Shown here: in pieces, positions 1 through 64,000 of the stretch
Position numbering within the stretch: position 1 is the first letter of the stretch
Layout of the letters: each line of letters opens with the position of its first letter
Assembly: GCF_003290025.1 (NCBI RefSeq)
Contig: NZ_QNHG01000001.1
Span: forward strand, 13,462-77,461
DNA: 64,000 nucleotides
Source of the DNA: Pseudogemmobacter bohemicus
GTDB taxonomy: Bacteria > Pseudomonadota > Alphaproteobacteria > Rhodobacterales > Rhodobacteraceae
Direction: 5' to 3'
The notes under the pieces: generated by a model
Told to the model about the DNA's origin: nothing
The model's database searches: none
The model's input: the letters and a program-made list of their open reading frames with translations, nothing else
Made by a program: the position numbers and the translations under genes

Positions 1-162
1 GGGTTCAAGGGTTTGGAAGCGAAATGCGTGGTGCTTGTCGATATCGATCAGCTGATTGATGATGAACTGATCTATGTCGCCCTAAGCCGCCCGTCGCTTT
101 TGCTTCGGGTGATCGGCCTGCCTGCGGACATATTGCGGCTAAAGGGCGGGTTGGGCAGCTAA
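1..162 (+). CDS. C-terminal end of an SF1 (UvrD-like) helicase, cut by the window edge
   Basis: Only the last 53 residues are present, reading in frame from the first base to a TAA at 160-162. They begin with FKGLEAKCVVLVD, which fits helicase motif V, and continue to LIYVALSRP, which fits motif VI with its arginine finger. The tail after motif VI is short. The gene faces the convergent cytosine methyltransferase 16 bp downstream. I infer an SF1 helicase, possibly the motor of the same defence or repair cluster as the methyltransferase and Vsr, but N-terminal domains that would settle this lie outside the window. Confidence 0.6.
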   Translation, partial: GFKGLEAKCVVLVDIDQLIDDELIYVALSRPSLLLRVIGLPADILRLKGGLGS

Positions 163-178
163 GCGGTCAGTTTGCCCG

Positions 179-1750
179 TTACGCTTCGTGGGTGTCCGCT
201 TTTGTGAGAGATGCGTAGATCAACGCTGCGATCTGGCGTGCCAAGAACGGTGGGACTGCATTTCCAACCTGGACGTATTGCTGTGTCCGGTTGCCGAGGA
301 ACAGGTAGTCGTCCGGGAAGGTTTGCAGCCGGGCGGCCTCGCGCACTGTCAGGCTGCGACACTGGACCGGATCAGGATGAATGAAGTAGTGCCCGTCTTT
401 GGAGATGTGGCTGGTAACGGTTGTTGCTGCCTCATGGGACAACTGAACCCGGAAACGGTCGCTGAATATACCGCTGTGCCAGTTCTTGTGGTCGGGGCTG
501 AGCGCGAGGGGAAAATCTGCCGCCTTCGGGCTGTACTGGCGCTTTTCACCGAAGACCGCCGCGAAAAGGTAGCGACCGAGATCTGACGCCATGTGCCCAC
601 GCGTTTCGTGCTGGGCAAGGGCCTGCAGTTCCGGTCGTTCGAGCCAACGCATCAGGTCGTCGTTGGAGGTCCCGTAGCCTGCGGGCAGGCTCGCGTCCGT
701 ACGTTGCCCCGGAGAGCCTTTCTTCATGCGCTTCAAAACATCGAGGAAAGCTTGCTGGAGAGCCTCATCTCCATTGCTCTTGCAAATGCTGGCCAGGATG
801 TTTGCAGCCTCAACGACCTCGCGCTTCCAGGCGGTTGGCGTATCGACGTTGCGGCTGATACCGCTGCGAAGGGGCGGCATGTTTCCAATAGTCTCGCCGA
901 CCGTGCGTCTTGTGCCCGTGACAGGAATGCTGGTACCCGACATTCGGTTGGCAAGGTCCGACCTGATGCCAACGATGATGACACGATGGCGGCGCTGCGG
1001 CACTCCGAAATCCTCGGCACGTACGATGAAGTCGGACGGCTGTTTCGGCCCCAGCAGCGTTGCCTTGCCGTCCGAAAGACGGATCGCCCGAAGTTCATAG
1101 TGGTGTGCGTGCCCGGTGCCGAGCGAGGTCAGATCTTCCATCAACATCTCGAATACCATCCGGCTTTCGATCGTCGATGACAGCATGCCCTTCACGTTTT
1201 CCATCACGAAGGCGGCAGGGCGCAGTCGGTCCAGCACGCGGATGTACTCGCGAAAGAGGTAGTGCCGCGCGTCCTCTTCGGGCACGTATCCGATCTTGCC
1301 GTTGGCACGGGCGCGCCCGACCAGCGAATAGGCCTGGCAGGGAGGGCCACCGATGAGGATCGTGTCGTCGAAGTCCTTTCTCAGGCGGGCGATAACGTTG
1401 TCGATTGCTTCGGCGGCAGGCTCAGTGCCCAGTTCAAGGCAACGTGCCTCACTCGCGGCGTGATGCCATGCAACCGCGTCAACTGTAGACCAGTCCGGTT
1501 CTGCTGACTGGCCAGCATGGAAATCGATGTAAGCCTTCGGCAAAGCCCCATGCTTTTCGGCATAAGCGCGAACAAGTGCGCGCAGGGTCAGCGTCCTGTG
1601 CGCCGATGCCTCCTTTTCGACTGAAATGCCGATCTGAAACGGAGAATGATCGCCCACACGCAGCGAAGCGAAGCCCTCGCCCAATCCGCCAGGCCCGGCA
1701 AACAGATCGACTATGCCGAAAGTGGCTGGCAAATAAGTGTCCTCTCGCAT
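179..1750 (-). CDS. DNA (cytosine-5) methyltransferase
   Basis: This 523-residue protein is a C5 cytosine methyltransferase that should transfer a methyl group from SAM to cytosine in a specific site. Motif I (FAGPGGLGEGF, residues 17-27) binds SAM. Motif IV (GGPPCQAYS) carries the catalytic cysteine at residue 138. Motif VI ENV lies near residue 184 and motif VIII QRRHR near residue 250. The target recognition region runs from roughly 260 to 430, and motifs IX-X (RSLTVREAARLQTFP, GNAVPPFLARQIA) end the protein. It is divergent from vsr, which starts 49 bp beyond its start codon. No cognate restriction enzyme is seen, so it is either a solitary methylase or part of a system that extends beyond the left edge. 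Confidence 0.92.
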   Translation of the reverse strand: MREDTYLPATFGIVDLFAGPGGLGEGFASLRVGDHSPFQIGISVEKEASAHRTLTLRALVRAYAEKHGALPKAYIDFHAGQSAEPDWSTVDAVAWHHAASEARCLELGTEPAAEAIDNVIARLRKDFDDTILIGGPPCQAYSLVGRARANGKIGYVPEEDARHYLFREYIRVLDRLRPAAFVMENVKGMLSSTIESRMVFEMLMEDLTSLGTGHAHHYELRAIRLSDGKATLLGPKQPSDFIVRAEDFGVPQRRHRVIIVGIRSDLANRMSGTSIPVTGTRRTVGETIGNMPPLRSGISRNVDTPTAWKREVVEAANILASICKSNGDEALQQAFLDVLKRMKKGSPGQRTDASLPAGYGTSNDDLMRWLERPELQALAQHETRGHMASDLGRYLFAAVFGEKRQYSPKAADFPLALSPDHKNWHSGIFSDRFRVQLSHEAATTVTSHISKDGHYFIHPDPVQCRSLTVREAARLQTFPDDYLFLGNRTQQYVQVGNAVPPFLARQIAALIYASLTKADTHEA

Positions 1751-1799
1751 TCAGATCATTGGCTGTATACCAGGTCCGACAGATGAAGCCAGGAGGCAA

Positions 1800-2291
1800 A
1801 TGACAGACATCGTCGACAGCCAGACCCGCTCCCGCATGATGTCCGGGATCCGTGGAAAGAACACGAAGCCCGAACTGGCGCTGCGTCATTCCTTGCATGC
1901 GCTTGGCTTGCGGTATCGGCTGCACGCAAAGGGCGTTCCTGGCAAGCCGGACATCGTGATGCCGAAGTACCATGCCGTCATCTTCGTGCATGGTTGCTTC
2001 TGGCATCGCCACGCAGGCTGCCGCTACGCCACGGTTCCGGCAACGCGCCCCGAGTTCTGGGGGGCCAAGTTCGATGCAAATGTGATGAGGGATGTAGCAG
2101 TTCAGTCCGCTCTTCGGGAGGCGGGCTGGCGAGTCGGAACAGTCTGGGAGTGCGCCCTGCGGACCGAGACCTCCACTGCGCAAACACGGGACATGGTGGC
2201 GGCATGGCTTCATGGCGCTGGCGCTGTACTTGTCATCGGTGAGGTGGAGGTCCGAAATGCGCCATGCCCCAAACCTGATCATGCGTCGTGA
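1800..2291 (+). CDS. vsr: Very short patch repair endonuclease Vsr
   Basis: Vsr nicks 5' of the T in T:G mismatches made when 5-methylcytosine deaminates, so its job is tied to the divergent cytosine methyltransferase next door. The ATG at 1800 is preceded by AGGAGGCAA, a strong ribosome binding site; an upstream in-frame start at 1737 lies within the methyltransferase start and is less likely. The 163-residue product has the family start RSRMMSGIRGKNTKPE, the catalytic GKPDIV (Asp at about residue 51) and the zinc/active-site segment HGCFWHRH. The C-terminal tail (about 20 residues) is longer than in E. coli Vsr. Confidence 0.92.
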   Translation: MTDIVDSQTRSRMMSGIRGKNTKPELALRHSLHALGLRYRLHAKGVPGKPDIVMPKYHAVIFVHGCFWHRHAGCRYATVPATRPEFWGAKFDANVMRDVAVQSALREAGWRVGTVWECALRTETSTAQTRDMVAAWLHGAGAVLVIGEVEVRNAPCPKPDHAS

Positions 2292-2643
2292 TACTAGATC
2301 TGAGATATGCGTGGCATGCGCTGGTTGAACGGTTGAGTGCGATGAACATTGAGCCATGACCGAGGTACTGGCCGATCTCGGCACAGGCCGGACCCGATGT
2401 TGTCGAGCATGCATCGAAAGAAAGCGAGGGTCCGCCAGAAGCTTCTGGTGTCATGTCCCACCTGAAGATCGAACTCTCCAACGCCCAACCAAGCACGACC
2501 AGCCTCGCGCTGATCGAGATGAGGTCGATTTGAGCGGGTTCATCACAAATCACTGATATTGCTTAAATTTAACTACAATCACAGGCGCCACAGAGCGATG
2601 CTGTTTGAACGAAGATTATGCAACTCACCCACGGAGAAATTCC
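2292..2643. other. Intergenic stretch without a recognised gene
   Basis: About 350 bp between vsr and the small island genes. Open frames exist on both strands, but none has a recognisable domain or convincing start. A ribosome binding site for the next gene (ACGGAGAAATTCC) closes the stretch. It may hold the vsr terminator and the promoter of the following three-gene run. Confidence 0.4.
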
Positions 2644-2874
2644 ATGACCACCCGCCGCGCCAACGCCTCCCGCGACAAAGCCCTCGACGCCTTCATGACC
2701 ACCAAGTTTCAGATCGACGCGATGCTGGAGCGATTGAAGGCCCTGAGCAACGACCACTTCGAGACCCACCCCGACGAGATCAATTGGGGCCACGTCGGCG
2801 CCCTGAACCACTATGCCAGCCTTCTGCGCCAGATCACCGACGCCGCATTCAACGAGGGCGAACATGCCGCTTGA
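2644..2874 (+). CDS. Small hypothetical island protein (76 aa)
   Basis: Starts at the ATG preceded by GGAG rather than at the upstream in-frame ATG at 2605. The 76-residue product (MTTRRANASRDKALDAF...) is mostly helical and acidic, has no membrane segment, and I recognise no domain. It heads a tight run of three genes: the next one overlaps it by 11 bp and the third, a DUF3489 protein, follows after 12 bp. I recall similar gene trios on alphaproteobacterial islands. Function unknown. Confidence 0.65.
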   Translation: MTTRRANASRDKALDAFMTTKFQIDAMLERLKALSNDHFETHPDEINWGHVGALNHYASLLRQITDAAFNEGEHAA

Positions 2875-3088
2875 TCCCGCCCAGCGCCACCAGATCGAAC
2901 AGGATGCGATCACCGCCGCATGTGAGGCCGAACGCCTCGCCGCCTGCGATGACGCCATCGCCCTGCTGCGCGAGATCGCCGATCTGGAGCGCGACGACGA
3001 TGGCGACGTGATCATTGGCGCCGGCGCCGACGGCCACAACGACCTGATGTCGCGGATCAGCGCCTTCCTTGCAGCCAACGACCAGTAG
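2864..3088 (+). CDS. Small hypothetical island protein (74 aa)
   Basis: The ATG at 2864 overlaps the end of the preceding gene by 11 bp and has GAGG upstream, which suggests translational coupling; the longer frame from 2813 lies inside the preceding gene. The product is acidic and helical (MPLDPAQRHQIEQDAITAACEAERL...) with no motif I can name. It keeps company with the small gene before it and the DUF3489 gene after it, so I infer that the three are co-expressed. Function unknown. Confidence 0.6.
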   Translation: MPLDPAQRHQIEQDAITAACEAERLAACDDAIALLREIADLERDDDGDVIIGAGADGHNDLMSRISAFLAANDQ

Positions 3089-3100
3089 GAGGAACCCGCC

Positions 3101-3643
3101 ATGACCAAGCTGACCGAAACCCAGACCATTATCCTCAGCGCCGGAGCCCAGCGCCCCGAAAACATCGCCTTGCCGCTGCCCAAGGGGCTGGCTGGGGCGG
3201 CGGCTAAGATGGCCGTCACCAAGATGATCGAACACGGCTGGCTGCTGGAAGTCGACGCCAACCTGCGGCGCGGCGAACCACTTTGGCGTGAGACTGCAGA
3301 TGGTCACGGCACGACGCTGGTGGTGACAGATGCCGGTCTGTTGGCCATCGGAATTGAACCGATGGTGGTAAAGACAAGAGTGGCGAGCTGTCGAGTTGCC
3401 AATGCCGAACCCGAGGTGAAACACCCTACACTGCGCACGGGAACAAAGCAGGCGCTGCTGATCACCATGTTGCGGCGGGCCGAAGGAGCCACGATGCCGG
3501 AGATTATCGCCGCGACGGGGTGGCAGGCTAACAGCGCCCGTGGTGCGTTGTCGGGCGCGCTGGGCAAGAAGCTGGGGCTGGTCGTGGTTTCTGCAAAAGA
3601 CGATGCGCGGGGCAGGGTTTATCGTATCGCCTTGCCGGAATGA
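3101..3643 (+). CDS. DUF3489 domain protein
   Basis: The C-terminal half (RTGTKQALLITMLRRAEGATMPEIIAATGW... RGRVYRIALPE) carries the features of DUF3489, a small winged-helix-like domain common on alphaproteobacterial islands next to recombinases. The N-terminal half (about residues 1-100) resembles the family's leading segment. A ribosome binding site (AGGAGG) precedes the ATG at 3101. It is the last gene of a three-gene run. The domain looks DNA-binding, but its role is not known, so any regulatory function is inference. Confidence 0.8.
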   Translation: MTKLTETQTIILSAGAQRPENIALPLPKGLAGAAAKMAVTKMIEHGWLLEVDANLRRGEPLWRETADGHGTTLVVTDAGLLAIGIEPMVVKTRVASCRVANAEPEVKHPTLRTGTKQALLITMLRRAEGATMPEIIAATGWQANSARGALSGALGKKLGLVVVSAKDDARGRVYRIALPE

Positions 3644-3870
3644 TCCACAGCCATCCGGCCTTCGGCGTAGACTGGTAGTCAAGGCCACATGCGCAGCCTG
3701 AGAAGGCAGTTTGTTTCTCGGAGCAGTCATGTTGCGGCAGAGCGGCAGAGAGCACCTGCCAATGCCCAAATGCAACTCGCAGCTGCAAACTGAGGCTATC
3801 GAATCCTGGCGATAGGGTTATCAATGGCTTAGAAGCCTTTGTTGGCCCTTGGAATTCGGATGCCTGACGT

Positions 3871-6800
3871 TTGACCTTTGACCCCGCCCCCTTCTTATCG
3901 TGCTGCGTCTCGGTTGATCTGGAGGTCGACCCGAAATCTGCGCGGATCTTTGCCTTTGCCGCAGTCCGGGAAGAGCGGTCTTTGGCTCACAAAGGGGCAG
4001 CGATTGACCCTGCGCTGGATCGGCTGGAGGCGCTCTGCGATGGGGCGGCACATCTGGTTGGCCACAACGTCCTGCGCCATGACCTGCCGCATCTGGTGGC
4101 CAACCGCGCGCGGCTGGCGGGGTTGGGGGCGGCCGCGATCGACACGCTTTGGCTGAACCCCTTGGCCTTTCCGCGCAATCCCTACCACCATCTGGTCAAG
4201 CATTATCAGGACGGGCGGCTGCAGGTCGGGCATGTGAATGACCCAGAACAGGACGCGCGGCTGGCGCTGCAGGTGCTGTCCGATCAGATCGCGGCCTTTT
4301 CACGGTTGGGGCAAGACGTGCCGGATGCGGTGCTTGCCTATCATCATTTGACGACGCGGGGCGAGGCCTCGGGCGGGTTCGATGCGTTGTTCCAATCCTT
4401 GCGCGGTCCTGCGCCGGGTGAAGCTGCTGCCCATGCCGCCATCCGTCGCCTGCTGGACGGCCGCGCCTGCAATCATCGGCTAGACCAGACGCTGGGTCGC
4501 CTGTCCGATCCGCGCAATGGCTGGCCGATGGCCTATGCGCTGTCGTGGATTTCGGTGGCGGGTGGGGACTCGGTCATGCCGCCCTGGGTGCGGATGCAGT
4601 TCCCGCAGGCGGGGCGGATCGTGCGGCACTTGCGCGACACCAATTGCGGCGATCCGACCTGCGGCTGGTGCGTTGAGAAGAATAACCCCAATGCCGCGTT
4701 GAAACGCTGGTTCGGTTTTCCGTCCTTTCGACCTCAGCCGGTTGATGACATGGGTCGCCCGTTGCAGGAGCGGATTGTGGCCGAGGCGATGGCAGGCAAA
4801 TCCGTGCTGGGCATCCTGCCCACTGGCACGGGCAAATCGGTCTGCTATCAGATCCCGGCGCTGTCGCGGTTCGACAAGACCGGGGCGCTTACGGTGGTGA
4901 TTTCGCCGCTGGTCGCGCTGATGGCCGATCAGGTGCAGGGGCTGGCGCGAGCGGGGATATCGGCGGCGGTCACGGTGAACGGCATGCTGTCGCTGCCGGA
5001 ACGTCATGACGCGCTGGAAAAGGTGCGGATGGGCGATGCGGCGATGCTGCTGATCTCGCCGGAACAGTTGCGGTCACCGTCGATCCGTACGGTGCTGCAA
5101 CAACGCGAGGTCGGGCTTTGGGTGCTGGACGAGGCGCATTGCGTCAGCAAATGGGGCCACGATTTCCGGCCCGACTACCGCTACGTCAGCCGTTTTATCA
5201 GGGAATTCTCAGGCGATAGCCCAGCGCCCGTCCTGTGCCTGACCGCCACGGCCAAGCCGGAAGTGGTGCGCGACATCCGCGACCACTTCCAGACGCGCCT
5301 TGGGGTGGACCTGATGCTACTGGATGGGGGCGCGGTGCGCACCAACCTGTCCTTCGCGGTGCTGCCCACGCAGAAGGCGACCAAGCTGACCGACATCCTG
5401 TCGGCAATCGAGGCGAACCTTCCGCCCGAAGGCGCCTCGGGGGCTGTGGTCTATTGTGCAACCCGTGGGGCGACGGAAAGGGTAGCGGAGTTCCTGAAAG
5501 GGCAGGGGCTGGCGGCTGATTACTTCCACGCAGGGTTACCGCCTGACCGAAAGCGCGATGTGCAAGAGGCGTTTCGCACCGGCCAGTTGCGGGTGATCGC
5601 CGCGACCAACGCTTTTGGCATGGGGATCGACAAGCCCGATATCCGGCTGGTCGTTCATGGCGACATTCCGGGCTCCTTGGAAAACTACCTGCAAGAGGCA
5701 GGGCGCGCCGGTCGGGATCGCGCGCCCGCCAATTGTGTGCTGCTGTTCAGCCCCGAGGATGTTGAGCGGCAATTCTCGCTGTCGGCGCGCTCGCGTCTGG
5801 CCCGGCATGAGATCGGCGCGATCCTGAAGGCGTTGAGGCGGATGGAAAAGCACAAGTCGGGCGAAGTGGTTGCCACGCCGGGCGAGATCGTGCGCGAGGA
5901 GAAGGATCAGGAGTTCGAGCGCGACAAGACCACCGATGACACCCGCGTGAAAACCGCTGTAGCTTGGCTGGAGGAAGCGACGCTGCTTTCGCGCGAGGAG
6001 AACCGGGTGCAGGTGTTTCCGTCGTCCTTGCGAATCCGGTTGGTTGATGAGGCGGCGGCCATCCTGGAGCGGGCGCAGATCACCGGCGTTCGGCGCACCC
6101 AATTGATGGACCTCGTGCGCAACGTGATGAACGCGCCTGTCGATGCAGGGGTTTCGACAGATGACCTAACGGGCGCTTGCGGCTTGTCAGGGCGCGAGTT
6201 GCACCGGGCCTTTGCCGATCTGGAGGCGCTGGGCATCGCCAGCAACGACACGGGCATCACGGTTTATGTGCATCTGGGTGTAGAGGATGCCTCGGCCCGC
6301 CGTCTGGATCACGCAGGCCGGATGGAGGCTGACCTGATTGCCCTGATGCAAGAGGCGGTGCCGGATGCCGAAGGAGCCGAGGCGCAACCCTTGAACCTGA
6401 CCGAGACGTGCCAGGCCTTGCGCGACAAGGGTCATGTGCAGGTGCGCCCCGATCTGATGGAAACCATCCTGCGTGGCATGGCCCAAGATGGGCGTGATCA
6501 GGATGGCGGCAGGGGCAACCTGACCCTGCGCAAGGTCAGCCGCAACACGATCTTCGTGCGGCTGGAGCGGTCATGGCTTGTGGTCGCCCGGACGGCTGAA
6601 CTGCGGCGGCAGGGTGCGCAGGCACTTCTCGCTCATATGACGGGCAAGGTCTCTAAGGGCACGCGCGGCAAGGATATTCAGGTCGAAACCACCCTTGGCG
6701 CGATGCTGGATGCGCTGAACGGCGACGCGCTGCTCAGGGCCGAGGTCAAGGACATGACCCGCCTGATGGACCGTGCGCTCTTGTGGCTGCACGAACAGCA

Positions 6801-8829
6801 GGTGGCCACCTTGGGTCGGGGCCTGACGGTGTTCCGCCCGGCGATCACGGTGCATCTGAATCCCAAGGGCGGGCCATTCACCGTGCAGCACTTTGCACCC
6901 CTCGAAGAGCACTACGGCGAGACAACGATCCAGACCCATGTGATGGCCGCCTATGCTGAAAAGGGGCTGGAGGCGATGGATCAGGCCCAGCGCCTGTCGG
7001 AAGATTACTTCGTGCTGGACCGCGACGCTTTCCTGCGCCGATGGCTGCCGGGGCGCGGCACGGAAATCCGGCGCCAGACGACGGGCACGTCATGGCGCAC
7101 GATTGTCGATGCGCTCGACAATCCAGTGCAGGCCGAGATCGTGCGCGATGACCGCGAACAGACCAACGTGCTGGTGATGGCAGGGCCGGGGTCGGGCAAG
7201 ACCCGAGTGCTGGTGCATCGCATCGCCTATCTGATCCGCGTGAAGCGCGAAGACCCGCGCGGCATTCTGGTGCTGACTTACAACCGCCACGCGGCGGCTG
7301 AGATCCGCGAACGCCTGCGCCGCCTGATCGGGGATGACGCGGCGGGGGTGACGGTGTCGACCTGCCACGCGCTGGCGATGCGGCTGATGGGGGCAAGCTT
7401 TGCAGGTGACCACGAGGGCCCGCGCGACTTTGACGGGATCGTCATGCAGGCGGTGGCCCTCTTGCGCGGCGATGGCCTTACCAAGCCCGAGGCCGAGGCC
7501 CTGCGCGAGACGCTGATCCAGGGCTATCGCTGGCTCTTGGTGGACGAATACCAAGACATCGGCCCCGAGGAATACGCCCTGATCGGCGCCGTGGCGGGGC
7601 GGTCGCTCGAGGATGACCTGCGCATCAGCCTCTTTGCCGTGGGCGATGATGACCAGAACATCTACGCCTTCGCCGGGGCCAGCATCGACTTCATTCGCCG
7701 TTTTGAGGCCGATTATGCCGCCAAACCGGTCTGGCTGACGGAAAACTACCGCTCCACCGCCGATATCATCGCGGCGGCAAACGCCGTGATTGCCCCAGCG
7801 GCCCAGCGCATGAAGGCGGGTCACGACATCACGGTGAACCGCGCCCGTGCCAAGGCGATGCCGGGCGGCGATTGGGCGGCGCTGGACCCGGTGGCGCAGG
7901 GGCGCGTCACCCTGCTGGGCGCCGGGGGCGATGCCGCGCAGGCGGTGGCCGCGCTGGACGAACTGCAGCGCCTCTCAAGGCTGGACCCCGATTGGTCATG
8001 GCGGCGCTGCGCCGTGATTGCCCGCGACTGGCGGCGGCTGGAACCTGTTCGCGCCTATGCCGAGGCGCTGGGCATCCCCATCGACATGGCGAATGAGAAG
8101 CCGCTTACCCTGTGGCGCATGCGCGAGATGCAGGGCTTCGTTCGTACCCTGTTGGCAGATCGCAGCCGGCTGCTGACCATCTCTGATCTGGTCGCGATCC
8201 TGAACGCGCAGCCGCAATCTCGCTGGACCGACCTGATAGGCGAAGGCATTGGCACCCTCGCACGCGAACTGGTCGAAAAGGCCGCCCCGGTTCCTGACAT
8301 TGTCCAATGGTTCGGCGAATGGGCCCGGGATGTGCGTGGCGAACAGCGGGGGCTGCTGCTGATGACCGCCCACCGCGCCAAGGGGCTAGAGTTCGACCAT
8401 GTCGCGATCCTGAACGGCGGCTGGGATCGCCCCTCGCGCGGCGAAGATGCCGACGCCCCACGCCGCCTGTTCTATGTCGCCATGACGCGGGCGCGGTCCA
8501 CGCTGACCGTACTGACCGACGGACCGCACGCCTTCGTGCAGCCCGGTGACGCTGTCCTTTCCCGCCGCGTCACCCCCGACGCCGCCGCCTTGCCACGCGC
8601 CCGCCTGCGCTATGTGCCGCCCGACCCGAAGCTGGTGGACCTGTCCTTTGCCGGACGTCTGCGGCCGGGTGATCCGTCGCTGTCCGCCATCGCCGCCGCC
8701 AGCCCGGGCGACGCGGTTCAACTTATCCGCGATGGCGACCGCTGTCGGATCGACAACGCCCAAGGCCAAACCCTTGTCGACGATCTCGGTCGATGCGACA
8801 GCGCCATTCACGATCTGGCGGATTGCTAG
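3871..8829 (+). CDS. Exonuclease-RecQ-UvrD triple-fusion helicase, 3' end truncated
   Basis: This very large protein (1652 residues as read) joins three modules. Residues about 10-130 resemble a DEDD exonuclease: DLE at 16-18, GHN...D71, and a last motif NDPEQDA near 128 in which the usual His is not at its normal place. Residues about 310-700 are a RecQ helicase with TGTGKS (about 320), DEAHC (about 420) and a motif [11 protein letters not shown]. Residues about 1090-1560 are a UvrD-type helicase with GPGSGKT (about 1104), [15 protein letters not shown] and YVAMTRAR. The start is TTG at 3871 because a stop lies two codons upstream. The final residues after about 1635 do not belong to the family: they are the antisense of an hsdR fragment. 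The protein could unwind and trim DNA in repair or phage defence. Confidence 0.85.
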
Positions 8830-9897
8830 GTCACGGTCGGCGGCCGACCGTCCCGAAGTATCGGCCGCCTTGACCATGGCAGCGCGGACCGTCTGGAAGA
8901 AACCCACCTCGTCCCGAACCTCGCGGGCCGCGTCGCTGGCTGAACAAAGGGCAAAAGCCTTGGATAATGCCAGCACCGCATCCTGGTATCGGCGGTGTGC
9001 TGCCTTCTTAGCTTCCTTGTCAGTTTCGCGCTGGGCTGCCTCGTCCTGTTTCGCAAGAATCCAGTCTAGAGCCTCGGCCAAAGCGACAAGTCGTTGGTGT
9101 GGTGTGCCGGTCAGTCCCTTGGAATAGTCGAAGCCATGATACATGGCGCGCAATATATCCAGCCGCTCCAATAGGGCCGCCACTGCTTCGGCCTCGTCGA
9201 TACCCGCCTGTTCCTGGTCCGACTTGGAATACTGGCCCAGCGCCGACTTCAGGTTCTGTGCAACGCCGATGTAATCGACAATCAGTCCTGCAGGCTTGTC
9301 CCGGAATACCCGGTTCACCCGCGCGATGGCCTGCATCAGCCCATGCCCGCGCATTGGCTTGTCGATGTACATGGTGTGCATCGAGGGACTATCGAAGCCG
9401 GTCAGCCACATGTCGCGCACGATCACCAGCTTGAGCGAGTCTTTCGGATCCTTCGCCCGCTTGGCCAGCATATCGCGCCGCGCTTTGCCGCCGATATGCG
9501 GCTGCCAGGCTTCCGGGTCCGAGGCGGAGCCGGTCATGACAATTTTCACCAATCCGGCGCTGTCGTCGTCGGAATGCCAATCAGGACGCAGTGCTACGAT
9601 CTGGTTGTATAGGTCGACGCAGATGCGGCGGCTCATACACACGACCATGGCCTTGCCATCCATCGCCTGCACGCGTGCCTCGAAATGGGCGACGAGGTCT
9701 TCAGCGACCATGCGCAGCCGTTTTTCAGCCCCGACCAGCGCCTCGACAGTCGACCACTTGCGCTTCAGTCGTTCCTGTTCGCTGACCGCCTCGTCCTCGG
9801 TCAGTTCCTCGATTTCGGCATCGACCTTGGGTTTTTCGGCGTCGGGCAGCTCGATACGCGCCAGTCGGCTTTCATAATAGATCGGTACTGTTGCTCC
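8775..9897 (-). pseudogene. hsdR: Internal fragment of type I restriction subunit HsdR
   Basis: Reading leftwards from about 9897, the frame starts inside a known HsdR segment ([17 protein letters not shown]), passes helicase motifs ([38 protein letters not shown]) and ends at [15 protein letters not shown] near 8775. Both the N-terminal nuclease and first motor domain and the C-terminal tail are missing: full HsdR is about 1000 residues, and only about 370 remain. The left break fuses it to the 3' end of the exonuclease-RecQ-UvrD gene, and the right break fuses it to the 3' end of the DUF559 gene. No hsdM or hsdS is present. This is the scar of a lost type I system. Confidence 0.85.
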
Positions 9898-10948
9898 AGC
9901 CGCTGTTGCAGAGGCGTCGGCTCAAGGCGTCCGCAAACCCACCATCGGTGCGGCACCTTTGCGATAACCCACGAAGCCATTCGTCCCTCAGGACCATGAG
10001 GCTTTCAAAACGCGCTTCGATACACCGCTCCGCCTCGGCAGATACGCTGACGTGGGGCTTTTTCAAAACCGGCCACGCAAAGGCCTGATCAACTGAAGTG
10101 CTACTTGCGCCATCATCTTCCAAATCTGCCATAGCTTCGTCAAAAAGCTTTCGGGTCACTGGATCCATTAGCTGGATATCTAAGTCATGCTCGGCGCACT
10201 TGACGCAGGTTTCGACCTGTCGCCGCTCGGTCTCGAAAGCGGTCTGCATCTCGTTGGTGGGCCCCATGGTATCATGCATCAGGTCGATGCGGGCGCTCCA
10301 CTCATCAATGAAGGCAGCGATTGATCCGAGCTTATCACCAAGGCTTTTCTTCGCCGTTTGCTGTCGAACAACCCGCGGCGCGGTGAAGGCGGGCGTATCG
10401 GCGAGGGCCATTCTTACCCGTCTGATCGCCTCGTCTGGCGTATTGAACACCACGCTCGCCGGAATTCTCAGGACGAGATAGCCGTTTTCGACGGAGTAGG
10501 CGTCCCTGATCCGGTCCCGTTCCACATGCTCGGGCGCAGAGTGGTATGTTGCACCGTCGATCTCGATGACCTGCCGTCCGTTCGCAAGGAAGTCGAACCG
10601 GTATCGATCCACCTCAACCTGCATGTCGAGAGTCATGACTGAGCATTTCAGCACCCCGTCATAGGGCTTAAGGTCGAAAGCGGTGACCATCGCGCGCAGG
10701 AAACTGGCCTCAGCAGGGGACTCGCATCGAGCGCAGAACAGGTCGAGCCAGCCATCGTCGGCTGCCGTGGCGTTGTACCAGCCCAACCGGGGCGGGGAGG
10801 GCGGCACAGCCGGAGTTTTGAGGTCCTCGAAGATGGTCCAGGCAAGAAACGCGACGCCGAAGAGCACATACGGCCAGGCGGCGCTGATCGGCAGCAGGAT
10901 CGCGATCAACCCTATCCGGCGCCAGATGGTCTTGGTTTGTTCGGTCAT
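9872..10948 (-). CDS. Membrane-anchored DUF559 / Vsr-fold nuclease-like protein
   Basis: The 358-residue product has an N-terminal hydrophobic segment (about residues 12-38) and then a domain like DUF559: ESPAEASFL (77-85), RYRFDF with Asp119, EIDG (129-132) and [20 protein letters not shown] (144-162). This is the PD-(D/E)xK arrangement shared with Vsr, so a nuclease is plausible. The C-terminal half is helical and unknown. The final dozen residues after DALSRRL read into the hsdR fragment, so the natural 3' end is probably lost. Its start overlaps the stop of the upstream membrane protein gene (ATGA), so the two are co-translated. A function in DNA restriction at the membrane is inference. 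Confidence 0.7.
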
Positions 10949-12030
10949 CTGGCGTCCTCGGCGATCTGGGTCTCGATCAACTGACTTCCATCAAACAGGC
11001 AATCGATGCGATATTTCAGCTCAAGCCCGAACCCATTCTTGGCAGTGAAGCTCGAAACAACCCGAGCCCGGCCGGATGGGTGCTCCTGATACGCGAGATC
11101 CATGATCCGCGAGAAGGAGACGGTCGAAGGGTGGTTTGCTGCTGCCTTCGCGGACGCCTCGCATGCCTCGGCTCCATCGGCACGCCCGATTGGACGAATG
11201 GCGGCGAAGCTCGCGTCCCCAACCGCGTCATCCGGACTGAACCAGACGTTGAATACGGTTGCCCCGGTGCCGCAGGTCACAAAGAAGACCGGCTTTCCTG
11301 GCATGCTGCGGGACGAAGACAGGGCGACAGAGGATGGATCAATTTCACCACATTTGTCGTTCTCGCGCGCAATACGGTTCACGATCGTAACGATCTGAGG
11401 CTTGAAGCGGGAAGTGTCGTCATCCCAGTAAAAGTCCGCCTCTACAAAGATACGCTTCCCGGCATCGTCACTCTCGATGATCCGGATTGCGTCGGCCCGT
11501 ACCCAGCCCCGGTTCCCCTTCAGCCACTCCGGCGTCAGCACCTCGATCTCAGTCCAACCCTCCTGGGCGCAAGTCCGGCGGAGTCGCTGCGAGTAATCTA
11601 TTTGTTGATAGTGGGTCTCGCCCAGAGCGGCGGTAGCCTTCTCATTGATGATCCGCCCACCTTCTGGGGCAGCATAAAGTTCGTGGCTGCCATTCACGGT
11701 GACCTCGTCCATCAAGGCCAGTCCGCCATCGCCGCAGGCGGCCGGAACCAGGCTCGGGGCAACGGTTGCGACCGAAAGTGCGTCATCTGCCAACGCTTGC
11801 TGCTCTGTCTTTCTGGCTTCCGCTATCGTGCCCGACGCGGGCGCGGCTTTGGGGTTGTCGATTAAACCGACGAAGGTAACCAACGCCAACACCGCTACGA
11901 ACGACCCGCCAACCCCTTTGAAGGCTTGGCTTCGGCTGCGGAAAGGTTTCAGCGGATACAGGATGCTGAAGAGGCTGTAAGCAAAAAAAAGGGTGGCGAG
12001 TAGCGCCAGAAGGCTGAGGAAAATTTGCAT
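10945..12030 (-). CDS. Membrane protein with SH3-like domain
   Basis: A 361-residue protein with two N-terminal membrane segments (about 1-26 and 38-57) and a soluble part that should face the periplasm. Residues about 115-180 look like a bacterial SH3 domain: ELYAAPEGG at the start and RGWVRADAI at the end. The C-terminal part (about 200-361) is unrecognised; CSARCE-type zinc motifs are absent. It is the first gene of a two-gene unit with the DUF559 protein, with stop and start codons overlapping in ATGA. The pair has no gene between it and the recombinase island to the right. The function of the pair is unknown. Confidence 0.7.
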   Translation of the reverse strand: MQIFLSLLALLATLFFAYSLFSILYPLKPFRSRSQAFKGVGGSFVAVLALVTFVGLIDNPKAAPASGTIAEARKTEQQALADDALSVATVAPSLVPAACGDGGLALMDEVTVNGSHELYAAPEGGRIINEKATAALGETHYQQIDYSQRLRRTCAQEGWTEIEVLTPEWLKGNRGWVRADAIRIIESDDAGKRIFVEADFYWDDDTSRFKPQIVTIVNRIARENDKCGEIDPSSVALSSSRSMPGKPVFFVTCGTGATVFNVWFSPDDAVGDASFAAIRPIGRADGAEACEASAKAAANHPSTVSFSRIMDLAYQEHPSGRARVVSSFTAKNGFGLELKYRIDCLFDGSQLIETQIAEDAR

Positions 12031-12308
12031 GAATCGGGTCAGGCCTTTGAAGGATCGCCTTCCTTAGAGGCGTGAATTGTGGACTTTCTATGGGAAAGCT
12101 GCGGCTTCTCGCCGAAAGTGATTATGATCATCTCATCCTGTGTGAGTTTACATCAACGCCACATCAACCTGCGACTGCACGTTTCGGTCCAGCTTTGCAG
12201 TTCAATCCGTGCGAATGTCGATGGGTGCTAGGATGAAAATTGCGCCGGGTCAAAGGCTTGGCGCGCAAGTCGTTGAAAGGACTAAGTTATTGGAATCGCT
12301 GGGGTTTT

Positions 12309-12355
12309 GGCTCATAACCTGAAGGTCACAGGTTCAAATCCTGTCCCCGCAACCA
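12309..12355 (+). other. 3' half-copy of initiator tRNA, probable attachment site
   Basis: The sequence from GGCTCATAACC through the T arm to CCCCGCAACCA matches the 3' half of alphaproteobacterial initiator tRNA (anticodon CAT, T loop TTCAAAT, acceptor end and CCA). The 5' half and D arm are absent, so no functional tRNA is encoded. The serine recombinase gene ends inside it. Such a half-tRNA is what integration into the 3' end of a tRNA gene leaves at one element end. Confidence 0.8.
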
Positions 12356-13976
12356 ACGATCCCGGCGATAGCAAATTATCCAGGGCCTGCGCTTCCGAGA
12401 GGAAATCAGGGTTCTTCCTGCCCGCCGCAAAGCGCAAAATTGCGCCAAGATCGCCGCGCAGCACAATCGCCAATTCCCCATTGTCAGGCACCAGTGTCAC
12501 CTGATCGACCAATGACCGGAAGGTCTCGGCGGCCTGGGTGCGACCATCCTCATCCTGCAGGTGCTCATAGAGCTGGCCGATGCGCTGCGCGTAGAGGCTT
12601 GCCATGTTGGGATGCATCAGGGGTGGGGGCTCGTCGCCATTGGCGAGTTTGTCGGCAAGCTCTGCCTTCCGCGCTTCCAGCTTCTTCATGTCTTCGATGA
12701 TGGACTGTAGTGGCCCACCGGCCTTCAGGGCGGTCAGGAGCTTTGACAACTCACGATCCGTGCGTTCCAGCTCTCGCTTCCATCCTTCCAGGTCGGCACC
12801 GCGCTCGATGCGGAGCCGGTTCACCTCCCTGGTGAACTCGGCGCAGAACTCCTTGAACAGTTCAGGCTCCATCAGGTGTTTGCGCAGCCCGTTCAGGATC
12901 GAGGCTTCCAGCGCATCGCGCCGGATGTTCAGCCGGTTGTCGCAGGTGCCTTTGTTGCGCGCGGTGGAGCACCCCAGCAGATCCTTCGAGATCATGGAGT
13001 AGCCGCCACCACAGCAGCCGCATTTGATCAGCCCTGCGAAGAGGTGCTTCGGCCGCCGACGGTCGTTCAGGAAATTGCTGCTGGTCTCCTTGGCGGGTTC
13101 ATAGGCGAGCCGGTTCTGCCGTTCCTTCACCGCATCCCAGATGTGCTGATCCACAAGCCGAAGCTCAGGAACCTCCTGTGTCACCCAGTCACTCTCGGGG
13201 TTAAGCCGCGACACTCGACGCCCGGTATCAGGGTCTTTGATGTAGCGCAGCCGGTTCCAGACCAGCTTGCCGACATAGAGTTCATTGTTCAGGATTCCCG
13301 TTCCACGCTTGGGATTGCCGTGGATGGTGGACGGTCCCCATTCACTGCCCTGCGGGCCGGCAATGCCTTCGCGGTTCAGGTCCATGGCGATGGTCCGGGA
13401 AGACTTGCCGTCGAGATAATCCGCAAAAATGCGGCGCACGACCCCGGCCTCTGTCTCGTTGATGGTTCGGTCGCCGCGCACCGCGTCCCCGGTCGCGTCG
13501 AAGCGCTTTACGACGTCATAGCCATAGCAGAGGCCGCCACCGGATTTGCCATCCTCGACGCGACCACGCAGACCCCTGCGGGTCTTGTCGGCGAGGTCCT
13601 TGAGGAACAGCGCATTCATCGTTCCCTTCAGCCCGACATGCAAATGGGTGATCTCGCCCTCGGACAGCGTGAACATCTTCACATCGGCATAGGTCATCCG
13701 TTTGAAGATGCCGGCGATGTCTTCCTGATCGCGCGACAGTCGGTCCATGGCTTCGGACATGATCATATCGAAGCGGCCGCGGGAGGAATCCAGGATCAGC
13801 GCCTGGATCCCCGACCGCAGGATCATGCTGGAGCCGGAGACGGCATGGTCGGTGTATTCCTCGACCACGGTCCAGCCTTCCTTCTCGGCGCGAAGGCGGC
13901 ACAGGCGCAGCTGATCTGAGATCGAGGCGTCGCGCTGATTGTCGGAGGAATAGCGGGCGTAGAGTGCGACTCTCAT
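12312..13976 (-). CDS. Large serine recombinase
   Basis: A 554-residue site-specific recombinase. Residues 1-150 are the resolvase catalytic domain with YARYSS (catalytic Ser about 10) and MDRLSRD. About 165-290 form the recombinase domain (GGGLCYGYDVV..., RTIAMDLNREGIAGP). About 310-355 form a zinc ribbon (IKCGCCGGGY...CDNRLN), and a coiled coil follows (about 385-440). The last 13 residues, VAGTGFEPVTFRL, are the reverse translation of the initiator tRNA 3' half, so the coding end was shaped by the attachment site. A small gene of 66 codons sits 12 bp upstream and is likely co-transcribed. It should integrate or excise the island that it borders. Confidence 0.93.
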   Translation of the reverse strand: MRVALYARYSSDNQRDASISDQLRLCRLRAEKEGWTVVEEYTDHAVSGSSMILRSGIQALILDSSRGRFDMIMSEAMDRLSRDQEDIAGIFKRMTYADVKMFTLSEGEITHLHVGLKGTMNALFLKDLADKTRRGLRGRVEDGKSGGGLCYGYDVVKRFDATGDAVRGDRTINETEAGVVRRIFADYLDGKSSRTIAMDLNREGIAGPQGSEWGPSTIHGNPKRGTGILNNELYVGKLVWNRLRYIKDPDTGRRVSRLNPESDWVTQEVPELRLVDQHIWDAVKERQNRLAYEPAKETSSNFLNDRRRPKHLFAGLIKCGCCGGGYSMISKDLLGCSTARNKGTCDNRLNIRRDALEASILNGLRKHLMEPELFKEFCAEFTREVNRLRIERGADLEGWKRELERTDRELSKLLTALKAGGPLQSIIEDMKKLEARKAELADKLANGDEPPPLMHPNMASLYAQRIGQLYEHLQDEDGRTQAAETFRSLVDQVTLVPDNGELAIVLRGDLGAILRFAAGRKNPDFLSEAQALDNLLSPGSLVAGTGFEPVTFRL

Positions 13977-13988
13977 GCGAGGTTCTCC

Positions 13989-14189
13989 CTAATCTGGGAG
14001 GCGGTCACTCGGCAGTCGGGCCGTCTCCTGTTGAACGAAGTCGCGTGCAGCCTGCCGGGCAAGTTGCCGGACAAGATCGACGAGGCGAGGATCGGGTCTG
14101 CGGGAATCGGCCACGCGCGCAACAGCTTCTTCTGTGGTCTGGGCGACCAGTCGAAGCGTCGTGGCTGTAGTTTGCCGTTGCCGTGCCAT
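13989..14189 (-). CDS. Small basic protein upstream of the serine recombinase (66 aa)
   Basis: MARQRQTTATTLRLVAQTTEEAVARVADSRRP... is rich in Ala, Arg and Gln and predicted helical. It ends 12 bp before the recombinase start, in the same direction, which suggests an operon. I recall short genes of this kind in front of alphaproteobacterial serine recombinases, which is why I prefer it to the longer overlapping frame at 13973-14395. It may be a directionality or accessory factor, but there is no sequence proof. Confidence 0.5.
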   Translation of the reverse strand: MARQRQTTATTLRLVAQTTEEAVARVADSRRPDPRLVDLVRQLARQAARDFVQQETARLPSDRLPD

Positions 14190-14583
14190 GTTCGTCCCAT
14201 CGGCTGAAATGCCTGTATCGACGAGACTACCGAGAAAAAATCATCGGTTACAGAGAAGCGCTCGGCGGCGTTCGGGTGTTGGTAGAGTGCGGAATAGGGC
14301 ATTGGCGTCGTCCTGAGCAGCATGGCGTCGCGCAAATACTGGCGCGACACTGTGCGAATGTGCGGCTCACAGGAGATATGAACATCTGCTCGCACAGCGA
14401 GACGTTCCAGCCAGGTCCTGAAGACAGGCTAGCAAGGGAAACGTGCGGCTGGCAAGGCTGATCGAAAGTACATAGACCGATTGGCATGGTCGCCCCATCG
14501 CGGCCGGTCGACCTGCCTGTGTTCTGCGAAACAGTGTTCCCTGGAACGGCAATTGCTCGGGATGCGGCAGTTTGGGCCGATCG
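14190..14583. other. Gene-free stretch
   Basis: About 390 bp between the recombinase unit and ohrR. Open frames on both strands show no recognisable domain and mutually conflict. It is likely the island edge plus the downstream region of ohrR. I see no clear repeat or terminator. Confidence 0.4.
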
Positions 14584-15024
14584 CTATGCCTGCTCTTTGC
14601 TTGTCAGGGCCTCGTGCAGTTCCCGGACCTTGCGGTTGAGCGCGATCATATCTTCCGGGGCCATTCCGGCCTTGGCAAAGAGAGCCTCACCCAGACAACG
14701 GCTTTCAACCTTCAGCGCCGCCCCACGCGGGGTCAGCGCGACCGAGACGCTGCGCTCGTCATCCGGCCGGCGGGTGCGGGTGACCAGACCGGCCGCTTCC
14801 AGCCGTTTGACCAACGGTGTGATTGTGCTCGGTTCGAGATCCAGCCGGGCCGCTATCGCGCCGATGCCGCGGCCATCTTCCTCCCACAGCACGCTCAGCA
14901 CCAGATATTGCGGATAGGTGATCCCCAACTGGTCGAGCAGCGGCTTGTAGAGCCGGTTGATCGCCATGGAGGTCGCATAGAGCGAGAAACACAGCTGGTC
15001 TTCGAGGGTCAGATCATGGTCCAT
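14584..15024 (-). CDS. ohrR: OhrR, MarR-family peroxide-sensing repressor
   Basis: OhrR represses ohr until its N-terminal cysteine is oxidised by organic hydroperoxides. The sensing cysteine is seen in DQLCFSLYA (Cys12), followed by the family segment LGITYPQYLVLSVLWE, the winged helix (RLDLEPSTITPLVKRLEAAGLV) and the wing RRPDDERSVSVALT. I chose the ATG at 15024 (146 aa, the usual length); an in-frame GTG lies at 15039. The gene is divergent from ohr, with the shared control region between them. Only one conserved cysteine is needed in 1-Cys OhrR; a second in SRCLGEAL may make it a 2-Cys type. Confidence 0.93.
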   Translation of the reverse strand: MDHDLTLEDQLCFSLYATSMAINRLYKPLLDQLGITYPQYLVLSVLWEEDGRGIGAIAARLDLEPSTITPLVKRLEAAGLVTRTRRPDDERSVSVALTPRGAALKVESRCLGEALFAKAGMAPEDMIALNRKVRELHEALTSKEQA

Positions 15025-15047
15025 GAGGCTCTTTACCACGAAACTCG

Positions 15048-15120
15048 TTATCGCGACAACAAAAAGCTGGACAGGGGCACCCGGGCGATCTAATGAAGAT
15101 TATCGCAATAAATATTATCG
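15048..15120. promoter_or_regulatory. ohrR-ohr control region with TTATCG repeats
   Basis: Between the divergent ohrR and ohr starts lie TTATCGC at 15048-15054 and two direct ATTATCG repeats at 15099-15105 and 15114-15120, spaced by 15 bp, in an AT-rich patch. This is the expected place for OhrR operators, but the motif does not match a published box that I can quote. Confidence 0.4.
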
Positions 15121-15141
15121 AGAAACAGAAAGGAGGTGACC

Positions 15142-15567
15142 ATGTCAGTCCAGGTCCTCTATCGCACCAAAGCCACCGCGACCGGTGGCCGTGAAGGTCA
15201 GGCCCGCAGCGAAGACGGTCGGCTCGAAGTCGCGCTGTCGACGCCGAAGGAACTCGGCGGCGCCGGTGGGGAAGGCACCAATCCCGAACAGCTCTTTGCT
15301 GCTGGCTATGCTGCCTGCTTCCTCGGTGCGCTGAAAGTCGTGGCGGGGCAGCAGAAGGTGAAGCTTCCCGCCGATGCCGTGATCACGGCGAGCGTGGGGA
15401 TCGGGCCGCGCAGCGAGGGCGGCTTCGGGATCACGGCGGATCTGGAGATCAGCCTGCCGGGCATCGCGCGCGACGAGGCGCAGAAACTGGTCGAAGCCGC
15501 GCATCAGACCTGCCCCTATTCCAACGCCACCCGCAACAATGTCGCGGTCGGCCTGACCCTGATCTGA
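15142..15567 (+). CDS. ohr: Ohr, organic hydroperoxide reductase
   Basis: A thiol peroxidase of the OsmC/Ohr fold that reduces organic hydroperoxides in the cytoplasm using lipoylated partners. The catalytic pair Cys59 (GYAACFLGAL) and Cys124 (HQTCPYSNATR) is present, with Arg18 and Glu49 or Glu50 in the expected segments. Length 141 residues is typical. The start is the ATG at 15142, which follows AAGGAGGTGACC; the GTG inside that ribosome binding site is rejected. It is divergent from its regulator ohrR and followed after 83 bp by a membrane protein gene. Confidence 0.95.
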   Translation: MSVQVLYRTKATATGGREGQARSEDGRLEVALSTPKELGGAGGEGTNPEQLFAAGYAACFLGALKVVAGQQKVKLPADAVITASVGIGPRSEGGFGITADLEISLPGIARDEAQKLVEAAHQTCPYSNATRNNVAVGLTLI

Positions 15568-15650
15568 GACTGGCCCTACCTGATGCGATAGCCGCAGGCC
15601 GGCTGTCGCCTTCCAGCCTTCCGGCCCCCCAAATCATCACAGGAAATACC

Positions 15651-16148
15651 ATGTTCGGGATCTCTCCCCTGGGCTGGCTGCATACGCTTGGCAGCCTGCC
15701 GGCCATTCCGCTTGCGCTCTGGATGCTTGCCCGCCACGGGCGGATCGTACCGCGATCAGGCGCGGGCATCGCCTGGTTCATCTTCATGGCAGTCGGCGGG
15801 CTGACGGTCTTTCTGATCGCGAAACAGCCGGTCAGCAATGGGATCGCTTCTGTGACTCTGGTGCTGCTCGTCGCGGGCTATACGGTCGGCCGGGTGTGGG
15901 CACTCGGCCGCGCCGCCCGCTATCTGGAAACCATCTTTCTGAGCCTTACGGTGTTCTTGTTACTGGCGCCCTCGGTCACCGAGACCCTGACCCGGGTGCC
16001 GAATGGCAATCCCATTGCGAAGGGGCCGGACTCGCCGATCGTGCTGGGCGCACTCGGCACGCTGGCTGTCCTGCTGGTCGTCGGGATAACGGCGCAGATC
16101 CTGCATCTGCGCCGCTCTGGAAATCAGGGCAGCGCAGTGTCGCGCTGA
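15651..16148 (+). CDS. Four-helix integral membrane protein, unknown function
   Basis: A 165-residue protein with four hydrophobic segments (about 7-26, 39-60, 65-85 and 94-110, with a further one at about 130-153). There is no signal peptide distinct from the first helix and no motif I can tie to a function. It follows ohr in the same direction, separated by 83 bp with a weak ribosome binding site (CACAGGAAATACC) before the ATG, so co-expression with the peroxide response is possible but unproven. Confidence 0.7.
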   Translation: MFGISPLGWLHTLGSLPAIPLALWMLARHGRIVPRSGAGIAWFIFMAVGGLTVFLIAKQPVSNGIASVTLVLLVAGYTVGRVWALGRAARYLETIFLSLTVFLLLAPSVTETLTRVPNGNPIAKGPDSPIVLGALGTLAVLLVVGITAQILHLRRSGNQGSAVSR

Positions 16149-16264
16149 CCTGATCATGAGGCACGCAGCCACCCCGGAGACTTCACCATGACGAGGCCGA
16201 TCCCGCGCGCGAGAGTCGGCGGACAGGGACGCAGCCTGGCTATGCTGCTGCGCCCTATTCGGCC

Positions 16265-17017
16265 TCAGCCCCTGAACAGCGCCACGGCATCCGCGCCCGC
16301 CGGCACCCGCATAGGTGAGGTCGGATCGGTTGCCACGCGCCAGATCGCGGCTGCCACATCCTCCGCTTTGGTCTTCTCGTCATCAGATCCGCTGGCCAAC
16401 CGCGCGAAGACGCCCTGAACCATCTCGGCATAAGGTTCCGGGAAGCCACCTGCCTGAGTCAGCCGCTCGCGGGCATTGGCCCCAAAGGCGGTGCCCGGTG
16501 CCTGACCAGGCAGCACCACATGGCTCCGGATGCCGAAAGGCGCGAGTTCCAGCGCCATCACCTCGGTCAGCGCGTTCACGGCAGCCTTGCTGGCGGTATA
16601 GACCGACAGCAGATCGTAATTGTGGAGGGTAACGCTGGAGGTCACGTTGATGATCACGCCGGTCCGATGCGCGCGGAACTGCGGCAGTACGGCCTGGATC
16701 ATCGCGATGGTGCCGAAGGTGTTGGTCTCGAACACGTCGCGCACGACACTGATCGGGGTGCCTTCAACCGCGTTAAGCCAGCCAATGCCGGCATTGTTCA
16801 CCAGCACGTCGATCTCTCCTGCGGCCGCAACGGCGGCGGCGATGCTTTGCGGCTCGGTGACGTCGAGCGGCAGGATCGTCAGTCGGTCGGAGGTGGGCAG
16901 CAGATCGGTCTTCGGGGTTCGCATTGTGGCAATGACATTCCAGCCTTCGGCCAAGAAGTGCCGTGCGGTCTCGAGGCCGAAGCCCGAAGAGCAGCCGGTG
17001 ATCAGGATGGTGGGCAT
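16265..17017 (-). CDS. Short-chain dehydrogenase/reductase
   Basis: A classical SDR of 250 residues: cofactor motif TGCSSGFG (about 7-14), NNAGIGW (about 74-80), catalytic Ser in NVTSSVTLHN and the YTASKAA motif (Tyr about 140, Lys about 144). The cofactor loop after strand 2 has Arg (ATMRTPK), which suggests NADP(H). The substrate is not predictable. It is divergent from an AraC-family regulator gene 103 bp away, an arrangement in which the regulator usually controls the dehydrogenase gene. Confidence 0.88.
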   Translation of the reverse strand: MPTILITGCSSGFGLETARHFLAEGWNVIATMRTPKTDLLPTSDRLTILPLDVTEPQSIAAAVAAAGEIDVLVNNAGIGWLNAVEGTPISVVRDVFETNTFGTIAMIQAVLPQFRAHRTGVIINVTSSVTLHNYDLLSVYTASKAAVNALTEVMALELAPFGIRSHVVLPGQAPGTAFGANARERLTQAGGFPEPYAEMVQGVFARLASGSDDEKTKAEDVAAAIWRVATDPTSPMRVPAGADAVALFRG

Positions 17018-17120
17018 GGGGAGGTCCTTTCCTTGTAGCCTGCCTGATCTGGCCTTCCATGCCGCGATTACCTATAATCAGAAGTCCGAGATGATTTATC
17101 GAACGTCCAAGGTATGAGGG

Positions 17121-18050
17121 ATGATGGCGGATCCGCTGAGCCAGATCGTGACCTTGCTTCGCCCCGGTGCGCCCTATGCCAAAATCGCGAGCGCCTCCGG
17201 TGCCTGGCGCGTGCGGCGGGACGAGGACGGCATCGTCTTCTACAATCTGACCCTTGCGGGGCGAGCGCTGCTGGAGGTCGACGAGCGACCGCCGGTTCTG
17301 CTGGAGGAAGGCGACTTCGCCCTGATCCCTGCCGCGCGGCGGTTCACCCTCTCAAGCCTGGAGCCGGCGCTGCCGCAAGGACGGTTCTCTGAACCCGTCC
17401 CGATCGCCCCCGGACAGGTCCGCATCGGTGACCCTGACCTGCCGGTCACGACGCAGTCACTGGTCGGCCACTGCACCTTTGCCGCGCGGGATGCCGGGCT
17501 GCTGCTCACTCTCCTCCCCGATCTTGTGGTGATCCGGGGTGAGGCGCGGCTGGCCATGCTGACCCGGCTGGTCGCGGACGAGGCACGAGCGACGCGGCCC
17601 GGGCGCGAGGTGGTGCTGGAACGGTTACTCGAGGTTCTGCTGATCGAGGCCTTCCGCGCTTCGGGCGGCACTACTGCGCCGCCCGGCCTGTTGCGGGGCC
17701 TCAGCGATCCGCATCTCTCCATTGCCCTGCGCGCTTTGCATGAGAACCCGGCGCGCCCCTGGACCGTGGCGGAACTCGCCCGTGCGGCGGGTCTGTCGCG
17801 CTCCGCCTTCTTCACCCGGTTCGAGCGCGAGGTTGGTCGCGCGCCGATGGCCTATCTGACCGGCTGGCGGATGAGCCTCGCCAGGGACCGGTTGCGGCGC
17901 GGCGATGGCAGCCTGACCGAGATCGGCGCAGCCCTGGGCTATGGTTCGGCCAGCGCGTTCAACACCGCCTTCGCGCGCGAGGTTGGTCAGCCGCCGGGGC
18001 AATATGCGATGTCTATTGCCGGAATGGTGCGGGAAGAAGCCCCCGCCTGA
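17121..18050 (+). CDS. AraC-family transcriptional regulator (cupin_6 type)
   Basis: A 309-residue regulator. The N-terminal half (about 1-180) is a cupin-type effector domain with LLEEGDFALIP, of the subfamily seen in regulators of divergent oxidoreductase genes. The C-terminal half has two helix-turn-helix motifs: WTVAELARAAGLSRSAFFTRF (about 215-235) and TEIGAALGYGSASAFNTAF (about 263-282). Two adjacent ATG codons (17121, 17124) could start it. Its divergent neighbour, the SDR, is the likely target. Confidence 0.9.
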   Translation: MMADPLSQIVTLLRPGAPYAKIASASGAWRVRRDEDGIVFYNLTLAGRALLEVDERPPVLLEEGDFALIPAARRFTLSSLEPALPQGRFSEPVPIAPGQVRIGDPDLPVTTQSLVGHCTFAARDAGLLLTLLPDLVVIRGEARLAMLTRLVADEARATRPGREVVLERLLEVLLIEAFRASGGTTAPPGLLRGLSDPHLSIALRALHENPARPWTVAELARAAGLSRSAFFTRFEREVGRAPMAYLTGWRMSLARDRLRRGDGSLTEIGAALGYGSASAFNTAFAREVGQPPGQYAMSIAGMVREEAPA

Positions 18051-18223
18051 GGAAGGGCATAGTCCGTCCCGGCCCTTAGCCGCCGTTCAGCCCTGCCGCA
18101 TGCTGTGCGACGACATCCCTGCAAGCCGCCGCTCAGAGGGCGCGCAGCGAAGCTGCTCGTCGCCACTGAAGTTGTGCGAGGCGAAGTATGAGTGTTTCTT
18201 GCCCTTCATCGGAGAACAGGCTT

Positions 18224-18277
18224 GAAGCGGGTATGACACCCGCTTAAACTTTGCGAAGCGGGTGTCATACCCGCTTC
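18224..18277. promoter_or_regulatory. Tandem nested palindrome upstream of a MerR-like gene
   Basis: Two 22-nt arms (18224-18245 and 18256-18277) form a perfect inverted repeat around a 10-nt AT-rich spacer. Each arm is itself a palindrome of the form AAGCGGGT-N5-ACCCGCTT, so the block holds two identical operators facing each other. It ends 44 bp before the MerR-like start codon. It could act as a double operator or as a strong cruciform. Confidence 0.75.
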
Positions 18278-18321
18278 GTCGCAACAAGAGGGCATCATAC
18301 CCATTCAGGAGCTTAGCGATC

Positions 18322-18711
18322 ATGATCCCTGCGGGACGGGTACAGATATTGACAGGCCTGACCGCCAATCAACTACGGGAGTGGGCTCATCGGCGCGATC
18401 TCGTTCCACCCGATGTCGAGGCCGGCGGTCCGGGTCGGCCCGCGCTCTATAGCTGGCAAACAGTTTTGCTGCTGCGCATTGCTGTGGTTCTGCGCGAGCG
18501 GTTCAGGATTGAGTTGCAGGCACACAAGGAACTGCTGCACGCGCTGCACGAACTTCTTTCGGGTGTGCCCTTTCCGGCGCTACGGGGTGGCGTTCTGGCG
18601 TTGCGAGCCATGGAGCATGGCGAGCTCCTCTCTGAAGGCATGGCTCGTGTTGGCGTGGGTGTCCGAGGCATGGCTGGACGAGATGCCCTATTCCATCCTG
18701 TCGGCGCATGA
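18322..18711 (+). CDS. MerR-like DNA-binding protein, probably frameshifted
   Basis: The ATG at 18322 follows CAGGAG. Residues about 1-60 (GRVQILTGLTANQLREWAHRRDLVPPDVE, then RPALYSWQTVLLLRIAVVLR) look like a MerR-type winged helix. The frame drifts into low-complexity Gly/Arg/Val after about 18620 and stops at 18711, whereas the +1 frame from about 18680 to 18904 reads as a normal helical protein (LSAHELERAARYFNEIDLTTL...). I therefore suspect one frameshift and an original gene of 18322-18904. It probably controls itself and perhaps the large gene downstream through the tandem palindrome. Confidence 0.55.
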   Translation: MIPAGRVQILTGLTANQLREWAHRRDLVPPDVEAGGPGRPALYSWQTVLLLRIAVVLRERFRIELQAHKELLHALHELLSGVPFPALRGGVLALRAMEHGELLSEGMARVGVGVRGMAGRDALFHPVGA

Positions 18712-18904
18712 GCTGGAGCGGGCAGCGAGATACTTCAACGAGATCGATCTAACGACGCTGGTGCTCGGACGAGCCCGCAACAAAGAGTACTCCCGCTGGG
18801 GGTTCGCTTCATATTGCTCGGAGGTTCATGGCAAGAACCGGCCTGCACTCCCGCGGCTCTTCGAGGAGGAGCATAACGCTTTGTTTGCGAATTTAGGGAG
18901 GTAG

Positions 18905-19301
18905 TTTTCTGTTTCAACGCGGCATCATCACAATCGTAGGTGCAACGTCAACATACGCGGTCCTTTGCACGCCTTGCGTCGAGGGCAGGACCGACGGGGG
19001 TCAACAACTCTGGATCAACGATAGAATTACCGCTCCCGCCGCGCCCCGCAAGGAGTTGCCACGGCTCTATCTGCAAACATTTTGCCCTAGTTCTCTTTCA
19101 AATTCGCCCATAGGTGCGGGGCGCTCTATCGATCAGCTCCGACAGAACGGAAAAGCGTGCGCGCGGGCCCTGCAATGCCATGTCAACGATCCGTGCGGCT
19201 AGCTACTATAAAATCGGTCTGCCACGTCGGAAAAGTCGAATTGGTAGCCAAATGAAAACATTGATGGAGCGTTCTGACGGTAGACCATCTAAAAGGATTC
19301 C
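18905..19301. other. Gene-free leader of the large STAND-like gene
   Basis: About 400 bp without a convincing gene. It contains an AT-rich TATAAAAT at about 19207-19214 that could be a -10 box. The stretch ends with the ribosome binding site AAAGGATTCC before the ATG at 19302. Nothing else is recognised. Confidence 0.35.
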
Positions 19302-22300
19302 ATGCAGTTGTTCGGTTCAGGCCCACGTCTCGAAGCTCCTAGCGGTGACCCTGCTCGCCAGGCGGTTCCGGCGTTACGTGGCTATGCCTACCAGCTATAT
19401 GTCTCCGCGCTCGCGTGGCTGGCGTTATCTGATGGCGAGATACTTTATCTGGAAGTCGCGGAGGATTATGCCATCGCGACACGCGAGGCGCTGACCGGCA
19501 CGCAGGTCAGGGATACCAAGGGAAGTGGAAGAATCACGCTGCAGTCCGACTGGGCCCGGAGCACGATCGACTCCTACGTTGATCTCGTCATGCGCAATCC
19601 GGGACGTGTGGTCTCTCTCCACTATCTGACCACTTCTGCGATCGGGCTGGAGCGTGAGGGGGGCCACCGTGTCAATGGCGCGCCCGCTCTCGACTATTGG
19701 CGACGGGCAGCGACGGGCGCGGATTTAGGCCAGTTGAGAGGGCTGATCGAGAATCTCGACTTAAAGGAGGCAACTTCTAGCTATCTCGCGTCGCTGTCGG
19801 ACGATGCATTTCGGACCGAGTTCTTGCAACGCATTCATTGGCATTGCGGGGCTCCCGGTCTGGCCGACTTAAGGGCGGACCTTGAGGCTGGGGTAGTCGA
19901 ATATGTCGCATCAGCGCGCCAACTATCGAGCCAGACCGCGCGCAGCGTGATGCCGATAGTGCTGGAGCGGATACTGATGACGGCGGTATCCGAAGGAGCC
20001 CGTGCACTTCGGCGGGCGGACCTTCTACTGCTCATCGACGAGGCGGCGCTTGTCGCGGTCCCCATCGAGCAACTGGCATATGTATTCCAAGCCGGGATGC
20101 CGGCCAGAGCTATCACGCGCACGCAGTTGCTGACACCGGTCAACGACCTGCCAATGCCGGCGGTGAGGGCATCACGCGATGCGCTGGTAGCAGCAGTGGA
20201 TGCAGCGCGCTGCGCCTGCGGATTGGCGATCGCAAGCGGGGCGACGGGACTTGGAAAGTCTCTGGCGGCGCGCATGGTCGCAGCACGGACCGGTAGGCCT
20301 TGGTTTGTCGTAGACTTTCGGTATCTATCCCCCACCGAGACTACCTCTCGGCTAAACCATCTTCGCGGCGAGATTGCAGCCTCGACCACACGAGACATTA
20401 TCCTGGACGATTTGAATGGGCTGGACGATCCGATGGTGCGAGACGCTCTCGCAAGCCTGCTATCGGCCCTAAGGCGGCGCGATGCAACCGCGATAGTTAC
20501 CACCTATCGCAGTCCCGCCAACACCACGTTGCAGCAGCTTGTGCCGGAAGCCGCCGCAACCGTTGAGGTTCCCTATCTGGATGAAGAGGAAGTTGCCGAA
20601 CTTGTCGTCCAGACCGGTGGCGATCCCAAGTATGTAAGGGCGGTCTACCATGCCACGGCCAATGGGCATCCACAAATGACCATGGCGGCACTCCTACACC
20701 TAAGGCGCACGCAGTGGTCTCGGCAGGCACTCGCGGCGGTGTTCGGCGGACAGCTACATTCCGAGCTGGGCGCAGAACGGCGCGCAGTACGCGAGCGGCT
20801 GATCAGTGCACTGCCAGTCGATGCCCAAACACTACTTTTCCGCGCAAGCTTGATCCGCGGTGGATTCGATCGTCGCCTTGCGATTGCAATCGCCAGTCTG
20901 GATCCAGCAGTTCCGCGCGGCGGCCTCGTCCTCGACCAACTGATCGGTCCATGGATTGAGCCGTTCCGCCGCAGTAGGTTTCGGGTCTCACCGATGCTCG
21001 AGAATGCGGCAGACGAAGTACTCTCGAGGGAAGAGTGTCGGGCTATCCACCGCTGCGTCGCCGAAGCGACTATGATGGCTGACGAGGGGATGGACGCGGT
21101 CGATGCGTGGGTGGCGATGCACCACGCCCTACGCAGCGAGGATACAGATCTCGTTGTCGGATTCGCCCATAGCGTGATCACATGCAATGTGGAGATGATT
21201 GATGCTATCGCTCCGTTCCTGACCGAGCTCATGTACCTTCCGGTCGATGTGCCGATCTTCCCGAGCAACTCGTCCGCTTCCGCGATGATGCGCCTCGCCC
21301 AACTTCTTGTCCTGCTCCCCTATGGATCGGCCGATCAGGCCCATGCTGTTTTGCGAGCGTTGGAAGCGGAGCGGCTCGATATTCAGGGCGTGGCGCTATT
21401 CGAGGGGTTCGCGCTCTCCAAGTTGCTGCTGCACCCACGTGCGAGTGAGCTGTTTCCCGATTGGTTGGAAATCCTGTTGCGTTTCGACCAGCTCTGTCTG
21501 GCGGAGCCGCGGATAGCGGAGGCGAATTCGCGATTCACCTCAAAGGCCGGAGGAACTCCGCACGTGACCGGAGTCCTCTTCGCTGGCCAGCTGCGGAGCA
21601 TTAAGACAATTGCGAGCTTCCGCGCGATCATTGAGCGCCTACACTGTGAGGACCCCGCGACTCGCGAGCGTCTACTCTCCTCGTTCCAACCAGGGCGTGG
21701 CGATATCTCGGTCTTCGTCAATCACGGGTGGATGAGGGAATCCGGTAGCGAGAACTTCGACTGGGAGGCCGCTCAGCGGGACTATGGTACCGCGTTCGAA
21801 ATAGCCATGCAGTGGGGAAACAAGATGCTCGCCTCGCGCTGCGCGATCGCCCAAGCTATGTGCATCGACGAGAACGGGAACGATCCAGACCGCGCGCTCG
21901 CTTACCTGTCGCAGGTAGAGGCACGTATCGGGTGCCAAGTCGTATTGGGTCGTGCGAGAGCAAAAATCCATTGGCGTCGGCGCGATCACGCAGCTGCGCT
22001 GCCACTTCTTACAGCAGCGGCAGAGGTTGGTGGTCAGGATGCGATTGAGCACGCCTTCATTGCGCGGGAGGCCGGCATCAGCGCGGCGACGCTCAATGAC
22101 TGGGAAGCAGCACGGCAATGGTTCGAGCGGGCGCATGTCGCAGCTGCAAGCGCGTCGGAGCTGCCGTCGGTGAGGGCTATGGCCATCGGCCTGCTCGCTG
22201 ACACGGCCCAGGCGGCCTTCAAGGCCGGACGGCCGGACATCTCAATTCTTAAGATGCGCGACGCTTTGACGACGCTACCCAAAATTGACGCCGAGGGGGT

Positions 22301-23306
22301 GATTGCCGAGGCGCACTGCCATCGCGTCGTTAGGCATGGCCTGCTCTGGCTCTACCAACAGATCACAGGTGTATTGGACGATGAGGAAACCATTTACTTG
22401 CCGGGTGCCGCTAGCAACCCCGAGCCACTGGATGCAATCAGGTCGCATCCAGTGGTGGCGCTGGATATCTCGTTCTATTTACTCGCCGCAGCGGACGAGG
22501 CGCTAGACGAACCGACTGGCTTCTATCGGGCGTTCCGGGACCATCTCGTGGTAGGCTCGGTGCTGTCCTCGGAAATTTCTGCAACGATCACTGACGACCG
22601 CAAGGCAATCAGCACGCACGATCCGACTGACTTCGTCGCGCGAGTACGGCGACACGCCTCGATGGCTGGGATGGTATCCTCCGGCGAGGCGTACGAGTAC
22701 GCTGCGGATGTGGTCAACCCGAGGCGCGGGACGATCCCCTTAGTGTCAATCGATGAGAATGCACTGGAGGATCATCTCCGTTTCGCCGAAGACTATTTGC
22801 TCAGCTTCGCTACCGGAGCGGCTATGGCGCGAGAGTTTGGAGCAATCGACTCCATCGTGGAGCAGGGCCTTGCCGCTCCAGAGGTATCCGCGCTGCATCC
22901 GCTGCTCCGGCGCATGGTGGGGGACATCAGCGCGCTAACATCTGATCGCGAAGGCGCAGCCAGTTCCATCTGGACAATCCGCGAAGACCTGTCGGGTCGC
23001 CCCGTCGAATTCTGCTGGACGGCAATGTGGCTCCTTATCCATGCAAGCAATTCGCGGCTACGTGATGGTGTAGTCGAGCCGCTGTTGGCATGGATTTTCG
23101 CGGGTGCCGATCACTTGGTCCGCAAAGCGCGGTTCCTATTGTCGAGTCCGGTGACCACAGCTCCACCCGTAGAGGAAATACTTGTAGTGCCAGAGCGGAG
23201 TATGGCGTCGGCAGCGCGCCTGCTACTGGCGCTCTCGCCCGCCGTGGGTACAAGGCTCATACCCAAAGTACGAGACAGGCTCGAAGCCATAATTGAATCT
23301 GATTAG
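19302..23306 (+). CDS. Avs-like protein: nuclease-like domain, STAND-type NTPase, helical repeats
   Basis: A 1334-residue protein. Residues about 20-115 (ALRGYAYQLY, LYLEVAEDY with Glu51, Glu54 and Asp55, then TQVRDTK with Gln68 and Lys73) resemble the Cap4/DUF4297 nuclease core, although the Q-x-K spacing is unusual. Residues about 290-420 are a P-loop NTPase: Walker A GATGLGKS (313-320), Walker B IILDDL (366-371) and a sensor-like AIVTTYRS (397-404). From about 450 to the end the protein is helical, with TPR-like pairs at about 820-1010. This nuclease-NTPase-repeat order is that of Avs/STAND immune sensors, which detect phage proteins and then cut DNA. No partner gene is adjacent. The Avs assignment is inference; the domain order is visible. 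Confidence 0.65.
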   Translation: MQLFGSGPRLEAPSGDPARQAVPALRGYAYQLYVSALAWLALSDGEILYLEVAEDYAIATREALTGTQVRDTKGSGRITLQSDWARSTIDSYVDLVMRNPGRVVSLHYLTTSAIGLEREGGHRVNGAPALDYWRRAATGADLGQLRGLIENLDLKEATSSYLASLSDDAFRTEFLQRIHWHCGAPGLADLRADLEAGVVEYVASARQLSSQTARSVMPIVLERILMTAVSEGARALRRADLLLLIDEAALVAVPIEQLAYVFQAGMPARAITRTQLLTPVNDLPMPAVRASRDALVAAVDAARCACGLAIASGATGLGKSLAARMVAARTGRPWFVVDFRYLSPTETTSRLNHLRGEIAASTTRDIILDDLNGLDDPMVRDALASLLSALRRRDATAIVTTYRSPANTTLQQLVPEAAATVEVPYLDEEEVAELVVQTGGDPKYVRAVYHATANGHPQMTMAALLHLRRTQWSRQALAAVFGGQLHSELGAERRAVRERLISALPVDAQTLLFRASLIRGGFDRRLAIAIASLDPAVPRGGLVLDQLIGPWIEPFRRSRFRVSPMLENAADEVLSREECRAIHRCVAEATMMADEGMDAVDAWVAMHHALRSEDTDLVVGFAHSVITCNVEMIDAIAPFLTELMYLPVDVPIFPSNSSASAMMRLAQLLVLLPYGSADQAHAVLRALEAERLDIQGVALFEGFALSKLLLHPRASELFPDWLEILLRFDQLCLAEPRIAEANSRFTSKAGGTPHVTGVLFAGQLRSIKTIASFRAIIERLHCEDPATRERLLSSFQPGRGDISVFVNHGWMRESGSENFDWEAAQRDYGTAFEIAMQWGNKMLASRCAIAQAMCIDENGNDPDRALAYLSQVEARIGCQVVLGRARAKIHWRRRDHAAALPLLTAAAEVGGQDAIEHAFIAREAGISAATLNDWEAARQWFERAHVAAASASELPSVRAMAIGLLADTAQAAFKAGRPDISILKMRDALTTLPKIDAEGVIAEAHCHRVVRHGLLWLYQQITGVLDDEETIYLPGAASNPEPLDAIRSHPVVALDISFYLLAAADEALDEPTGFYRAFRDHLVVGSVLSSEISATITDDRKAISTHDPTDFVARVRRHASMAGMVSSGEAYEYAADVVNPRRGTIPLVSIDENALEDHLRFAEDYLLSFATGAAMAREFGAIDSIVEQGLAAPEVSALHPLLRRMVGDISALTSDREGAASSIWTIREDLSGRPVEFCWTAMWLLIHASNSRLRDGVVEPLLAWIFAGADHLVRKARFLLSSPVTTAPPVEEILVVPERSMASAARLLLALSPAVGTRLIPKVRDRLEAIIESD

Positions 23307-23365
23307 AAGCCACAGGGCCGCAAGCGAAGAAGCGTAAGCCGTAATCTGTAATCGTGAGACTGACA

Positions 23366-23482
23366 ATGCAGAACATCATCATCCTCGCGGGCAACATCGG
23401 CCAAGCCCCCGAAGCCATCACCACTCAGGGCGGCACCGGCATCACCCGCTTCACCCTGGCCACCTCCCGCCCCCGTTGCTGA
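23366..23482 (+). pseudogene. ssb: Truncated ssb (N-terminal OB-fold strand only)
   Basis: Thirty-eight residues (MQNIIILAGNIGQAPEA..., GGTGITRFTLATSRP) match the first strands of single-stranded DNA-binding protein, then the frame breaks at 23471 and stops. The rest of ssb (about 130 residues) is missing: the sequence continues with the reverse strand of a pRiA4b ORF-3-like gene. Such ssb copies usually belong to plasmids or conjugative islands, so this is a recombination scar. Confidence 0.8.
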
Positions 23483-23950
23483 CGTTGGTGCGGAAAGTGT
23501 TGCGCAGATCTTTGTTGATCAGGTCGATGTCGAACCACTCGGGGTCGAAATGCCCGCCTGCCCAGCGAAGATGCGCCTTGTGGTCGTCATGGTCGGGGTC
23601 GCGGATGGTTTCGAGAAAGTCGGCATAGGACCAGGGGCCACCGACATCCTCCGGCGGTCGAGCGTGGGCTCCCTCCAGGCACTCAGCATGGCGGGGCGGG
23701 GGATCGAGGGACAGCCATTCCTCGATCCGGATCACATGGGTCCAGTCGTCGCCGAAGTCGTAGAGATAGCAGAAGGCCAGATCTTGTCCCGTGAAATCCG
23801 CCAGCCTGACCTCGGTGTAGTCGAAGACCCCCGTCCCGCCGAAACCGTGCTCCAACTGATCGGGATCGCCATAGCGCAAGCCGCCGATCCGAAACTCATG
23901 CAGATGGCTGTCGGTCCAGCTGAACGCGGCCTGAGCAGCCTCACGCATTT
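23451..23950 (-). pseudogene. pRiA4b ORF-3-like protein, truncated at both ends
   Basis: Reading leftwards from about 23950, the frame gives AAFSWTDSHLHEFRIGGLRYG, FCYLYDFGDDWTHVIRIEEW and LRWAGGHFDPEWFDIDLIN, all signatures of the plasmid pRiA4b ORF-3 family. The usual N-terminal segment of about 35 residues is replaced by unrelated sequence, and the C-terminus runs into the ssb fragment. The family occurs on transposons and plasmids, and its function is unknown. Both junctions suggest decay. Confidence 0.75.
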
Positions 23951-24157
23951 GTGGCCTCGCCGATTTCACGCCACGGTTTCCGCCCTCTTGCTTCCACAGT
24001 GCTTCCACGGGAGTTGGAAACGCAAACGCCGCCCCGAAGGACTGCGATTAAGCGTTTGATAACACGCGATTTTTTGGTTGCGGGGACGCGCAACAGACGA
24101 TCACGGCGGAATGGGCCTGAACAGCAAAAAACCTCCGCGGCTGTCGCCTTGGGGGTT

Positions 24158-24205
24158 TCGCAAGTATCGTTGGTTGCGGGGGCAAGCAACCAACGATACT
24201 TGCGA
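24158..24205. repeat. 20-bp perfect inverted repeat carrying initiator-tRNA 3' end sequence
   Basis: Arms 24158-24177 and 24186-24205 are perfectly complementary around an 8-nt spacer. The left arm and spacer contain TTGGTTGCGGGGGCA, the reverse complement of the 3' end of initiator tRNA. The right arm contains GCAACCAACGAT, identical to 12349-12360 at the recombinase attachment site. A second tRNA-tail match, TGGTTGCGGGGAC, lies at 24075-24087. It resembles a composite attachment region. Confidence 0.65.
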
Positions 24206-24337
24206 TTGGTCGAACGCCAGATCCCCAAGCTTGTTGCCTAGTGTAACCTGTTCTGCTGACATTGAAAATTACTCTTCTATGACCCACCAACTTTCAGCCT
24301 GATGCGGGTCTAATCGCGCCAGAGTTACCTTCGACCA

Positions 24338-25450
24338 TCAGCCTTGCGTCGGCTCAACCAATCTGTAGTTGGTGCTGCGGCCACCGGCATCCTCCTTCTC
24401 CAGCACCCCCCTATCAACCAGGTCCGTAATGTCGCGGAGCGCCGTGTCGGAGGAAACCTTGGTCAGCTTCGCCCATTTCGAGGATGTCAGCTTCCCCTCG
24501 AAACCATCCAGCAGACGATTGATCACGGCGCGCTGACGCTCGTTGAAAGTCTCGCCCGCCACCGTCTCCCAGAAGCGTGCCTTGTGCAGGACGTGGCGCA
24601 GAACCTCTTCGGTGCCGTCGAAGGCCCGATCCAGGCATCCGAGGAACCAATAGAGCCAGCTGGTGATGTCCAGCCCGCCCTTCTGCGTTTTCTCCAGCGT
24701 CGAGTAGTACTCTCCCCGCTCGCGCCGGATCTGAGCCGACATGCTGTAGAAGCGCTGTGAACTCCCCTCGGATCGGGCTAACGCCATATCGGCAATGGCG
24801 CGGGCGATACGGCCGTTTCCGTCCTCGAAAGGATGGATCGTCACGAACCAGAGATGGGCGATGGCAGCGCGGATGACCGGGTCCGTGCCATCGCGTCTCT
24901 CGAACCAGTCCAGGAAGGCCTGCATCTCGCCAGGCAAGCGTTCTGCCTCCGGCGCTTCGAAATGCACCCGTTCACGTCCATAAGGGCCAGAAACGACCTG
25001 CATCGGTCCGGCCTCCGGCGGGCGCCATGCGCCGACAGCGATCCGGGTCATACCACTGCGCCCAGTCGGGAATAGTGCGGCATGCCAGGCGAAAAGCCGT
25101 TCCACAGTGAGGGGAGCGATATAGTTCTGCGTGGCATCCAGCATCATCTCGACCACACCCTCGACATCACGGTCGACCGGCGCAAGCGCACCGATCTCGA
25201 TGCCGAGGCGCCGGGCAATGGAGGAACGCACCTGCTGCTTGTCCAGGTTCTCGCCCTCGATCTCGCTGGACTTCAGGACGTCCTCAGTCAGCGTCTGAAG
25301 GACGGCTTCGGCCTGCAGGTCGAAACCGAGCGCTTCCATCCGGCCGACCAAACGACCTTGGCGGTGACGAACCGCAGCCAAGGTTGTGCTGATGCCATCA
25401 CCAGCCCATGTGAAGTTGGGCCATTCGGCCTGCTGATGGATATAGGTCAT
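24338..25450 (-). CDS. Fic-family protein (class II, self-inhibited AMPylator type)
   Basis: Fic proteins usually transfer AMP to a hydroxyl side chain of a target protein. The catalytic loop HPFEDGNGRIAR (His about 206) is intact. An N-terminal inhibitory motif fitting S/T-x-x-x-E-G (SSEIEG, residues 61-66) makes this class II, in which the protein silences itself and needs no separate antitoxin. Residues 1-60 resemble DUF4172, and the C-terminus has a winged helix (LTKVSSDTALRDITDLVDRGVLEKE). I prefer the ATG at 25450, spaced 8 nt from AGGAG, over the GTG at 25456. No antitoxin gene is adjacent. Confidence 0.92.
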   Translation of the reverse strand: MTYIHQQAEWPNFTWAGDGISTTLAAVRHRQGRLVGRMEALGFDLQAEAVLQTLTEDVLKSSEIEGENLDKQQVRSSIARRLGIEIGALAPVDRDVEGVVEMMLDATQNYIAPLTVERLFAWHAALFPTGRSGMTRIAVGAWRPPEAGPMQVVSGPYGRERVHFEAPEAERLPGEMQAFLDWFERRDGTDPVIRAAIAHLWFVTIHPFEDGNGRIARAIADMALARSEGSSQRFYSMSAQIRRERGEYYSTLEKTQKGGLDITSWLYWFLGCLDRAFDGTEEVLRHVLHKARFWETVAGETFNERQRAVINRLLDGFEGKLTSSKWAKLTKVSSDTALRDITDLVDRGVLEKEDAGGRSTNYRLVEPTQG

Positions 25451-25479
25451 AATCACCGCTCCTCATGCGGCGATTATGA

Positions 25480-26295
25480 TCAACAATCAGCGCAGCTGCA
25501 ATACCAATCTCCGCAAAATATGCGGCGATTGAAAGGCTTTATCACCGCAAGGACCCATGCCGCATCGGCCAGAAACTCCAACGGCACTGCATCAAGGCCC
25601 TTCTTCAGGTTTTGCACTACTTCGGCTACAATTCTGCGCGCAACAGCACTTTTCCAAAACTGGCACAGATCCCTGATCAGAACGCCGCTTTCTGATACGG
25701 TGGTCAGGCAGGCATGCCCGCCGATCCCGTAGATGGGTAATTTTACACCGGGAACTTCCGCCCGCTTCCCCCGCATCGCGCCAATGATTTCTGCGCCATA
25801 TTGTTCGGGGAAGTCTGGGCAGGCCACTGCCTTTGCGTCAAGTTCCAGATGTGATAGGTCTTCCCAGCTGATTGAACTGCCCGCTGCAATCTGATCGCCC
25901 GCGTTCACCAGCTCAAAGGATGGAAGAGCATAACGACCATGCAACTGCACCAGATAGTGCTGTGGCCCTTCCGTTTCCGAGAAGGCCGCAATCAGGAACT
26001 CGGCGGGCACAAATCCGTCGGCACCCAGGCGCTCGAAATGCCTCCTGATTGCAACAAGCGCGCTGTCCACTGATCCACCATATGCGGTTAACGCATCGCA
26101 GTGATTTATCAGATCAACGCAGGTTCCCAGAACGAACGAGGCGGAATCTCCCCGCCCGGTCACCGCCAGCGCCATTCCGGAAGCGGCGAACGCCTTGCGG
26201 GCGATAAGCCACAGATTGCCTGTCTCATCGAAGAACCCGCCATCCGTCAGGATTTGAATCCTGTCCGGGTATCGAAACGAGAAAAAGGCGCTCAT
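25480..26295 (-). CDS. Phage-type hypothetical protein with Ntn-hydrolase-like start
   Basis: A 271-residue protein beginning MSAFFSFRYPDRIQILTDGG, with AVTGRGD at about residue 44. I recall related proteins in alphaproteobacterial prophages, where the fold looks like an N-terminal nucleophile hydrolase; this is memory plus pattern, not proof. The last residues (RRIFCGDWYCSCADC) look unlike the rest and may be a fusion to foreign sequence before the Fic gene. Its ATG overlaps the stop of the upstream phage fragment (TGATG), which implies translational coupling in the ancestral phage. Confidence 0.5.
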   Translation of the reverse strand: MSAFFSFRYPDRIQILTDGGFFDETGNLWLIARKAFAASGMALAVTGRGDSASFVLGTCVDLINHCDALTAYGGSVDSALVAIRRHFERLGADGFVPAEFLIAAFSETEGPQHYLVQLHGRYALPSFELVNAGDQIAAGSSISWEDLSHLELDAKAVACPDFPEQYGAEIIGAMRGKRAEVPGVKLPIYGIGGHACLTTVSESGVLIRDLCQFWKSAVARRIVAEVVQNLKKGLDAVPLEFLADAAWVLAVIKPFNRRIFCGDWYCSCADC

Positions 26296-26418
26296 CAGGC
26301 CTGCCCCCCAAGCACCATATCGACAGCCTCGGCAAAGCTGACACCCTTCTGCCGCGCGATGTCTTCCGCCTTGCGGGCCATCTCTGCGCTTTTGCGATCT
26401 ACGGTATAGCCTTGGGGA
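26295..26418 (-). pseudogene. 3' fragment of a phage gene (VDRKSAEMARKAEDIA copy A)
   Basis: Reading leftwards, VPQGYTVDRKSAEMARKAED continues to SFAEAVDMVLGGQA and a TGA that overlaps the next start codon. The frame has no start codon: a stop precedes it, so the 5' part is lost. A second copy of the same segment lies in inverted orientation at 42231-42350. The two flank the catabolic module. Confidence 0.65.
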
Positions 26419-26439
26419 ACCCGATCATTTCATCGGTCC

Positions 26440-27410
26440 CGACATTCACAAAGTGATCAAAATGCCAGGAACCGCCAGCTTCGTGGCAGGCCCGAGCGTC
26501 AGCAAGGCTGTGGCGTTCGATCAACCGAGCCCGGTCGGGACGTTCATGGACCGGCAGACGGTCGCGATATTTACACCCGGTTCGGCTTCGGTGATGCGCC
26601 GGTGGGACCCTTTTGCATCTGATGATCGGGGGCGCGCCGGGCGGTGCGCGGCGATCCGGTCATCCAGGGCCGCGCCCCTCAGACCGTCGCCGGTCACGGT
26701 GCCGATTTGCTTATCAGGTGGGAAGAGGCTCCCGCCGGTTTGTTCGGGGGTGGCTTCCCGGCCCGATATCGCGTTGGTTGCTCCGGGAAGAGCTCCGCCG
26801 CCCGGATGTCGCCGATGATGGTGTTCATTGTCAGATGACCCCTATGATATTGGCCTTGCCGTTATGTGTCTCGCTTGCGCGCCAGCCTTTCACCATCACC
26901 CGGAACCCTGTCCCGGTGCTGACAGCCAGAAGGGGCCGCGGTCCTGGTGCGCGGGCGGCCCGATATCGGCTGCGCGATGCCTCCGGGAGGTTTGCGCGGT
27001 CCCGCCGGGGCCACGGTCCTGCCTGGATCCGGCGGTGGTTCGGGATGGAAAAGCCCGTCCCTGGCCAATCAGGACCGACCAGCGATGGGATGATCACAAC
27101 CATCTCGCCGGGTTTCCCCGAACCAGTGGCGGAACCTGGCCCGATTTGACGAGGCGGCAGCCCGAACAGGGCTTCCATCTTCAGGCAGAGCCGGATGGCC
27201 GTCGTCAGGCAAGCAGCCTCCGGATTGTTTTCCGGGCTTTCTCCGTACTGAACAGCGGAGCCGGGCCATTGCGACAAGCAGTCGGCGCGCGCCACAGCAT
27301 GCCCCTGATCCAGCCAGAGCAAAAGAGAGCCACGCCGCTTCAGCGCCTCCTGTTCGTTTTGCGGTCGTGCGAGGGCTCGGGCCGGGGCGAGACAGGCCAT
27401 TAACCCAATG
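26440..27410 (-). pseudogene. Decayed IS5-like transposase
   Basis: On the reverse strand, ALKRRGSLLLWLDQG, TTAIRLCLKMEALFGLPPRQ, LVGPDWPGTGFS and LLAVSTGTGF can be aligned by eye with the N-terminal half of IS5-type DDE transposases. Downstream, IGTVTGDG...DDRIAAHRP resembles the region before the second catalytic Asp. No single frame spans the gene, and many residues that are normally fixed are lost, so it is an old remnant. No clear terminal repeats are seen. Confidence 0.6.
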
Positions 27411-27492
27411 GATTCGCTATAAGAATACCGTCCGCCGTAAGCGTCTGCACCATAGCCGCAATCACCAAACAATCGCGAGCTCGCCGATTGAC

Positions 27493-27537
27493 CCTCCCTC
27501 GCATAATAATATATGATATATTATTATGCGAGGGAGG
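27493..27537. promoter_or_regulatory. 45-bp perfect palindrome covering the GMC gene leader
   Basis: Arms 27493-27514 and 27516-27537 are perfectly complementary around a single central G at 27515. The middle 13 bp (27509-27521, ATATATGATATAT) also occur at two other promoters of the module. The outer part includes the ribosome binding site GAGGGAGG of the GMC gene, so in RNA it would form a long hairpin that hides the site. It is the likely operator of the GntR regulator encoded in the same unit. Confidence 0.8.
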
Positions 27538-27542
27538 AAAAC

Positions 27543-29144
27543 ATGGCGGATTACATCATCGTGGGCGGCGGCTCGGGCGGAAGTGCGCTGGCCGGGCGGC
27601 TGGCACAATCGGGGGCGAAGGTTCTGGTGCTGGAATCCGGGCCGAGGGACCGCCATCCTCTGATCCATATTCCTGCGGGCTTTGTGAAGCTGCTCGACAG
27701 CAAGTTGCTGTATCACTACGCCACCGAGGCGCAGCCACATCTGAACGGGCGCGCTCCGGTGATGCCGCAGGGCCATGTGCTTGGCGGCGGCGGTTCGGTC
27801 AATGCGGCGATCTATATTCGCGGTCAGCGGGGCGATTATGACGGCTGGGCCGAGGCCGGGGCCGAGGGCTGGGCTTACCGCGATGTGCTGCCCTATTTCC
27901 GCCGGGCCGAGGATAACGACCGGCTTGCGGATGCGTATCATGGCAATGGCGGCCCGCTTGGGGTCTCGGATCTGCGGCAGACCAGCGACCTGACCCGCGC
28001 TTTCGTGCGTGCGGCTCAGGAAGCGGGTATTCCCTTCACTCCGGATTTCAACGGGGCCCGGCAGCGCGGCGTCGGATTCAACCAGACGACCACCCGCAAT
28101 GGCCGCCGTTGCAGTGCCGCTGTCGGCTATCTGCGGCCCGCCCTGAAGACCGGCAATCTCGAGATCCGGACCGGCTGCCTTGTCACAAGGGTCCTCTTCG
28201 ACGGCGACCGTGCGACAGGTGTTGAATACGCCCGCAATGGCCGGCTGGAACAGGTGCAGGCGGCTGAGGAGGTGATCCTTTCGGCCGGCGCGGTGCAGAC
28301 GCCGAAACTTCTGATGTTGTCGGGCATCGGGCCCGAGGTAGAGCTTGCCCGTCACGGCATCGCGGTCAAACAGCGGCTGGAGGGGGTGGGGCAGAATCTC
28401 CAGGACCATCTGGAATTCCCCGCCATCCGCTTTTGCACCGGCCGACAGGGGTATTACGGAGAGGACAGTTTCTTCCGGGCGATCAAAAACGGGCTGCAAT
28501 ATCTCCTCTTCAAATCCGGCCCGGTGATGTCGAATGTGACCGAGGCCTGCGCCTTTATGAATGTCGACGACTCCGAGGCAGAGCCGAATATACAGATGCA
28601 CTTTGTCCCGATCGTTTTCATCGAGGGCGAGGCGGCACCGATCAAACGCGCCGGCGCCACGGTGAACCCCTGTGTGCTGCGCCCGGCGAGCCGGGGCGAG
28701 ATCCGCCTGCGAAATGCCGATCCGGCCGCGAACCCGCTGATTGATCCGCGCTATCTCTCGGCGGCGGAGGATATGCGGCTGTCGGTCAGGGGGCTGCAAC
28801 TGGCGCGCCGCATTCTCACGCAGCCGGCTTTCGCACCTTTTGTCGAGCCGACCGAGGCCTTTCCCGGCGCTGCGGTGCAGGAGGAAGCGGCGCTGCAGAG
28901 CTATATCCGCGCCCGGGGCAAGACGGTCTATCATCCGGTCGGCACCTGCCGGATGGGCCTGGATGAGATGGCCGTGGTGGATCCGCAGCTGCGAGTGCGC
29001 GGGGTGCGCAATCTGCGGGTCGTCGACAATTCGGTCATGCCGACGCTGATCTCGGGAAATACCAATGCGCCCGCTATTATGATTGGGGAAAAGGCCTCGG
29101 ACATCATTCTCGGGATTGAGCCCCTGGCGCCCCTGAACGCCTGA
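27543..29144 (+). CDS. GMC-family FAD-dependent alcohol/sugar oxidoreductase
   Basis: A 533-residue flavoprotein of the choline dehydrogenase/GMC family that oxidises an alcohol or sugar hydroxyl. FAD motif VGGGSGGSALAGRLA lies at about 7-21, GMC signature 1 (GHVLGGGGSVNAAIYIRG) at about 78-95 and signature 2 (SAGAVQTPKLLMLSGIG) near 255. The active-site His is about residue 464 (YHPVGTCRM), with Asn about 508 (GNTNAPAIMIGE). The start is the ATG at 27543 after GGGAGGAAAAC. No signal peptide is present, so it acts in the cytoplasm. It is transcribed with the GntR gene behind it. The aldehyde it forms may feed the nearby aldehyde dehydrogenase. Confidence 0.92.
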   Translation: MADYIIVGGGSGGSALAGRLAQSGAKVLVLESGPRDRHPLIHIPAGFVKLLDSKLLYHYATEAQPHLNGRAPVMPQGHVLGGGGSVNAAIYIRGQRGDYDGWAEAGAEGWAYRDVLPYFRRAEDNDRLADAYHGNGGPLGVSDLRQTSDLTRAFVRAAQEAGIPFTPDFNGARQRGVGFNQTTTRNGRRCSAAVGYLRPALKTGNLEIRTGCLVTRVLFDGDRATGVEYARNGRLEQVQAAEEVILSAGAVQTPKLLMLSGIGPEVELARHGIAVKQRLEGVGQNLQDHLEFPAIRFCTGRQGYYGEDSFFRAIKNGLQYLLFKSGPVMSNVTEACAFMNVDDSEAEPNIQMHFVPIVFIEGEAAPIKRAGATVNPCVLRPASRGEIRLRNADPAANPLIDPRYLSAAEDMRLSVRGLQLARRILTQPAFAPFVEPTEAFPGAAVQEEAALQSYIRARGKTVYHPVGTCRMGLDEMAVVDPQLRVRGVRNLRVVDNSVMPTLISGNTNAPAIMIGEKASDIILGIEPLAPLNA

Positions 29145-29209
29145 GCGTGGGCGGGGCTTGTTCAACGGGGGTGGGAATGCGAAATATGGGTCAAATTGTG
29201 AGGTCGTCG

Positions 29210-29902
29210 ATGACGCAGCTGCCAAAGATCGCCAAGGGCAACCTGTCCGAACAGGTCTATTCGACGATCCGGGCCTCGCTGATGGATGGCCATTACGAAC
29301 CCGGCGAGCGGCTGACGATCGCCGCCATGGCCGAGCAGCTTGGCGTTTCGATCACCCCCGTCCGTGAGGCGATTTTCCGCCTCGTCTCGGAACGCGCGCT
29401 GGAGATGCGCGCGGCCACCTCGATCCATGTCCGCAGGCTGACGGTGGCGGAACTGCGCGAGATCCAGATCATTCGCAGCCATCTTGAAGGCGAGGCGGCG
29501 GCGCAGGCGGCGCATAAGATCAGCCGCGACGGGCTGAAAGAGCTGACCGATCTTCAGGAAGCCTTTACCCGTGCCGCTGCGAGTGATCCGCTGAACGCGA
29601 GCCGTCTGAACCGCGAATTCCATTTCCGTCTGGCCGAGGCGGCGGGCATGCCTTTGCTTTATGCAACCATTGAATCGATGTGGGCGCAGATGGGGCCGCT
29701 GATCCATCTCTATCACCTGAACACGCCGACCCGCGTGCTGGCCAGCGGCGATCACGGGCATTACCCGCTGCTGCGCGCCCTTGCGGCAGGGGATGCCGCA
29801 GCGGCACGCGCCGCCATCCAGTCCGATATTGGCGTCGGCTCTGTCATGGTGGACTGGCTGGAGGCGAAAGGGGCGGGAATTCCCGCCCCGCAAGACGGTT
29901 AA
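29210..29902 (+). CDS. GntR-family (FCD subfamily) transcriptional regulator
   Basis: A 230-residue repressor or activator. The N-terminal winged helix (SEQVYSTIRASLMDGHYEPG, LGVSITPVREAIFRL) is followed by the helical FCD effector domain with SRLNREFHFRLAEAAG and a histidine in HYPLLRALAAGD for metal/ligand binding. The ATG at 29210 has GAGG six bases upstream and gives the normal length; earlier in-frame starts at 29147, 29177 and 29186 remain possible. It lies 65 bp after the GMC gene and converges with the aldehyde dehydrogenase gene, with 4 bp of overlap. Its likely operators are the three identical 13-bp sites in this module. Confidence 0.9.
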   Translation: MTQLPKIAKGNLSEQVYSTIRASLMDGHYEPGERLTIAAMAEQLGVSITPVREAIFRLVSERALEMRAATSIHVRRLTVAELREIQIIRSHLEGEAAAQAAHKISRDGLKELTDLQEAFTRAAASDPLNASRLNREFHFRLAEAAGMPLLYATIESMWAQMGPLIHLYHLNTPTRVLASGDHGHYPLLRALAAGDAAAARAAIQSDIGVGSVMVDWLEAKGAGIPAPQDG

Positions 29903-31395
29903 AGCTCGATCCAGGTCGTCTTCAGCTCGGTGTATTTGTCCAGCGCATGCAGTGACTTGTCGCGGCCATTGCCGGATTGTTTGAAGCCGCCGAAGGGCAC
30001 CGTCACATCGCCGTGGTCATAGCAATTGACCCAGACCGTTCCGGCCCGAAGCCTGCGCGCCATGCGATGGGCGCGGCTGAGATCCCGGGTCCAGACCGCA
30101 GCCGCCAGCCCGTAAGAGCTGTCATTGGCCACGCGCACCGCCTCCTCCTCGTCGCGAACGGTGATGGTCGAGAGGACCGGCCCGAAGATTTCCTCCTGCG
30201 CGATGGCCATCGTGTTTTTCACATCCGCGAATATCGTCGGATTGAGGTAGAAACCATCGAGGCCGGTCTCCGGCCGGTCGCCGCCCAGCACCAGCCGCGC
30301 GCCTTCTTCGCGGCCTTTGGCAATATAGCCCTCCACCCGGTCGCGATGGCCGGATTCGACCAGCGCCCCCAGCCTGGTATCGGGGTCCAGCGGGTCGCCG
30401 GGGCGAATGCCGCGCGCGGTTTCCACCACGATGTCGAGAAACTGGTCCTGGATCTTTTCGGCCAGGATCAGACGTGAGGGCGCGACGCAGACCTCGCCCT
30501 GGTTGAAGCAGATCGCGGTGGCGGCGCGCTCGGCGGCAAGACGCAGCTCGGGCACGTCATCCATGATGATGTTCGGGGATTTGCCGCCACATTCCAGCCA
30601 GACCCGCTTCATATTGGACTGGCCGGCATAGTGCAGGAACAATTTGCCAACCTCGCCCGAACCGGTGAATGCGAGGCAATCAACATCCATATGCAGACCA
30701 AGCGCGCGGCCGGCGGTGGGGCCAAAGCCCGGCAATACATTGAAGACGCCCGCCGGAATCCCTGCCTCGGCGGCAAGCTCGGCCATACGGATCGCGGTCA
30801 GCGGCGATTGCTCGGCCGGTTTCAGGATCACGGAATTGCCGGTCGCGAGCGCCGGCGCCAGTTTCCAGGCCGCCATCAGCATGGGGAAATTCCACGGCAC
30901 CACCGCCGCGACCACGCCGACCGGCTCTCGGGTGATCATGCCAAGCTGGCCGGGGCCGGTGGGGGCGATCTCATCATAAAGCTTGTCCGGGCATTCGGCA
31001 TACCAGGCCAGCGTATCAAGCACGACATTCACATCAATGCTGCGGCTTTCGCTGATCGGCTTGCCCATATCCAGCGTTTCAAGGATCGCCAGCTCATCCA
31101 TATTGGCCTCGAACAGAGCCGCAAAGCGCTGCAGCACTTTCTTGCGATCTTTCGGGCTCTGATTGCGCCAGACGCCGTTTTCAAAGGCACGCCGCGCCGC
31201 GCGCACGGCCTGATCGACATCCTCTGCATCGCAGGCGGCAATCTGCGTGATCACTGAGCCGTCGCGCGGCGCGATGGTGTCAAAGGTCTGCCCCGAAGCC
31301 GCATCCACAAACCTCCCGTCGATAAAGGCCTGGCCGCGCGGTTTCAGCCTGGCGCGGATCGCGTCGATCTCAGGCCTTGTCAATGTAAGGGTCAT
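29899..31395 (-). CDS. NAD(P)-dependent aldehyde dehydrogenase
   Basis: A 498-residue ALDH that oxidises an aldehyde to the acid. PWNFPMLMAAWKLAPAL (about 165-181), the Glu region LECGGKSPNI (Glu about 269), the catalytic Cys303 in NQGEVCVA and the end motif EEIFGPV are all present. It is closest by eye to the PuuC/betaine aldehyde type. The ATG at 31395 follows GGGAGGAAAAG. Its promoter faces the split transketolase genes and shares the 13-bp site at 31423-31435, so both directions are probably controlled together. It likely uses the product of the GMC enzyme. Confidence 0.93.
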   Translation of the reverse strand: MTLTLTRPEIDAIRARLKPRGQAFIDGRFVDAASGQTFDTIAPRDGSVITQIAACDAEDVDQAVRAARRAFENGVWRNQSPKDRKKVLQRFAALFEANMDELAILETLDMGKPISESRSIDVNVVLDTLAWYAECPDKLYDEIAPTGPGQLGMITREPVGVVAAVVPWNFPMLMAAWKLAPALATGNSVILKPAEQSPLTAIRMAELAAEAGIPAGVFNVLPGFGPTAGRALGLHMDVDCLAFTGSGEVGKLFLHYAGQSNMKRVWLECGGKSPNIIMDDVPELRLAAERAATAICFNQGEVCVAPSRLILAEKIQDQFLDIVVETARGIRPGDPLDPDTRLGALVESGHRDRVEGYIAKGREEGARLVLGGDRPETGLDGFYLNPTIFADVKNTMAIAQEEIFGPVLSTITVRDEEEAVRVANDSSYGLAAAVWTRDLSRAHRMARRLRAGTVWVNCYDHGDVTVPFGGFKQSGNGRDKSLHALDKYTELKTTWIEL

Positions 31396-31422
31396 CTTTT
31401 CCTCCCGAATTTTCCCGGTGAC

Positions 31423-31435
31423 ATATATCATATAT
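31423..31435. promoter_or_regulatory. 13-bp palindromic operator between ALDH and transketolase genes
   Basis: The reverse strand reads ATATATGATATAT, identical to 27509-27521 and 39306-39318. It lies 28 bp upstream of the aldehyde dehydrogenase start and 70 bp upstream of the transketolase start, in an AT-rich island within GC-rich DNA. This is a probable GntR operator for both divergent units. Confidence 0.75.
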
Positions 31436-31504
31436 GATGCTAAATCACAAACAGGCAAGGATTCGTTGTCGCCAGTGACGCGACGCCTGAGGGAGGACAG
31501 AGGT

Positions 31505-32368
31505 GTGACCGCACCGATCAGAAACGACTTTCGACCAACCGAGGCCGAGGTGGCCCATCTGCGCGACCGCGCGCAGTTCATCCGGCTGGAGACCATAAGG
31601 CTGATCGAGATCGCCAAAGTGGGCCATTACACCAGCGTTTTCTCGGCCGCCGAGATCTTCGCCGCGCTGTATTACGACGTGATGCGGCTTGAGGACGATC
31701 CGAAACATCCCGACCGCGACCGCTTTCTGATGGGCAAGGGGCATGCGGCGGTGGGTCTGTTCCCCATCCTTGCGGAAAAGGGCTATCTGCCGGTCGAGGT
31801 GCTGAATGGCTACACAAGGCTTGGCAATCCGCTGGGCGACCACCCCGATATGCGCAAAGTGCCCGGGGTCGACTTTTCGTCGGGCTCGATCGGCCACGCG
31901 CTGTCCAACGGTCTTGGCATGGCGCTCGGCGGGCGTCAGCAGGGGCGCGACTTCACCACATTCGTGATGCTGGGTGATGGCGAGATGCAGGAGGGGCAGG
32001 TCTGGGAGGCCGCCATCGGCGCCGCCCATCACGGGCTGAACCGGCTGGTCGCCATCGTGGACCGCAACGGGTTCCAGCTTGATGGCGCTGTCGATGACGT
32101 GATGGGGATCGAGCCGCTGGACGAGAAATGGCGCGCTTTCGGCTGGGAGGTGCATGTCGTCGACGGTCACGACATCGCCGCTCTGACCGCCACCCTGCGC
32201 CGCGTCAAAGCCGACCAGTCCCGCGCGAAACCCTGCTGCATCATCGCCCGCACGCTGAAGGGCAAGGGTGTCAGCTATATGGAAACCGAACCGGGCTGGC
32301 ATCTTGGCTATCTCGACCCGTCCGACGCCGAGGCGGCGCGGCAAGAAATCCTGTCGAGGGTGATCTGA
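31505..32368 (+). CDS. Transketolase N-terminal subunit (ThDP binding)
   Basis: A 287-residue protein covering the thiamine diphosphate half of transketolase: KGHAAVGLFPILAEKG, GSIGHALSNGLGMALG and the ThDP/Mg motif GDGEMQEGQVWEAA...N at about 155-185. It needs the C-terminal subunit encoded next, 1 bp downstream, to form the active enzyme, which moves two-carbon ketol units. I take the GTG at 31505, preceded by GGGAGGACAG; the longer frame from 31247 crosses the promoter. Split transketolases in sugar operons often act on unusual ketose substrates rather than in the general pentose phosphate pathway. Confidence 0.9.
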   Translation: MTAPIRNDFRPTEAEVAHLRDRAQFIRLETIRLIEIAKVGHYTSVFSAAEIFAALYYDVMRLEDDPKHPDRDRFLMGKGHAAVGLFPILAEKGYLPVEVLNGYTRLGNPLGDHPDMRKVPGVDFSSGSIGHALSNGLGMALGGRQQGRDFTTFVMLGDGEMQEGQVWEAAIGAAHHGLNRLVAIVDRNGFQLDGAVDDVMGIEPLDEKWRAFGWEVHVVDGHDIAALTATLRRVKADQSRAKPCCIIARTLKGKGVSYMETEPGWHLGYLDPSDAEAARQEILSRVI

Positions 32369-32369
32369 C

Positions 32370-33356
32370 ATGACCATTCACAGCCGCCCGCAATCGCCGA
32401 ACTCGTGGCATTACCGCGAACTCAACATGAAGAATCCGGGCCTTGATCACCTCTCGAACGGGTTGATCTCGCTGGTCGAGGCCGGGCATCCGGTGGTGGC
32501 CGGTTCCGCCGATCTGCAATATTCCAACGGGCTGAACCGCTTCGCCGAAAGATATCCCGACCGCTATATCGGTTTCGGCATTTCCGAGCAGAACATGGTC
32601 TCGGCGGCGGCCGGGCTCGCCACCACGGGGATGATGCCCTATGTCGCCACTTTCGCCTCGTTCCTCGGTCTTCTGACCTGCGAGCAGATCCGCATGGACG
32701 TCGCCTATTGCGCCTTGCCGGTGCGGCTGATCGGGCATCATACCGGCATTTCGATGGGCTTTTACGGCACCTCGCATCACGCGACCGAGGATATCGGCAC
32801 CATGCGCTCGATCGCCGATCTGACGGTGGTTTCGCCCGCCGACGGCCCGCAGCTTGAGGCCGCGATCCGCGCCAGTGCCGACCATGACCGGCCGATCTAT
32901 TTCCGCACCGGCCGCGGGCGCGAGCCCGGCCTCTACGACCCGGCTGCCCCCTTTGTCTTTGGCAAGGCCATCGAACATGCGCGGGGCGAAGAGATCACCA
33001 TCATCGCCTGCGGCCTGCCGGTTCATCCTTCGGTGCAGGTCGCGAAAAAGCTGGCCGCCGAGGGGCGCAGCATCGGCGTTCTGGACATGGCGACGGTGAA
33101 ACCCATCGACCGGGATGCGATCCTGGAGGCTGCCGCGCGCTCGAAAATCATCCTGACCATCGAAGAGCATAACATCCTCGGCGGGCTTGGCGCTGCGGTG
33201 GCCGAAGTGCTGGCCGAAGCAGGCAGCCCCGCACGCCTGGTGCGGCACGGGATCCGCGACGAATACGCGCTGATCGCGCCGCCCAGCCATCTTTATGCGC
33301 ATTACCGGCTGGACGAGGCCGGGATCGAGGCGGTGCTTCGCGAGAATCTCGTCTGA
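32370..33356 (+). CDS. Transketolase C-terminal subunit
   Basis: A 328-residue partner of the preceding subunit, with the pyrimidine-binding domain (GFGISEQNMVSAAAGLATTG, with the catalytic Glu), HHTGISMGFYGTSHHATEDIG and the C-terminal transketolase domain (about 195-325; GRSIGVLDMATVKPIDRDAI). The start codon lies 1 bp after the N-subunit stop, so the two are co-translated. It acts in the cytoplasm. The pair is followed after 76 bp by a sugar ABC importer, which suggests that the imported sugar or its product is cleaved by ketol transfer. Confidence 0.9.
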   Translation: MTIHSRPQSPNSWHYRELNMKNPGLDHLSNGLISLVEAGHPVVAGSADLQYSNGLNRFAERYPDRYIGFGISEQNMVSAAAGLATTGMMPYVATFASFLGLLTCEQIRMDVAYCALPVRLIGHHTGISMGFYGTSHHATEDIGTMRSIADLTVVSPADGPQLEAAIRASADHDRPIYFRTGRGREPGLYDPAAPFVFGKAIEHARGEEITIIACGLPVHPSVQVAKKLAAEGRSIGVLDMATVKPIDRDAILEAAARSKIILTIEEHNILGGLGAAVAEVLAEAGSPARLVRHGIRDEYALIAPPSHLYAHYRLDEAGIEAVLRENLV

Positions 33357-33432
33357 TCGGCCCCGCGCCGGGAGGGCGCGGGTGAAAAACAGGCCCGGGG
33401 ACAGATCCCGGGCCGATACAAGGGAGAGAGAG

Positions 33433-34671
33433 ATGTTTCATTCCAGAACGGCGCTTGCGCTGCTGTCCTCGGCTGCACTTTTGCTGGCGCTGCCGGCCGT
33501 CGCCGAAGAAAAGCACGAGATCTACACGCTGCTGCCCAATTCCGCGCTTTCCGGGGTGATCGACCCCGATCTTGCGGATCGCAGCGATATCGCCAAAGCG
33601 CTGCCGACTGCGCCGCGCGACCCGGCGGACAAGCTGGTGATCGGCTGGACCGAGATCACCCTCGGCAATCCGTGGTTTGTCAGCGTGATCGAGTCCGCCA
33701 AAGCAAAGGCCGATGAATATGGCTATGAGCTGGATGTGCAGGTCGCGGATGGCGACCCGGCAAAGACCAGCGCGCAGATCGACGCCTTCATCGCGAAAGG
33801 CGTCGATGTCATCGTGATGGACCCGACCGATCTTGCCGCTGCCGCCACCGATGCGCAGCGCGCGGTGGATGCGGGCATCCCGGTGATCGCGCTTGGCACC
33901 GTGCCCGATGACAGCCCGGTGGTGACGACCGTGCTCTTCAACCCCTATGGCAACGGGTTTGAGGCCGGCCGCTATGTCGCGCAGCATTTCGGCCCCGACA
34001 CGCAGATCACCGCCGCTGCCATTCTGGGAACGGTCGGCAACTCTACCTCGGAAAGCCGGGTCAACGGGGTGATCACGGGGATCATCTATGAACGCTCGGA
34101 GCAGCTTGGCCTTGGCATGTCGAAAGAAGACGCGATGCTGGCCGGGTTCAACAAATTCCAGGAGCTGAAAACCGGCGGCTCTTTCAGCTATCCCGAAGCG
34201 AAGTTCGATGTTCTGTCGATGGGTGTCGGCTACTGGACAGAAGAGGGCGGGCTGGATGCGGCCGAAGACATCCTGACCGCGAATGGCCAGAAGATGAACA
34301 TCATCCTGGCCGAAAATGACTTTATGGGCATGGGTGCGCTGCGCGCAATCGAGAACCAGGGCTACAAGGACAGGATCACGGTTGCCAATGCCGCTGATGG
34401 CTTCCGTGTCGCGCTGGATCTGGTGAAATCGGGCGACATGCTGGTGACCGGGCTCGGCTCGGGGTCGCATACCGGCGAGGGGGTCGTACAGCTGATCTAT
34501 CAGATCTTCGACCAGGGGTTCGACGCGAACAACCTGCCGCTTGGATCCTACTACCCGTCCCAGATCGTGACGAAGGACAATGCGGACGAGTTCATTGATC
34601 CCGATACCAGCAACCTGTTCTTCCGCTACACGGTGCCCGCTTTCCGGACCATTCCCGAACTGCGCGGCTGA
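33433..34671 (+). CDS. Periplasmic sugar-binding protein of a ribose-type ABC importer
   Basis: A 412-residue binding protein with a clear Sec signal peptide (hydrophobic core about 7-23, cleavage after AVA at about 24). The mature part is a periplasmic_binding_4 fold (IGWTEITLGNPWFVSVIESAK, QIDAFIAKGVDVIVMDPTD, AGIPVIALGT). It is longer than ribose-binding proteins (about 300) because of an extra N-terminal stretch of about 40 residues and inserts. The ATG at 33433 follows GGGAGAGAGAG. It heads the transporter genes and delivers the substrate to the permease at 36207-37244. Confidence 0.9.
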   Translation: MFHSRTALALLSSAALLLALPAVAEEKHEIYTLLPNSALSGVIDPDLADRSDIAKALPTAPRDPADKLVIGWTEITLGNPWFVSVIESAKAKADEYGYELDVQVADGDPAKTSAQIDAFIAKGVDVIVMDPTDLAAAATDAQRAVDAGIPVIALGTVPDDSPVVTTVLFNPYGNGFEAGRYVAQHFGPDTQITAAAILGTVGNSTSESRVNGVITGIIYERSEQLGLGMSKEDAMLAGFNKFQELKTGGSFSYPEAKFDVLSMGVGYWTEEGGLDAAEDILTANGQKMNIILAENDFMGMGALRAIENQGYKDRITVANAADGFRVALDLVKSGDMLVTGLGSGSHTGEGVVQLIYQIFDQGFDANNLPLGSYYPSQIVTKDNADEFIDPDTSNLFFRYTVPAFRTIPELRG

Positions 34672-34729
34672 TATCCAGCCCGGGTCGCCCTGGCGGCCCG
34701 GGGCTCACCTATGGCCTTGGGAGGGGATC

Positions 34730-36217
34730 ATGGAACGCCTGCAAATGCATGGCATCGCAAAGGAATTCGGCGGGATCGCCGCTTTGCGCGACGCTGCTTT
34801 CAGCGCCCGCTCCGGTGAGGTTCACGCGCTGATGGGCGAGAACGGGGCCGGCAAATCGACATTGATGAAAATCCTCGCCGGCGCCTATGACCATCAGGGC
34901 GGCGAGATCCATATCGACGGCGCCCCCGCCGATATCCACACGCCGCTCGATGCCCTGCGCCGGGGGGTCTCGGTCATCTATCAGGAATTCTCGCTGGCCC
35001 GGCATCTGAGCGTGGCCGAGAATATCCTTCTGGAACATCTGGGCCACCGCTTCTGGCTTGCCCGGGCAGAGATGGAGCGCCGCGCAGCGGATCTGCTGGC
35101 CGATATGGGTTTTCCCGAGGTGGATCCCTGTGCTCTCGCGGGCGATCTGCCGGTGGCGATGCAGCAGGTGGTTGAGATCTGCAAGGCGCTGTCGCGCGAT
35201 TGCTCTATCCTGGTGCTGGATGAGCCGACCGCGGTGCTGACGGCGCATGAGACGGAAAAGCTGTTCGCGCTGGTGCGGCGTCTGCGCGATCGGGGCGTCT
35301 GCGTGATCTATATCTCGCACCGGCTCGACGAGATATTTGCGCTTTGCGATCGGGTGACGGTGCTGAAAGACGGAGCGACGGTCGGCACCTGGGAGACCGC
35401 GACGCTGGATCACGACAGCCTGACCCGGCTGATGATCGGGCGCGAGCTGTCGGATTTCTTCCCGCCGCGCGCAGTTGAGCCCGGCCCCGTTGCGCTTGAG
35501 GTGCAGGGGCTTTGCACGCCCCGGCTGCGCGAGATCAGTTTTTCGGTGCGCCGGGGCGAAGTGCTGGGCATCGGCGGCCTTGTCGGTGCCGGCCGGACCG
35601 AGGTGCTGCGGGCGATCTTCGGCGCCGATCCCGCAAAGGGAACAATCCGGCTGCATGGCCGCGCGCAGACAATCCGGAACCCCGGAGACGCGGTGCGCGC
35701 CGGGATCGGCCTTGTCCCGGAAGACCGCAAGCAACAGGGCGTCTTGCTGGATCTGCCGATCCTTACCAATGCGATGCTGACCCCGGTTAATCCGCATCTG
35801 GGGCCGCTGGGCTTTCTGCGCGGCGGACGCGAGCGCGCGGCGGCGCAGCAGCTGCGCGAGGGGCTGCGTCTGAAGGCCGCCAGCCTTGAGGCTGAGGCAG
35901 GCACGCTTTCAGGCGGAAACCAGCAGAAGGTCGCCCTGATGAAATCGCTGGTCTCGGGCTGTGAGATCCTGCTGCTCGACGAGCCGACACGCGGTGTCGA
36001 TGTGGGCGCGAAGGTGGAAATCTACCGCGTCATCAATGAACTGGCCGACAGTGGGGCGGCTGTGGTGATGGTGTCTTCGGAAATGCTGGAGCTGATCGGC
36101 ATGTGCGACCGCGTGCTTGTCATGCGCGCCGGTCAGATCGCCGGCGCGCTTTCAGGCCCGGCGCTGACCGAGGAAGGCATCATCGAACTGGCAATGGGGC
36201 GGGACAATGTCCACTGA
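34730..36217 (+). CDS. Sugar ABC importer ATPase (two nucleotide-binding domains)
   Basis: A 495-residue RbsA/MglA-type ATPase with two ABC domains. The first has Walker A GENGAGKST (about 36-44), a divergent signature and Walker B ILVLDEPTAVL. The second has the usual degenerate Walker A VGAGRTEVLRAIFGA and the signature LSGGNQQKVALMKSL with LLLDEPTRGVDVG. It powers import of the sugar bound by the preceding binding protein. The ATG at 34730 follows GGGAGGGGATC. It overlaps the permease gene by 11 bp. Confidence 0.93.
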   Translation: MERLQMHGIAKEFGGIAALRDAAFSARSGEVHALMGENGAGKSTLMKILAGAYDHQGGEIHIDGAPADIHTPLDALRRGVSVIYQEFSLARHLSVAENILLEHLGHRFWLARAEMERRAADLLADMGFPEVDPCALAGDLPVAMQQVVEICKALSRDCSILVLDEPTAVLTAHETEKLFALVRRLRDRGVCVIYISHRLDEIFALCDRVTVLKDGATVGTWETATLDHDSLTRLMIGRELSDFFPPRAVEPGPVALEVQGLCTPRLREISFSVRRGEVLGIGGLVGAGRTEVLRAIFGADPAKGTIRLHGRAQTIRNPGDAVRAGIGLVPEDRKQQGVLLDLPILTNAMLTPVNPHLGPLGFLRGGRERAAAQQLREGLRLKAASLEAEAGTLSGGNQQKVALMKSLVSGCEILLLDEPTRGVDVGAKVEIYRVINELADSGAAVVMVSSEMLELIGMCDRVLVMRAGQIAGALSGPALTEEGIIELAMGRDNVH

Positions 36218-37244
36218 AACTCAGACCATCGGAACAGCGCCTGCCGCGAAGGGGCCCCGCGCGGGGCGGGGCTTGCTCGCGCGGCTGATCGACTGGAACA
36301 TCTATATCATGCTCGTGGCGCTGATCATCGCCTCGGCCATTCTGTCAGAGCATTTCCTGACGGTGCAGAACATTTTCAACCTTCTGCGCCAGCTGGCACC
36401 GCTGGCGCTGGTCTCTGTCGGAATGCTGCTGGTGGTGCTGACCGGCGGGATCGATCTCTCGGTCGGCTCGGTCGCGGCAATCGGCGGCATGGTCGTGGCA
36501 ATGATGATGCCGGCCCTGCCGGTCGAAGGCGGCTTTGCACTGATCCTTAGTGTCCTGGCCGCCCTGGGGGCAGGGGCGGTTCTGGGCGCGGTGAATGGCA
36601 TCCTTGTTGCAGGGTTTGGCATGGCGTCCTTCGTTGCGACGCTTGCGATGATGACCATGGCGCGGGGCATTGCCTATATGCTGTCGAACGGCCAGCCGGT
36701 GCGTTTCCCGCGCGAGCTGCCGACGGCACAGATCCTGACCGCTTTTGGGGCAAAAGGGGTGCCAGGCCTCGGTATACCCTGGCCTGTGGTGGCAGCACTT
36801 CTGGCGGTGCTGCTCTTTGTCATCCTGCTGCGCCGCACCAGCTGGGGCCGGCTGACCGTGGCGACGGGCAGCAATGAGACTGCGGTGCGGCTCGCCGGTC
36901 TGCCGGTCGGGCGTTACAAATTCCTCGCCTATACGATCTGCGGCGGATTGTCTGCGCTGGCCGGGGTGATGGTGACCGCGCGCACTTCGGTTGGCACGCC
37001 GGTCACCGGCATCGGGCTTGAGCTGGATGCCATCGCCGCCTGCGTCATCGGGGGGGCGCTGCTGTCGGGCGGGAAGGGGACGGTGGTGCAGACGATGATC
37101 GGGGTGCTGATCCTCGGGCTGATCGGAAACATTATGAACCTGATGAGCGTACCGGCCTATCCGCAGCAGATCATCAAGGGGCTGATCATCATTCTGGCGG
37201 TGCTGTTGCAGGGCGTTGGGGCGCGGACGCGGCAACGGGTCTGA
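36207..37244 (+). CDS. Sugar ABC importer permease (RbsC type)
   Basis: A 345-residue integral membrane protein of the BPD_transp_2 family with about eight to ten hydrophobic helices and the conserved loop GGIDLSVGSVAAIGG (about 75-90). It forms the homodimeric channel for the ribose-type importer. Translation is probably coupled to the ATPase gene by the 11-bp overlap. Only one permease gene is present, as expected for this class. A decayed IS starts 5 bp after its stop codon. Confidence 0.93.
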   Translation: MSTETQTIGTAPAAKGPRAGRGLLARLIDWNIYIMLVALIIASAILSEHFLTVQNIFNLLRQLAPLALVSVGMLLVVLTGGIDLSVGSVAAIGGMVVAMMMPALPVEGGFALILSVLAALGAGAVLGAVNGILVAGFGMASFVATLAMMTMARGIAYMLSNGQPVRFPRELPTAQILTAFGAKGVPGLGIPWPVVAALLAVLLFVILLRRTSWGRLTVATGSNETAVRLAGLPVGRYKFLAYTICGGLSALAGVMVTARTSVGTPVTGIGLELDAIAACVIGGALLSGGKGTVVQTMIGVLILGLIGNIMNLMSVPAYPQQIIKGLIIILAVLLQGVGARTRQRV

Positions 37245-37248
37245 CACC

Positions 37249-38413
37249 GGCCGAGGGTGTGTGGAAACTAGATGTTGTGGTAGACTTCTGCATGGCAGCA
37301 AGTTCCGGGCAGTGAATGCACGGGATCGCAACTTCACCAAGGGCAAGGTCGCCAGCCGCATCGCCCATCTGGAGGCGGACGTCGAACGCTACATCGCCGA
37401 GATGGTCCGCGTCGATCAACAAGAAGAAGGCGAGGTTCGGGCCGAGAAGGTCGCGCATTTGGCCAAGCGCTACGGCCGCGTCCGCCAGCACATCCAGCAT
37501 CTGCAAGCTATGGATCGCGCGCTGGCCGATGCACCGGACGGTCAGATCTCCCTGACAGATCCTGACGCCCGCGCCATGGCCACGAGCGCCCGCAACAGCG
37601 GTATGGTCGGCTACAACGTCCAGACCGCCGTCGATGCGGAAACGCACCTGATCGTCGTGCATGACGTCACCAATCAGGGCCATGACCGCGATCTTCTGGT
37701 GCCGATGGCGCTGGCCGCGCAGGAGGCGCTTCATCGTGACACGATGCATGTGCTGGCCGACAAGGGCTACTTCAGCGGACGGCAGATCCTGACCTGCCAT
37801 GAGGCTGGCATCACCACAACGATCCCCAAGCCGGAGACGTCCGGCAACAGGATCAAGGGTATGTATGTGAAGCCCGACTTCGCCTACGAGGCCGATGCGG
37901 ATGTCTACCGCTGCCCCGCTGGCGAAGCGCTGACCTCTACCGCTACACGACCGAGGAAGACGGGCTGGAACTGCGCCGCTACTGGACCGGGGAGTGCGGC
38001 GGATGCCCCATGAAGGCCCGCTGCACAACCGGCAAGGAGCGCCGGATCACCCGGTGGGCGCACGAGCATCTGATCGAGGCGGCACGGGCCAGGTTGATCG
38101 GACCAACTGAGCCGATGACGATCCGCCGCGGCACGGTCGCGCATCCCTTCGGCACCATCAAGGCTGGATGGGCACGACCCACTTCCTGACCCGCAGGCTG
38201 AGGAACGTGAGGACCGAGATCGCGCTGAACGTCCTTGCCTGTAACATCAAACGGATGATGGCGCTGATCGGGATCCAAGGGCTGATGGCGGCGGTGAAGG
38301 CCTGAAAAGGGCCGCCAAACCACGTCCTGTCGAGATTTGTTGCTGGTCGCCTCATCTTGGCCGGAGCAACGCGTCAGATATCATCCGCGGTGAGTTTCCA
38401 TACAGCCTAGGCC
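37249..38413 (+). mobile_element. Decayed IS1182-type insertion sequence with both terminal repeats
   Basis: Left repeat 37249-37269 and right repeat 38393-38413 match at 18 of 21 positions in inverted orientation (core TGGAAACT). Between them lies only the 3' two thirds of a transposase gene with frameshifts. It is inserted between the sugar permease and the AroE-like gene and splits the catabolic module without breaking a gene. It looks immobile. Confidence 0.75.
37296..38305 (+). pseudogene. IS1182-family transposase, 5' truncated and twice frameshifted
   Basis: In three successive frames: FRAVNARDRNFTKGK...SGMVGYNVQTAVDAETHLIVVHDV and HVLADKGYFSGRQILTCHEAGI up to about 37936; then YRYTTEEDGLELRRYWTGECG...TIRRGTVAHPFGTIK to about 38170; then MGTTHFLTRRLRNVRTEIALN to the stop at 38303-38305. 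These are the usual C-terminal blocks of IS1182-type DDE transposases. About the first 200 residues are missing and two single-base shifts break the rest. Confidence 0.82.
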
Positions 38414-38472
38414 CATAGCGGACAGCGTCAACATCCGGGGCCCGCGCTTACCCTGGCGCGGGCCCCGGCCTG

Positions 38473-39255
38473 TCAGAGCAGGAAGTCGACCAGCAGACGC
38501 ACCTGGGCGGTGATCATATGCAGCCCCTTATGGGTCGGGCAGCCCCGCGCGGCAGCGGCCGCCAGAAGGGGGGTCACATCCGGCTGCATCACCACCTCGG
38601 CCACAAGGGTTCCGGGCGAAAGCCGCGCCGGATCGAAGGGCAGCGGGTCGCCCGCATGCATTCCCAGCGAGGTTCCGTTGACAGCCATATCATATCCCGC
38701 CGGATCCATCGGCCCGACATCCACCGTGACGCCCGAAAAGGCCGCGCTGAGCGCGGTGGCCAGTGCCTCGGCTTTTGCGGCAGAGCGGTTTGCAAGCGTC
38801 AGCCGCGCCACGCCCGCGCCCGCCAGCGCATGGGCCAGCCCGGCAGCAGCGCCGCCTGCTCCGGCCAGCAGCACCGACTTTCCGCCCGGCTCATATCCTT
38901 GCCCGCGCAGCCCGGCGACAAAACCCTCACCATCAAACATCGCGCCGGTCAGGCTGCCATCTGCCTCGCGCCGGATGATATTGCAAACGCCAAGCATCTC
39001 CGCCGCGCCGGTCAGACGGTCGCAAAGGGCGGCAACTGCGGCCTTATGGGGGATAGTCACCACCATGCCGGCCAGGTTTTCGACGCCTCTCAGCGCGGCG
39101 ACCGTCGCTTCGAGCCTCTCAGGTGCGACATCCATCGGCACCATCGCCATGTCGATTCCGCGCGCGGCACATTCGGCGTTGAAGACGCCCGGGGTCCGCA
39201 CATGGCGGCAGGGATGCGCCAGAATCGGGGTGAATCGGGTGGTTCCTGTGATCAT
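38473..39255 (-). CDS. Shikimate dehydrogenase-like oxidoreductase (AroE paralogue)
   Basis: A 260-residue protein of the shikimate/quinate dehydrogenase family. The catalytic Lys71 (TIPHK), Asn92 (GVCNII) and Asp108 (MFDGEGF) are conserved, and the NADP loop is seen in GAGGAAAGLAHAL...ANRSAAKAEAL. However, the N-terminal Ser-x-Ser pair that holds the shikimate carboxylate in AroE is replaced by HPCRHVRTP (15-22). It is therefore unlikely to be the housekeeping AroE. In this sugar or cyclitol module it may reduce or oxidise a related ring or polyol. The start is the ATG at 39255, with GGAGGAGACCC upstream. It is divergent from the GldA-like gene. Confidence 0.82.
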   Translation of the reverse strand: MITGTTRFTPILAHPCRHVRTPGVFNAECAARGIDMAMVPMDVAPERLEATVAALRGVENLAGMVVTIPHKAAVAALCDRLTGAAEMLGVCNIIRREADGSLTGAMFDGEGFVAGLRGQGYEPGGKSVLLAGAGGAAAGLAHALAGAGVARLTLANRSAAKAEALATALSAAFSGVTVDVGPMDPAGYDMAVNGTSLGMHAGDPLPFDPARLSPGTLVAEVVMQPDVTPLLAAAAARGCPTHKGLHMITAQVRLLVDFLL

Positions 39256-39305
39256 GGGTCTCCTCCGTTGCCCAGAAAGAACGATCTTGCAGGCGCGTAA
39301 ATAAC

Positions 39306-39318
39306 ATATATGATATAT
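39306..39318. promoter_or_regulatory. 13-bp palindromic operator between AroE-like and GldA-like genes
   Basis: ATATATGATATAT, identical to the sites at 27509-27521 and 31423-31435, lies 50 bp upstream of the AroE-like start and 15 bp upstream of the GldA-like ribosome binding region. Its position fits control of both divergent genes by the module's GntR regulator. Confidence 0.75.
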
Positions 39319-39333
39319 TTTGTGGAGGGGCGA

Positions 39334-40470
39334 ATGATGATACAAAACCCGCTGGAAGTGTTTGATGCCGGTATGACCGTGTTCGGGGCGCCCGGTCGTT
39401 ATGTGCAGGGGCAGGGGCTCCTGGACCGGACCGGCGCCTTCGCGGCCCAGCTGGGCCATTCGGCTGTGCTGGTGGCCGATGCGGTGATCCTGCCGCTGAT
39501 CGCGCCCCGGATCGCCGCCAGCTGTGCCGCCAGCGGCGTGGTGCTGGAGGTGCTGCCTTTCGCGGGCAAGCTTTTGCGCGAGACTGCTGCCGAACTGGAG
39601 GCAGCGCTTGGCGCGCGCGCGCCGGAGGTGGTGATCGCGGCGGGGGGCGGGCGCGCCATTGATGCCGGCAAGGCGCTGGCCGGGCGCAGGGATCTCGCCC
39701 TGATCACGGTGCCGACGGTGGCCTCGAATGACGCGCCGACCTCGAAAAACTATGTGCTTTATGATGAGGCGGGCCAGCTGGCAGAGGTCTGTCATCTGCG
39801 CCGGAGCCCCGATTTCGTGGTGGTCGATACGGCTGTTCTGGCCGGCGCCCCGCGTGCCATGTTCGCGGCAGGCCTGGGCGATGCGCTCTCGAAAAAGGCC
39901 GAGGCCGAGGCCTGTGCCCAGGGCCGTGGCACCACCATGTTCCTCTCGCGTCCGCCCCGGCTGGCGCTGACCATCGCGGCGCAATGTCATGCGGTGTTGA
40001 TGGATCATGGCGCCGCCGCGCTGGACGCCGCCGGGACAGGCCAGCCGACCCCCGCTTTCGAGGCGGCGGTGGAGGCGATGATCCTGATGGCGGGGCTTGG
40101 CTTTGAAAGTGGCGGGCTTTCGGTCCCGCATGCGCTGACCCGTGGTGTGCCGCTTCTGCCCGGTGGCGCCGCTGCGCCACATGGGTTTCAGGTGGCCTGG
40201 GGCCTCCTGGTGCATCACCGGCTTTTGGGCGAGGCCCTGCCTGCCGATCTCTCGGCTCTGTTCACCGCAGCGGGTCTGCCGCGCAGCCTTGCCGCGCTGA
40301 CGGGGCAGCCGGTCGGCCCGGCGCAGATCCGCGCGCTGGCCGGGGCCTCGCTGCCGGTTCGCCATATACTGAACTTTCCCCGCGTGCTGGACCTGCCGCA
40401 GTTGATCGAAGCCATCGAATGTGTCGAGGCCGCCGGAGAGCGGGGCTCCGGGCGGCCATGCGGCGGATGA
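39334..40470 (+). CDS. GldA-like iron/zinc-dependent polyol dehydrogenase
   Basis: A 378-residue member of the glycerol dehydrogenase branch of iron-type alcohol dehydrogenases. NAD site GGGRAIDAGKAL and the branch mark TVPTVASNDAPTSK are seen. Metal ligands are Asp in GLGDALSKKAEAEA, His in SVPHALTRG and His in AAPHGFQVAWG. It should oxidise a vicinal diol or reduce a hydroxyketone. Start at the first of two ATGs (39334, 39337) after GTGGAGGGG. It begins a run of three dehydrogenase genes (10 and 11 bp gaps) under the 13-bp operator. Confidence 0.88.
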   Translation: MMIQNPLEVFDAGMTVFGAPGRYVQGQGLLDRTGAFAAQLGHSAVLVADAVILPLIAPRIAASCAASGVVLEVLPFAGKLLRETAAELEAALGARAPEVVIAAGGGRAIDAGKALAGRRDLALITVPTVASNDAPTSKNYVLYDEAGQLAEVCHLRRSPDFVVVDTAVLAGAPRAMFAAGLGDALSKKAEAEACAQGRGTTMFLSRPPRLALTIAAQCHAVLMDHGAAALDAAGTGQPTPAFEAAVEAMILMAGLGFESGGLSVPHALTRGVPLLPGGAAAPHGFQVAWGLLVHHRLLGEALPADLSALFTAAGLPRSLAALTGQPVGPAQIRALAGASLPVRHILNFPRVLDLPQLIEAIECVEAAGERGSGRPCGG

Positions 40471-40480
40471 GGAGAAGAAA

Positions 40481-41185
40481 ATGACAAACGAGACTGAACG
40501 GCCCCTGGCCGTGATCACCGGCGGCGGCACCGGAATCGGGCGTGCCGTGGCCGAGTTGCTGGCGGAATCGGGCTATCGCTGTCAGGCGGTTGGGCTTGAT
40601 TGCGACGCGGATCTGCCCGGGGAGGTCTCCTTCGCCCGCGCCGATGTGACCGATACAGCCGCCACGCTGGCGGTTCTGCCCGCCGGGCCGGTGGCTGCGC
40701 TGGTGAACTGCGCAGGCATGCTGCGCCATGCGAAAGAATGGGAAACCGGCCCGTTCGAAGAGGTCATGCGGGTCAATGTGACGGCGGGATTTGCCCTTGC
40801 CGCCGCCCTGGTCGACCGGCTGGCTGCTGCGGGTGGCGCGGTGGTCAATGTCGCCTCGATGTGGGCGATCTTCGGCTCTCCCGGCGCACCGGCTTATACC
40901 GCAAGCAAGGGTGCGGTGGCGGCGGTCACCCGCTCGCAGGCGGTGGCCTGGGCGGCGCGCGGGGTACGGGTGAATTCGGTCGCGCCGGGCTGGGTCGAGA
41001 CGCGGATTTCCGAAAAAGCCCGCACCGATCCTGCGCGGGCGGACCGGATCGGCCAGCGGATCCCGATGGGCCGCTGGGCCCGCCCGGGTGAGGTCGCGAC
41101 GGTGGTGCGCTTCCTGCTGTCGGCCGATGCGGGATATGTGACCGGTGCGATGATCCCGGTCGATGGCGGCTATTCGGTTTGCTGA
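40481..41185 (+). CDS. Short-chain dehydrogenase/reductase
   Basis: A 234-residue SDR: cofactor motif TGGGTGIGRAVAE (about 14-26), VNCAGML in place of NNAG, catalytic Ser in NVASMWAIFGS, YTASKGAVAA (Tyr about 147, Lys about 151) and the PGW...T segment of the FabG/glucose dehydrogenase branch. The ATG at 40481 follows GAGGAGAAGAAA. It is the second gene of the three-gene dehydrogenase run and should oxidise or reduce an intermediate of the module. Confidence 0.9.
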   Translation: MTNETERPLAVITGGGTGIGRAVAELLAESGYRCQAVGLDCDADLPGEVSFARADVTDTAATLAVLPAGPVAALVNCAGMLRHAKEWETGPFEEVMRVNVTAGFALAAALVDRLAAAGGAVVNVASMWAIFGSPGAPAYTASKGAVAAVTRSQAVAWAARGVRVNSVAPGWVETRISEKARTDPARADRIGQRIPMGRWARPGEVATVVRFLLSADAGYVTGAMIPVDGGYSVC

Positions 41186-41196
41186 GGGAGGAAAGC

Positions 41197-42171
41197 ATGA
41201 AAGCCTGGCTACATCACGAAACCGGCGGCCCCGGGGTCCTGCGTCTCGAAGACTGCCCGAAGCCTGTTCCCGGCAAGGGCGAGGTTCTGGTTCGCAACCA
41301 TGCCGTGGGGCTGAACCCGGTGGACTGGAAGTTCATCCTCTGGGGGCACCCGGCCTGGACCTGGCCGCATATCCCCGGTGTTGATGGTGCCGGCGAGGTC
41401 GAAGCCCTGGGCGAGGGGGTGCATCACCTGCGTCCCGGCGCGCGGGTGGCCTATCACACGGACCTGATCCGCCAGGGGTCGTTCGCGGAATATACTGTCA
41501 TTCCGGCCCGGGCGGCCATCCCGCTGCCCGAGGCGCTGTCCTTTGTCGCAGCGGCTGCACTGCCCTGTCCCGGGCTGACCGCGCTGCAGGCGGTTGCGAA
41601 AGTGCCGCTGCCGCCGGGGGCACAGGTGATGGTCACCGGTGCTTCGGGCGCGGTTGGAGGGGGGCTCCTGCAGCTGGCCCGGGCAAGGGGCTGGATTGTC
41701 CATGCCGTGGCCTCGGCCTCCCAGACGGGGCGTGTCCTGCGCCTTGGGGCCGCCAGCGTGACCGATTACCGCCACAGCGGCTGGCGCGAGGACTGGGCAA
41801 AACGCATCGGGGACCGGCCGCTGGAGGCCGTCTTCGATATGGTCAGCGGCGAGCATGCGGCCAGCCTCGCCCCCCTACTGGCCGCCAATGGTCATTTGGT
41901 ATGCATCCAGGACCGCCAGGAGACGGCGCCGCTGCCGGCCTTCACCACCACGATCTCGCTGCATGAGGTCGGGCTGAACGGGCTGCATGCCCATGGCAAT
42001 GATGCGCAATGGGGTCGCCTTGTGGCCGAAGGCGCGACCATGGCCGCCGATATGGCCACAGGTCTTTTTGACCCGCAGATCCTGGAGGTTTCCCCATTCG
42101 ATGATCTGCCTGCTGCTCTGGCGCGGCTGAAGGCGGGGCCAAATCCCGGCAATCGGGTGGTGACTCTGTAA
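41197..42171 (+). CDS. MDR-family NADPH:quinone reductase-like dehydrogenase
   Basis: A 324-residue medium-chain dehydrogenase without the zinc ligands of true alcohol dehydrogenases: GLNPVDWKFILWG, PGVDGAGEVEALGEGV, and the cofactor motif TGASGAVGGGLLQLA (about 148-162). It is of the quinone reductase/zeta-crystallin kind and probably uses NADPH. The ATG at 41197 follows GAGGGAGGAAAGC. It closes the dehydrogenase run. After it the sequence turns at once into remnant DNA, so it marks the right end of the module. Confidence 0.88.
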   Translation: MKAWLHHETGGPGVLRLEDCPKPVPGKGEVLVRNHAVGLNPVDWKFILWGHPAWTWPHIPGVDGAGEVEALGEGVHHLRPGARVAYHTDLIRQGSFAEYTVIPARAAIPLPEALSFVAAAALPCPGLTALQAVAKVPLPPGAQVMVTGASGAVGGGLLQLARARGWIVHAVASASQTGRVLRLGAASVTDYRHSGWREDWAKRIGDRPLEAVFDMVSGEHAASLAPLLAANGHLVCIQDRQETAPLPAFTTTISLHEVGLNGLHAHGNDAQWGRLVAEGATMAADMATGLFDPQILEVSPFDDLPAALARLKAGPNPGNRVVTL

Positions 42172-42230
42172 CCCCGTAGAGAAACACCCTAGGAAGTAGA
42201 AGCGGCGATCCCGTCTGATCCTCGGCCAGC

Positions 42231-42350
42231 CGATGGCCCACCAGGGCGCGAAGGTTCCTAAGGGCTATACCGTAGATCGCAAAGGCGCGGAGATGGCCCG
42301 CAAGGCCGAAGACATCGCGCGGCAGAAAGGCGCCAGCTGTCGATACCTGC
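42231..42350 (+). pseudogene. Fragment of a phage gene (VDRKGAEMARKAEDIA copy B)
   Basis: Forward-strand GAKVPKGYTVDRKGAEMARK followed by AEDIARQKGAS matches the fragment at 26295-26418. The two DNA copies differ at about nine of 85 positions. Copy B also lacks 11 bp just after CAGC, and then the match ends. It lies inverted relative to copy A, 60 bp beyond the last catabolic gene. Confidence 0.65.
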
Positions 42351-42373
42351 CGTGTTTCGGGGAAATTTCCTGA

Positions 42374-42837
42374 TCCTGACAGTATGTCGCCATGAAGGAA
42401 ACTCATGTGATGGCTGACAACACATTTGGCAACCCACAAACGCACCGGGCCGCGCCGGGAGAACCCTGCGCGGCTCTGCAAGCGGATCAGGCGCTTCGGC
42501 GGCAATGTCTTGTCTGGGCTTTCCAGACGCGTGAACTTCGTGACCTGCCTCATATGCATGTCATCAACGTCGCACAGTCCTATTATGATTTTATCTGCAA
42601 CCAATCTGAGCCGCGCGGGGCGATGGCTGAGCTGTGAGAGAGCTTGCCGCGCCCAGGGTGATCTGTCGCGGAATGCGGACCTGTCAGAAAATGCGCGACT
42701 GTCAGGAATTTTGTTCCGATCCTGACAGGCTGTAAGCGTGAATATGGTCACAGTTCGCACCCGCAGCCTGTTCGGAAACCTGTCTGGCATTATCATGCCT
42801 TATCAATACCTTAGGTTTCCGAACTGATTTCGGAAAC
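42374..42837. repeat. Clustered short inverted repeats, families CTGTCAG and GTTTCCGAA
   Basis: CTGTCAG or its complement occurs at 42376-42382, 42681-42687, 42699-42705 and 42722-42728. The last two extend to a 9-bp inverted repeat, CTGTCAGGA with TCCTGACAG. GTTTCCGAA or its complement occurs at 42771-42779, 42815-42823 and 42829-42837; the first two extend to 11 bp. No known gene covers the block; an open frame at 42392-42637 has no recognisable domain. It could be an operator array or a replication-origin relic. Confidence 0.5.
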
Positions 42838-42997
42838 TAACAGTGACCAACAGTCACAGTTTCCCAGTTTGCATGGCCGATTCTGGCACAATAGCTTCGT
42901 ATAAATATGAATGATATCAGATTATTAAGGATAATCAACGGCCCAGAATACAAACTGGGAAGGGTTTTCCCGGTTCGCCGCCTCGTCCGGTTTCAGC

Positions 42998-43112
42998 GGT
43001 CAGACCTTGCTGCAGGGGATCTAAGGCCGCTTTCCCCAGAAATACTAATATTTACAAATCACTATCGAGGTCTGACCAAATCACGCGAGGTCTGACATTT
43101 CGGTCAGACCTC
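42998..43112. repeat. Iteron-like repeats of AGGTCTGAC
   Basis: Four copies: complement at 42998-43007, direct at 43068-43077 and 43088-43096 (20 bp apart, two helical turns), and complement at 43102-43111. The last two form a perfect 10-bp inverted repeat (43087-43112) with a 6-nt loop. The patch is AT-richer than its surroundings. This arrangement resembles plasmid iterons with an autoregulatory operator, but no rep gene is identifiable. Confidence 0.5.
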
Positions 43113-43426
43113 AACTGCCTCAGTCCCTCCGTTTTTTCCTCGCTCTAATGCATCCCATGGCTATGAATGGCGTCCGGGCTACGCCGCCCGTCGTTTTTTG
43201 CCTTGTGTTATCCGCATGATAGCCAATGTTGCCTGAATGACGTCTGGATGCGCGATAGATGATAGCTGGATGATGCCAGATCGCGCATTTTTGCCCCCCC
43301 GATTTCATCCCGTCCAGAATGGTTTCGCTCGAAATCGTCGGATTAGTTATGTCCTTTCAATTAGTTGTCAGGATTTCGGGCATCTGTGTATTCGTCCAGA
43401 AGTTAGACCCCCCTACAGACTCGTTC
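43113..43426. other. Gene-free stretch with a terminator-like hairpin
   Basis: No convincing gene. CGGGC-N6-GCCCG followed by TCGTTTTTTG at about 43177-43201 looks like a weak terminator. ATGCGCGAT at about 43250 and ATCGCGCAT at about 43280 form a further inverted repeat around CTGG-N6-CCAG. The stretch joins the repeat block to a transposase remnant. Confidence 0.35.
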
Positions 43427-43530
43427 TGGAGGCCGTGCGATGCGACTTGAGATAGGTCGCGTCGATCATCACCGTTTTTGGAACGGCCGCCTCGGAAGCG
43501 AGAGCGAGCCGCCCCGTTCGGGACAGATCC
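43427..43530 (-). pseudogene. IS5-like transposase fragment
   Basis: The reverse strand reads SEAAVPKTVMIDATYLKSHR followed by TAS, the well-known DDE motif region of IS5-type transposases with its first catalytic Asp. The match breaks on both sides, so about 35 residues survive. It lies next to the lysR gene and shows an earlier insertion. Confidence 0.7.
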
Positions 43531-43598
43531 CGGTGTCAGGGTCTGCCGTCCTGTCAGCAGGGGGGGGGCGCCGATATTCCTGGCAGCAGTCATTCCGC

Positions 43599-44510
43599 TT
43601 ATGCGCGGCCAGGCGTTCCGGCCTGCGGCTCTGCGAAGGTGGAAAAATCATAGGCGCCGATATGCTCGCGGAAGGCCAGCTGGGCGCGGGACGGATTTTC
43701 CCGGCTGGGAAAGATCAGCGACATTTCATAGGGGGCAGGGGTCCAGTCCGGCAACAGGCGGATAAGCGTTCCGGCGGCGAGTGACGCCTGGCAGATATAG
43801 GCGGGCAGCAGCGCGATGCCGCCGCCAAGGATGGCCGATTGCAGCAGGAACCCCATCGAATCCGAGGACAGTGCCGCCGGCGGGCGCAGGTTCACCCGGA
43901 TTTCTCTGACAAAGACCCAGTCGGGCTGGCTGTCATGGATCAGGCAGCGATGCCGGCTGATCTCGGCGGGGAGATCCGGCGTGCGGCAGCGCTCCAGATA
44001 GGCGGGGGACGCCACCAGCATGCGCCGGATCGCCGAGATGCGCCGCAGGATCATCTCCTGCCCCTGCGCTGCACCGACGCGGAAGGCGAAATCAATCTGC
44101 TCGCGCAGCAGATCCAGCGGGCGGTTTGTGGCGATCAGCTCGACGGTGATGCCGGGATGGGCCACAGCAAAACCGTGCAGAAAGCCGGGCATGAAATGGC
44201 TGGCGGTGATCTCGGGGCAGGTGATGCGCAATCTGCCCTCGGGCTGTGTCTTCAGATGCCCCATCGCCGTCGCGGCCTTGCGCGCCTCGTCCCTGATACG
44301 GCGGCAATATTCCAGATAGACCTGCCCCGCCGCCGTTGGCGTGACCTGGCGGGTGGAGCGGTTCAGAAGCCGCAGCCCCAGCCGCGCCTCAAGCTGGGCG
44401 ATGCGCTGGCTGGCTGTCGATTTCGGTACGCCGAGGCGCTGGCCCCCTTTGGTGAAGCTGCCGGTCTCGGCAACTTCGACCAGCAGGATCATGTCGTCAG
44501 GACTGTCCAT
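43599..44510 (-). CDS. LysR-family transcriptional regulator
   Basis: A 303-residue LysR protein of the CrgA/PecT-like branch: helix-turn-helix GSFTKGGQRLGVPKSTASQRIAQLE (about 18-42) and LLNRSTRQVTPTAAGQVYLEY, then the substrate-binding domain (about 90-295). The ATG at 44510 with AGGGG upstream is chosen over the frame start at 44534. It lies 75 bp downstream of... the end of the NADP oxidoreductase gene on the same strand, so the two may share a transcript or the regulator may have its own promoter. The last residues (QAGTPGRA) may be altered by the adjacent remnant. Confidence 0.9.
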   Translation of the reverse strand: MDSPDDMILLVEVAETGSFTKGGQRLGVPKSTASQRIAQLEARLGLRLLNRSTRQVTPTAAGQVYLEYCRRIRDEARKAATAMGHLKTQPEGRLRITCPEITASHFMPGFLHGFAVAHPGITVELIATNRPLDLLREQIDFAFRVGAAQGQEMILRRISAIRRMLVASPAYLERCRTPDLPAEISRHRCLIHDSQPDWVFVREIRVNLRPPAALSSDSMGFLLQSAILGGGIALLPAYICQASLAAGTLIRLLPDWTPAPYEMSLIFPSRENPSRAQLAFREHIGAYDFSTFAEPQAGTPGRA

Positions 44511-44585
44511 GGCTATCCCCTGTTGTCCGGCCAACAGAACAATATCCCGGCGCGACAGGGATGCAACGCCGATGGCGGGCCGGGG

Positions 44586-45590
44586 TCAGACCCTGACCAG
44601 CTGCTTGCCGAAATTCTCGCCCTTCAGCATCCGGGTAAGAGCATGCGGCGCCGCTTCGATCCCTTCGGCCACATCTTCCCGCGCCTCCAGCAGCCCCTCC
44701 TGATACCAGCGGGTCAACTGGCTGCGGGCCTCGGCATAATGCGCCTCGAAATCGTCCAGCAAAAAACCCTCGATCCGGGCGCGGGCGACCAGGATCCTGC
44801 GCAGGAAGCGCGGGCCGATATCCGGCTGATCGAACCGGTCGGCAAGGGCGACGGTGCCCACGATAACGATGCGACCAAAGGTGTTGAGGTTCAGGAGCGC
44901 GGCGTCATGGATCGGCCCGGCAGTGTTGTCCATGAACACATCGACGCCCGAGGGGCAGGCTTTCGCAATCGCCCCGGTCAGATCGCTTTCGCTGCGGTGA
45001 TTGATGCCGGTCCGATAGCCGATGCCCTTGCACCACTCGATTTTCGCATCCGAACCGGCGATGGCAACGGGGTCGAACCCTTTGATCCGGGCGATCTGGC
45101 CCGCGATCTGGCCCACCGCGCCGGAAGCGGCCGAGATCAGCACCGTTTCGCCCTCTTTCGGCCGGCCGGTATGCAACAACGAGAAATAGGCGCTGAGCCC
45201 CGGCATCCCGAGGCATCCCAGCGAGGTCTGCACCGGCGCCGATGCCGGATCGAGCCGGATGGCCGTCTTCGCCGCAATGGTGGTCAGCGGTTGCCAGCCG
45301 AAATCATCGGCCTGGACGATGTCGCCGGGCCGGAACAGCGGCGATTCCGAGATGATAACCTCGCCCACCCCGCCACCGGTCATCATCTCGCCGGTCTTCT
45401 GGCTGGCGGCATAATTCTTTGCAGGGCTCAGTCGGGCGCGCATATAGGGGTCGACCGAAAGCCAGAGTGTGCGGACCAGCAGATCGCCGGGGCCGGCTGT
45501 TGGGGCGGCTCTTTGCTCAAGGCTGAAATCGTCGGGACCGGGCAAGCCGGTCGGAAAACGCTTGAGGATCCAGGTCGGATTTGACGTCAT
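44586..45590 (-). CDS. NADP-dependent oxidoreductase (prostaglandin/curcumin reductase type)
   Basis: A 334-residue zinc-independent MDR enzyme that reduces the double bond of enones with NADPH. Family marks: N-terminal LSVDPYMRARLS, GMPGLSAYFSLLHTGRPKEGE, cofactor motif SAASGAVGQIAGQIAR (about 155-170), GVDVFMDNTAGP and the RARIEGFLLDDF segment. The ATG is at 45590. Upstream at 45663-45694 lies a 7-bp inverted repeat that could bind a regulator. The lysR gene follows in the same direction. Confidence 0.9.
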   Translation of the reverse strand: MTSNPTWILKRFPTGLPGPDDFSLEQRAAPTAGPGDLLVRTLWLSVDPYMRARLSPAKNYAASQKTGEMMTGGGVGEVIISESPLFRPGDIVQADDFGWQPLTTIAAKTAIRLDPASAPVQTSLGCLGMPGLSAYFSLLHTGRPKEGETVLISAASGAVGQIAGQIARIKGFDPVAIAGSDAKIEWCKGIGYRTGINHRSESDLTGAIAKACPSGVDVFMDNTAGPIHDAALLNLNTFGRIVIVGTVALADRFDQPDIGPRFLRRILVARARIEGFLLDDFEAHYAEARSQLTRWYQEGLLEAREDVAEGIEAAPHALTRMLKGENFGKQLVRV

Positions 45591-45662
45591 GGCTTGGCCC
45601 CTGCTGTCTGAGATATGGCGCCAGATTAACCCCGAACCGGGCGCGGGCACAGAGGGCCGTTT

Positions 45663-45694
45663 CGAACTGACTGTTCTGTATTATGGACAGTTCG
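45663..45694. promoter_or_regulatory. Inverted repeat upstream of the NADP oxidoreductase gene
   Basis: CGAACTG at 45663-45669 and CAGTTCG at 45688-45694 face each other across 18 bp, with further inner symmetry (ACTGT...ACAGT). It lies about 75 bp upstream of the start at 45590. Size and place suit a TetR- or MarR-type operator; the protein that binds is unknown. Confidence 0.45.
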
Positions 45695-45989
45695 ATGTCT
45701 GGACAGAGCATAGGGGCGCGCCGTTCCACCCTGACGAATGCGCTGTCGGAGGCAGTGCGCCGCCGCTCCGGGGGACGCCTGTCCGTTTACAGGAGGTCGC
45801 GGGAAGGGGGCCGCCTCAGGGCATGGCCGCGAAGGCGGCTGCGGGTTGTCTTTGCAAGCGGCGGCCGTATCGACTGGCTGTATGTGTTCACCTCAGCCCC
45901 GGGCAGTGGTCCTCCGCACTTACACAGATGGAATGACGCCTGTATCGGGATATACTGCCAGGAGGTCCCGGCGCGACACGGGCGCAGGC
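45695..45989. other. Unassigned stretch before the priA fragment
   Basis: About 300 bp with open frames on both strands but no recognisable domain. The forward frame is continuous with the priA fragment, yet its residues (Arg-rich, low complexity) do not match PriA. Probably remnant DNA joined to priA by recombination. Confidence 0.35.
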
Positions 45990-46312
45990 GAATGAGCGTC
46001 GGCAGGCCAGCGCCCCCCCCTTTCGGCCGTTTTGCCGGCATCATCCTTTCCGGGGCCGATCTGCAACCGTTGTTCGATTTCGGAGCCGATCTCGCCCGGG
46101 CCGATGGCCCGATCCGCCAGGTCGGCGGCGAGGTGCTGGGTCCCACCCCCGCCCCTGTTGCCCGGGTACGCGGCCGCCACCGTGTTCGCCTGCTGATCCG
46201 TGCGCCGAAAAACGCCGCTCTGCAAAATGCCATTGCGGCCTGGCTGCGGCAGACCCGCCAGCCCAAAGGCATCCGGCTGGCCATTGATATCGACCCGCAA
46301 AGTTTTTTGTGA
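45990..46312 (+). pseudogene. priA: 3' end fragment of priA (primosomal helicase N')
   Basis: From about 45990 the frame reads PPPFGRFAGIILSGADLQPL, then RGRHRVRLLIRAPKN and ends RLAIDIDPQSFL with a stop at 46310-46312. This is the C-terminal domain of PriA, including its invariant ending DVDPQSFL-like. About 100 of some 730 residues remain; the helicase and zinc-binding parts are absent. An intact priA must be elsewhere because the gene is nearly essential, so this is a detached duplicate end or a rearrangement break. Confidence 0.85.
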
Positions 46313-46519
46313 CAGGGTCTTTTCTGGCCGCGCGAAGGGGGCGCTGCCCCCGCCTGCCTGCGGCAGCCTCCCCCGGAGTATTTCGGTCAAGAGGAATGGG
46401 CTTTCCTCCTGATCGGCTTTGTCGCACTCGCCTTCTGCCCGGCGGGTTCGTGTTTGTGGGTCGGCGGGTCGGGCTTGCCCCATGAAGAAACCTGCCCCTG
46501 ATTTCCGAACACCGGACTG

Positions 46520-46790
46520 ATCGGCTACAGTCATGCCCTGAAGCGCCGTGGCGCGCTGATGGTGTGGTTTGACCCGGAGATGGCCTGGTTCGCGGCCCCG
46601 AACGGAGGGCCGGGTCATCCTGAGAGGGGCCCGGCGGCGGCCATTCAGTTCTGCCTTCAGGTCAAGCTGCTGTTCCGGTTGCCGCTTCGGTAAACGGAAG
46701 GGTTTGTGGAGAGCCTGCTGGCCCTGTCTGGTCCCGGCTGGACGGTGCCCTTCATCGGGCGATCCCTCCACCGGAAGGCTCCTTGAACCG
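46520..46790 (+). pseudogene. IS5-like transposase N-terminal fragment
   Basis: The forward frame reads ALKRRGALMVWFDPEMAWF, then AAAIQFCLQVKLLFRLPLR and a TAA, after which GFVESLLALSGPGWTVPFIG continues in another frame. This matches the start of IS5-type transposases. It is a frameshifted relic without a catalytic core. The stretch from 46791 to the hutF promoter shows no further gene. Confidence 0.7.
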
Positions 46791-47023
46791 CTGGCGTTCC
46801 ACTGCCTGATCTCAAACTCCCCGGTGAGCGCATTGTGCCGCAGACCTTCCCGACCCTGGGGCGTGCGCCTGCTCCGCATGCACCGCTTTATGCCACCCGG
46901 CACGCCCGGAGCCGTCCCCATGCGCCGACGATAGCCGGGAGCGGGGGGAAATCCGACCTTATCCCCAGTAGCGCAACAAAGCCGCCAGGGGCCATCATCA
47001 ATCCCGATTGACGCGCTTTAAAA

Positions 47024-47031
47024 GTATATAC
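47024..47031. promoter_or_regulatory. HutC-like operator upstream of hutF
   Basis: GTATATAC, flanked by A on both sides in an AT-rich patch, lies 55 bp upstream of the hutF start. HutC repressors of histidine use recognise TGTATATACA-like sites in many proteobacteria, so this is a plausible operator. The match covers only the core. Confidence 0.5.
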
Positions 47032-47086
47032 ATATTCAGGTCCGGCGCCTCGCGTTACCTGAATACAGCCCTTGGGGGAGGTCATC

Positions 47087-48448
47087 ATGCGCATCCATGC
47101 GGCACAGGCATATCTGCCTGGCGGAGCGGCGGAAAACGTTGCGGTCTCGATTGACGGTGCGACGATCCGCGCGGTCGAAACCGGAGCCGCGCCGGCGCCC
47201 GGCGATATCCGGGTCGATGCCCTGATCCCCGGCATGAGCAATCTGCACAGCCACGCCTTCCAGCGCGGTTTTGCCGGGCTTACCGAGCATCGCGGCGAAA
47301 GTCGGGACAGTTTCTGGACCTGGCGCGAGATGATGTATCGCTTCGCGCTCGCGCTCTCGCCCGATGAGATGCAGGCCATTGTCGCATTGGCCTGTGTCGA
47401 GATGCTTGAGGCCGGCTACACCAGGCTCGGCGAATTCCATTACCTGCATCACGGCACCGATGGCCGCCCCTATGCCGATCCCGCCGAGATGTCGGCGCGG
47501 ATTTTTGCGGCGGCCGCACGGACCGGTATCGCGCTGACCCATCTGCCGGTGTTTTACGCTCATGGTGGTTTCGGTCCGGCTCCGGCGGGCGAGGGGCAGC
47601 GCCGCTTTCTGCACAGCCCGGATGCGTTTCGCGCGCTGATGGAGCGCTGCGACCAGATGCTCACCCGGCCGCAGGACCGGCTGGGGCTGGCCGCCCATTC
47701 CCTGCGCGGCGCCACGGTCGGCGAGATTGCGACCCTGGCGGAGGATTTCCCCGGCCGTCCCTTTCACATCCATGTCGCCGAGCAACTTCGCGAGGTCGAA
47801 GACTGTCTCGCCCATACCGGCGCGCGCCCGGTGGCCTGGCTTCTCGACAATGCGCCGGTCGGGCCGGACTGGTGCCTGATCCACGCCACCCATCTTGATG
47901 CGGCTGAAATCACCGGCATCGCCCGCGCGGGCGCCGTTGCCGGTCTCTGCCCGGTGACCGAGGCCAATCTGGGCGACGGCATCTTCCCTGCCGGCCCGTT
48001 TCTCGACCAGGGCGGGTGCTTCGGCATCGGCACTGACAGCAATATCCGCATCTCGCTGAGCGAGGAGCTGCGGCTGCTGGAATATTCGCAGCGCCTCGCC
48101 AGCCATGAGCGCAACCTTTTCGCCGGTGCCGGTGGCTCGACCGGAGAGCGGCTCTTTACGGCTGCGCTGGAGGGCGGCGCCCGGGCGCTTGGCGTCGGGG
48201 CCAGAGAGAACGCGGCGGCAGAGATCGCGGTGGGCGCGCCGGCGGACCTGGTCGGGTTGCGGGACAGCCTATCCCCCGGAGCCGCGCCGGCGCGGTTGCT
48301 GGACCGCTGGATTTTCGGCCCGGATCTCCGGGTCAGCGATGTCTGGGCATGGGGCGTCCGGCAGGTGGAGGGCGGTCGCCATATCGCACGCGACGCGATC
48401 AGGGCAGAGGCGGCGGCCGCGCTGCGCACTATCCTGCACCGCGCGTGA
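47087..48448 (+). CDS. hutF: Formimidoylglutamate deiminase HutF
   Basis: HutF hydrolyses N-formimino-L-glutamate to N-formyl-L-glutamate and ammonia in the five-step histidine degradation pathway. The 453-residue amidohydrolase shows the metal site NLHSHAFQRG (His54, His56), the family segment RDSFWTWREMMYRFA, HIHVAEQ (about 225-231) and the Asp in GTDSNIRISLSEELRLLE. The ATG at 47087 follows GGGGGAGGTCATC; an in-frame GTG at 47072 is less likely. No other hut gene is in the window, so it is separated from the rest of the pathway or lies at the edge of a rearranged hut cluster. Confidence 0.93.
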   Translation: MRIHAAQAYLPGGAAENVAVSIDGATIRAVETGAAPAPGDIRVDALIPGMSNLHSHAFQRGFAGLTEHRGESRDSFWTWREMMYRFALALSPDEMQAIVALACVEMLEAGYTRLGEFHYLHHGTDGRPYADPAEMSARIFAAAARTGIALTHLPVFYAHGGFGPAPAGEGQRRFLHSPDAFRALMERCDQMLTRPQDRLGLAAHSLRGATVGEIATLAEDFPGRPFHIHVAEQLREVEDCLAHTGARPVAWLLDNAPVGPDWCLIHATHLDAAEITGIARAGAVAGLCPVTEANLGDGIFPAGPFLDQGGCFGIGTDSNIRISLSEELRLLEYSQRLASHERNLFAGAGGSTGERLFTAALEGGARALGVGARENAAAEIAVGAPADLVGLRDSLSPGAAPARLLDRWIFGPDLRVSDVWAWGVRQVEGGRHIARDAIRAEAAAALRTILHRA

Positions 48449-48920
48449 GCGCCCCGCCTGCACCGCGCGTGGACGACTCAAAATGGGGGCCGCGTCCGGC
48501 GGGACAGTCAATAATGTGTAATGTATAGGATTCTCCGCAAGAAGATGCCAACACATTCGGGTCGACGCACGATCTTATTTATATAGCTACATGTTGATGC
48601 GGTTTGATACGGTCTGACCGTTGGGTGCGACGCGACTGGAACTGCATGTTCGATACAGATATGCTGCTCCCAACGGTGCCATTCCGAACCTCGATTCATC
48701 GTACGCTTGCGGGACGGCGTGAGGTCGCGTATTCTTTCCTGACAGGACTATCCAAAGTGCCGTCGGACGGAGTGCCAGCTCCTCCGGCGGTTTTCTTTTT
48801 CGCAGGTCGCGCTGCCCGAAACTGCGGGACACCTGCGTCATAACCCATTGATTTGCATAAGGCGCTGTAGATCAGATGCAGGGCACCTGATCGTTGATTT
48901 TCTTCGCTTTTCTGGAAGAA
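48449..48920. other. Gene-free stretch between hutF and tRNA-Tyr
   Basis: About 470 bp without a recognisable gene. Overlapping open frames on both strands (about 48590-48840) lack domains and conflict with each other. GCCAGCTCCTCCGGCGG followed by TTTTCTTTTT at about 48774-48800 could be a terminator for something transcribed rightwards. Possibly remnant DNA downstream of the tRNA gene. Confidence 0.4.
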
Positions 48921-49004
48921 TGGTGGGCGACCCTGGAATCGAACCAGGCATGAGTCTCCTCGGCGGAGTTACAGTCCGCTGCCGCACCTTGCAGCACGTC
49001 GCCC
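48921..49004 (-). tRNA. tRNA-Tyr (GTA)
   Basis: On the reverse strand the gene starts GGGCGAC, pairs with GTCGCCC before ACCA, and has anticodon loop CTGTAAC with GTA, a long variable arm and the T loop TTCGATT. Length is 84 nt including an encoded CCA. It is divergent from rlmB, an arrangement I recall from Rhodobacterales. Confidence 0.95.
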
Positions 49005-49182
49005 TCTGGGGCCGGGAGATAGCCGGGGGGGCTCATGGCGTCAAGGGGCTGCGGGCAGAGTTTTTCGCGCAGGCAGGCCATTTCCCGGGGCGGATCCTTT
49101 TGTCTTGCGCTTTCCTCTCGATTCCGCCTTTGGTCCGCTGATATTCATGGCGCAGCAGATGGTGCCGGACGGGGATGATGCG

Positions 49183-49959
49183 ATGAAGAAACCTGCCTGG
49201 GTGGTCGATAAGGAACGTGCGAAGCGGGCCGAAGCGAAGGAGACTGTCTGGCTTTTCGGCCTTCACGCCGTGCGCGATGCGCTGCTGAACCCGCGGCGGG
49301 AAAAGCTGCGGCTGGTGGTGACCAAAAACGCCTTCGACAAGCTTGAGGATGCTGTTGCCGCTTCGGGGCTGGAGCCGGAGATGGTTGATCCGCGCAAATT
49401 CGATGTGCCGATTGACCCGGGCTCGGTGCATCAGGGCGCCGCGATGGAGGTGAAGCCGCTCAACTGGGGCAGCCTTGAGGATGTGGCGGTCTCGGGCGAG
49501 GGGGCGCCGCTGGTCGTGCTGCTTGACCGCGTCACCGATCCGCATAATGCCGGCGCGGTGCTGCGTTCGGCTGAGGTGTTCGGTGCCCGTGCTGTGATTG
49601 CACCGCGCCACCATTCCGCGCCCGAAACCGGTGCGCTGGCAAAGACCGCCTCGGGCGCGCTGGAGCGGCAGCCCTATCTCAGGGTCACCAATCTCGCCGA
49701 TGCGATGAATGAGCTGCGCGATATGGGCTATTTGCTGATCGGGCTGGCGGGTGAGGCGGAGCTGACCTTGACAGAGGCGCTGACCCAGGCCGGGACGCGG
49801 CCGGTCGGGCTGGTTATGGGCGCCGAAGGGCCTGGTTTGCGGGAGAAGACCCGCGAGACCTGCGATCTGATCGCGCGGATTCCGGCCTCGGGCGGCTTTG
49901 GCAGTCTGAACGTCTCGAATGCGGCTGCGGTGGCGCTTTACGCGGCGGCGACGCGTTGA
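49183..49959 (+). CDS. rlmB: 23S rRNA (guanosine-2'-O)-methyltransferase RlmB-like
   Basis: A SpoU/TrmH-family methyltransferase that probably methylates the ribose of G2251 in 23S rRNA. The N-terminal substrate-binding domain (ETVWLFGLHAVRDALLNP) is followed by the knotted SPOUT domain: LLDRVTDPHNAGAVLRSAEVFGA (motif 1), LVMGAEGPGLREKT (motif 2) and IPASGGFGSLNVSNAAAVALY (motif 3). I place the start at the ATG at 49183 (258 aa); an earlier ATG at 49147 is possible. It acts in the cytoplasm on the ribosome. A terminator-like hairpin follows 165 bp after the stop. Confidence 0.92.
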   Translation: MKKPAWVVDKERAKRAEAKETVWLFGLHAVRDALLNPRREKLRLVVTKNAFDKLEDAVAASGLEPEMVDPRKFDVPIDPGSVHQGAAMEVKPLNWGSLEDVAVSGEGAPLVVLLDRVTDPHNAGAVLRSAEVFGARAVIAPRHHSAPETGALAKTASGALERQPYLRVTNLADAMNELRDMGYLLIGLAGEAELTLTEALTQAGTRPVGLVMGAEGPGLREKTRETCDLIARIPASGGFGSLNVSNAAAVALYAAATR

Positions 49960-50366
49960 GTCTCGCTCTGAAAGGGCTGTCTTTCGGTCTGATCGGCAAT
50001 GCCTGCTGATCACAAAGATGCGAACGGCCCTTTAATACAGCAGTAATGTTTCTAAGTCACAGTTATGAGGCGCGGGAACTGGAACCCCCGTCCTTGTTTG
50101 CACTGTCCCTCGTTCCGCACCTTGGCGCCCGCGCGATCTGCGCAGGGCGCCTTTTCTTTCCACCCCGCGCTTTCCCTTTCAGCTCGCATGCCCGACCGGC
50201 AGGCGGTTTTGCGGCTTCTTGCCCGGTTTCAAGCAGTGCTGCGACGCGGCGGACATAAAATTACCAAAAAATAGCAAATGAGGTTGCATTATTGCGTCAC
50301 GAAACTTACACCTCCTGACAACGGCCCGCTGATTCTGCGGCGCGGCGCAAAATCAGGAGTTCGCTC
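49960..50366. other. Intergenic stretch between rlmB and ccr
   Basis: About 400 bp. It contains the hairpin terminator at 50124-50157 and an AT-rich patch (50260-50295) that is the likely ccr promoter area. CAGGAG precedes the ccr start. No gene is recognised; short open frames here look like chance. Confidence 0.45.
50124..50157 (+). terminator. Rho-independent terminator candidate
   Basis: GGCGCCCGCGC pairs with GCGC-A-GGGCGCC (one bulged A) around GATCT, followed by TTTTCTTT. It would end transcripts from the rlmB side. Confidence 0.6.
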
Positions 50367-51659
50367 ATGGCACTGGACAGACAGGCACCGATCATGACCT
50401 ACGACGCCCCCAGGAAAGACCTCTATGAGATTGGTGAAATGCCGCCGCTGGGCCATGTGCCCGGGAAGATGTATGCTTGGGCGATCCGCCGCGAGCGTCA
50501 TGGCGAGCCGGAAACTGCGATGCAGCTGGAGGTTGTCGATACCTGGAAGCTCGACAGCCATGAGGTGCTGGTGCTCGTGATGGCCGCAGGCGTGAATTAC
50601 AACGGTGTCTGGGCCGGTCTCGGTGTGCCGATTTCGCCCTTCGACGTGCATAAGCAGGACTATCATATCGCCGGTTCCGATGCCTCGGGCATCGTCTGGG
50701 CGGTGGGCGACAAGGTCAAACGCTGGAAGGTCGGCGATGAGGTCGTGATCCATTGCAACCAGGACGATGGCGATGACGAGGAGTGCAATGGCGGCGACCC
50801 GATGTTCTCGCCGACGCAGCGGATCTGGGGCTATGAGACGCATGACGGCTCGTTCAGCCAGTTCACCAAGGTGCAGGCGCAGCAATTGATGGAGCGCCCA
50901 AGGCATCTCAGCTGGGAGGAGTCGGCCTGCTACACGCTGACCCTTGCCACCGCCTACCGGATGCTCTTTGGCCATGCGCCGCATGATCTGAAGCCGGGCC
51001 AGAATGTGCTGGTCTGGGGCGCTTCGGGCGGGTTGGGTTCCTATGCGATCCAGCTTGCGAATACCGCCGGCGCCAATGCGATCGGCGTCATCTCGGATGA
51101 GACCAAGCGCGATTTCGTCATGTCGCTGGGTGCGAAAGGCGTGATCAACCGCAATGAGTTCAAATGCTGGGGGCAATTGCCCAAAGTGAACTCGGACGAA
51201 TATAACGTCTGGCTGAAAGAGGCGCGCAAATTCGGCAAGGCGATCTGGGATATTTTCGGCAAAGGTGTCAGCCCGGATATCGTCTTTGAACATCCCGGCG
51301 AGCAGACTTTCCCGGTCTCGTCGCTGGTGTGCAAAAAAGGCGGCATGGTGGTGATCTGCGCCGGCACCTCGGGCTTCAACTGTACCTTTGACGTCCGCTA
51401 TATGTGGATGCATCAAAAGCGCCTGCAGGGCAGCCATTTCGCCCATCTGAAACAGGCGTCCGCCGCCAATAAACTGATGTGCGAGCGCCGTCTTGACCCC
51501 TGCATGTCCGAGGTCTTCCCCTGGGCCGAGATCCCGCGCGCCCATACGCTGATGTGGAAGAACCAGCACAAGCCCGGCAATATGGCCGTGCTGGTTCAGG
51601 CACCGCGCACCGGGCTGCGGACCTTTGAGGACACGCTGGAAGCCAGCCGCAACCGCTGA
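50367..51659 (+). CDS. ccr: Crotonyl-CoA carboxylase/reductase
   Basis: Ccr uses NADPH and CO2 to turn crotonyl-CoA into ethylmalonyl-CoA, the key step of the ethylmalonyl-CoA pathway for acetyl-CoA assimilation. The 430-residue MDR protein has the family N-terminus (YEIGEMPPLGHVPGKMYAWAIR), GVNYNGVWAGLG, HIAGSDASGIVWAVG, the catechol-like DDGDDEECNGGDPMFSPTQR insert and the cofactor motif WGASGGLGSYAIQLA. Full length for Ccr. It lies alone between two terminators, so it has its own promoter. It supports assignment to alphaproteobacteria. Confidence 0.97.
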   Translation: MALDRQAPIMTYDAPRKDLYEIGEMPPLGHVPGKMYAWAIRRERHGEPETAMQLEVVDTWKLDSHEVLVLVMAAGVNYNGVWAGLGVPISPFDVHKQDYHIAGSDASGIVWAVGDKVKRWKVGDEVVIHCNQDDGDDEECNGGDPMFSPTQRIWGYETHDGSFSQFTKVQAQQLMERPRHLSWEESACYTLTLATAYRMLFGHAPHDLKPGQNVLVWGASGGLGSYAIQLANTAGANAIGVISDETKRDFVMSLGAKGVINRNEFKCWGQLPKVNSDEYNVWLKEARKFGKAIWDIFGKGVSPDIVFEHPGEQTFPVSSLVCKKGGMVVICAGTSGFNCTFDVRYMWMHQKRLQGSHFAHLKQASAANKLMCERRLDPCMSEVFPWAEIPRAHTLMWKNQHKPGNMAVLVQAPRTGLRTFEDTLEASRNR

Positions 51660-51697
51660 TCATCGGTGCCGGAATGGCCCTGTATCGCTGAAACCGG

Positions 51698-51727
51698 GCG
51701 CCGCATCTGCAAGGATGCGGCGCTTTT
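51698..51727 (+). terminator. Rho-independent terminator of ccr
   Basis: A perfect 10-bp stem GCGCCGCATC / GATGCGGCGC with loop TGCAAG, followed directly by TTTT. It lies 39 bp after the ccr stop codon. Confidence 0.88.
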
Positions 51728-51844
51728 CCGTCGCTGTTTCTATTGTGGTGATAGCGAGACTGGATTGTTCAGAAAGTGACGGATATTCGCCACTGAGAGG
51801 GAAATGATAAACTTGACCGGATTTTCTCTGTTTCAGGTGGTATT

Positions 51845-52021
51845 ATGGGGCACGACTGGGTTTTCGATGTCCTCAGGGACTTGCGGACTTACGCATTGAA
51901 CAATGACCTGCCTGAACTTGCGCAAAAGGTTGAGGAAGCATTGCGTGTGGCCGAGCTGGAAATCGGCAAGCCCGCGGTGAAAGAGGACAAGCGGCCCGGC
52001 ACCAAGGGGCTGCCGCATTAG
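51845..52021 (+). CDS. Small conserved-looking protein (58 aa)
   Basis: ATG at 51845 to TAG at 52019-52021 gives MGHDWVFDVLRDLRTYALNN then DLPELAQKVEEALRVAELE. It is helical and charged with a Lys/Gly-rich tail and no cysteines. I recall similar 60-residue proteins in Rhodobacterales, always of unknown function, so I think it is real in spite of its size. The ribosome binding site is weak (CAGGTGGTATT). It lies 83 bp before the RecD-like helicase gene in the same direction. Confidence 0.6.
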   Translation: MGHDWVFDVLRDLRTYALNNDLPELAQKVEEALRVAELEIGKPAVKEDKRPGTKGLPH

Positions 52022-52104
52022 GCCCTGACTGTCTGGCGCCCGACCGGCGTGTTTTCACCCTGTGATCGCTGGCACTTCCGGATGGCAGAGGATAGGCTCC
52101 GGCC

Positions 52105-53646
52105 ATGCAGGCACAGGCCCCCCAATTCTCCGATGATCAGGCCGAGGCCTGGGACCGCATTTCCTCCGGGCTGAGATCCCAGGGGGTCGATATCGACAAT
52201 GGCATTCTGGTGCCGCCGGCTGAGGGGCGGGCCTCGGTAATGGCGGTGATCGGCAAGGCGGGGTCCGGCAAGACGCTCTTGCTGGCGGAGCTGTACAAGG
52301 CGCTGAAAGGGGCCGGGGTCGAGATCGTCTCGGGCGACTGGGAGGGCAAGCGCCGCAAAGAGCGCCGCAGCCTTGCGATCCTCGCGCCCACCAATAAGGC
52401 GGCCTCGGTGCTGCGCCAGCGCGGCGTACCGGCGACGACGATCCACCGCATTCTCTATACGCCGGTCTATGATCCGCAATATGAACGCATCGCCGAATGG
52501 CTGGCCGGCCAGGCCGAGCGGCCAAAGGTCGAGGGGCTGACCGAAGAGGCGATGGACCGCGCCTATGCCTTTTACCAGCAGGTCGCCTCGATCCCCGGCG
52601 CGCTGGCGGCGGCGGGGCTGAAAGGCTCCGATTTTATCCAGGGCTGGAAACGGCGCGAGGATCCGCTGGATATCGGCTTTGTCGATGAGGCCTCGATGCT
52701 GGATGAGCGTCAGTTCAGCGACCTGCAGGAGATTTTCCCCCGCCTCGTGCTGTTCGGCGATCCGGCGCAGCTCGCTCCGGTCGGGCAATCGGGTAAGATG
52801 GTGTTCGAGTCGCTGGAGCCGCAGCAGCGGCTTGATCTGCACCGGATCCACCGCCAGACCCAGGACAATCCGATCCTTGATCTCGCCCATGCGCTGGCGG
52901 ATGACCGCCTCGAATTCGACGCTTTCGAGCGGCTGGTGCGCGAAAAGGCAGCCCAGGATGACCGGGTGGTCTGGTCCGAGCGGGTGGATGCCGATCTGAT
53001 GGCGCGCTCGCCGGTGCTGGTGTGGCGCAATGCGACGCGGGTGAAGCTGATCACCGCCTTTCGCCTCGGGCATGGCGCGCCGGTGGATGATCTGATGCCG
53101 GGGGAGCCGCTGATCTGCGACGGGATCGAGCTGCCGCTGAAACACCGCAAGAAGCGGGTGGACCTGGAGGCGCGTGGCCTTATCAAGGGCGCGCAGGTGA
53201 TCTATCTGGGGCCGGGAAACCGCTCGGGTTTTGCGAAACTGCATGTGATCGGGGCGGAAGACCCGCAGCTCTCGGTCGCCTCGATCATCAAGATCGAGCG
53301 TCCGGATGAAGAGGAGCCCTTCATCCCGCATGCCCATACGATGGGGGCGGCGTTTTTGCACGGTGCGGCGGTGACGATCCATAAAGCCCAGGGCTCGCAA
53401 TGGCCCGAGGTGCAGGTCTTCGCCCCCGATCTTTCTGCGGCGGCCTGGGCGAACCGGACCGAAGCCGGTGTGCCCTTGTGGAAACGCCTCGCCTATGTGG
53501 CGATCACCCGGGCCGAGACGCGGCTGCATTGGGTGGTCAGAAATCGCCTCGCGCGGCCAAAACAGCCCCTGGGGATCTCCGATCTGCGCGCCGCACCGAA
53601 GCTTGAGCTGAAATCCGGTGACGAGATGGACGAGAGGCTGACCTGA
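52105..53646 (+). CDS. RecD-like ATP-dependent DNA helicase
   Basis: A 513-residue SF1 helicase. Walker A GKAGSGKT (50-57), motif Ia LAPTNKAASVLRQRG with THRIL, Walker B FVDEAS (about 192-197), LFGDPAQLAPVGQSG (motif III) and the UvrD_C_2-type C-terminus: VTIHKAQGSQWPEVQVF (motif V) and LAYVAITRAETRLHWV (motif VI). It lacks the exonuclease and large accessory domains of RecBCD subunits, so a stand-alone role in repair or fork processing is likely. It is seen widely in Rhodobacterales in my recollection. A palindromic repeat pair follows the stop codon. Confidence 0.9.
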   Translation: MQAQAPQFSDDQAEAWDRISSGLRSQGVDIDNGILVPPAEGRASVMAVIGKAGSGKTLLLAELYKALKGAGVEIVSGDWEGKRRKERRSLAILAPTNKAASVLRQRGVPATTIHRILYTPVYDPQYERIAEWLAGQAERPKVEGLTEEAMDRAYAFYQQVASIPGALAAAGLKGSDFIQGWKRREDPLDIGFVDEASMLDERQFSDLQEIFPRLVLFGDPAQLAPVGQSGKMVFESLEPQQRLDLHRIHRQTQDNPILDLAHALADDRLEFDAFERLVREKAAQDDRVVWSERVDADLMARSPVLVWRNATRVKLITAFRLGHGAPVDDLMPGEPLICDGIELPLKHRKKRVDLEARGLIKGAQVIYLGPGNRSGFAKLHVIGAEDPQLSVASIIKIERPDEEEPFIPHAHTMGAAFLHGAAVTIHKAQGSQWPEVQVFAPDLSAAAWANRTEAGVPLWKRLAYVAITRAETRLHWVVRNRLARPKQPLGISDLRAAPKLELKSGDEMDERLT

Positions 53647-53656
53647 CGCGGGCGGC

Positions 53657-53703
53657 CCGGAGTTTTAAGAAAAACTCCGGCACGATTTCTGGTCAGAAAT
53701 CGT
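53657..53703. repeat. Twin palindromes after the helicase gene (terminator-like)
   Basis: Two perfect palindromes in a row: CCGGAGTTTT-AAGA-AAAACTCCGG (53657-53680) and ACGATTTCTG-GT-CAGAAATCGT (53682-53703). The first could act as a terminator in both directions. I recall a similar twin-hairpin block as a dispersed repeat in Rhodobacteraceae, which I cannot check here. Confidence 0.65.
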
Positions 53704-53776
53704 TTCGCGGCCGTCAGGGGATTTCCCTTTTCCGGACCTGGTGTTAGGCTGCTGCGGAAGTAGAGAGGATGCATCC

Positions 53777-54013
53777 ATGTCGCTGGTTTTCGTTCAGATA
53801 CGTTGCAATCCGGGCCGCACCTATGAGGTGGCCGATGCCATCTGGGACCGCGAGGTCGTCAGCGAACTTTACTCGACCAGCGGCGATTTTGACCTGATCG
53901 CAAAGGTCTATATCCCCGAGGGTGAGGATACCGGCCATTACCTTTCCTCGCGCCTGTTCGACATTCCCGGCATTCAGCGCACCCTGACCACCATGACATT
54001 CCGCGCCTTTTAA
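53777..54013 (+). CDS. Orphan AsnC/Lrp effector-binding (RAM) domain protein
   Basis: A 78-residue protein consisting only of the ligand-binding and dimer domain of Lrp/AsnC regulators (SLVFVQIRCNPGRTYEVADAI, STSGDFDLIAKVYIP, LFDIPGIQRTLTTMTF); the DNA-binding domain is absent. Such stand-alone RAM proteins are known and may sense amino acids or modulate full-length partners. The ATG at 53777 follows AGAGAGGATGC. Its stop overlaps by 4 bp the stop of the convergent E1 dehydrogenase gene. Confidence 0.88.
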   Translation: MSLVFVQIRCNPGRTYEVADAIWDREVVSELYSTSGDFDLIAKVYIPEGEDTGHYLSSRLFDIPGIQRTLTTMTFRAF

Positions 54014-56205
54014 CGCCCGAGCAGCCGCCGAGCGGCGGCGATGATCCCGTCGCGGGACGGCAACGTCGCGGCATAGGCCGGTCCGGTCGGGATGAAACTG
54101 TCTTCGGCCGTCAGCCGTGCAATGCTGGGCATGCCTGCCTCGGCCAGCAGCGCCATCAGCGCCTCGGCCAGCCCGCCCGTGCGGCGCGTTTCATCCACCA
54201 CCAGCACATGGCCGCATTCCCGCACCGCCCGGATCAGCGCCTCCGCCGGCAGCGGTGCGATCCAGCGCAGGTCGATGATTCTGACCCCGATCCCGAGCGC
54301 CTCCAGCGCCGGGCGCGCCTGTTCCGACAGGTAGCGCCCATTGCCGAAGGTCACGATGGCGAGGTCCCGGCCCTCGCCCGCCTGACCGATCTCGCCGAGC
54401 GCAATCCTTTCGCCCGGCGCGGGATAGGGGCGCAGCCAGCGCCCGTCTTTCGCCTGATGCAGGTCGCGCATCGGGTATAGCGCGATGGGTTCAAGGAAGA
54501 CCACCACCCGCTGTTCCTCGCGCGCGAGACGGTGGCATTCGCGCAGCATCCGCACCGCATCCGCCCCGTCCGAGGGCACTGCAAGGATCACCCCCGGAAT
54601 GTCGCGCAGCACCGCGAAGCTGTTATCATTGTGGAAATGACCGCCAAAGCCTTTCTGATACCCCAGCCCCGCAATCCTCAGCACCATCGGATTGCTGAAT
54701 TGCCCGCTCGAGAAGAAGGGCAGGGTCGCAGCCTCACCCCGGATCTGATCCTCGGCATTGTGCAGATAGGCCAGGAACTGGATTTCCGGCACCGGCACGA
54801 AACCGTTCTGGCCCATGCCGATCGCAAGGCCCAGAATGGATTGCTCATCCAGAAGCGTGTCGATCACCCGGTCCGGCCCGAACCGGGGCTGGAGCTTTTG
54901 CGTCACGCCATAGACGCCGCCCTTGCGGCCGATATCCTCGCCCATCAGCACGGTCTCGCCATGTTCAAGCATCAGGTCGGTCAAGGCCCAGCCGATCAGC
55001 CGCGACAGGATCTGCGGCTCCTCCATCGCCTTCAGGTCGGTGCCGAAAGCAGCTTCGCGGGCGGCAGGAGAGGGGCCATTCCCGGCCCGGCACACCCGCG
55101 CCGGCGGGAGAATGGGGCGCATGACCTCCTGAGCCGAGACAAGGCGCGGGCGGGTGCTGGCCTGCTGTGCCATTGCCGCGACCTCCTCGGCGGTCGATTT
55201 ATAGATATCCAGCAATTCACCGGGCGAAGCGGCGCCGCTTTCAAGCAGCAACCGCACAGAATGCAACAAGGGATCATTGGCCTCATCGGCCTCGACCTCG
55301 GCTTTCGGCAGATAGGTTGTCGGCATATCCGCCCCCGCATGGCCATAGAGGCGAACCGTCCCGATATGCAAAAACGCGGGTTTCCTGCGCGTGCGGACAT
55401 ACTCTGCCGCCGCCTGGGCGGTCCTGTAGGTGTCGAACATATCCAGCCCGTCACAGGCGAAATATTTCAGTCCCGGACGCTGCCGGAAGGTTGCCGCGAT
55501 CCAGCCCTTCGGGGTGCGGGTGGAAATGCCGATGCCGTTATCCTCGCAGCAAAACAGCAAGGGCAGCGGCAGCGACTGATAGGCGGTCCAGGCGGCGGTG
55601 TTGAACGCACCCTGCGCGGTCGAGTGATTGGCTGAGGCATCGCCGAAACTGCAAAAGATCAGCCCGTCATCCTTCAGCACGGCATGTTCCGGCCGGTGCC
55701 TCTTCGCCGCGCCGATCGACCAGGCGGCGCCCACCGCTTTCGGCAAATGGCTCGCGATGGTCGAGGTTTGCGGCGGGATGAAAAGCGCGCGCGATCCCAG
55801 GACCTTATGCCGGCCGCCCGAAATCGGATCCTCGGTCGAGCAGGCAAAGGACATAAGCATATCGCGCATCATCCGCCCGGGTGGATAGGCATCGGGCAGT
55901 TGCTTGGCGCGCTGGATCTGAAAACCGGCGTCGCGGTAATGCAGAAAGGCCATGTCATCGACCCGCAAAGCCGCCGCCACTGCCGCCATCCCCTCATGCC
56001 CCGACGAGCCGATGGTGTAAAACCCGGTGCCGGCGGCCTGCATCGCGCGGGCCTCGCGGTCGAGCGCGCGGCTCAGACAGGCGGAGCGGTAGATCGACAG
56101 CGCCAGATCGGGGGGCAGCGGACCCGAGGGCGCGGCGCCCGGCGGCAGATCGCCCGCCGTCACCCGGCGCAGGAAGTTCTCGTGAACGATGACCGAACGG
56201 CCCAT
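54010..56205 (-). CDS. Fused alpha/beta E1 component of a 2-oxo acid dehydrogenase complex
   Basis: A 731-residue ThDP enzyme. The N-terminal half (about 30-370) is E1 alpha with YRDAGFQIQRAKQ and the ThDP motif FGDASANHSTAQGAFNTAAW...N. The C-terminal half (about 395-731) is E1 beta with GEDIGRKGGVYGVTQ, DTLLDEQSILGLAIGM and RWIAPLPAEAL. Branched-chain or pyruvate/acetoin-type E1s usually have two separate chains; the fusion occurs in some bacteria. It would decarboxylate a 2-oxo acid and pass the acyl group to a lipoylated E2, which is not encoded here. A LysR gene starts 107 bp away in the opposite direction and may regulate it. Confidence 0.9.
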   Translation of the reverse strand: MGRSVIVHENFLRRVTAGDLPPGAAPSGPLPPDLALSIYRSACLSRALDREARAMQAAGTGFYTIGSSGHEGMAAVAAALRVDDMAFLHYRDAGFQIQRAKQLPDAYPPGRMMRDMLMSFACSTEDPISGGRHKVLGSRALFIPPQTSTIASHLPKAVGAAWSIGAAKRHRPEHAVLKDDGLIFCSFGDASANHSTAQGAFNTAAWTAYQSLPLPLLFCCEDNGIGISTRTPKGWIAATFRQRPGLKYFACDGLDMFDTYRTAQAAAEYVRTRRKPAFLHIGTVRLYGHAGADMPTTYLPKAEVEADEANDPLLHSVRLLLESGAASPGELLDIYKSTAEEVAAMAQQASTRPRLVSAQEVMRPILPPARVCRAGNGPSPAAREAAFGTDLKAMEEPQILSRLIGWALTDLMLEHGETVLMGEDIGRKGGVYGVTQKLQPRFGPDRVIDTLLDEQSILGLAIGMGQNGFVPVPEIQFLAYLHNAEDQIRGEAATLPFFSSGQFSNPMVLRIAGLGYQKGFGGHFHNDNSFAVLRDIPGVILAVPSDGADAVRMLRECHRLAREEQRVVVFLEPIALYPMRDLHQAKDGRWLRPYPAPGERIALGEIGQAGEGRDLAIVTFGNGRYLSEQARPALEALGIGVRIIDLRWIAPLPAEALIRAVRECGHVLVVDETRRTGGLAEALMALLAEAGMPSIARLTAEDSFIPTGPAYAATLPSRDGIIAAARRLLGR

Positions 56206-56312
56206 GTCTGCTCCTGCCTCCTGCCGCCCAAAGATCCGGGCTTCGGTCTTTCATCCCGGATTTCTCCGGGCTAAGCCATAAAGGATTGGTCACAACATCA
56301 TGCGGTTTCGGA

Positions 56313-57233
56313 ATGTCGCTGCCTGCACCCCGTCGGTTTCTGCCCTCGCTTCCGCTTCTGGCGGCCTTTGAGGCGGCAGCGCGGACCGGCTCGATTACCG
56401 AGGCGGCGGCAGAGCTGTCGCTGACCCAGTCGGCGGTGTCGCGGCAGATCCGGGCGCTGGAGGGGCAGCTTGGTGTTGACCTGTTTCGAAGGGAGAAACA
56501 AAAGATCCGTCTCACTCCCGGCGGCGAGACCTATGCGCGCGAGATCCGCGATGCGCTGACCAGGATTTCCGACGCTTCGCTGCAGCTTTTGGCCAGCCCG
56601 GGCGGCGGGACGCTGACACTTGCGGTGCCGCCAACCTTCGGCGCGCGCTGGCTGATCCCGCGCCTCGCCCGCTTTCACGCGGCGCATCGCGATGTCTCGA
56701 TCAACATCCTCAGCCGGCTGGGACGGTTCGATTTCCGCCAGGACGTGGCCGATGCCGCGATCTTTTTCGGTCAACCTGACTGGGGCGGTGCGGGCCTTCT
56801 TCACCTGATGGGAGAGCGGATGCTGCCGGTTTGCGCGCCGGGGCTGAAGGCGGAATACGGCTTTGCCCGCGCCGGGGATATCCGTCTTGCGCCGCTGTTG
56901 CATCTGACCACCCGCCCTGACGCCTGGGAGACCTGGCTGCGCGCTCAGGGTGCCGATCACCGGGGCGTCCAGGGGATGCTGCTTGACCAGTTCGCAGCGC
57001 TTGCCGAGGCGGCGGTGGCGGGGTTCGGCGTGGCGCTCTTGCCCGAGATCCTGATCGCGCGCGAACTGGCAGAGGGGCGCCTTGTCGCGGCGCTCGACCT
57101 GCCGGTCGAAAGCGCGGGCGCCTATCACCTGGCCTGGCCGGCGGACCGGCCCGATTACCCGCCGCTGATGCGGTTCCGCTCCTGGCTTCTGTCTGAAATC
57201 GCGGCAGAAATCACAGATCCTTCACCAGTCTGA
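56313..57233 (+). CDS. LysR-family regulator (GcvA type)
   Basis: A 306-residue regulator. Helix-turn-helix GSITEAAAELSLTQSAVSRQIRALE (about 24-48) is followed by LFRREKQKIRLTPGGETYA and an effector domain with the GcvA-like motif LTLAVPPTFGARWLIPRL. I take the ATG at 56313 (MSLPAPRRFLPSL) over a TTG at 56286. It is divergent from the fused E1 gene, its probable target, and converges with the flavoprotein gene, with which it overlaps by 23 bp. Confidence 0.9.
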   Translation: MSLPAPRRFLPSLPLLAAFEAAARTGSITEAAAELSLTQSAVSRQIRALEGQLGVDLFRREKQKIRLTPGGETYAREIRDALTRISDASLQLLASPGGGTLTLAVPPTFGARWLIPRLARFHAAHRDVSINILSRLGRFDFRQDVADAAIFFGQPDWGGAGLLHLMGERMLPVCAPGLKAEYGFARAGDIRLAPLLHLTTRPDAWETWLRAQGADHRGVQGMLLDQFAALAEAAVAGFGVALLPEILIARELAEGRLVAALDLPVESAGAYHLAWPADRPDYPPLMRFRSWLLSEIAAEITDPSPV

Positions 57234-59247
57234 GCGCATCATAGATGGCGGCATGGGTGTTTCTTGCCGCCACCGCATCGCCGATGCGGAACAGCCGGAA
57301 AGCCCCCGCCGGATTGGGCGCAAGCGTCTGGAGCCCGCCGGTCGAAAGCGCCTCATAATCCACCTCGCCCAGGTTCGATGACAGCGGTTTCAGCTCGAAA
57401 TACAGCTCATCCAGCGGCCTTGTTCCATGGTTCACCACCACCTGATCGACCAGCCTCTCGCGCCGGAAATCGCCGTAATCGCTGCCAAGGGTGGCGCGCA
57501 GCCGGTTGCCTTCGCGCGCGACCGCGATCAGCCGCCAGGTCACGGTAAAGGTGGTGTCGCGCTTTTGCAGATTGCGCATATAGGGCACCAGATTCATCGC
57601 CATCACCTCGGGCGCGAAGCTGCGATCCGGGGTCACGATTTCGACCTTCGCGCCGGTTGCCGAGATCAGATCGGCGGCCTGCAGCGCCGCATGGTCGCCG
57701 GCATCGTCATAGATCAGCACATCCTGGCCCGGCTTTACATCGCCGGCCAGAATATCCCAGGCCGAGACCACCAGATCATTGCCGGAATCCAGCACCTCGG
57801 TATGAGGCAGGCCGCCGGTGGCGATGATCACCTCATCGGGCCGGGTCTCCTGCACTGTTTCCGGATCGGCAAAAGTGTTGAAGCGGAAGCTGACCCCCTT
57901 TGCCTCGCATTGTGCCATGCGCCAGTCGATGATCGAGATCATCTCGCGCCGCCTGGCATCCTGGGCGGTCAGGCGGATCTGGCCACCGGCGCGCTCGGCG
58001 GCCTCCAGCACGGTCACCGTATGGCCACGGGCGGCGGCCACGCGGGCGGCCTCCATGCCCCCCGGTCCGGCGCCGATGATCGTCACCCGTTTTGCGATCT
58101 CAGCCGGCGGGATGTCATGTGGCATCGTCTCTTCGCGCCCCGAGGCGGCATTGTGCAGACAAAAGGCCATGCCGCCCTGGTAGATGCGGTCGAGGCAGTA
58201 ATTCGCGCCGACACAGGGGCGGATATCATCCTCGCGCCCCTCGCGCAGTTTCCTGACCAGATGCGGATCGGCCAGATGCGCGCGGGTCATCCCCACCATA
58301 TCCAGCTTGCCAGACGCGATCGCATGGCGGGCGGTCGGAATATCGGGGATGCGGGCGGCGTGGAAGGTCGGGAAGCCGGTCGCCGCCCGGATCTCGCCCG
58401 CGAAATCGAGATGCGGGGCCGAGGGCATGCCCTGGACCGGGATCAGATCGGTCAGGCCCGGATCGGTGTCGATATGGCCCTTCACCACATTCAGGAAATC
58501 AACCAGCCCGCTGTCTCGCAGGCGTTTCGAGACCTCAATCCCCTCGGCAGCCCCCATGCCGCCTTTCAGGTCCTGGTCGCCGGTATAGCGCAGACCCAGG
58601 ATGAAGTCCGGCCCGCAACGCTCGCGGATCGCCCGCAGCACGTCAAAGGTAAAGCGCAGCCGGTTGTCGAGACTGCCGCCATAGGGCGCGTCGAGGTCAT
58701 TGGTCAGCGGTGACCAGAACTGCTCCAGCAGATGGCCGTAAGCCTCCAGCTCGATCCCGTCGACGCCGGCGGCCTGCATCCGCTCGGCCGCGTCGGTGAA
58801 ATCGCGGATCACCCGGGCGATATCCCAGTCTTCCATCCGCTTTGGAAAGGCACGATGCGCCGCCTCGCGCTCATGCGAGGGGGCCAGAACCGGCAGCCAG
58901 TCGCCTTTGTCCCACCGTGTCCGCCGCCCCAGATGCGTCAGCTGGATCATCACGGCCGCGCCATGGTCGTGGCATTCATCCACCATCGCCTTCATCCAGC
59001 CGACCACCTCATCCTTCCAGGCGAGGATATTGTTGAAGACGGGCGGGCTGTCGCGGGCCACGCTGGCCGATCCTGCGGTCATCGTCAGCGCCACGCCCGC
59101 TTTCGCCCGTTCCACATGATAGGCGCGGTAACGGCCCTTCGGCATGCCATCCTCGGGATAGGCCGGCTCATGGCTGGTAATCATAATCCGGTTTTTCAGC
59201 GTGAGATGTTTCAGCTGAAAGGGCTGAAGAAGGGGATCATTCGACAT
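57211..59247 (-). CDS. Old-yellow-type flavoprotein, N-methylproline demethylase-like
   Basis: A 678-residue flavoenzyme of the 2,4-dienoyl-CoA reductase/trimethylamine dehydrogenase type. An FMN barrel (about 1-340; LLQPFQLKHLTLKNRIMITSHE) is followed by an iron-sulfur cluster region with three cysteines (about 344-363) and an FAD/NAD domain (IIGAGPGGMEAARVAAARG, about 383-401). By eye it is closest to the demethylases of stachydrine, proline-betaine and dimethylglycine use (Stc2/HpbB, DgcA). The ATG at 59247 fits the family start. It faces a divergent TetR gene, its probable regulator. Confidence 0.85.
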   Translation of the reverse strand: MSNDPLLQPFQLKHLTLKNRIMITSHEPAYPEDGMPKGRYRAYHVERAKAGVALTMTAGSASVARDSPPVFNNILAWKDEVVGWMKAMVDECHDHGAAVMIQLTHLGRRTRWDKGDWLPVLAPSHEREAAHRAFPKRMEDWDIARVIRDFTDAAERMQAAGVDGIELEAYGHLLEQFWSPLTNDLDAPYGGSLDNRLRFTFDVLRAIRERCGPDFILGLRYTGDQDLKGGMGAAEGIEVSKRLRDSGLVDFLNVVKGHIDTDPGLTDLIPVQGMPSAPHLDFAGEIRAATGFPTFHAARIPDIPTARHAIASGKLDMVGMTRAHLADPHLVRKLREGREDDIRPCVGANYCLDRIYQGGMAFCLHNAASGREETMPHDIPPAEIAKRVTIIGAGPGGMEAARVAAARGHTVTVLEAAERAGGQIRLTAQDARRREMISIIDWRMAQCEAKGVSFRFNTFADPETVQETRPDEVIIATGGLPHTEVLDSGNDLVVSAWDILAGDVKPGQDVLIYDDAGDHAALQAADLISATGAKVEIVTPDRSFAPEVMAMNLVPYMRNLQKRDTTFTVTWRLIAVAREGNRLRATLGSDYGDFRRERLVDQVVVNHGTRPLDELYFELKPLSSNLGEVDYEALSTGGLQTLAPNPAGAFRLFRIGDAVAARNTHAAIYDALRLVKDL

Positions 59248-59370
59248 GTCTTGCATACCTGCTGGATCGGGATGCGGCTGAGACTGGCGAAAATGTTCAT
59301 ATGTGTCAAGTTTAAGATCAGTGATGAACATTCCATTGCGCAACCGCTGCCCGAAGGATAGGCTTGGCGC

Positions 59371-60009
59371 ATGACAGCAAGCGAAATCCCGGAAACCGGC
59401 TGGCGCGGATCGCCGGAAATCTGGCTGGAGGCGGCCTATGCCGCGCTGATCGAGGGCGGAATCGACCAGGTGCGCATCCTGCCGCTGGCGACGGGGCTGA
59501 ACCTTGCCCGCACCAGTTTCTACTGGCATTTCAAAGACCGCCAGGCGCTGCTGGATGCGCTGGCGGATCGCTGGCAGGCGCGAACCACCGTGCCGCTGCT
59601 GGCCGCCTGCACCGCCTATGCGGCCTCTGAGGCCGAGGCGCATCTGAATGTGATCTCGATCTTTCTTGACCGCAGCCAGTTTGACGACCGGCTGGAATTC
59701 GCGGTGCGCGGCTGGGGCTTGCAGGATGCGGCCATCGCGGCGCGCATCCGGGCGGCGGATCAGCGGCGGCTGGGCGCGCTGGCCGACATGCTGATCCGCT
59801 GGGGCCACGCTGCGCATGAGGCCGATGTGCGCGCCCGTGCCATCTATCTGACGCAGATCGGTTATATCTCGATGCAGGTCAGCGAGAGCCTGGCCGAGAG
59901 GATGCAGCGCATCCCCGATTATGTGGCGATTTTCTCGGGCGGCGCGCGGCCCGGGCAAGAGGAAATCGCGCGGTTTCACGCCAGGCACGGGTTCTCCGCA
60001 CCCGGCTGA
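59371..60009 (+). CDS. TetR-family transcriptional regulator
   Basis: A 212-residue TetR protein. The helix-turn-helix reads AAYAALIEGGIDQVRILPLATGLNLARTSFYWHFKDRQALLDAL (about 20-63), and a helical ligand domain follows. It lies 123 bp from the divergent flavoprotein demethylase gene and most likely controls it. The DUF218 gene follows 38 bp downstream in the same direction and may be co-transcribed. Confidence 0.9.
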   Translation: MTASEIPETGWRGSPEIWLEAAYAALIEGGIDQVRILPLATGLNLARTSFYWHFKDRQALLDALADRWQARTTVPLLAACTAYAASEAEAHLNVISIFLDRSQFDDRLEFAVRGWGLQDAAIAARIRAADQRRLGALADMLIRWGHAAHEADVRARAIYLTQIGYISMQVSESLAERMQRIPDYVAIFSGGARPGQEEIARFHARHGFSAPG

Positions 60010-60047
60010 GGCTTGCCCGCCTTGCCAGAGCCAGTCAGAAGGGCGCT

Positions 60048-60833
60048 ATGGATACGGTATTCTTCATCGCGTCAAAGATCATCTGGGGCCTGATCGGGCC
60101 GGAGAGCTGGCTTTTCATCGGTCTTGCGCTGGTGGCTCTGGGGCTGTTCCTCGGGCGGCGCCGGCTTGCGGGCTGGTCGCTGGGTCTCACGCTCGGCTTC
60201 GCGCTGAGCGTCGCGATCTTGCCGCTCGGAGATATCGCGATGCGGCCGCTGGAGGAGCGCTACCCGATTCCGGACCTGCCGCAAAATGTGACGGGCATCA
60301 TCGTGCTCGGCGGTGCCGAAGACGGGATCTGGACCGTTCAGGGCCCCCAGGTGCGCTTCAACGAAGGCGCCGAGCGCTTTACCGAAGGGCTGCGACTTGC
60401 AAAACTCTACCCCGATGCAAAGCTGCTCTTCTCGGGCGGGATTGGCGCGGTCGGCAATATTGAGGCCATACGCGTGCCACCCGAACAGACCACGGCGGGC
60501 GTTTTCTTCCTGGAACAGGGCATTCCGGCGGCGCAAATGGTGATCGAATCCGCCTCCCGCAACACGGCGGAAAATGCGCGGCTCAGCTATGATATGATGC
60601 AGCCAAAGCCTGGCGAGACCTGGATCCTCGTGACCTCGGCCTTCCATATGGAGCGCTCGCTCCGGACCTTCCGGGCAGCCGGCTGGACGGAAATCCTGCC
60701 CTGGCCGGTGGATTTCCGGGCGCGTCCCTTCGCCTGGGGGGTCGGCTGGAATTTCGCCTATAACCTGCGGCAGCTGAATGTTGCCATGAAAGAATATATC
60801 GGGCTGCTGGCTTACGGTCTGACCGGTCGCTGA
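60048..60833 (+). CDS. DUF218 / ElyC-YdcF family membrane protein
   Basis: A 261-residue protein with two N-terminal membrane helices (about 5-17 and 21-60) and a DUF218 domain: GIIVLGGAEDG (about 83-93), RLAKLYPDAKLLFSGG, ESASRNTAENA (about 171-181) and LVTSAFHMERSLRTFRAAGW. ElyC-like proteins affect cell envelope polymer synthesis; the exact reaction is unknown. The polar NTAEN and SAFHMERS segments form the presumed active site. It converges with pyrD, 4 bp apart. Confidence 0.9.
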   Translation: MDTVFFIASKIIWGLIGPESWLFIGLALVALGLFLGRRRLAGWSLGLTLGFALSVAILPLGDIAMRPLEERYPIPDLPQNVTGIIVLGGAEDGIWTVQGPQVRFNEGAERFTEGLRLAKLYPDAKLLFSGGIGAVGNIEAIRVPPEQTTAGVFFLEQGIPAAQMVIESASRNTAENARLSYDMMQPKPGETWILVTSAFHMERSLRTFRAAGWTEILPWPVDFRARPFAWGVGWNFAYNLRQLNVAMKEYIGLLAYGLTGR

Positions 60834-60837
60834 GCGC

Positions 60838-61899
60838 TTACAGCCAGCTTCCCCGCCCGCTGCCGACTGCATCCCTTACCGAGGCAAAGCCCTCGCGCGC
60901 GAGGATCGCATCCAGCCCGGTCGCGATTTTCCCGATCAGCGAGATGCCGCCATAGACCATCGCCGTATAGACCTGCACCGCCGAGGCGCCGGCGCGGATC
61001 TTCTCCCAGGCCTGCTCGGCTGATCCGACACCGCCCACGCCGACCAGCGGGATGCGGCCCCCCGTCAGCTGCGAGAGCTGCGCCAGCACCCGGGTCGAGC
61101 GTTCGAACAACGGCGCCCCCGACAGGCCGCCGGTTTCGCTTTTATGCGGGCTGGAAAGCCCTTCGCGCGACAGCGTCGTATTGGTCGCGATGATCCCGGA
61201 AAGCCCCGAGGTCACTGCCACTTCGGCAATCGCGGCGAGGTCTTCGGCAGTCAGATCAGGGGCGATCTTCAGAAAGACCGGGATCGGGCGGGGCAGGGCA
61301 GAGCGCGCCTCCATCACCCCGGCAAGCAGCGCGCGCAACGCGGCCGGCCCCTGCAGGTCGCGCAGCTTTTCGGTATTGGGCGAAGACACATTGACGGTGG
61401 CGAAATCGACGAAAGGTCCGCAATGGGTCAGCACGGTCGCAAAATCCCGGGCGCGGTCGGCCGAGTCCTTATTGGCGCCAAGGTTCAGCCCCACCGGCAC
61501 CGGCCCGGCGCGGCGCGCCTTCAGCCGGGCGGCAATCGCCTCCATCCCCTCATTGTTGAAGCCGAACCGGTTGATCGCGGCGCGGTCCTCGCTCAGGCGG
61601 AACAGGCGCGGGCGGGGATTGCCCTCCTGCGGGCGCGGGGTGGCGGCGCCGACCTCGACAAAGCCGAAACCGGCGCGCGACAGCGCGGCAACCGCCACCG
61701 CATTCTTGTCATAGCCCGCGGCAAGGCCGACCGGATTGGGCAGCATCAGCCCCGCCAGATCGGTCGAGAGCCGCCCCGATGTCACCAGCCCCGGCAAGGG
61801 CGCCAGCCCCGCGCGCAGCGCCGACAATGACAGCCCATGGGCGCGTTCGGGATCGAACCGGTGCAAAAGGCAAAGGCCGGCGCGTTCGATCAGGCTCAT
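60838..61899 (-). CDS. pyrD: Dihydroorotate dehydrogenase (quinone), class 2
   Basis: PyrD oxidises dihydroorotate to orotate with quinone as acceptor at the inner membrane, the fourth step of pyrimidine synthesis. The 353-residue protein has the N-terminal membrane-associating helices (about 5-35), [27 protein letters not shown], the active-site Ser in [16 protein letters not shown] (about 169-184), and the FMN phosphate site [20 protein letters not shown]. It starts 10 bp after the DUF952 gene and shares its transcript. Confidence 0.96.
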
Positions 61900-61909
61900 G
61901 GCAGGGTCC

Positions 61910-62248
61910 TCAGATCAGGCCTTCGGGGAAAATATGGCCGGTTGCGCCCAGCGGCAGCGATTTGTCCCAGACCACATCGTCAAGCCGCAGCTTGCGGTAA
62001 AGATGCGGGAAAAGCGCGCCACCGCGCGATTCCTCCCATTTCAGGTCGGGGGCGAGGCGCCCGGCATTGCAGGCGACCAGCACGAGATCGCTTTCCTCGG
62101 TAAAATGCTTTGCCGCCGTTTCTGCCGCCTGCGAGGCGGTCGAGAAATGGATATAGCCATCGGCGAGATCGACCGGCGCGCCGGCGGTCTCGCCAGCGGC
62201 ACGGAAAGCATCCCATTCGGAGCGGCGGAAAATCTTGAGGATCAGCAT
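61910..62248 (-). CDS. DUF952 family protein
   Basis: A 112-residue protein: [17 protein letters not shown] at the start, [23 protein letters not shown] and [17 protein letters not shown], all marks of DUF952, a small ADP-ribosyltransferase-like fold of unknown role. The ATG at 62248 is chosen because the longer frame reads back through the tRNA-Gly gene. It leads a two-gene unit with pyrD (10-bp gap). Confidence 0.9.
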
Positions 62249-62415
62249 GGCGCGCTTCCTGCACCCGAAGGGCGGCTGCGTCAAATAAAAACGCCCGATC
62301 TGCCGGGGAAGGTGCAGCTTCGTGCAGGAACCCGCCTTGCCACGCTTGCACCGGCGCCGGAAGCCCGCTATCTGAGGGGAACTGTAGCCAGGCCCGTCAG
62401 GGAAAGGCGACAGAT

Positions 62416-62489
62416 GCGGGCGTTGTGTAATGGTAAGACCCCTGCCTTCCAAGCAGGAGACGCGGGTTCGATTCCCGCCGCCCGCTCCA
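62416..62489 (+). tRNA. tRNA-Gly (TCC)
   Basis: GCGGGCG pairs with CGCCCGC before TCCA. The anticodon stem CCTGC/GCAGG encloses CTTCCAA with anticodon TCC, and the T loop is TTCGATT. Length is 74 nt with encoded CCA. A tyrosine integrase gene starts 169 bp downstream, so this tRNA is the likely attachment site of the next island. Confidence 0.95.
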
Positions 62490-62657
62490 GATTTACAAGG
62501 ATCCAAAATCTATATATTTGCAAGTTTATCAATGACTTATGTGTCATTTTGTTGGCTGATTGTGCCATCCCGGTAAGTCTGATCTGCTTTTTCAGTAACT
62601 CATTCTGTGCATCATTTCCGCTTTGATATTGGAATTCTTGCCTTTATCACTGGTGGC

Positions 62658-63928
62658 ATGAGCATAATTCGGCGTAGCAAAATCTATTACATTAAGCGCC
62701 GCGTGCCGGTGCGTTACCAGAGAGTCGAAGAGCGGCCCTGGTATGTGGCATCACTCAAGACAGATTCGTTGCGTGAGGCTGAGGCGAAAGCTGCGGTCGT
62801 CTGGGAAAACTGCATTCAGGGGTGGGAAGCCCGCCTTTCCGGTCGGTCATATGACGCGCTGGCGCGTTTCGAGTCCGCTCGCGATCTCGCCCAGACGAGG
62901 GGCTTTGCCTATCTGCCGGCATCTCCGTTGCCAGGCGCCCGCTCGCCGAACTTCTGGACCGGGTAGAGGCGATCCCTGACACAAGCGAGGCTCGATCGAT
63001 GCGGGTTGATGCATCCGCTATGCTTGGCCTCGCAAAGACGCCGCAGATCAGCATTGCAAAAGCGCTGGAGATTTACTGGGGGCTTGCTGAAGAGCGGGTC
63101 CACGGAAAAGATCCGAACCAGATGCGGATCTGGCGCAATCAGCGCAAGCGCGCGGTTGCAAACTTCCTGGAGGTCATCGGAGATCTCGCCATCGATCAGA
63201 TCGATCGGGACAATATGCTCGATTTTCGCCAGTGGTGGTGGGAGAGGATCCGGGATGAAGGGCTGACGGCAAACAGTGCCAACAAGGACATTTCCACGCT
63301 TGTCAGCATCCTGCGCACCGTAAACGAAATGAAGCGGCTGAAGCTGGATCTGCCTGTTGAGCGCCTGGCGTTTTCCGAGGGTGAGCAGAACACGCGCCTG
63401 CCTTTAAGCGATGAATGGATCCTCGACCATATCCTGCGGCAAGGCGCGCTGAATGGTATGAACGATCAGGCGCGCGGCATCCTCCTGGTGATGATTAATA
63501 CCGGGTGCCGCCCGGCCGAGATTGCGGGCCTGCTGCCCCAGCACATTCACCTTGATCACGACGTCCCGCACATCTCCATCGAGCCTGAGGGGCGTCAGCT
63601 CAAAACGCCACATTCACGACGAAAACTGCCTCTGGTCGGGGTTAGCCTGAAAGGCATGAAGGGGCATCCTGAGGGGTTCCCTCGCTATCGCGCCAATGGC
63701 TCGCTGAGTGCTACCATAAATAAATTCATGCAGGAAAACGGCTTAATGCAGTCCAATGATCACAGCATGTACGGGCTGCGGCACAGCTTTGAGGATCGAT
63801 TGCTGGCTGCTGGCGTGGATGAGCGCATCCGGGCTGATCTTATGGGGCATAAATTGAAGCGCGAACGATATGGCGCGGGCGCCTCTCTTGAGATGTCGGC
63901 TGGAATTCTTCAGTCAGTTGCGTTCTGA
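62658..63928 (+). pseudogene. Tyrosine recombinase (phage/island integrase), frameshifted
   Basis: The N-terminal part (SIIRRSKIYYIKRRVPVRYQ to GFAYLPAS, 62658 to about 62925) and the rest (SVARRPLAELLDRVEAIPDT onward, to 63928) lie in different frames, joined by a single-base shift near 62920-62930. The C-terminal part alone is well preserved: SAM-like domain (about 63050-63350), Arg in TGCRPAEIAGL, the YGLRHSFEDRLL box (Tyr in place of the first His), LMGHK and the Tyr nucleophile in RYGAG. It follows tRNA-Gly. It is either a recently inactivated integrase or a sequencing error; an internal ATG at 62999 could give a shortened protein. Confidence 0.85.
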
Positions 63929-63999
63929 GTGGCAAGGAGCCGGCGCGCAGCCGCAACAGGATCATTTATCTGCATTGCTTCGGCGGCGCGCAGCTCTCT
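63910..63999 (-). CDS. Possible C-terminal end of an island gene, cut by the window edge
   Basis: The reverse strand from the edge reads RELRAAEAMQINDPVAAARR and stops with TGA at 63910-63912, overlapping the end of the convergent integrase frame by 19 bp. The composition (Ala/Arg-rich helix) is plausible for a protein tail, but 29 residues are too few to identify. Confidence 0.3.
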   Translation of the reverse strand, partial: RELRAAEAMQINDPVAAARRLLATQNATD

Positions 64000-64000
64000 G

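Follow-up and report, generated by a model that had tools for sequence, protein, structure and literature searches.

STAND NTPases are defined by the combination of a Walker A, a Walker B, and a GxP motif with a winged helix in one module. Among the described systems closest to the locus analyzed here, Avs3 carries a nuclease, a STAND NTPase, and a sensor on one chain. HerA-DUF4297 (PDB 8xav, 8ziq, 9c1m) has its nuclease on a chain of its own, which works with a HerA ATPase; LypB (CARD-NLR-like) and bNACHT share the STAND ATPase with the protein described below but differ from it in the effector. Avs3 is reported to have a cap4 domain, and the D and Q positions of the DUF4297 set D40/Q53/K55 to have been tested experimentally (PMC11291478); the STAND ATPase of LypB is accompanied by TPR-like repeats (PMC13236601). 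The window, that is the whole stretch of 64,000 nucleotides that was analyzed, contains a gene whose predicted layout resembles Avs3 in that a Cap4-type nuclease, a STAND NTPase, and a repeat sensor follow each other on one chain, which is shorter than that of Avs3 (1334 vs 2028 residues). In contrast to HerA-DUF4297, the nuclease is fused to the STAND module; moreover, it is related to the nuclease domain of LmuA of Lamassu (9hr5, 9nxx). Neither a HerA ATPase nor an LmuB/SMC-like partner was found among the eight window neighbors scanned with Pfam, which comprise SDR, cupin/AraC, MerR-like, PRiA4_ORF3, Fic, and helicase proteins and two proteins without a match. On another contig of the host, a DUF4297-like gene adjoins an ATPase ORF that we read as HerA-like.

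The gene (19302-23306, + strand) starts with ATG, 4 nt downstream of a likely ribosome-binding site (AAAAGGA, 19291-19297, + strand), and its translation holds the N-terminal letters as well as the GATGLGKS (313-320) and IILDDL (366-371) motifs from which the earlier note had started. Purifying selection acts on the 1334-residue protein, which is real and intact: Relatives align to it from end to end with 19-50% identity, others reach up to 70%, and dN/dS amounts to 0.10-0.14 against five close relatives (one of them, L024, spans 954 residues; a sixth pair was left out due to saturated dS), which makes the gene more than a chance reading frame. That its codon use is less GC-biased than that of its neighbors is correct in direction, but the signal is weak: 43 other ORFs of the window, chosen by script, average 0.743 in GC3 (SD 0.053), and the gene, at 0.662, lies about 1.5 SD lower, with three of these 43 below it.

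The N-terminal nuclease-like domain (residues 14-250; 19341-20051, + strand) is delimited by profile, alignment, and model. In the model, the first 120 residues begin with a helix and three strands, to which another helix and strand are added, an order that suits a PD-(D/E)xK fold, and the profile match agrees with this prediction, on which the earlier note had made its defense reading depend: Searched against the PDB with a limit of E 10, the profile of the domain retrieves DUF4297 and nothing else, in three sequences (best E 1.8e-6), which is thus the closest solved nuclease by sequence. The NCBIfam DUF4297 model matches the window protein no better than at E 0.13, and at E 0.01 the PADLOC models of LmuA and DUF4297 match 28 and 21 of 38 relatives, respectively. 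The nuclease module also occurs fused to other C-terminal parts. The putative active site comprises the acidic pair E51-x3-D55 (19452-19466, + strand), each residue of which is present in 71/71 sequences, although 57 of these were found by a pattern containing both residues and only the other 14 are independent of it. It further comprises Q68-V-R70 (19503-19511, + strand), a QxK motif whose lysine is replaced by arginine according to alignment and profile match. Lys73, which had been proposed to complete the site with Glu51 and Asp55, was rejected as a catalytic residue: Lysine occupies position 73 in just 4/71 aligned sequences, while position 70 is the conserved basic one (K in 62/71, R in 8/71 including the window protein, A in 1/71). 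The D40/Q53/K55 positions of DUF4297 (PMC11291478) align with D55/Q68/R70. The catalytic set of Cap4/DUF4297 is consequently incomplete in the window protein, which keeps D and Q and has Arg70 where DUF4297 has lysine, and because of this replacement DNA cutting by the window protein is putative. It is conceivable, though on balance improbable, that the receptor is real but its Arg70 nuclease weak or dead, so that it would act by DNA binding or have an attenuated or regulatory role. Such a loss would fit the eight arginine-bearing sequences and the recurrence of the exchange from lysine, as at least five changes are needed on a tree of 51 sequences, on which the sister L024 likewise has arginine. 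It fits less well with the retention of D55 and Q68, with the lysine of the other close relatives L019-L023, the first of which is a Stakelama protein, and with the dN/dS of residues 1-250, which lies at 0.05-0.12 for five pairs and is similar to or below that of the rest of the protein.

The gene was matched in 1/13 genomes of the genus, namely its own, and in 3/390 genomes of the order, its own included. An alignment-based scan of genome contigs yielded 57 loci, which are mostly alphaproteobacterial by their record titles; a single-sequence scan of genome contigs confirmed nothing. Sixteen plasmid records carry relatives (5 typed as conjugative, 2 as mobilizable, 9 as non-mobilizable), and four Agrobacterium copies, of which one is a C-terminal remnant, have an integrase at a distance of a few kb. 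Phage records gave no match, and none of 52 candidates on viral contigs was confirmed. The family is patchy and horizontally moved, with relatives on plasmids and in islands. A housekeeping gene in stable chromosomal synteny, the case in which the defense reading had been said to fail, was rejected: 12 of the 13 genus genomes have no match, there are no fixed neighbors, and those present are rich in matches to defense proteins. The window gene itself occupies a variable slot (18014-23473) between blocks shared with Paracoccus relatives; P. aminovorans (Paracoccus) has these flanking genes too, but another cassette between them, with Hachiman among other genes.

The proposed survey of homologous neighborhoods bore out the defense context. 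At E 1e-10, 143 neighbor ORFs match 318 PADLOC families compared to 8 for 143 control ORFs, a tally that counts families rather than proteins, as one protein can match many models; no single model is matched by more than two neighbor ORFs (25 of the 318 families are listed). Neighbors were the nearest two ORFs of 150-750 aa per side at 43 loci, 42 of which yielded any, some several kb off (143 of 148 used, 5 left out by the size limit). The control set, 143 of 152 ORFs, came from 11 stretches of genomes that belong to the genus and family of the window rather than from the relatives' own genomes. Qat genes lie near relatives in Bosea and A. tumefaciens, and SIR2, CBASS, restriction-modification, TIR, and HEPN genes as well as Gabija and Septu parts near others. 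No recurrent partner gene was found, any neighbor cluster being common to at most 4/52 loci within 5 kb. Partnership with a window neighbor was rejected: Of six neighbor proteins sought in loci L004-L075, Fic, PRiA4_ORF3, and AraC were each found at one locus, and the MerR-like protein and two others at none. The idea that the Bradyrhizobium copy adjoins a duplicate of the receptor was likewise discarded, the similarity being not significant. The plasmid records and the Agrobacterium integrases would also suit a gene serving mainly competition between mobile elements, i.e., plasmid- or island-borne exclusion of plasmids or other elements rather than phage defense. We consider this unlikely, as the neighbors match anti-phage models, but the two roles overlap and are inseparable by sequence.

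The STAND NTPase core (approximately residues 285-480; 20154-20741, + strand) is placed by conservation, model, and fold search and contains the Walker A (313-320), Walker B (366-371), and GxP (GHPQ, 455-458) motifs; among 38 relatives, G316, G318, K319, G455, and P457 are invariant and D370 is near-invariant. It is followed by the predicted winged-helix part of the module and the first linker helices (approximately residues 486-620; 20757-21161, + strand), whose inferred boundaries rely on secondary structure and on fold matches to MalT and CED-4. Conserved motifs, predicted winged helix, and these fold matches together correspond to a STAND NTPase. Fewer than half of the 38 relatives are matched by nSTAND Pfam models, and two of them by Pfam NACHT at E 0.01; with the window protein, Pfam NACHT stays under its cut-off (E 0.12; 12.6 bits vs 26.7), an apparent difference from bNACHT. 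Against the receptor reading favored below, the NTPase is in its sequence profile similar to AAA+ ATPases of the p97/Cdc48 type; the best 60 of 394 PDB matches are all of AAA type, with no Avs among these 60. The window protein as a single query found no PDB sequence at E 1, and in its Pfam scan every listed model, including Cap4_nuclease, NTPase, and TPR, lies under its cut-off.

Overall, the analysis supports the reading of the earlier note, with corrections at the active site and on the Avs assignment. An AlphaFold model of residues 1-620 has a mean pLDDT of 88.6 and a pTM of 0.58, which leaves the placement of the domains uncertain. In Foldseek, Avs3 bound to phage terminase (8dgc) ranks first (E 3.8e-10), although with a TM of 0.28 by query and an rmsd of 19.8 over 746 columns the match is a loose one; MalT (8bob) ranks second, CED-4, HerA-DUF4297, LmuA, and Avs4 are among the best 50, and the remainder of these are mostly AAA+ or NLR-type ATPases. 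The sensor (approximately residues 621-1334, best conserved in 851-1050; 21162-23303, + strand) is placed by model, conservation, and fold search. As had been noticed from the TPR-like pairs, the C-terminal part is predicted, with a mean pLDDT of 90.3, to be all-helical beyond the winged helix with which it begins, and Pfam TPR_12 matches the protein at E 3.9e-4, under its curated cut-off. The best 50 fold matches listed for the sensor are generic TPR superhelices and, as a difference from Avs3, include no Avs chain; a viral fold search gave nothing at E 0.001 or better. Domain order and folds are thus predicted ones, and in these models the tripartite effector-STAND-sensor layout of Avs1-5 is present. 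Of the Avs2/Avs3 design suggested earlier, this layout stands, but no Avs model of PADLOC or NCBIfam, libraries that presumably contain such models, matched the window protein or the N-terminal halves of 38 relatives in a search run with no positive control, so that we regard the protein as Avs-like by design rather than as a filed member of Avs1-5. STAND and TPR parts are also combined in regulators, and MalT is the second fold match, but a MalT/AfsR-like transcription regulator is very improbable given that Pfam (E up to 1) finds no DNA-binding domain across the whole protein, the N-terminal nuclease-type domain is conserved family-wide, and no conserved target gene lies alongside.

The gene most likely encodes an antiviral STAND receptor that has moved horizontally, consists of this one protein, and would respond to an invader by cutting DNA. 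From its predicted parts we infer immune function, oligomerization, and DNA cutting as follows: The TPR-like C-terminal sensor most likely binds a conserved protein of the invading phage or other element, whereupon ATP binding by the STAND module would lead to oligomerization. This would bring the N-terminal Cap4/DUF4297-like nuclease domains together to cut double-stranded DNA, which would stop the infection, with the cell probably being killed or arrested.

Many alphaproteobacteria make gene transfer agents, and terminase and portal genes are present in the host genome as parts of a gene-transfer-agent-like cluster, which makes self-activation of the receptor a testable question. Speculatively, and with little probability in our estimate, the family may be a separate antiviral STAND type whose sensor tells phage packaging proteins from the terminase and portal of the host's gene transfer agent, or which polices gene-transfer-agent release; the repeated exchange of lysine for arginine might then be a safety setting against self-activation. 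The antiviral STAND receptor favored here would add to its class a coherent, widely transferred family that PADLOC and NCBIfam did not name as such and, owing to the gene-transfer-agent-like terminase and portal genes of the host, would make it possible to study directly how receptors of this kind escape triggering by resident phage-like machinery.

The receptor gene, an ATG-initiated ORF at 19302-23306 on the plus strand, encodes 1334 residues and lies in a host genome of 5.6 Mb. A structure model of residues 1-620, built on an alignment of 38 sequences (the window protein and 37 relatives), reached a mean pLDDT of 88.6 and a pTM of 0.58; it starts with one helix, three strands, a second helix and a fourth strand, which is the layout expected of PD-(D/E)xK nucleases. 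The PADLOC model LmuA matches the window protein over residues 20-196 (E 4.2e-8) and, at E 0.01 or better, 28 of the 38 sequences; at the same threshold 21 are matched by PADLOC DUF4297, 19 by the NCBIfam DUF4297 antiphage model and 10 by Pfam Cap4_nuclease, the window protein itself being absent from these last three sets. Searched against the PDB with a limit of E 10, a profile of 54 nuclease domains found three sequences, each of them DUF4297. In the NTPase, G316, G318, K319, G455 and P457 are invariant among the 38 sequences and D370 is near-invariant; judged by these residues, the domain carries STAND features. The sequence profile of residues 1-620 retrieved from the PDB mostly p97/Cdc48-type AAA+ ATPases among the best 60 of 394 matches. 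The C-terminal remainder is helical in its model (mean pLDDT 90.3) and resembles in fold searches generic TPR superhelices such as those of Ski3 and Ctr9.

The first PDB fold match of residues 1-620 is the Avs3-terminase structure 8dgc (E 3.8e-10), but the two structures superpose poorly overall (query-based TM 0.28), and AAA+ or NLR-type ATPases fill many of the other rows of this search. No Avs model appeared in the PADLOC and NCBIfam results, two libraries expected to contain such models. For these reasons, we call the window protein Avs-like in design and do not assign it to Avs1-5. In the journals covered by a literature search, no description of the receptor family appeared.

The putative active site can be aligned with that of HerA-DUF4297, for which PMC11291478 gives D40A/Q53A/K55A as the nuclease mutant: in a profile alignment D40, Q53 and K55 correspond, by our count of residues, to D55, Q68 and position 70 of the window protein. 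E51 and D55 are invariant in a larger set of 71 aligned sequences, which takes in short and differently built proteins; both counts are partly built in, as 57 of the 71 were retrieved by a pattern containing these two residues, and the other 14 also carry both. Q68 is found in 70 of the 71. At position 70, 62 sequences have K, eight, the window protein among them, have R, and one has A; L005, a locus outside this count, has R there in another alignment. The R state needs at least five changes on a 51-sequence tree, a quick tree flagged for long branches, on which the sister of the window protein (L024) also has R and L019-L023 have K. Lys73, which the earlier note listed for mutation with Glu51 and Asp55, has to be given up as the catalytic residue, since this position is K in only 4 of the 71 sequences. 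Across five pairs, dN/dS of residues 1-250 ranges from 0.05 to 0.12; these values are rough, given a dS of about 1.5 or more, and are similar to or below those of the rest of the protein; thus there is no sign of nuclease-domain decay. Elsewhere in the host genome, on contig C3 (G000:C3:86000-97000; L134:2501-5509), an ATPase ORF that we read as HerA-like adjoins a 419-aa LmuA/DUF4297-like nuclease whose QVK motif is intact.

The nuclease domain also occurs in other architectures, being the sole part in common with the window protein in proteins of 2127 and 2136 residues (L056, L073), in one of 1437 residues (L067) and in four of 1253-1317 residues (L069, L071, L072, L075) that resemble each other across their non-nuclease part. 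Such sharing amounts to effector swapping, as known from defence proteins (PMC12799240).

The gene itself is patchily distributed. Within the genus, only its own genome among 13 has it; in the order, 3 of 390 genomes match, namely its own, a second at 30% across residues 12-1151 and a third across residues 29-238 only; in the family, 4 of 394, its own included, match the nuclease profile at E 1e-10; and in the phylum, 33 of 398 match the full profile, all but its own partially and at most at 94.4 bits. Matches occur in 16 of 72,556 plasmid records, four of them covering at least 80% of the query; the phage records searched gave no match, and no viral-contig candidate was confirmed. A genome collection yielded 57 loci with identities up to 70%, in four of which the frame is interrupted and in four more of which it runs off the contig. 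In a Rhizobium leguminosarum plasmid copy (L014:7965-12004), the ORF holding the match, of 770 aa, and the one after it, of 576 aa, overlap by 4 nt. The nearest rows of the 51-sequence tree include Hyphomicrobiales, Sphingomonadales and Rhodospirillales, a mix of orders that fits horizontal transfer.

In the window, the gene occupies a variable slot: blocks shared with P. aminovorans stop at 18013 and resume at 23478, and P. aminovorans holds between them about 12 kb that include Hachiman HamB (E 9.4e-201) and HamA (E 4.6e-125). The longest plasmid matches of the window flanks are to Cereibacter and Paracoccus. The less GC-biased codon use noted earlier holds in direction, but weakly: GC3 lies only about 1.5 SD below the window mean. 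Near the left edge of the slot, 18224-18277 contains a perfect inverted repeat of 22 nt around a 10-nt loop; at 23356-23475, a stretch of about 115 nt, possibly a mobile-element remnant, has several copies, 79-93% identical, in the host genome and in others of the genus. A Fic/DUF4172 protein (PADLOC SoFic match, 3.5e-44) is encoded at 24338-25456 on the minus strand, downstream of the receptor gene at a distance of about 1 kb. At 3871-8829 on the plus strand, a 1652-aa ORF with DEAD and UvrD helicase domains shows over 3903-8514 78% DNA identity to a RecQ-family gene of Cereibacter plasmids.

Annotated plasmid neighbourhoods of relatives contain SIR2 in one case and, in others, a CBASS cyclase with a pore-forming effector, QatBCD with HEPN, restriction-modification, GASH, or TIR and HEPN genes; the Ciceribacter plasmid record carries no annotation, and some neighbourhoods, e.g. 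in Sphingopyxis, hold little recognisable as defence. In Bosea, the QatABCD genes and a relative of 70% identity are a few kb apart. At E 1e-10 or better, 143 neighbour ORFs, drawn from 43 loci of which 42 yielded ORFs, matched 318 PADLOC families, whereas 143 control ORFs matched 8; the 25 of the 318 that were listed include GajB, JetA, PtuA, AbiEii, SIR2, PbeA and OloA models. The 5-kb flanks of 52 loci gave 405 ORFs, whose commonest clusters occur in 4 of the loci, so no constant partner gene stands out.

In Avs3, the nuclease domain dimerises by way of the STAND domain once phage proteins are recognised (PMC12198126). By analogy, we infer that the sensor of the window protein would bind a trigger, whereupon the nuclease domains would come together in pairs and cleave DNA. 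Some 540 kb from the receptor gene on the same contig, terminase, portal and GTA_TIM matches lie within about 12 kb (G000:C1:573828-585721), a gene-transfer-agent-like cluster; GTA_TIM is found in 12 of the 13 genomes of the genus, and a second match lies on contig C3 of the own genome. Consequently, were terminase or portal the trigger, the receptor would encounter versions of it made by the host itself. Another STAND family sets a precedent for a link between STAND receptors and gene transfer agents: according to PMC13236601, a CARD-NLR-like system controls gene-transfer-agent release in Caulobacter.
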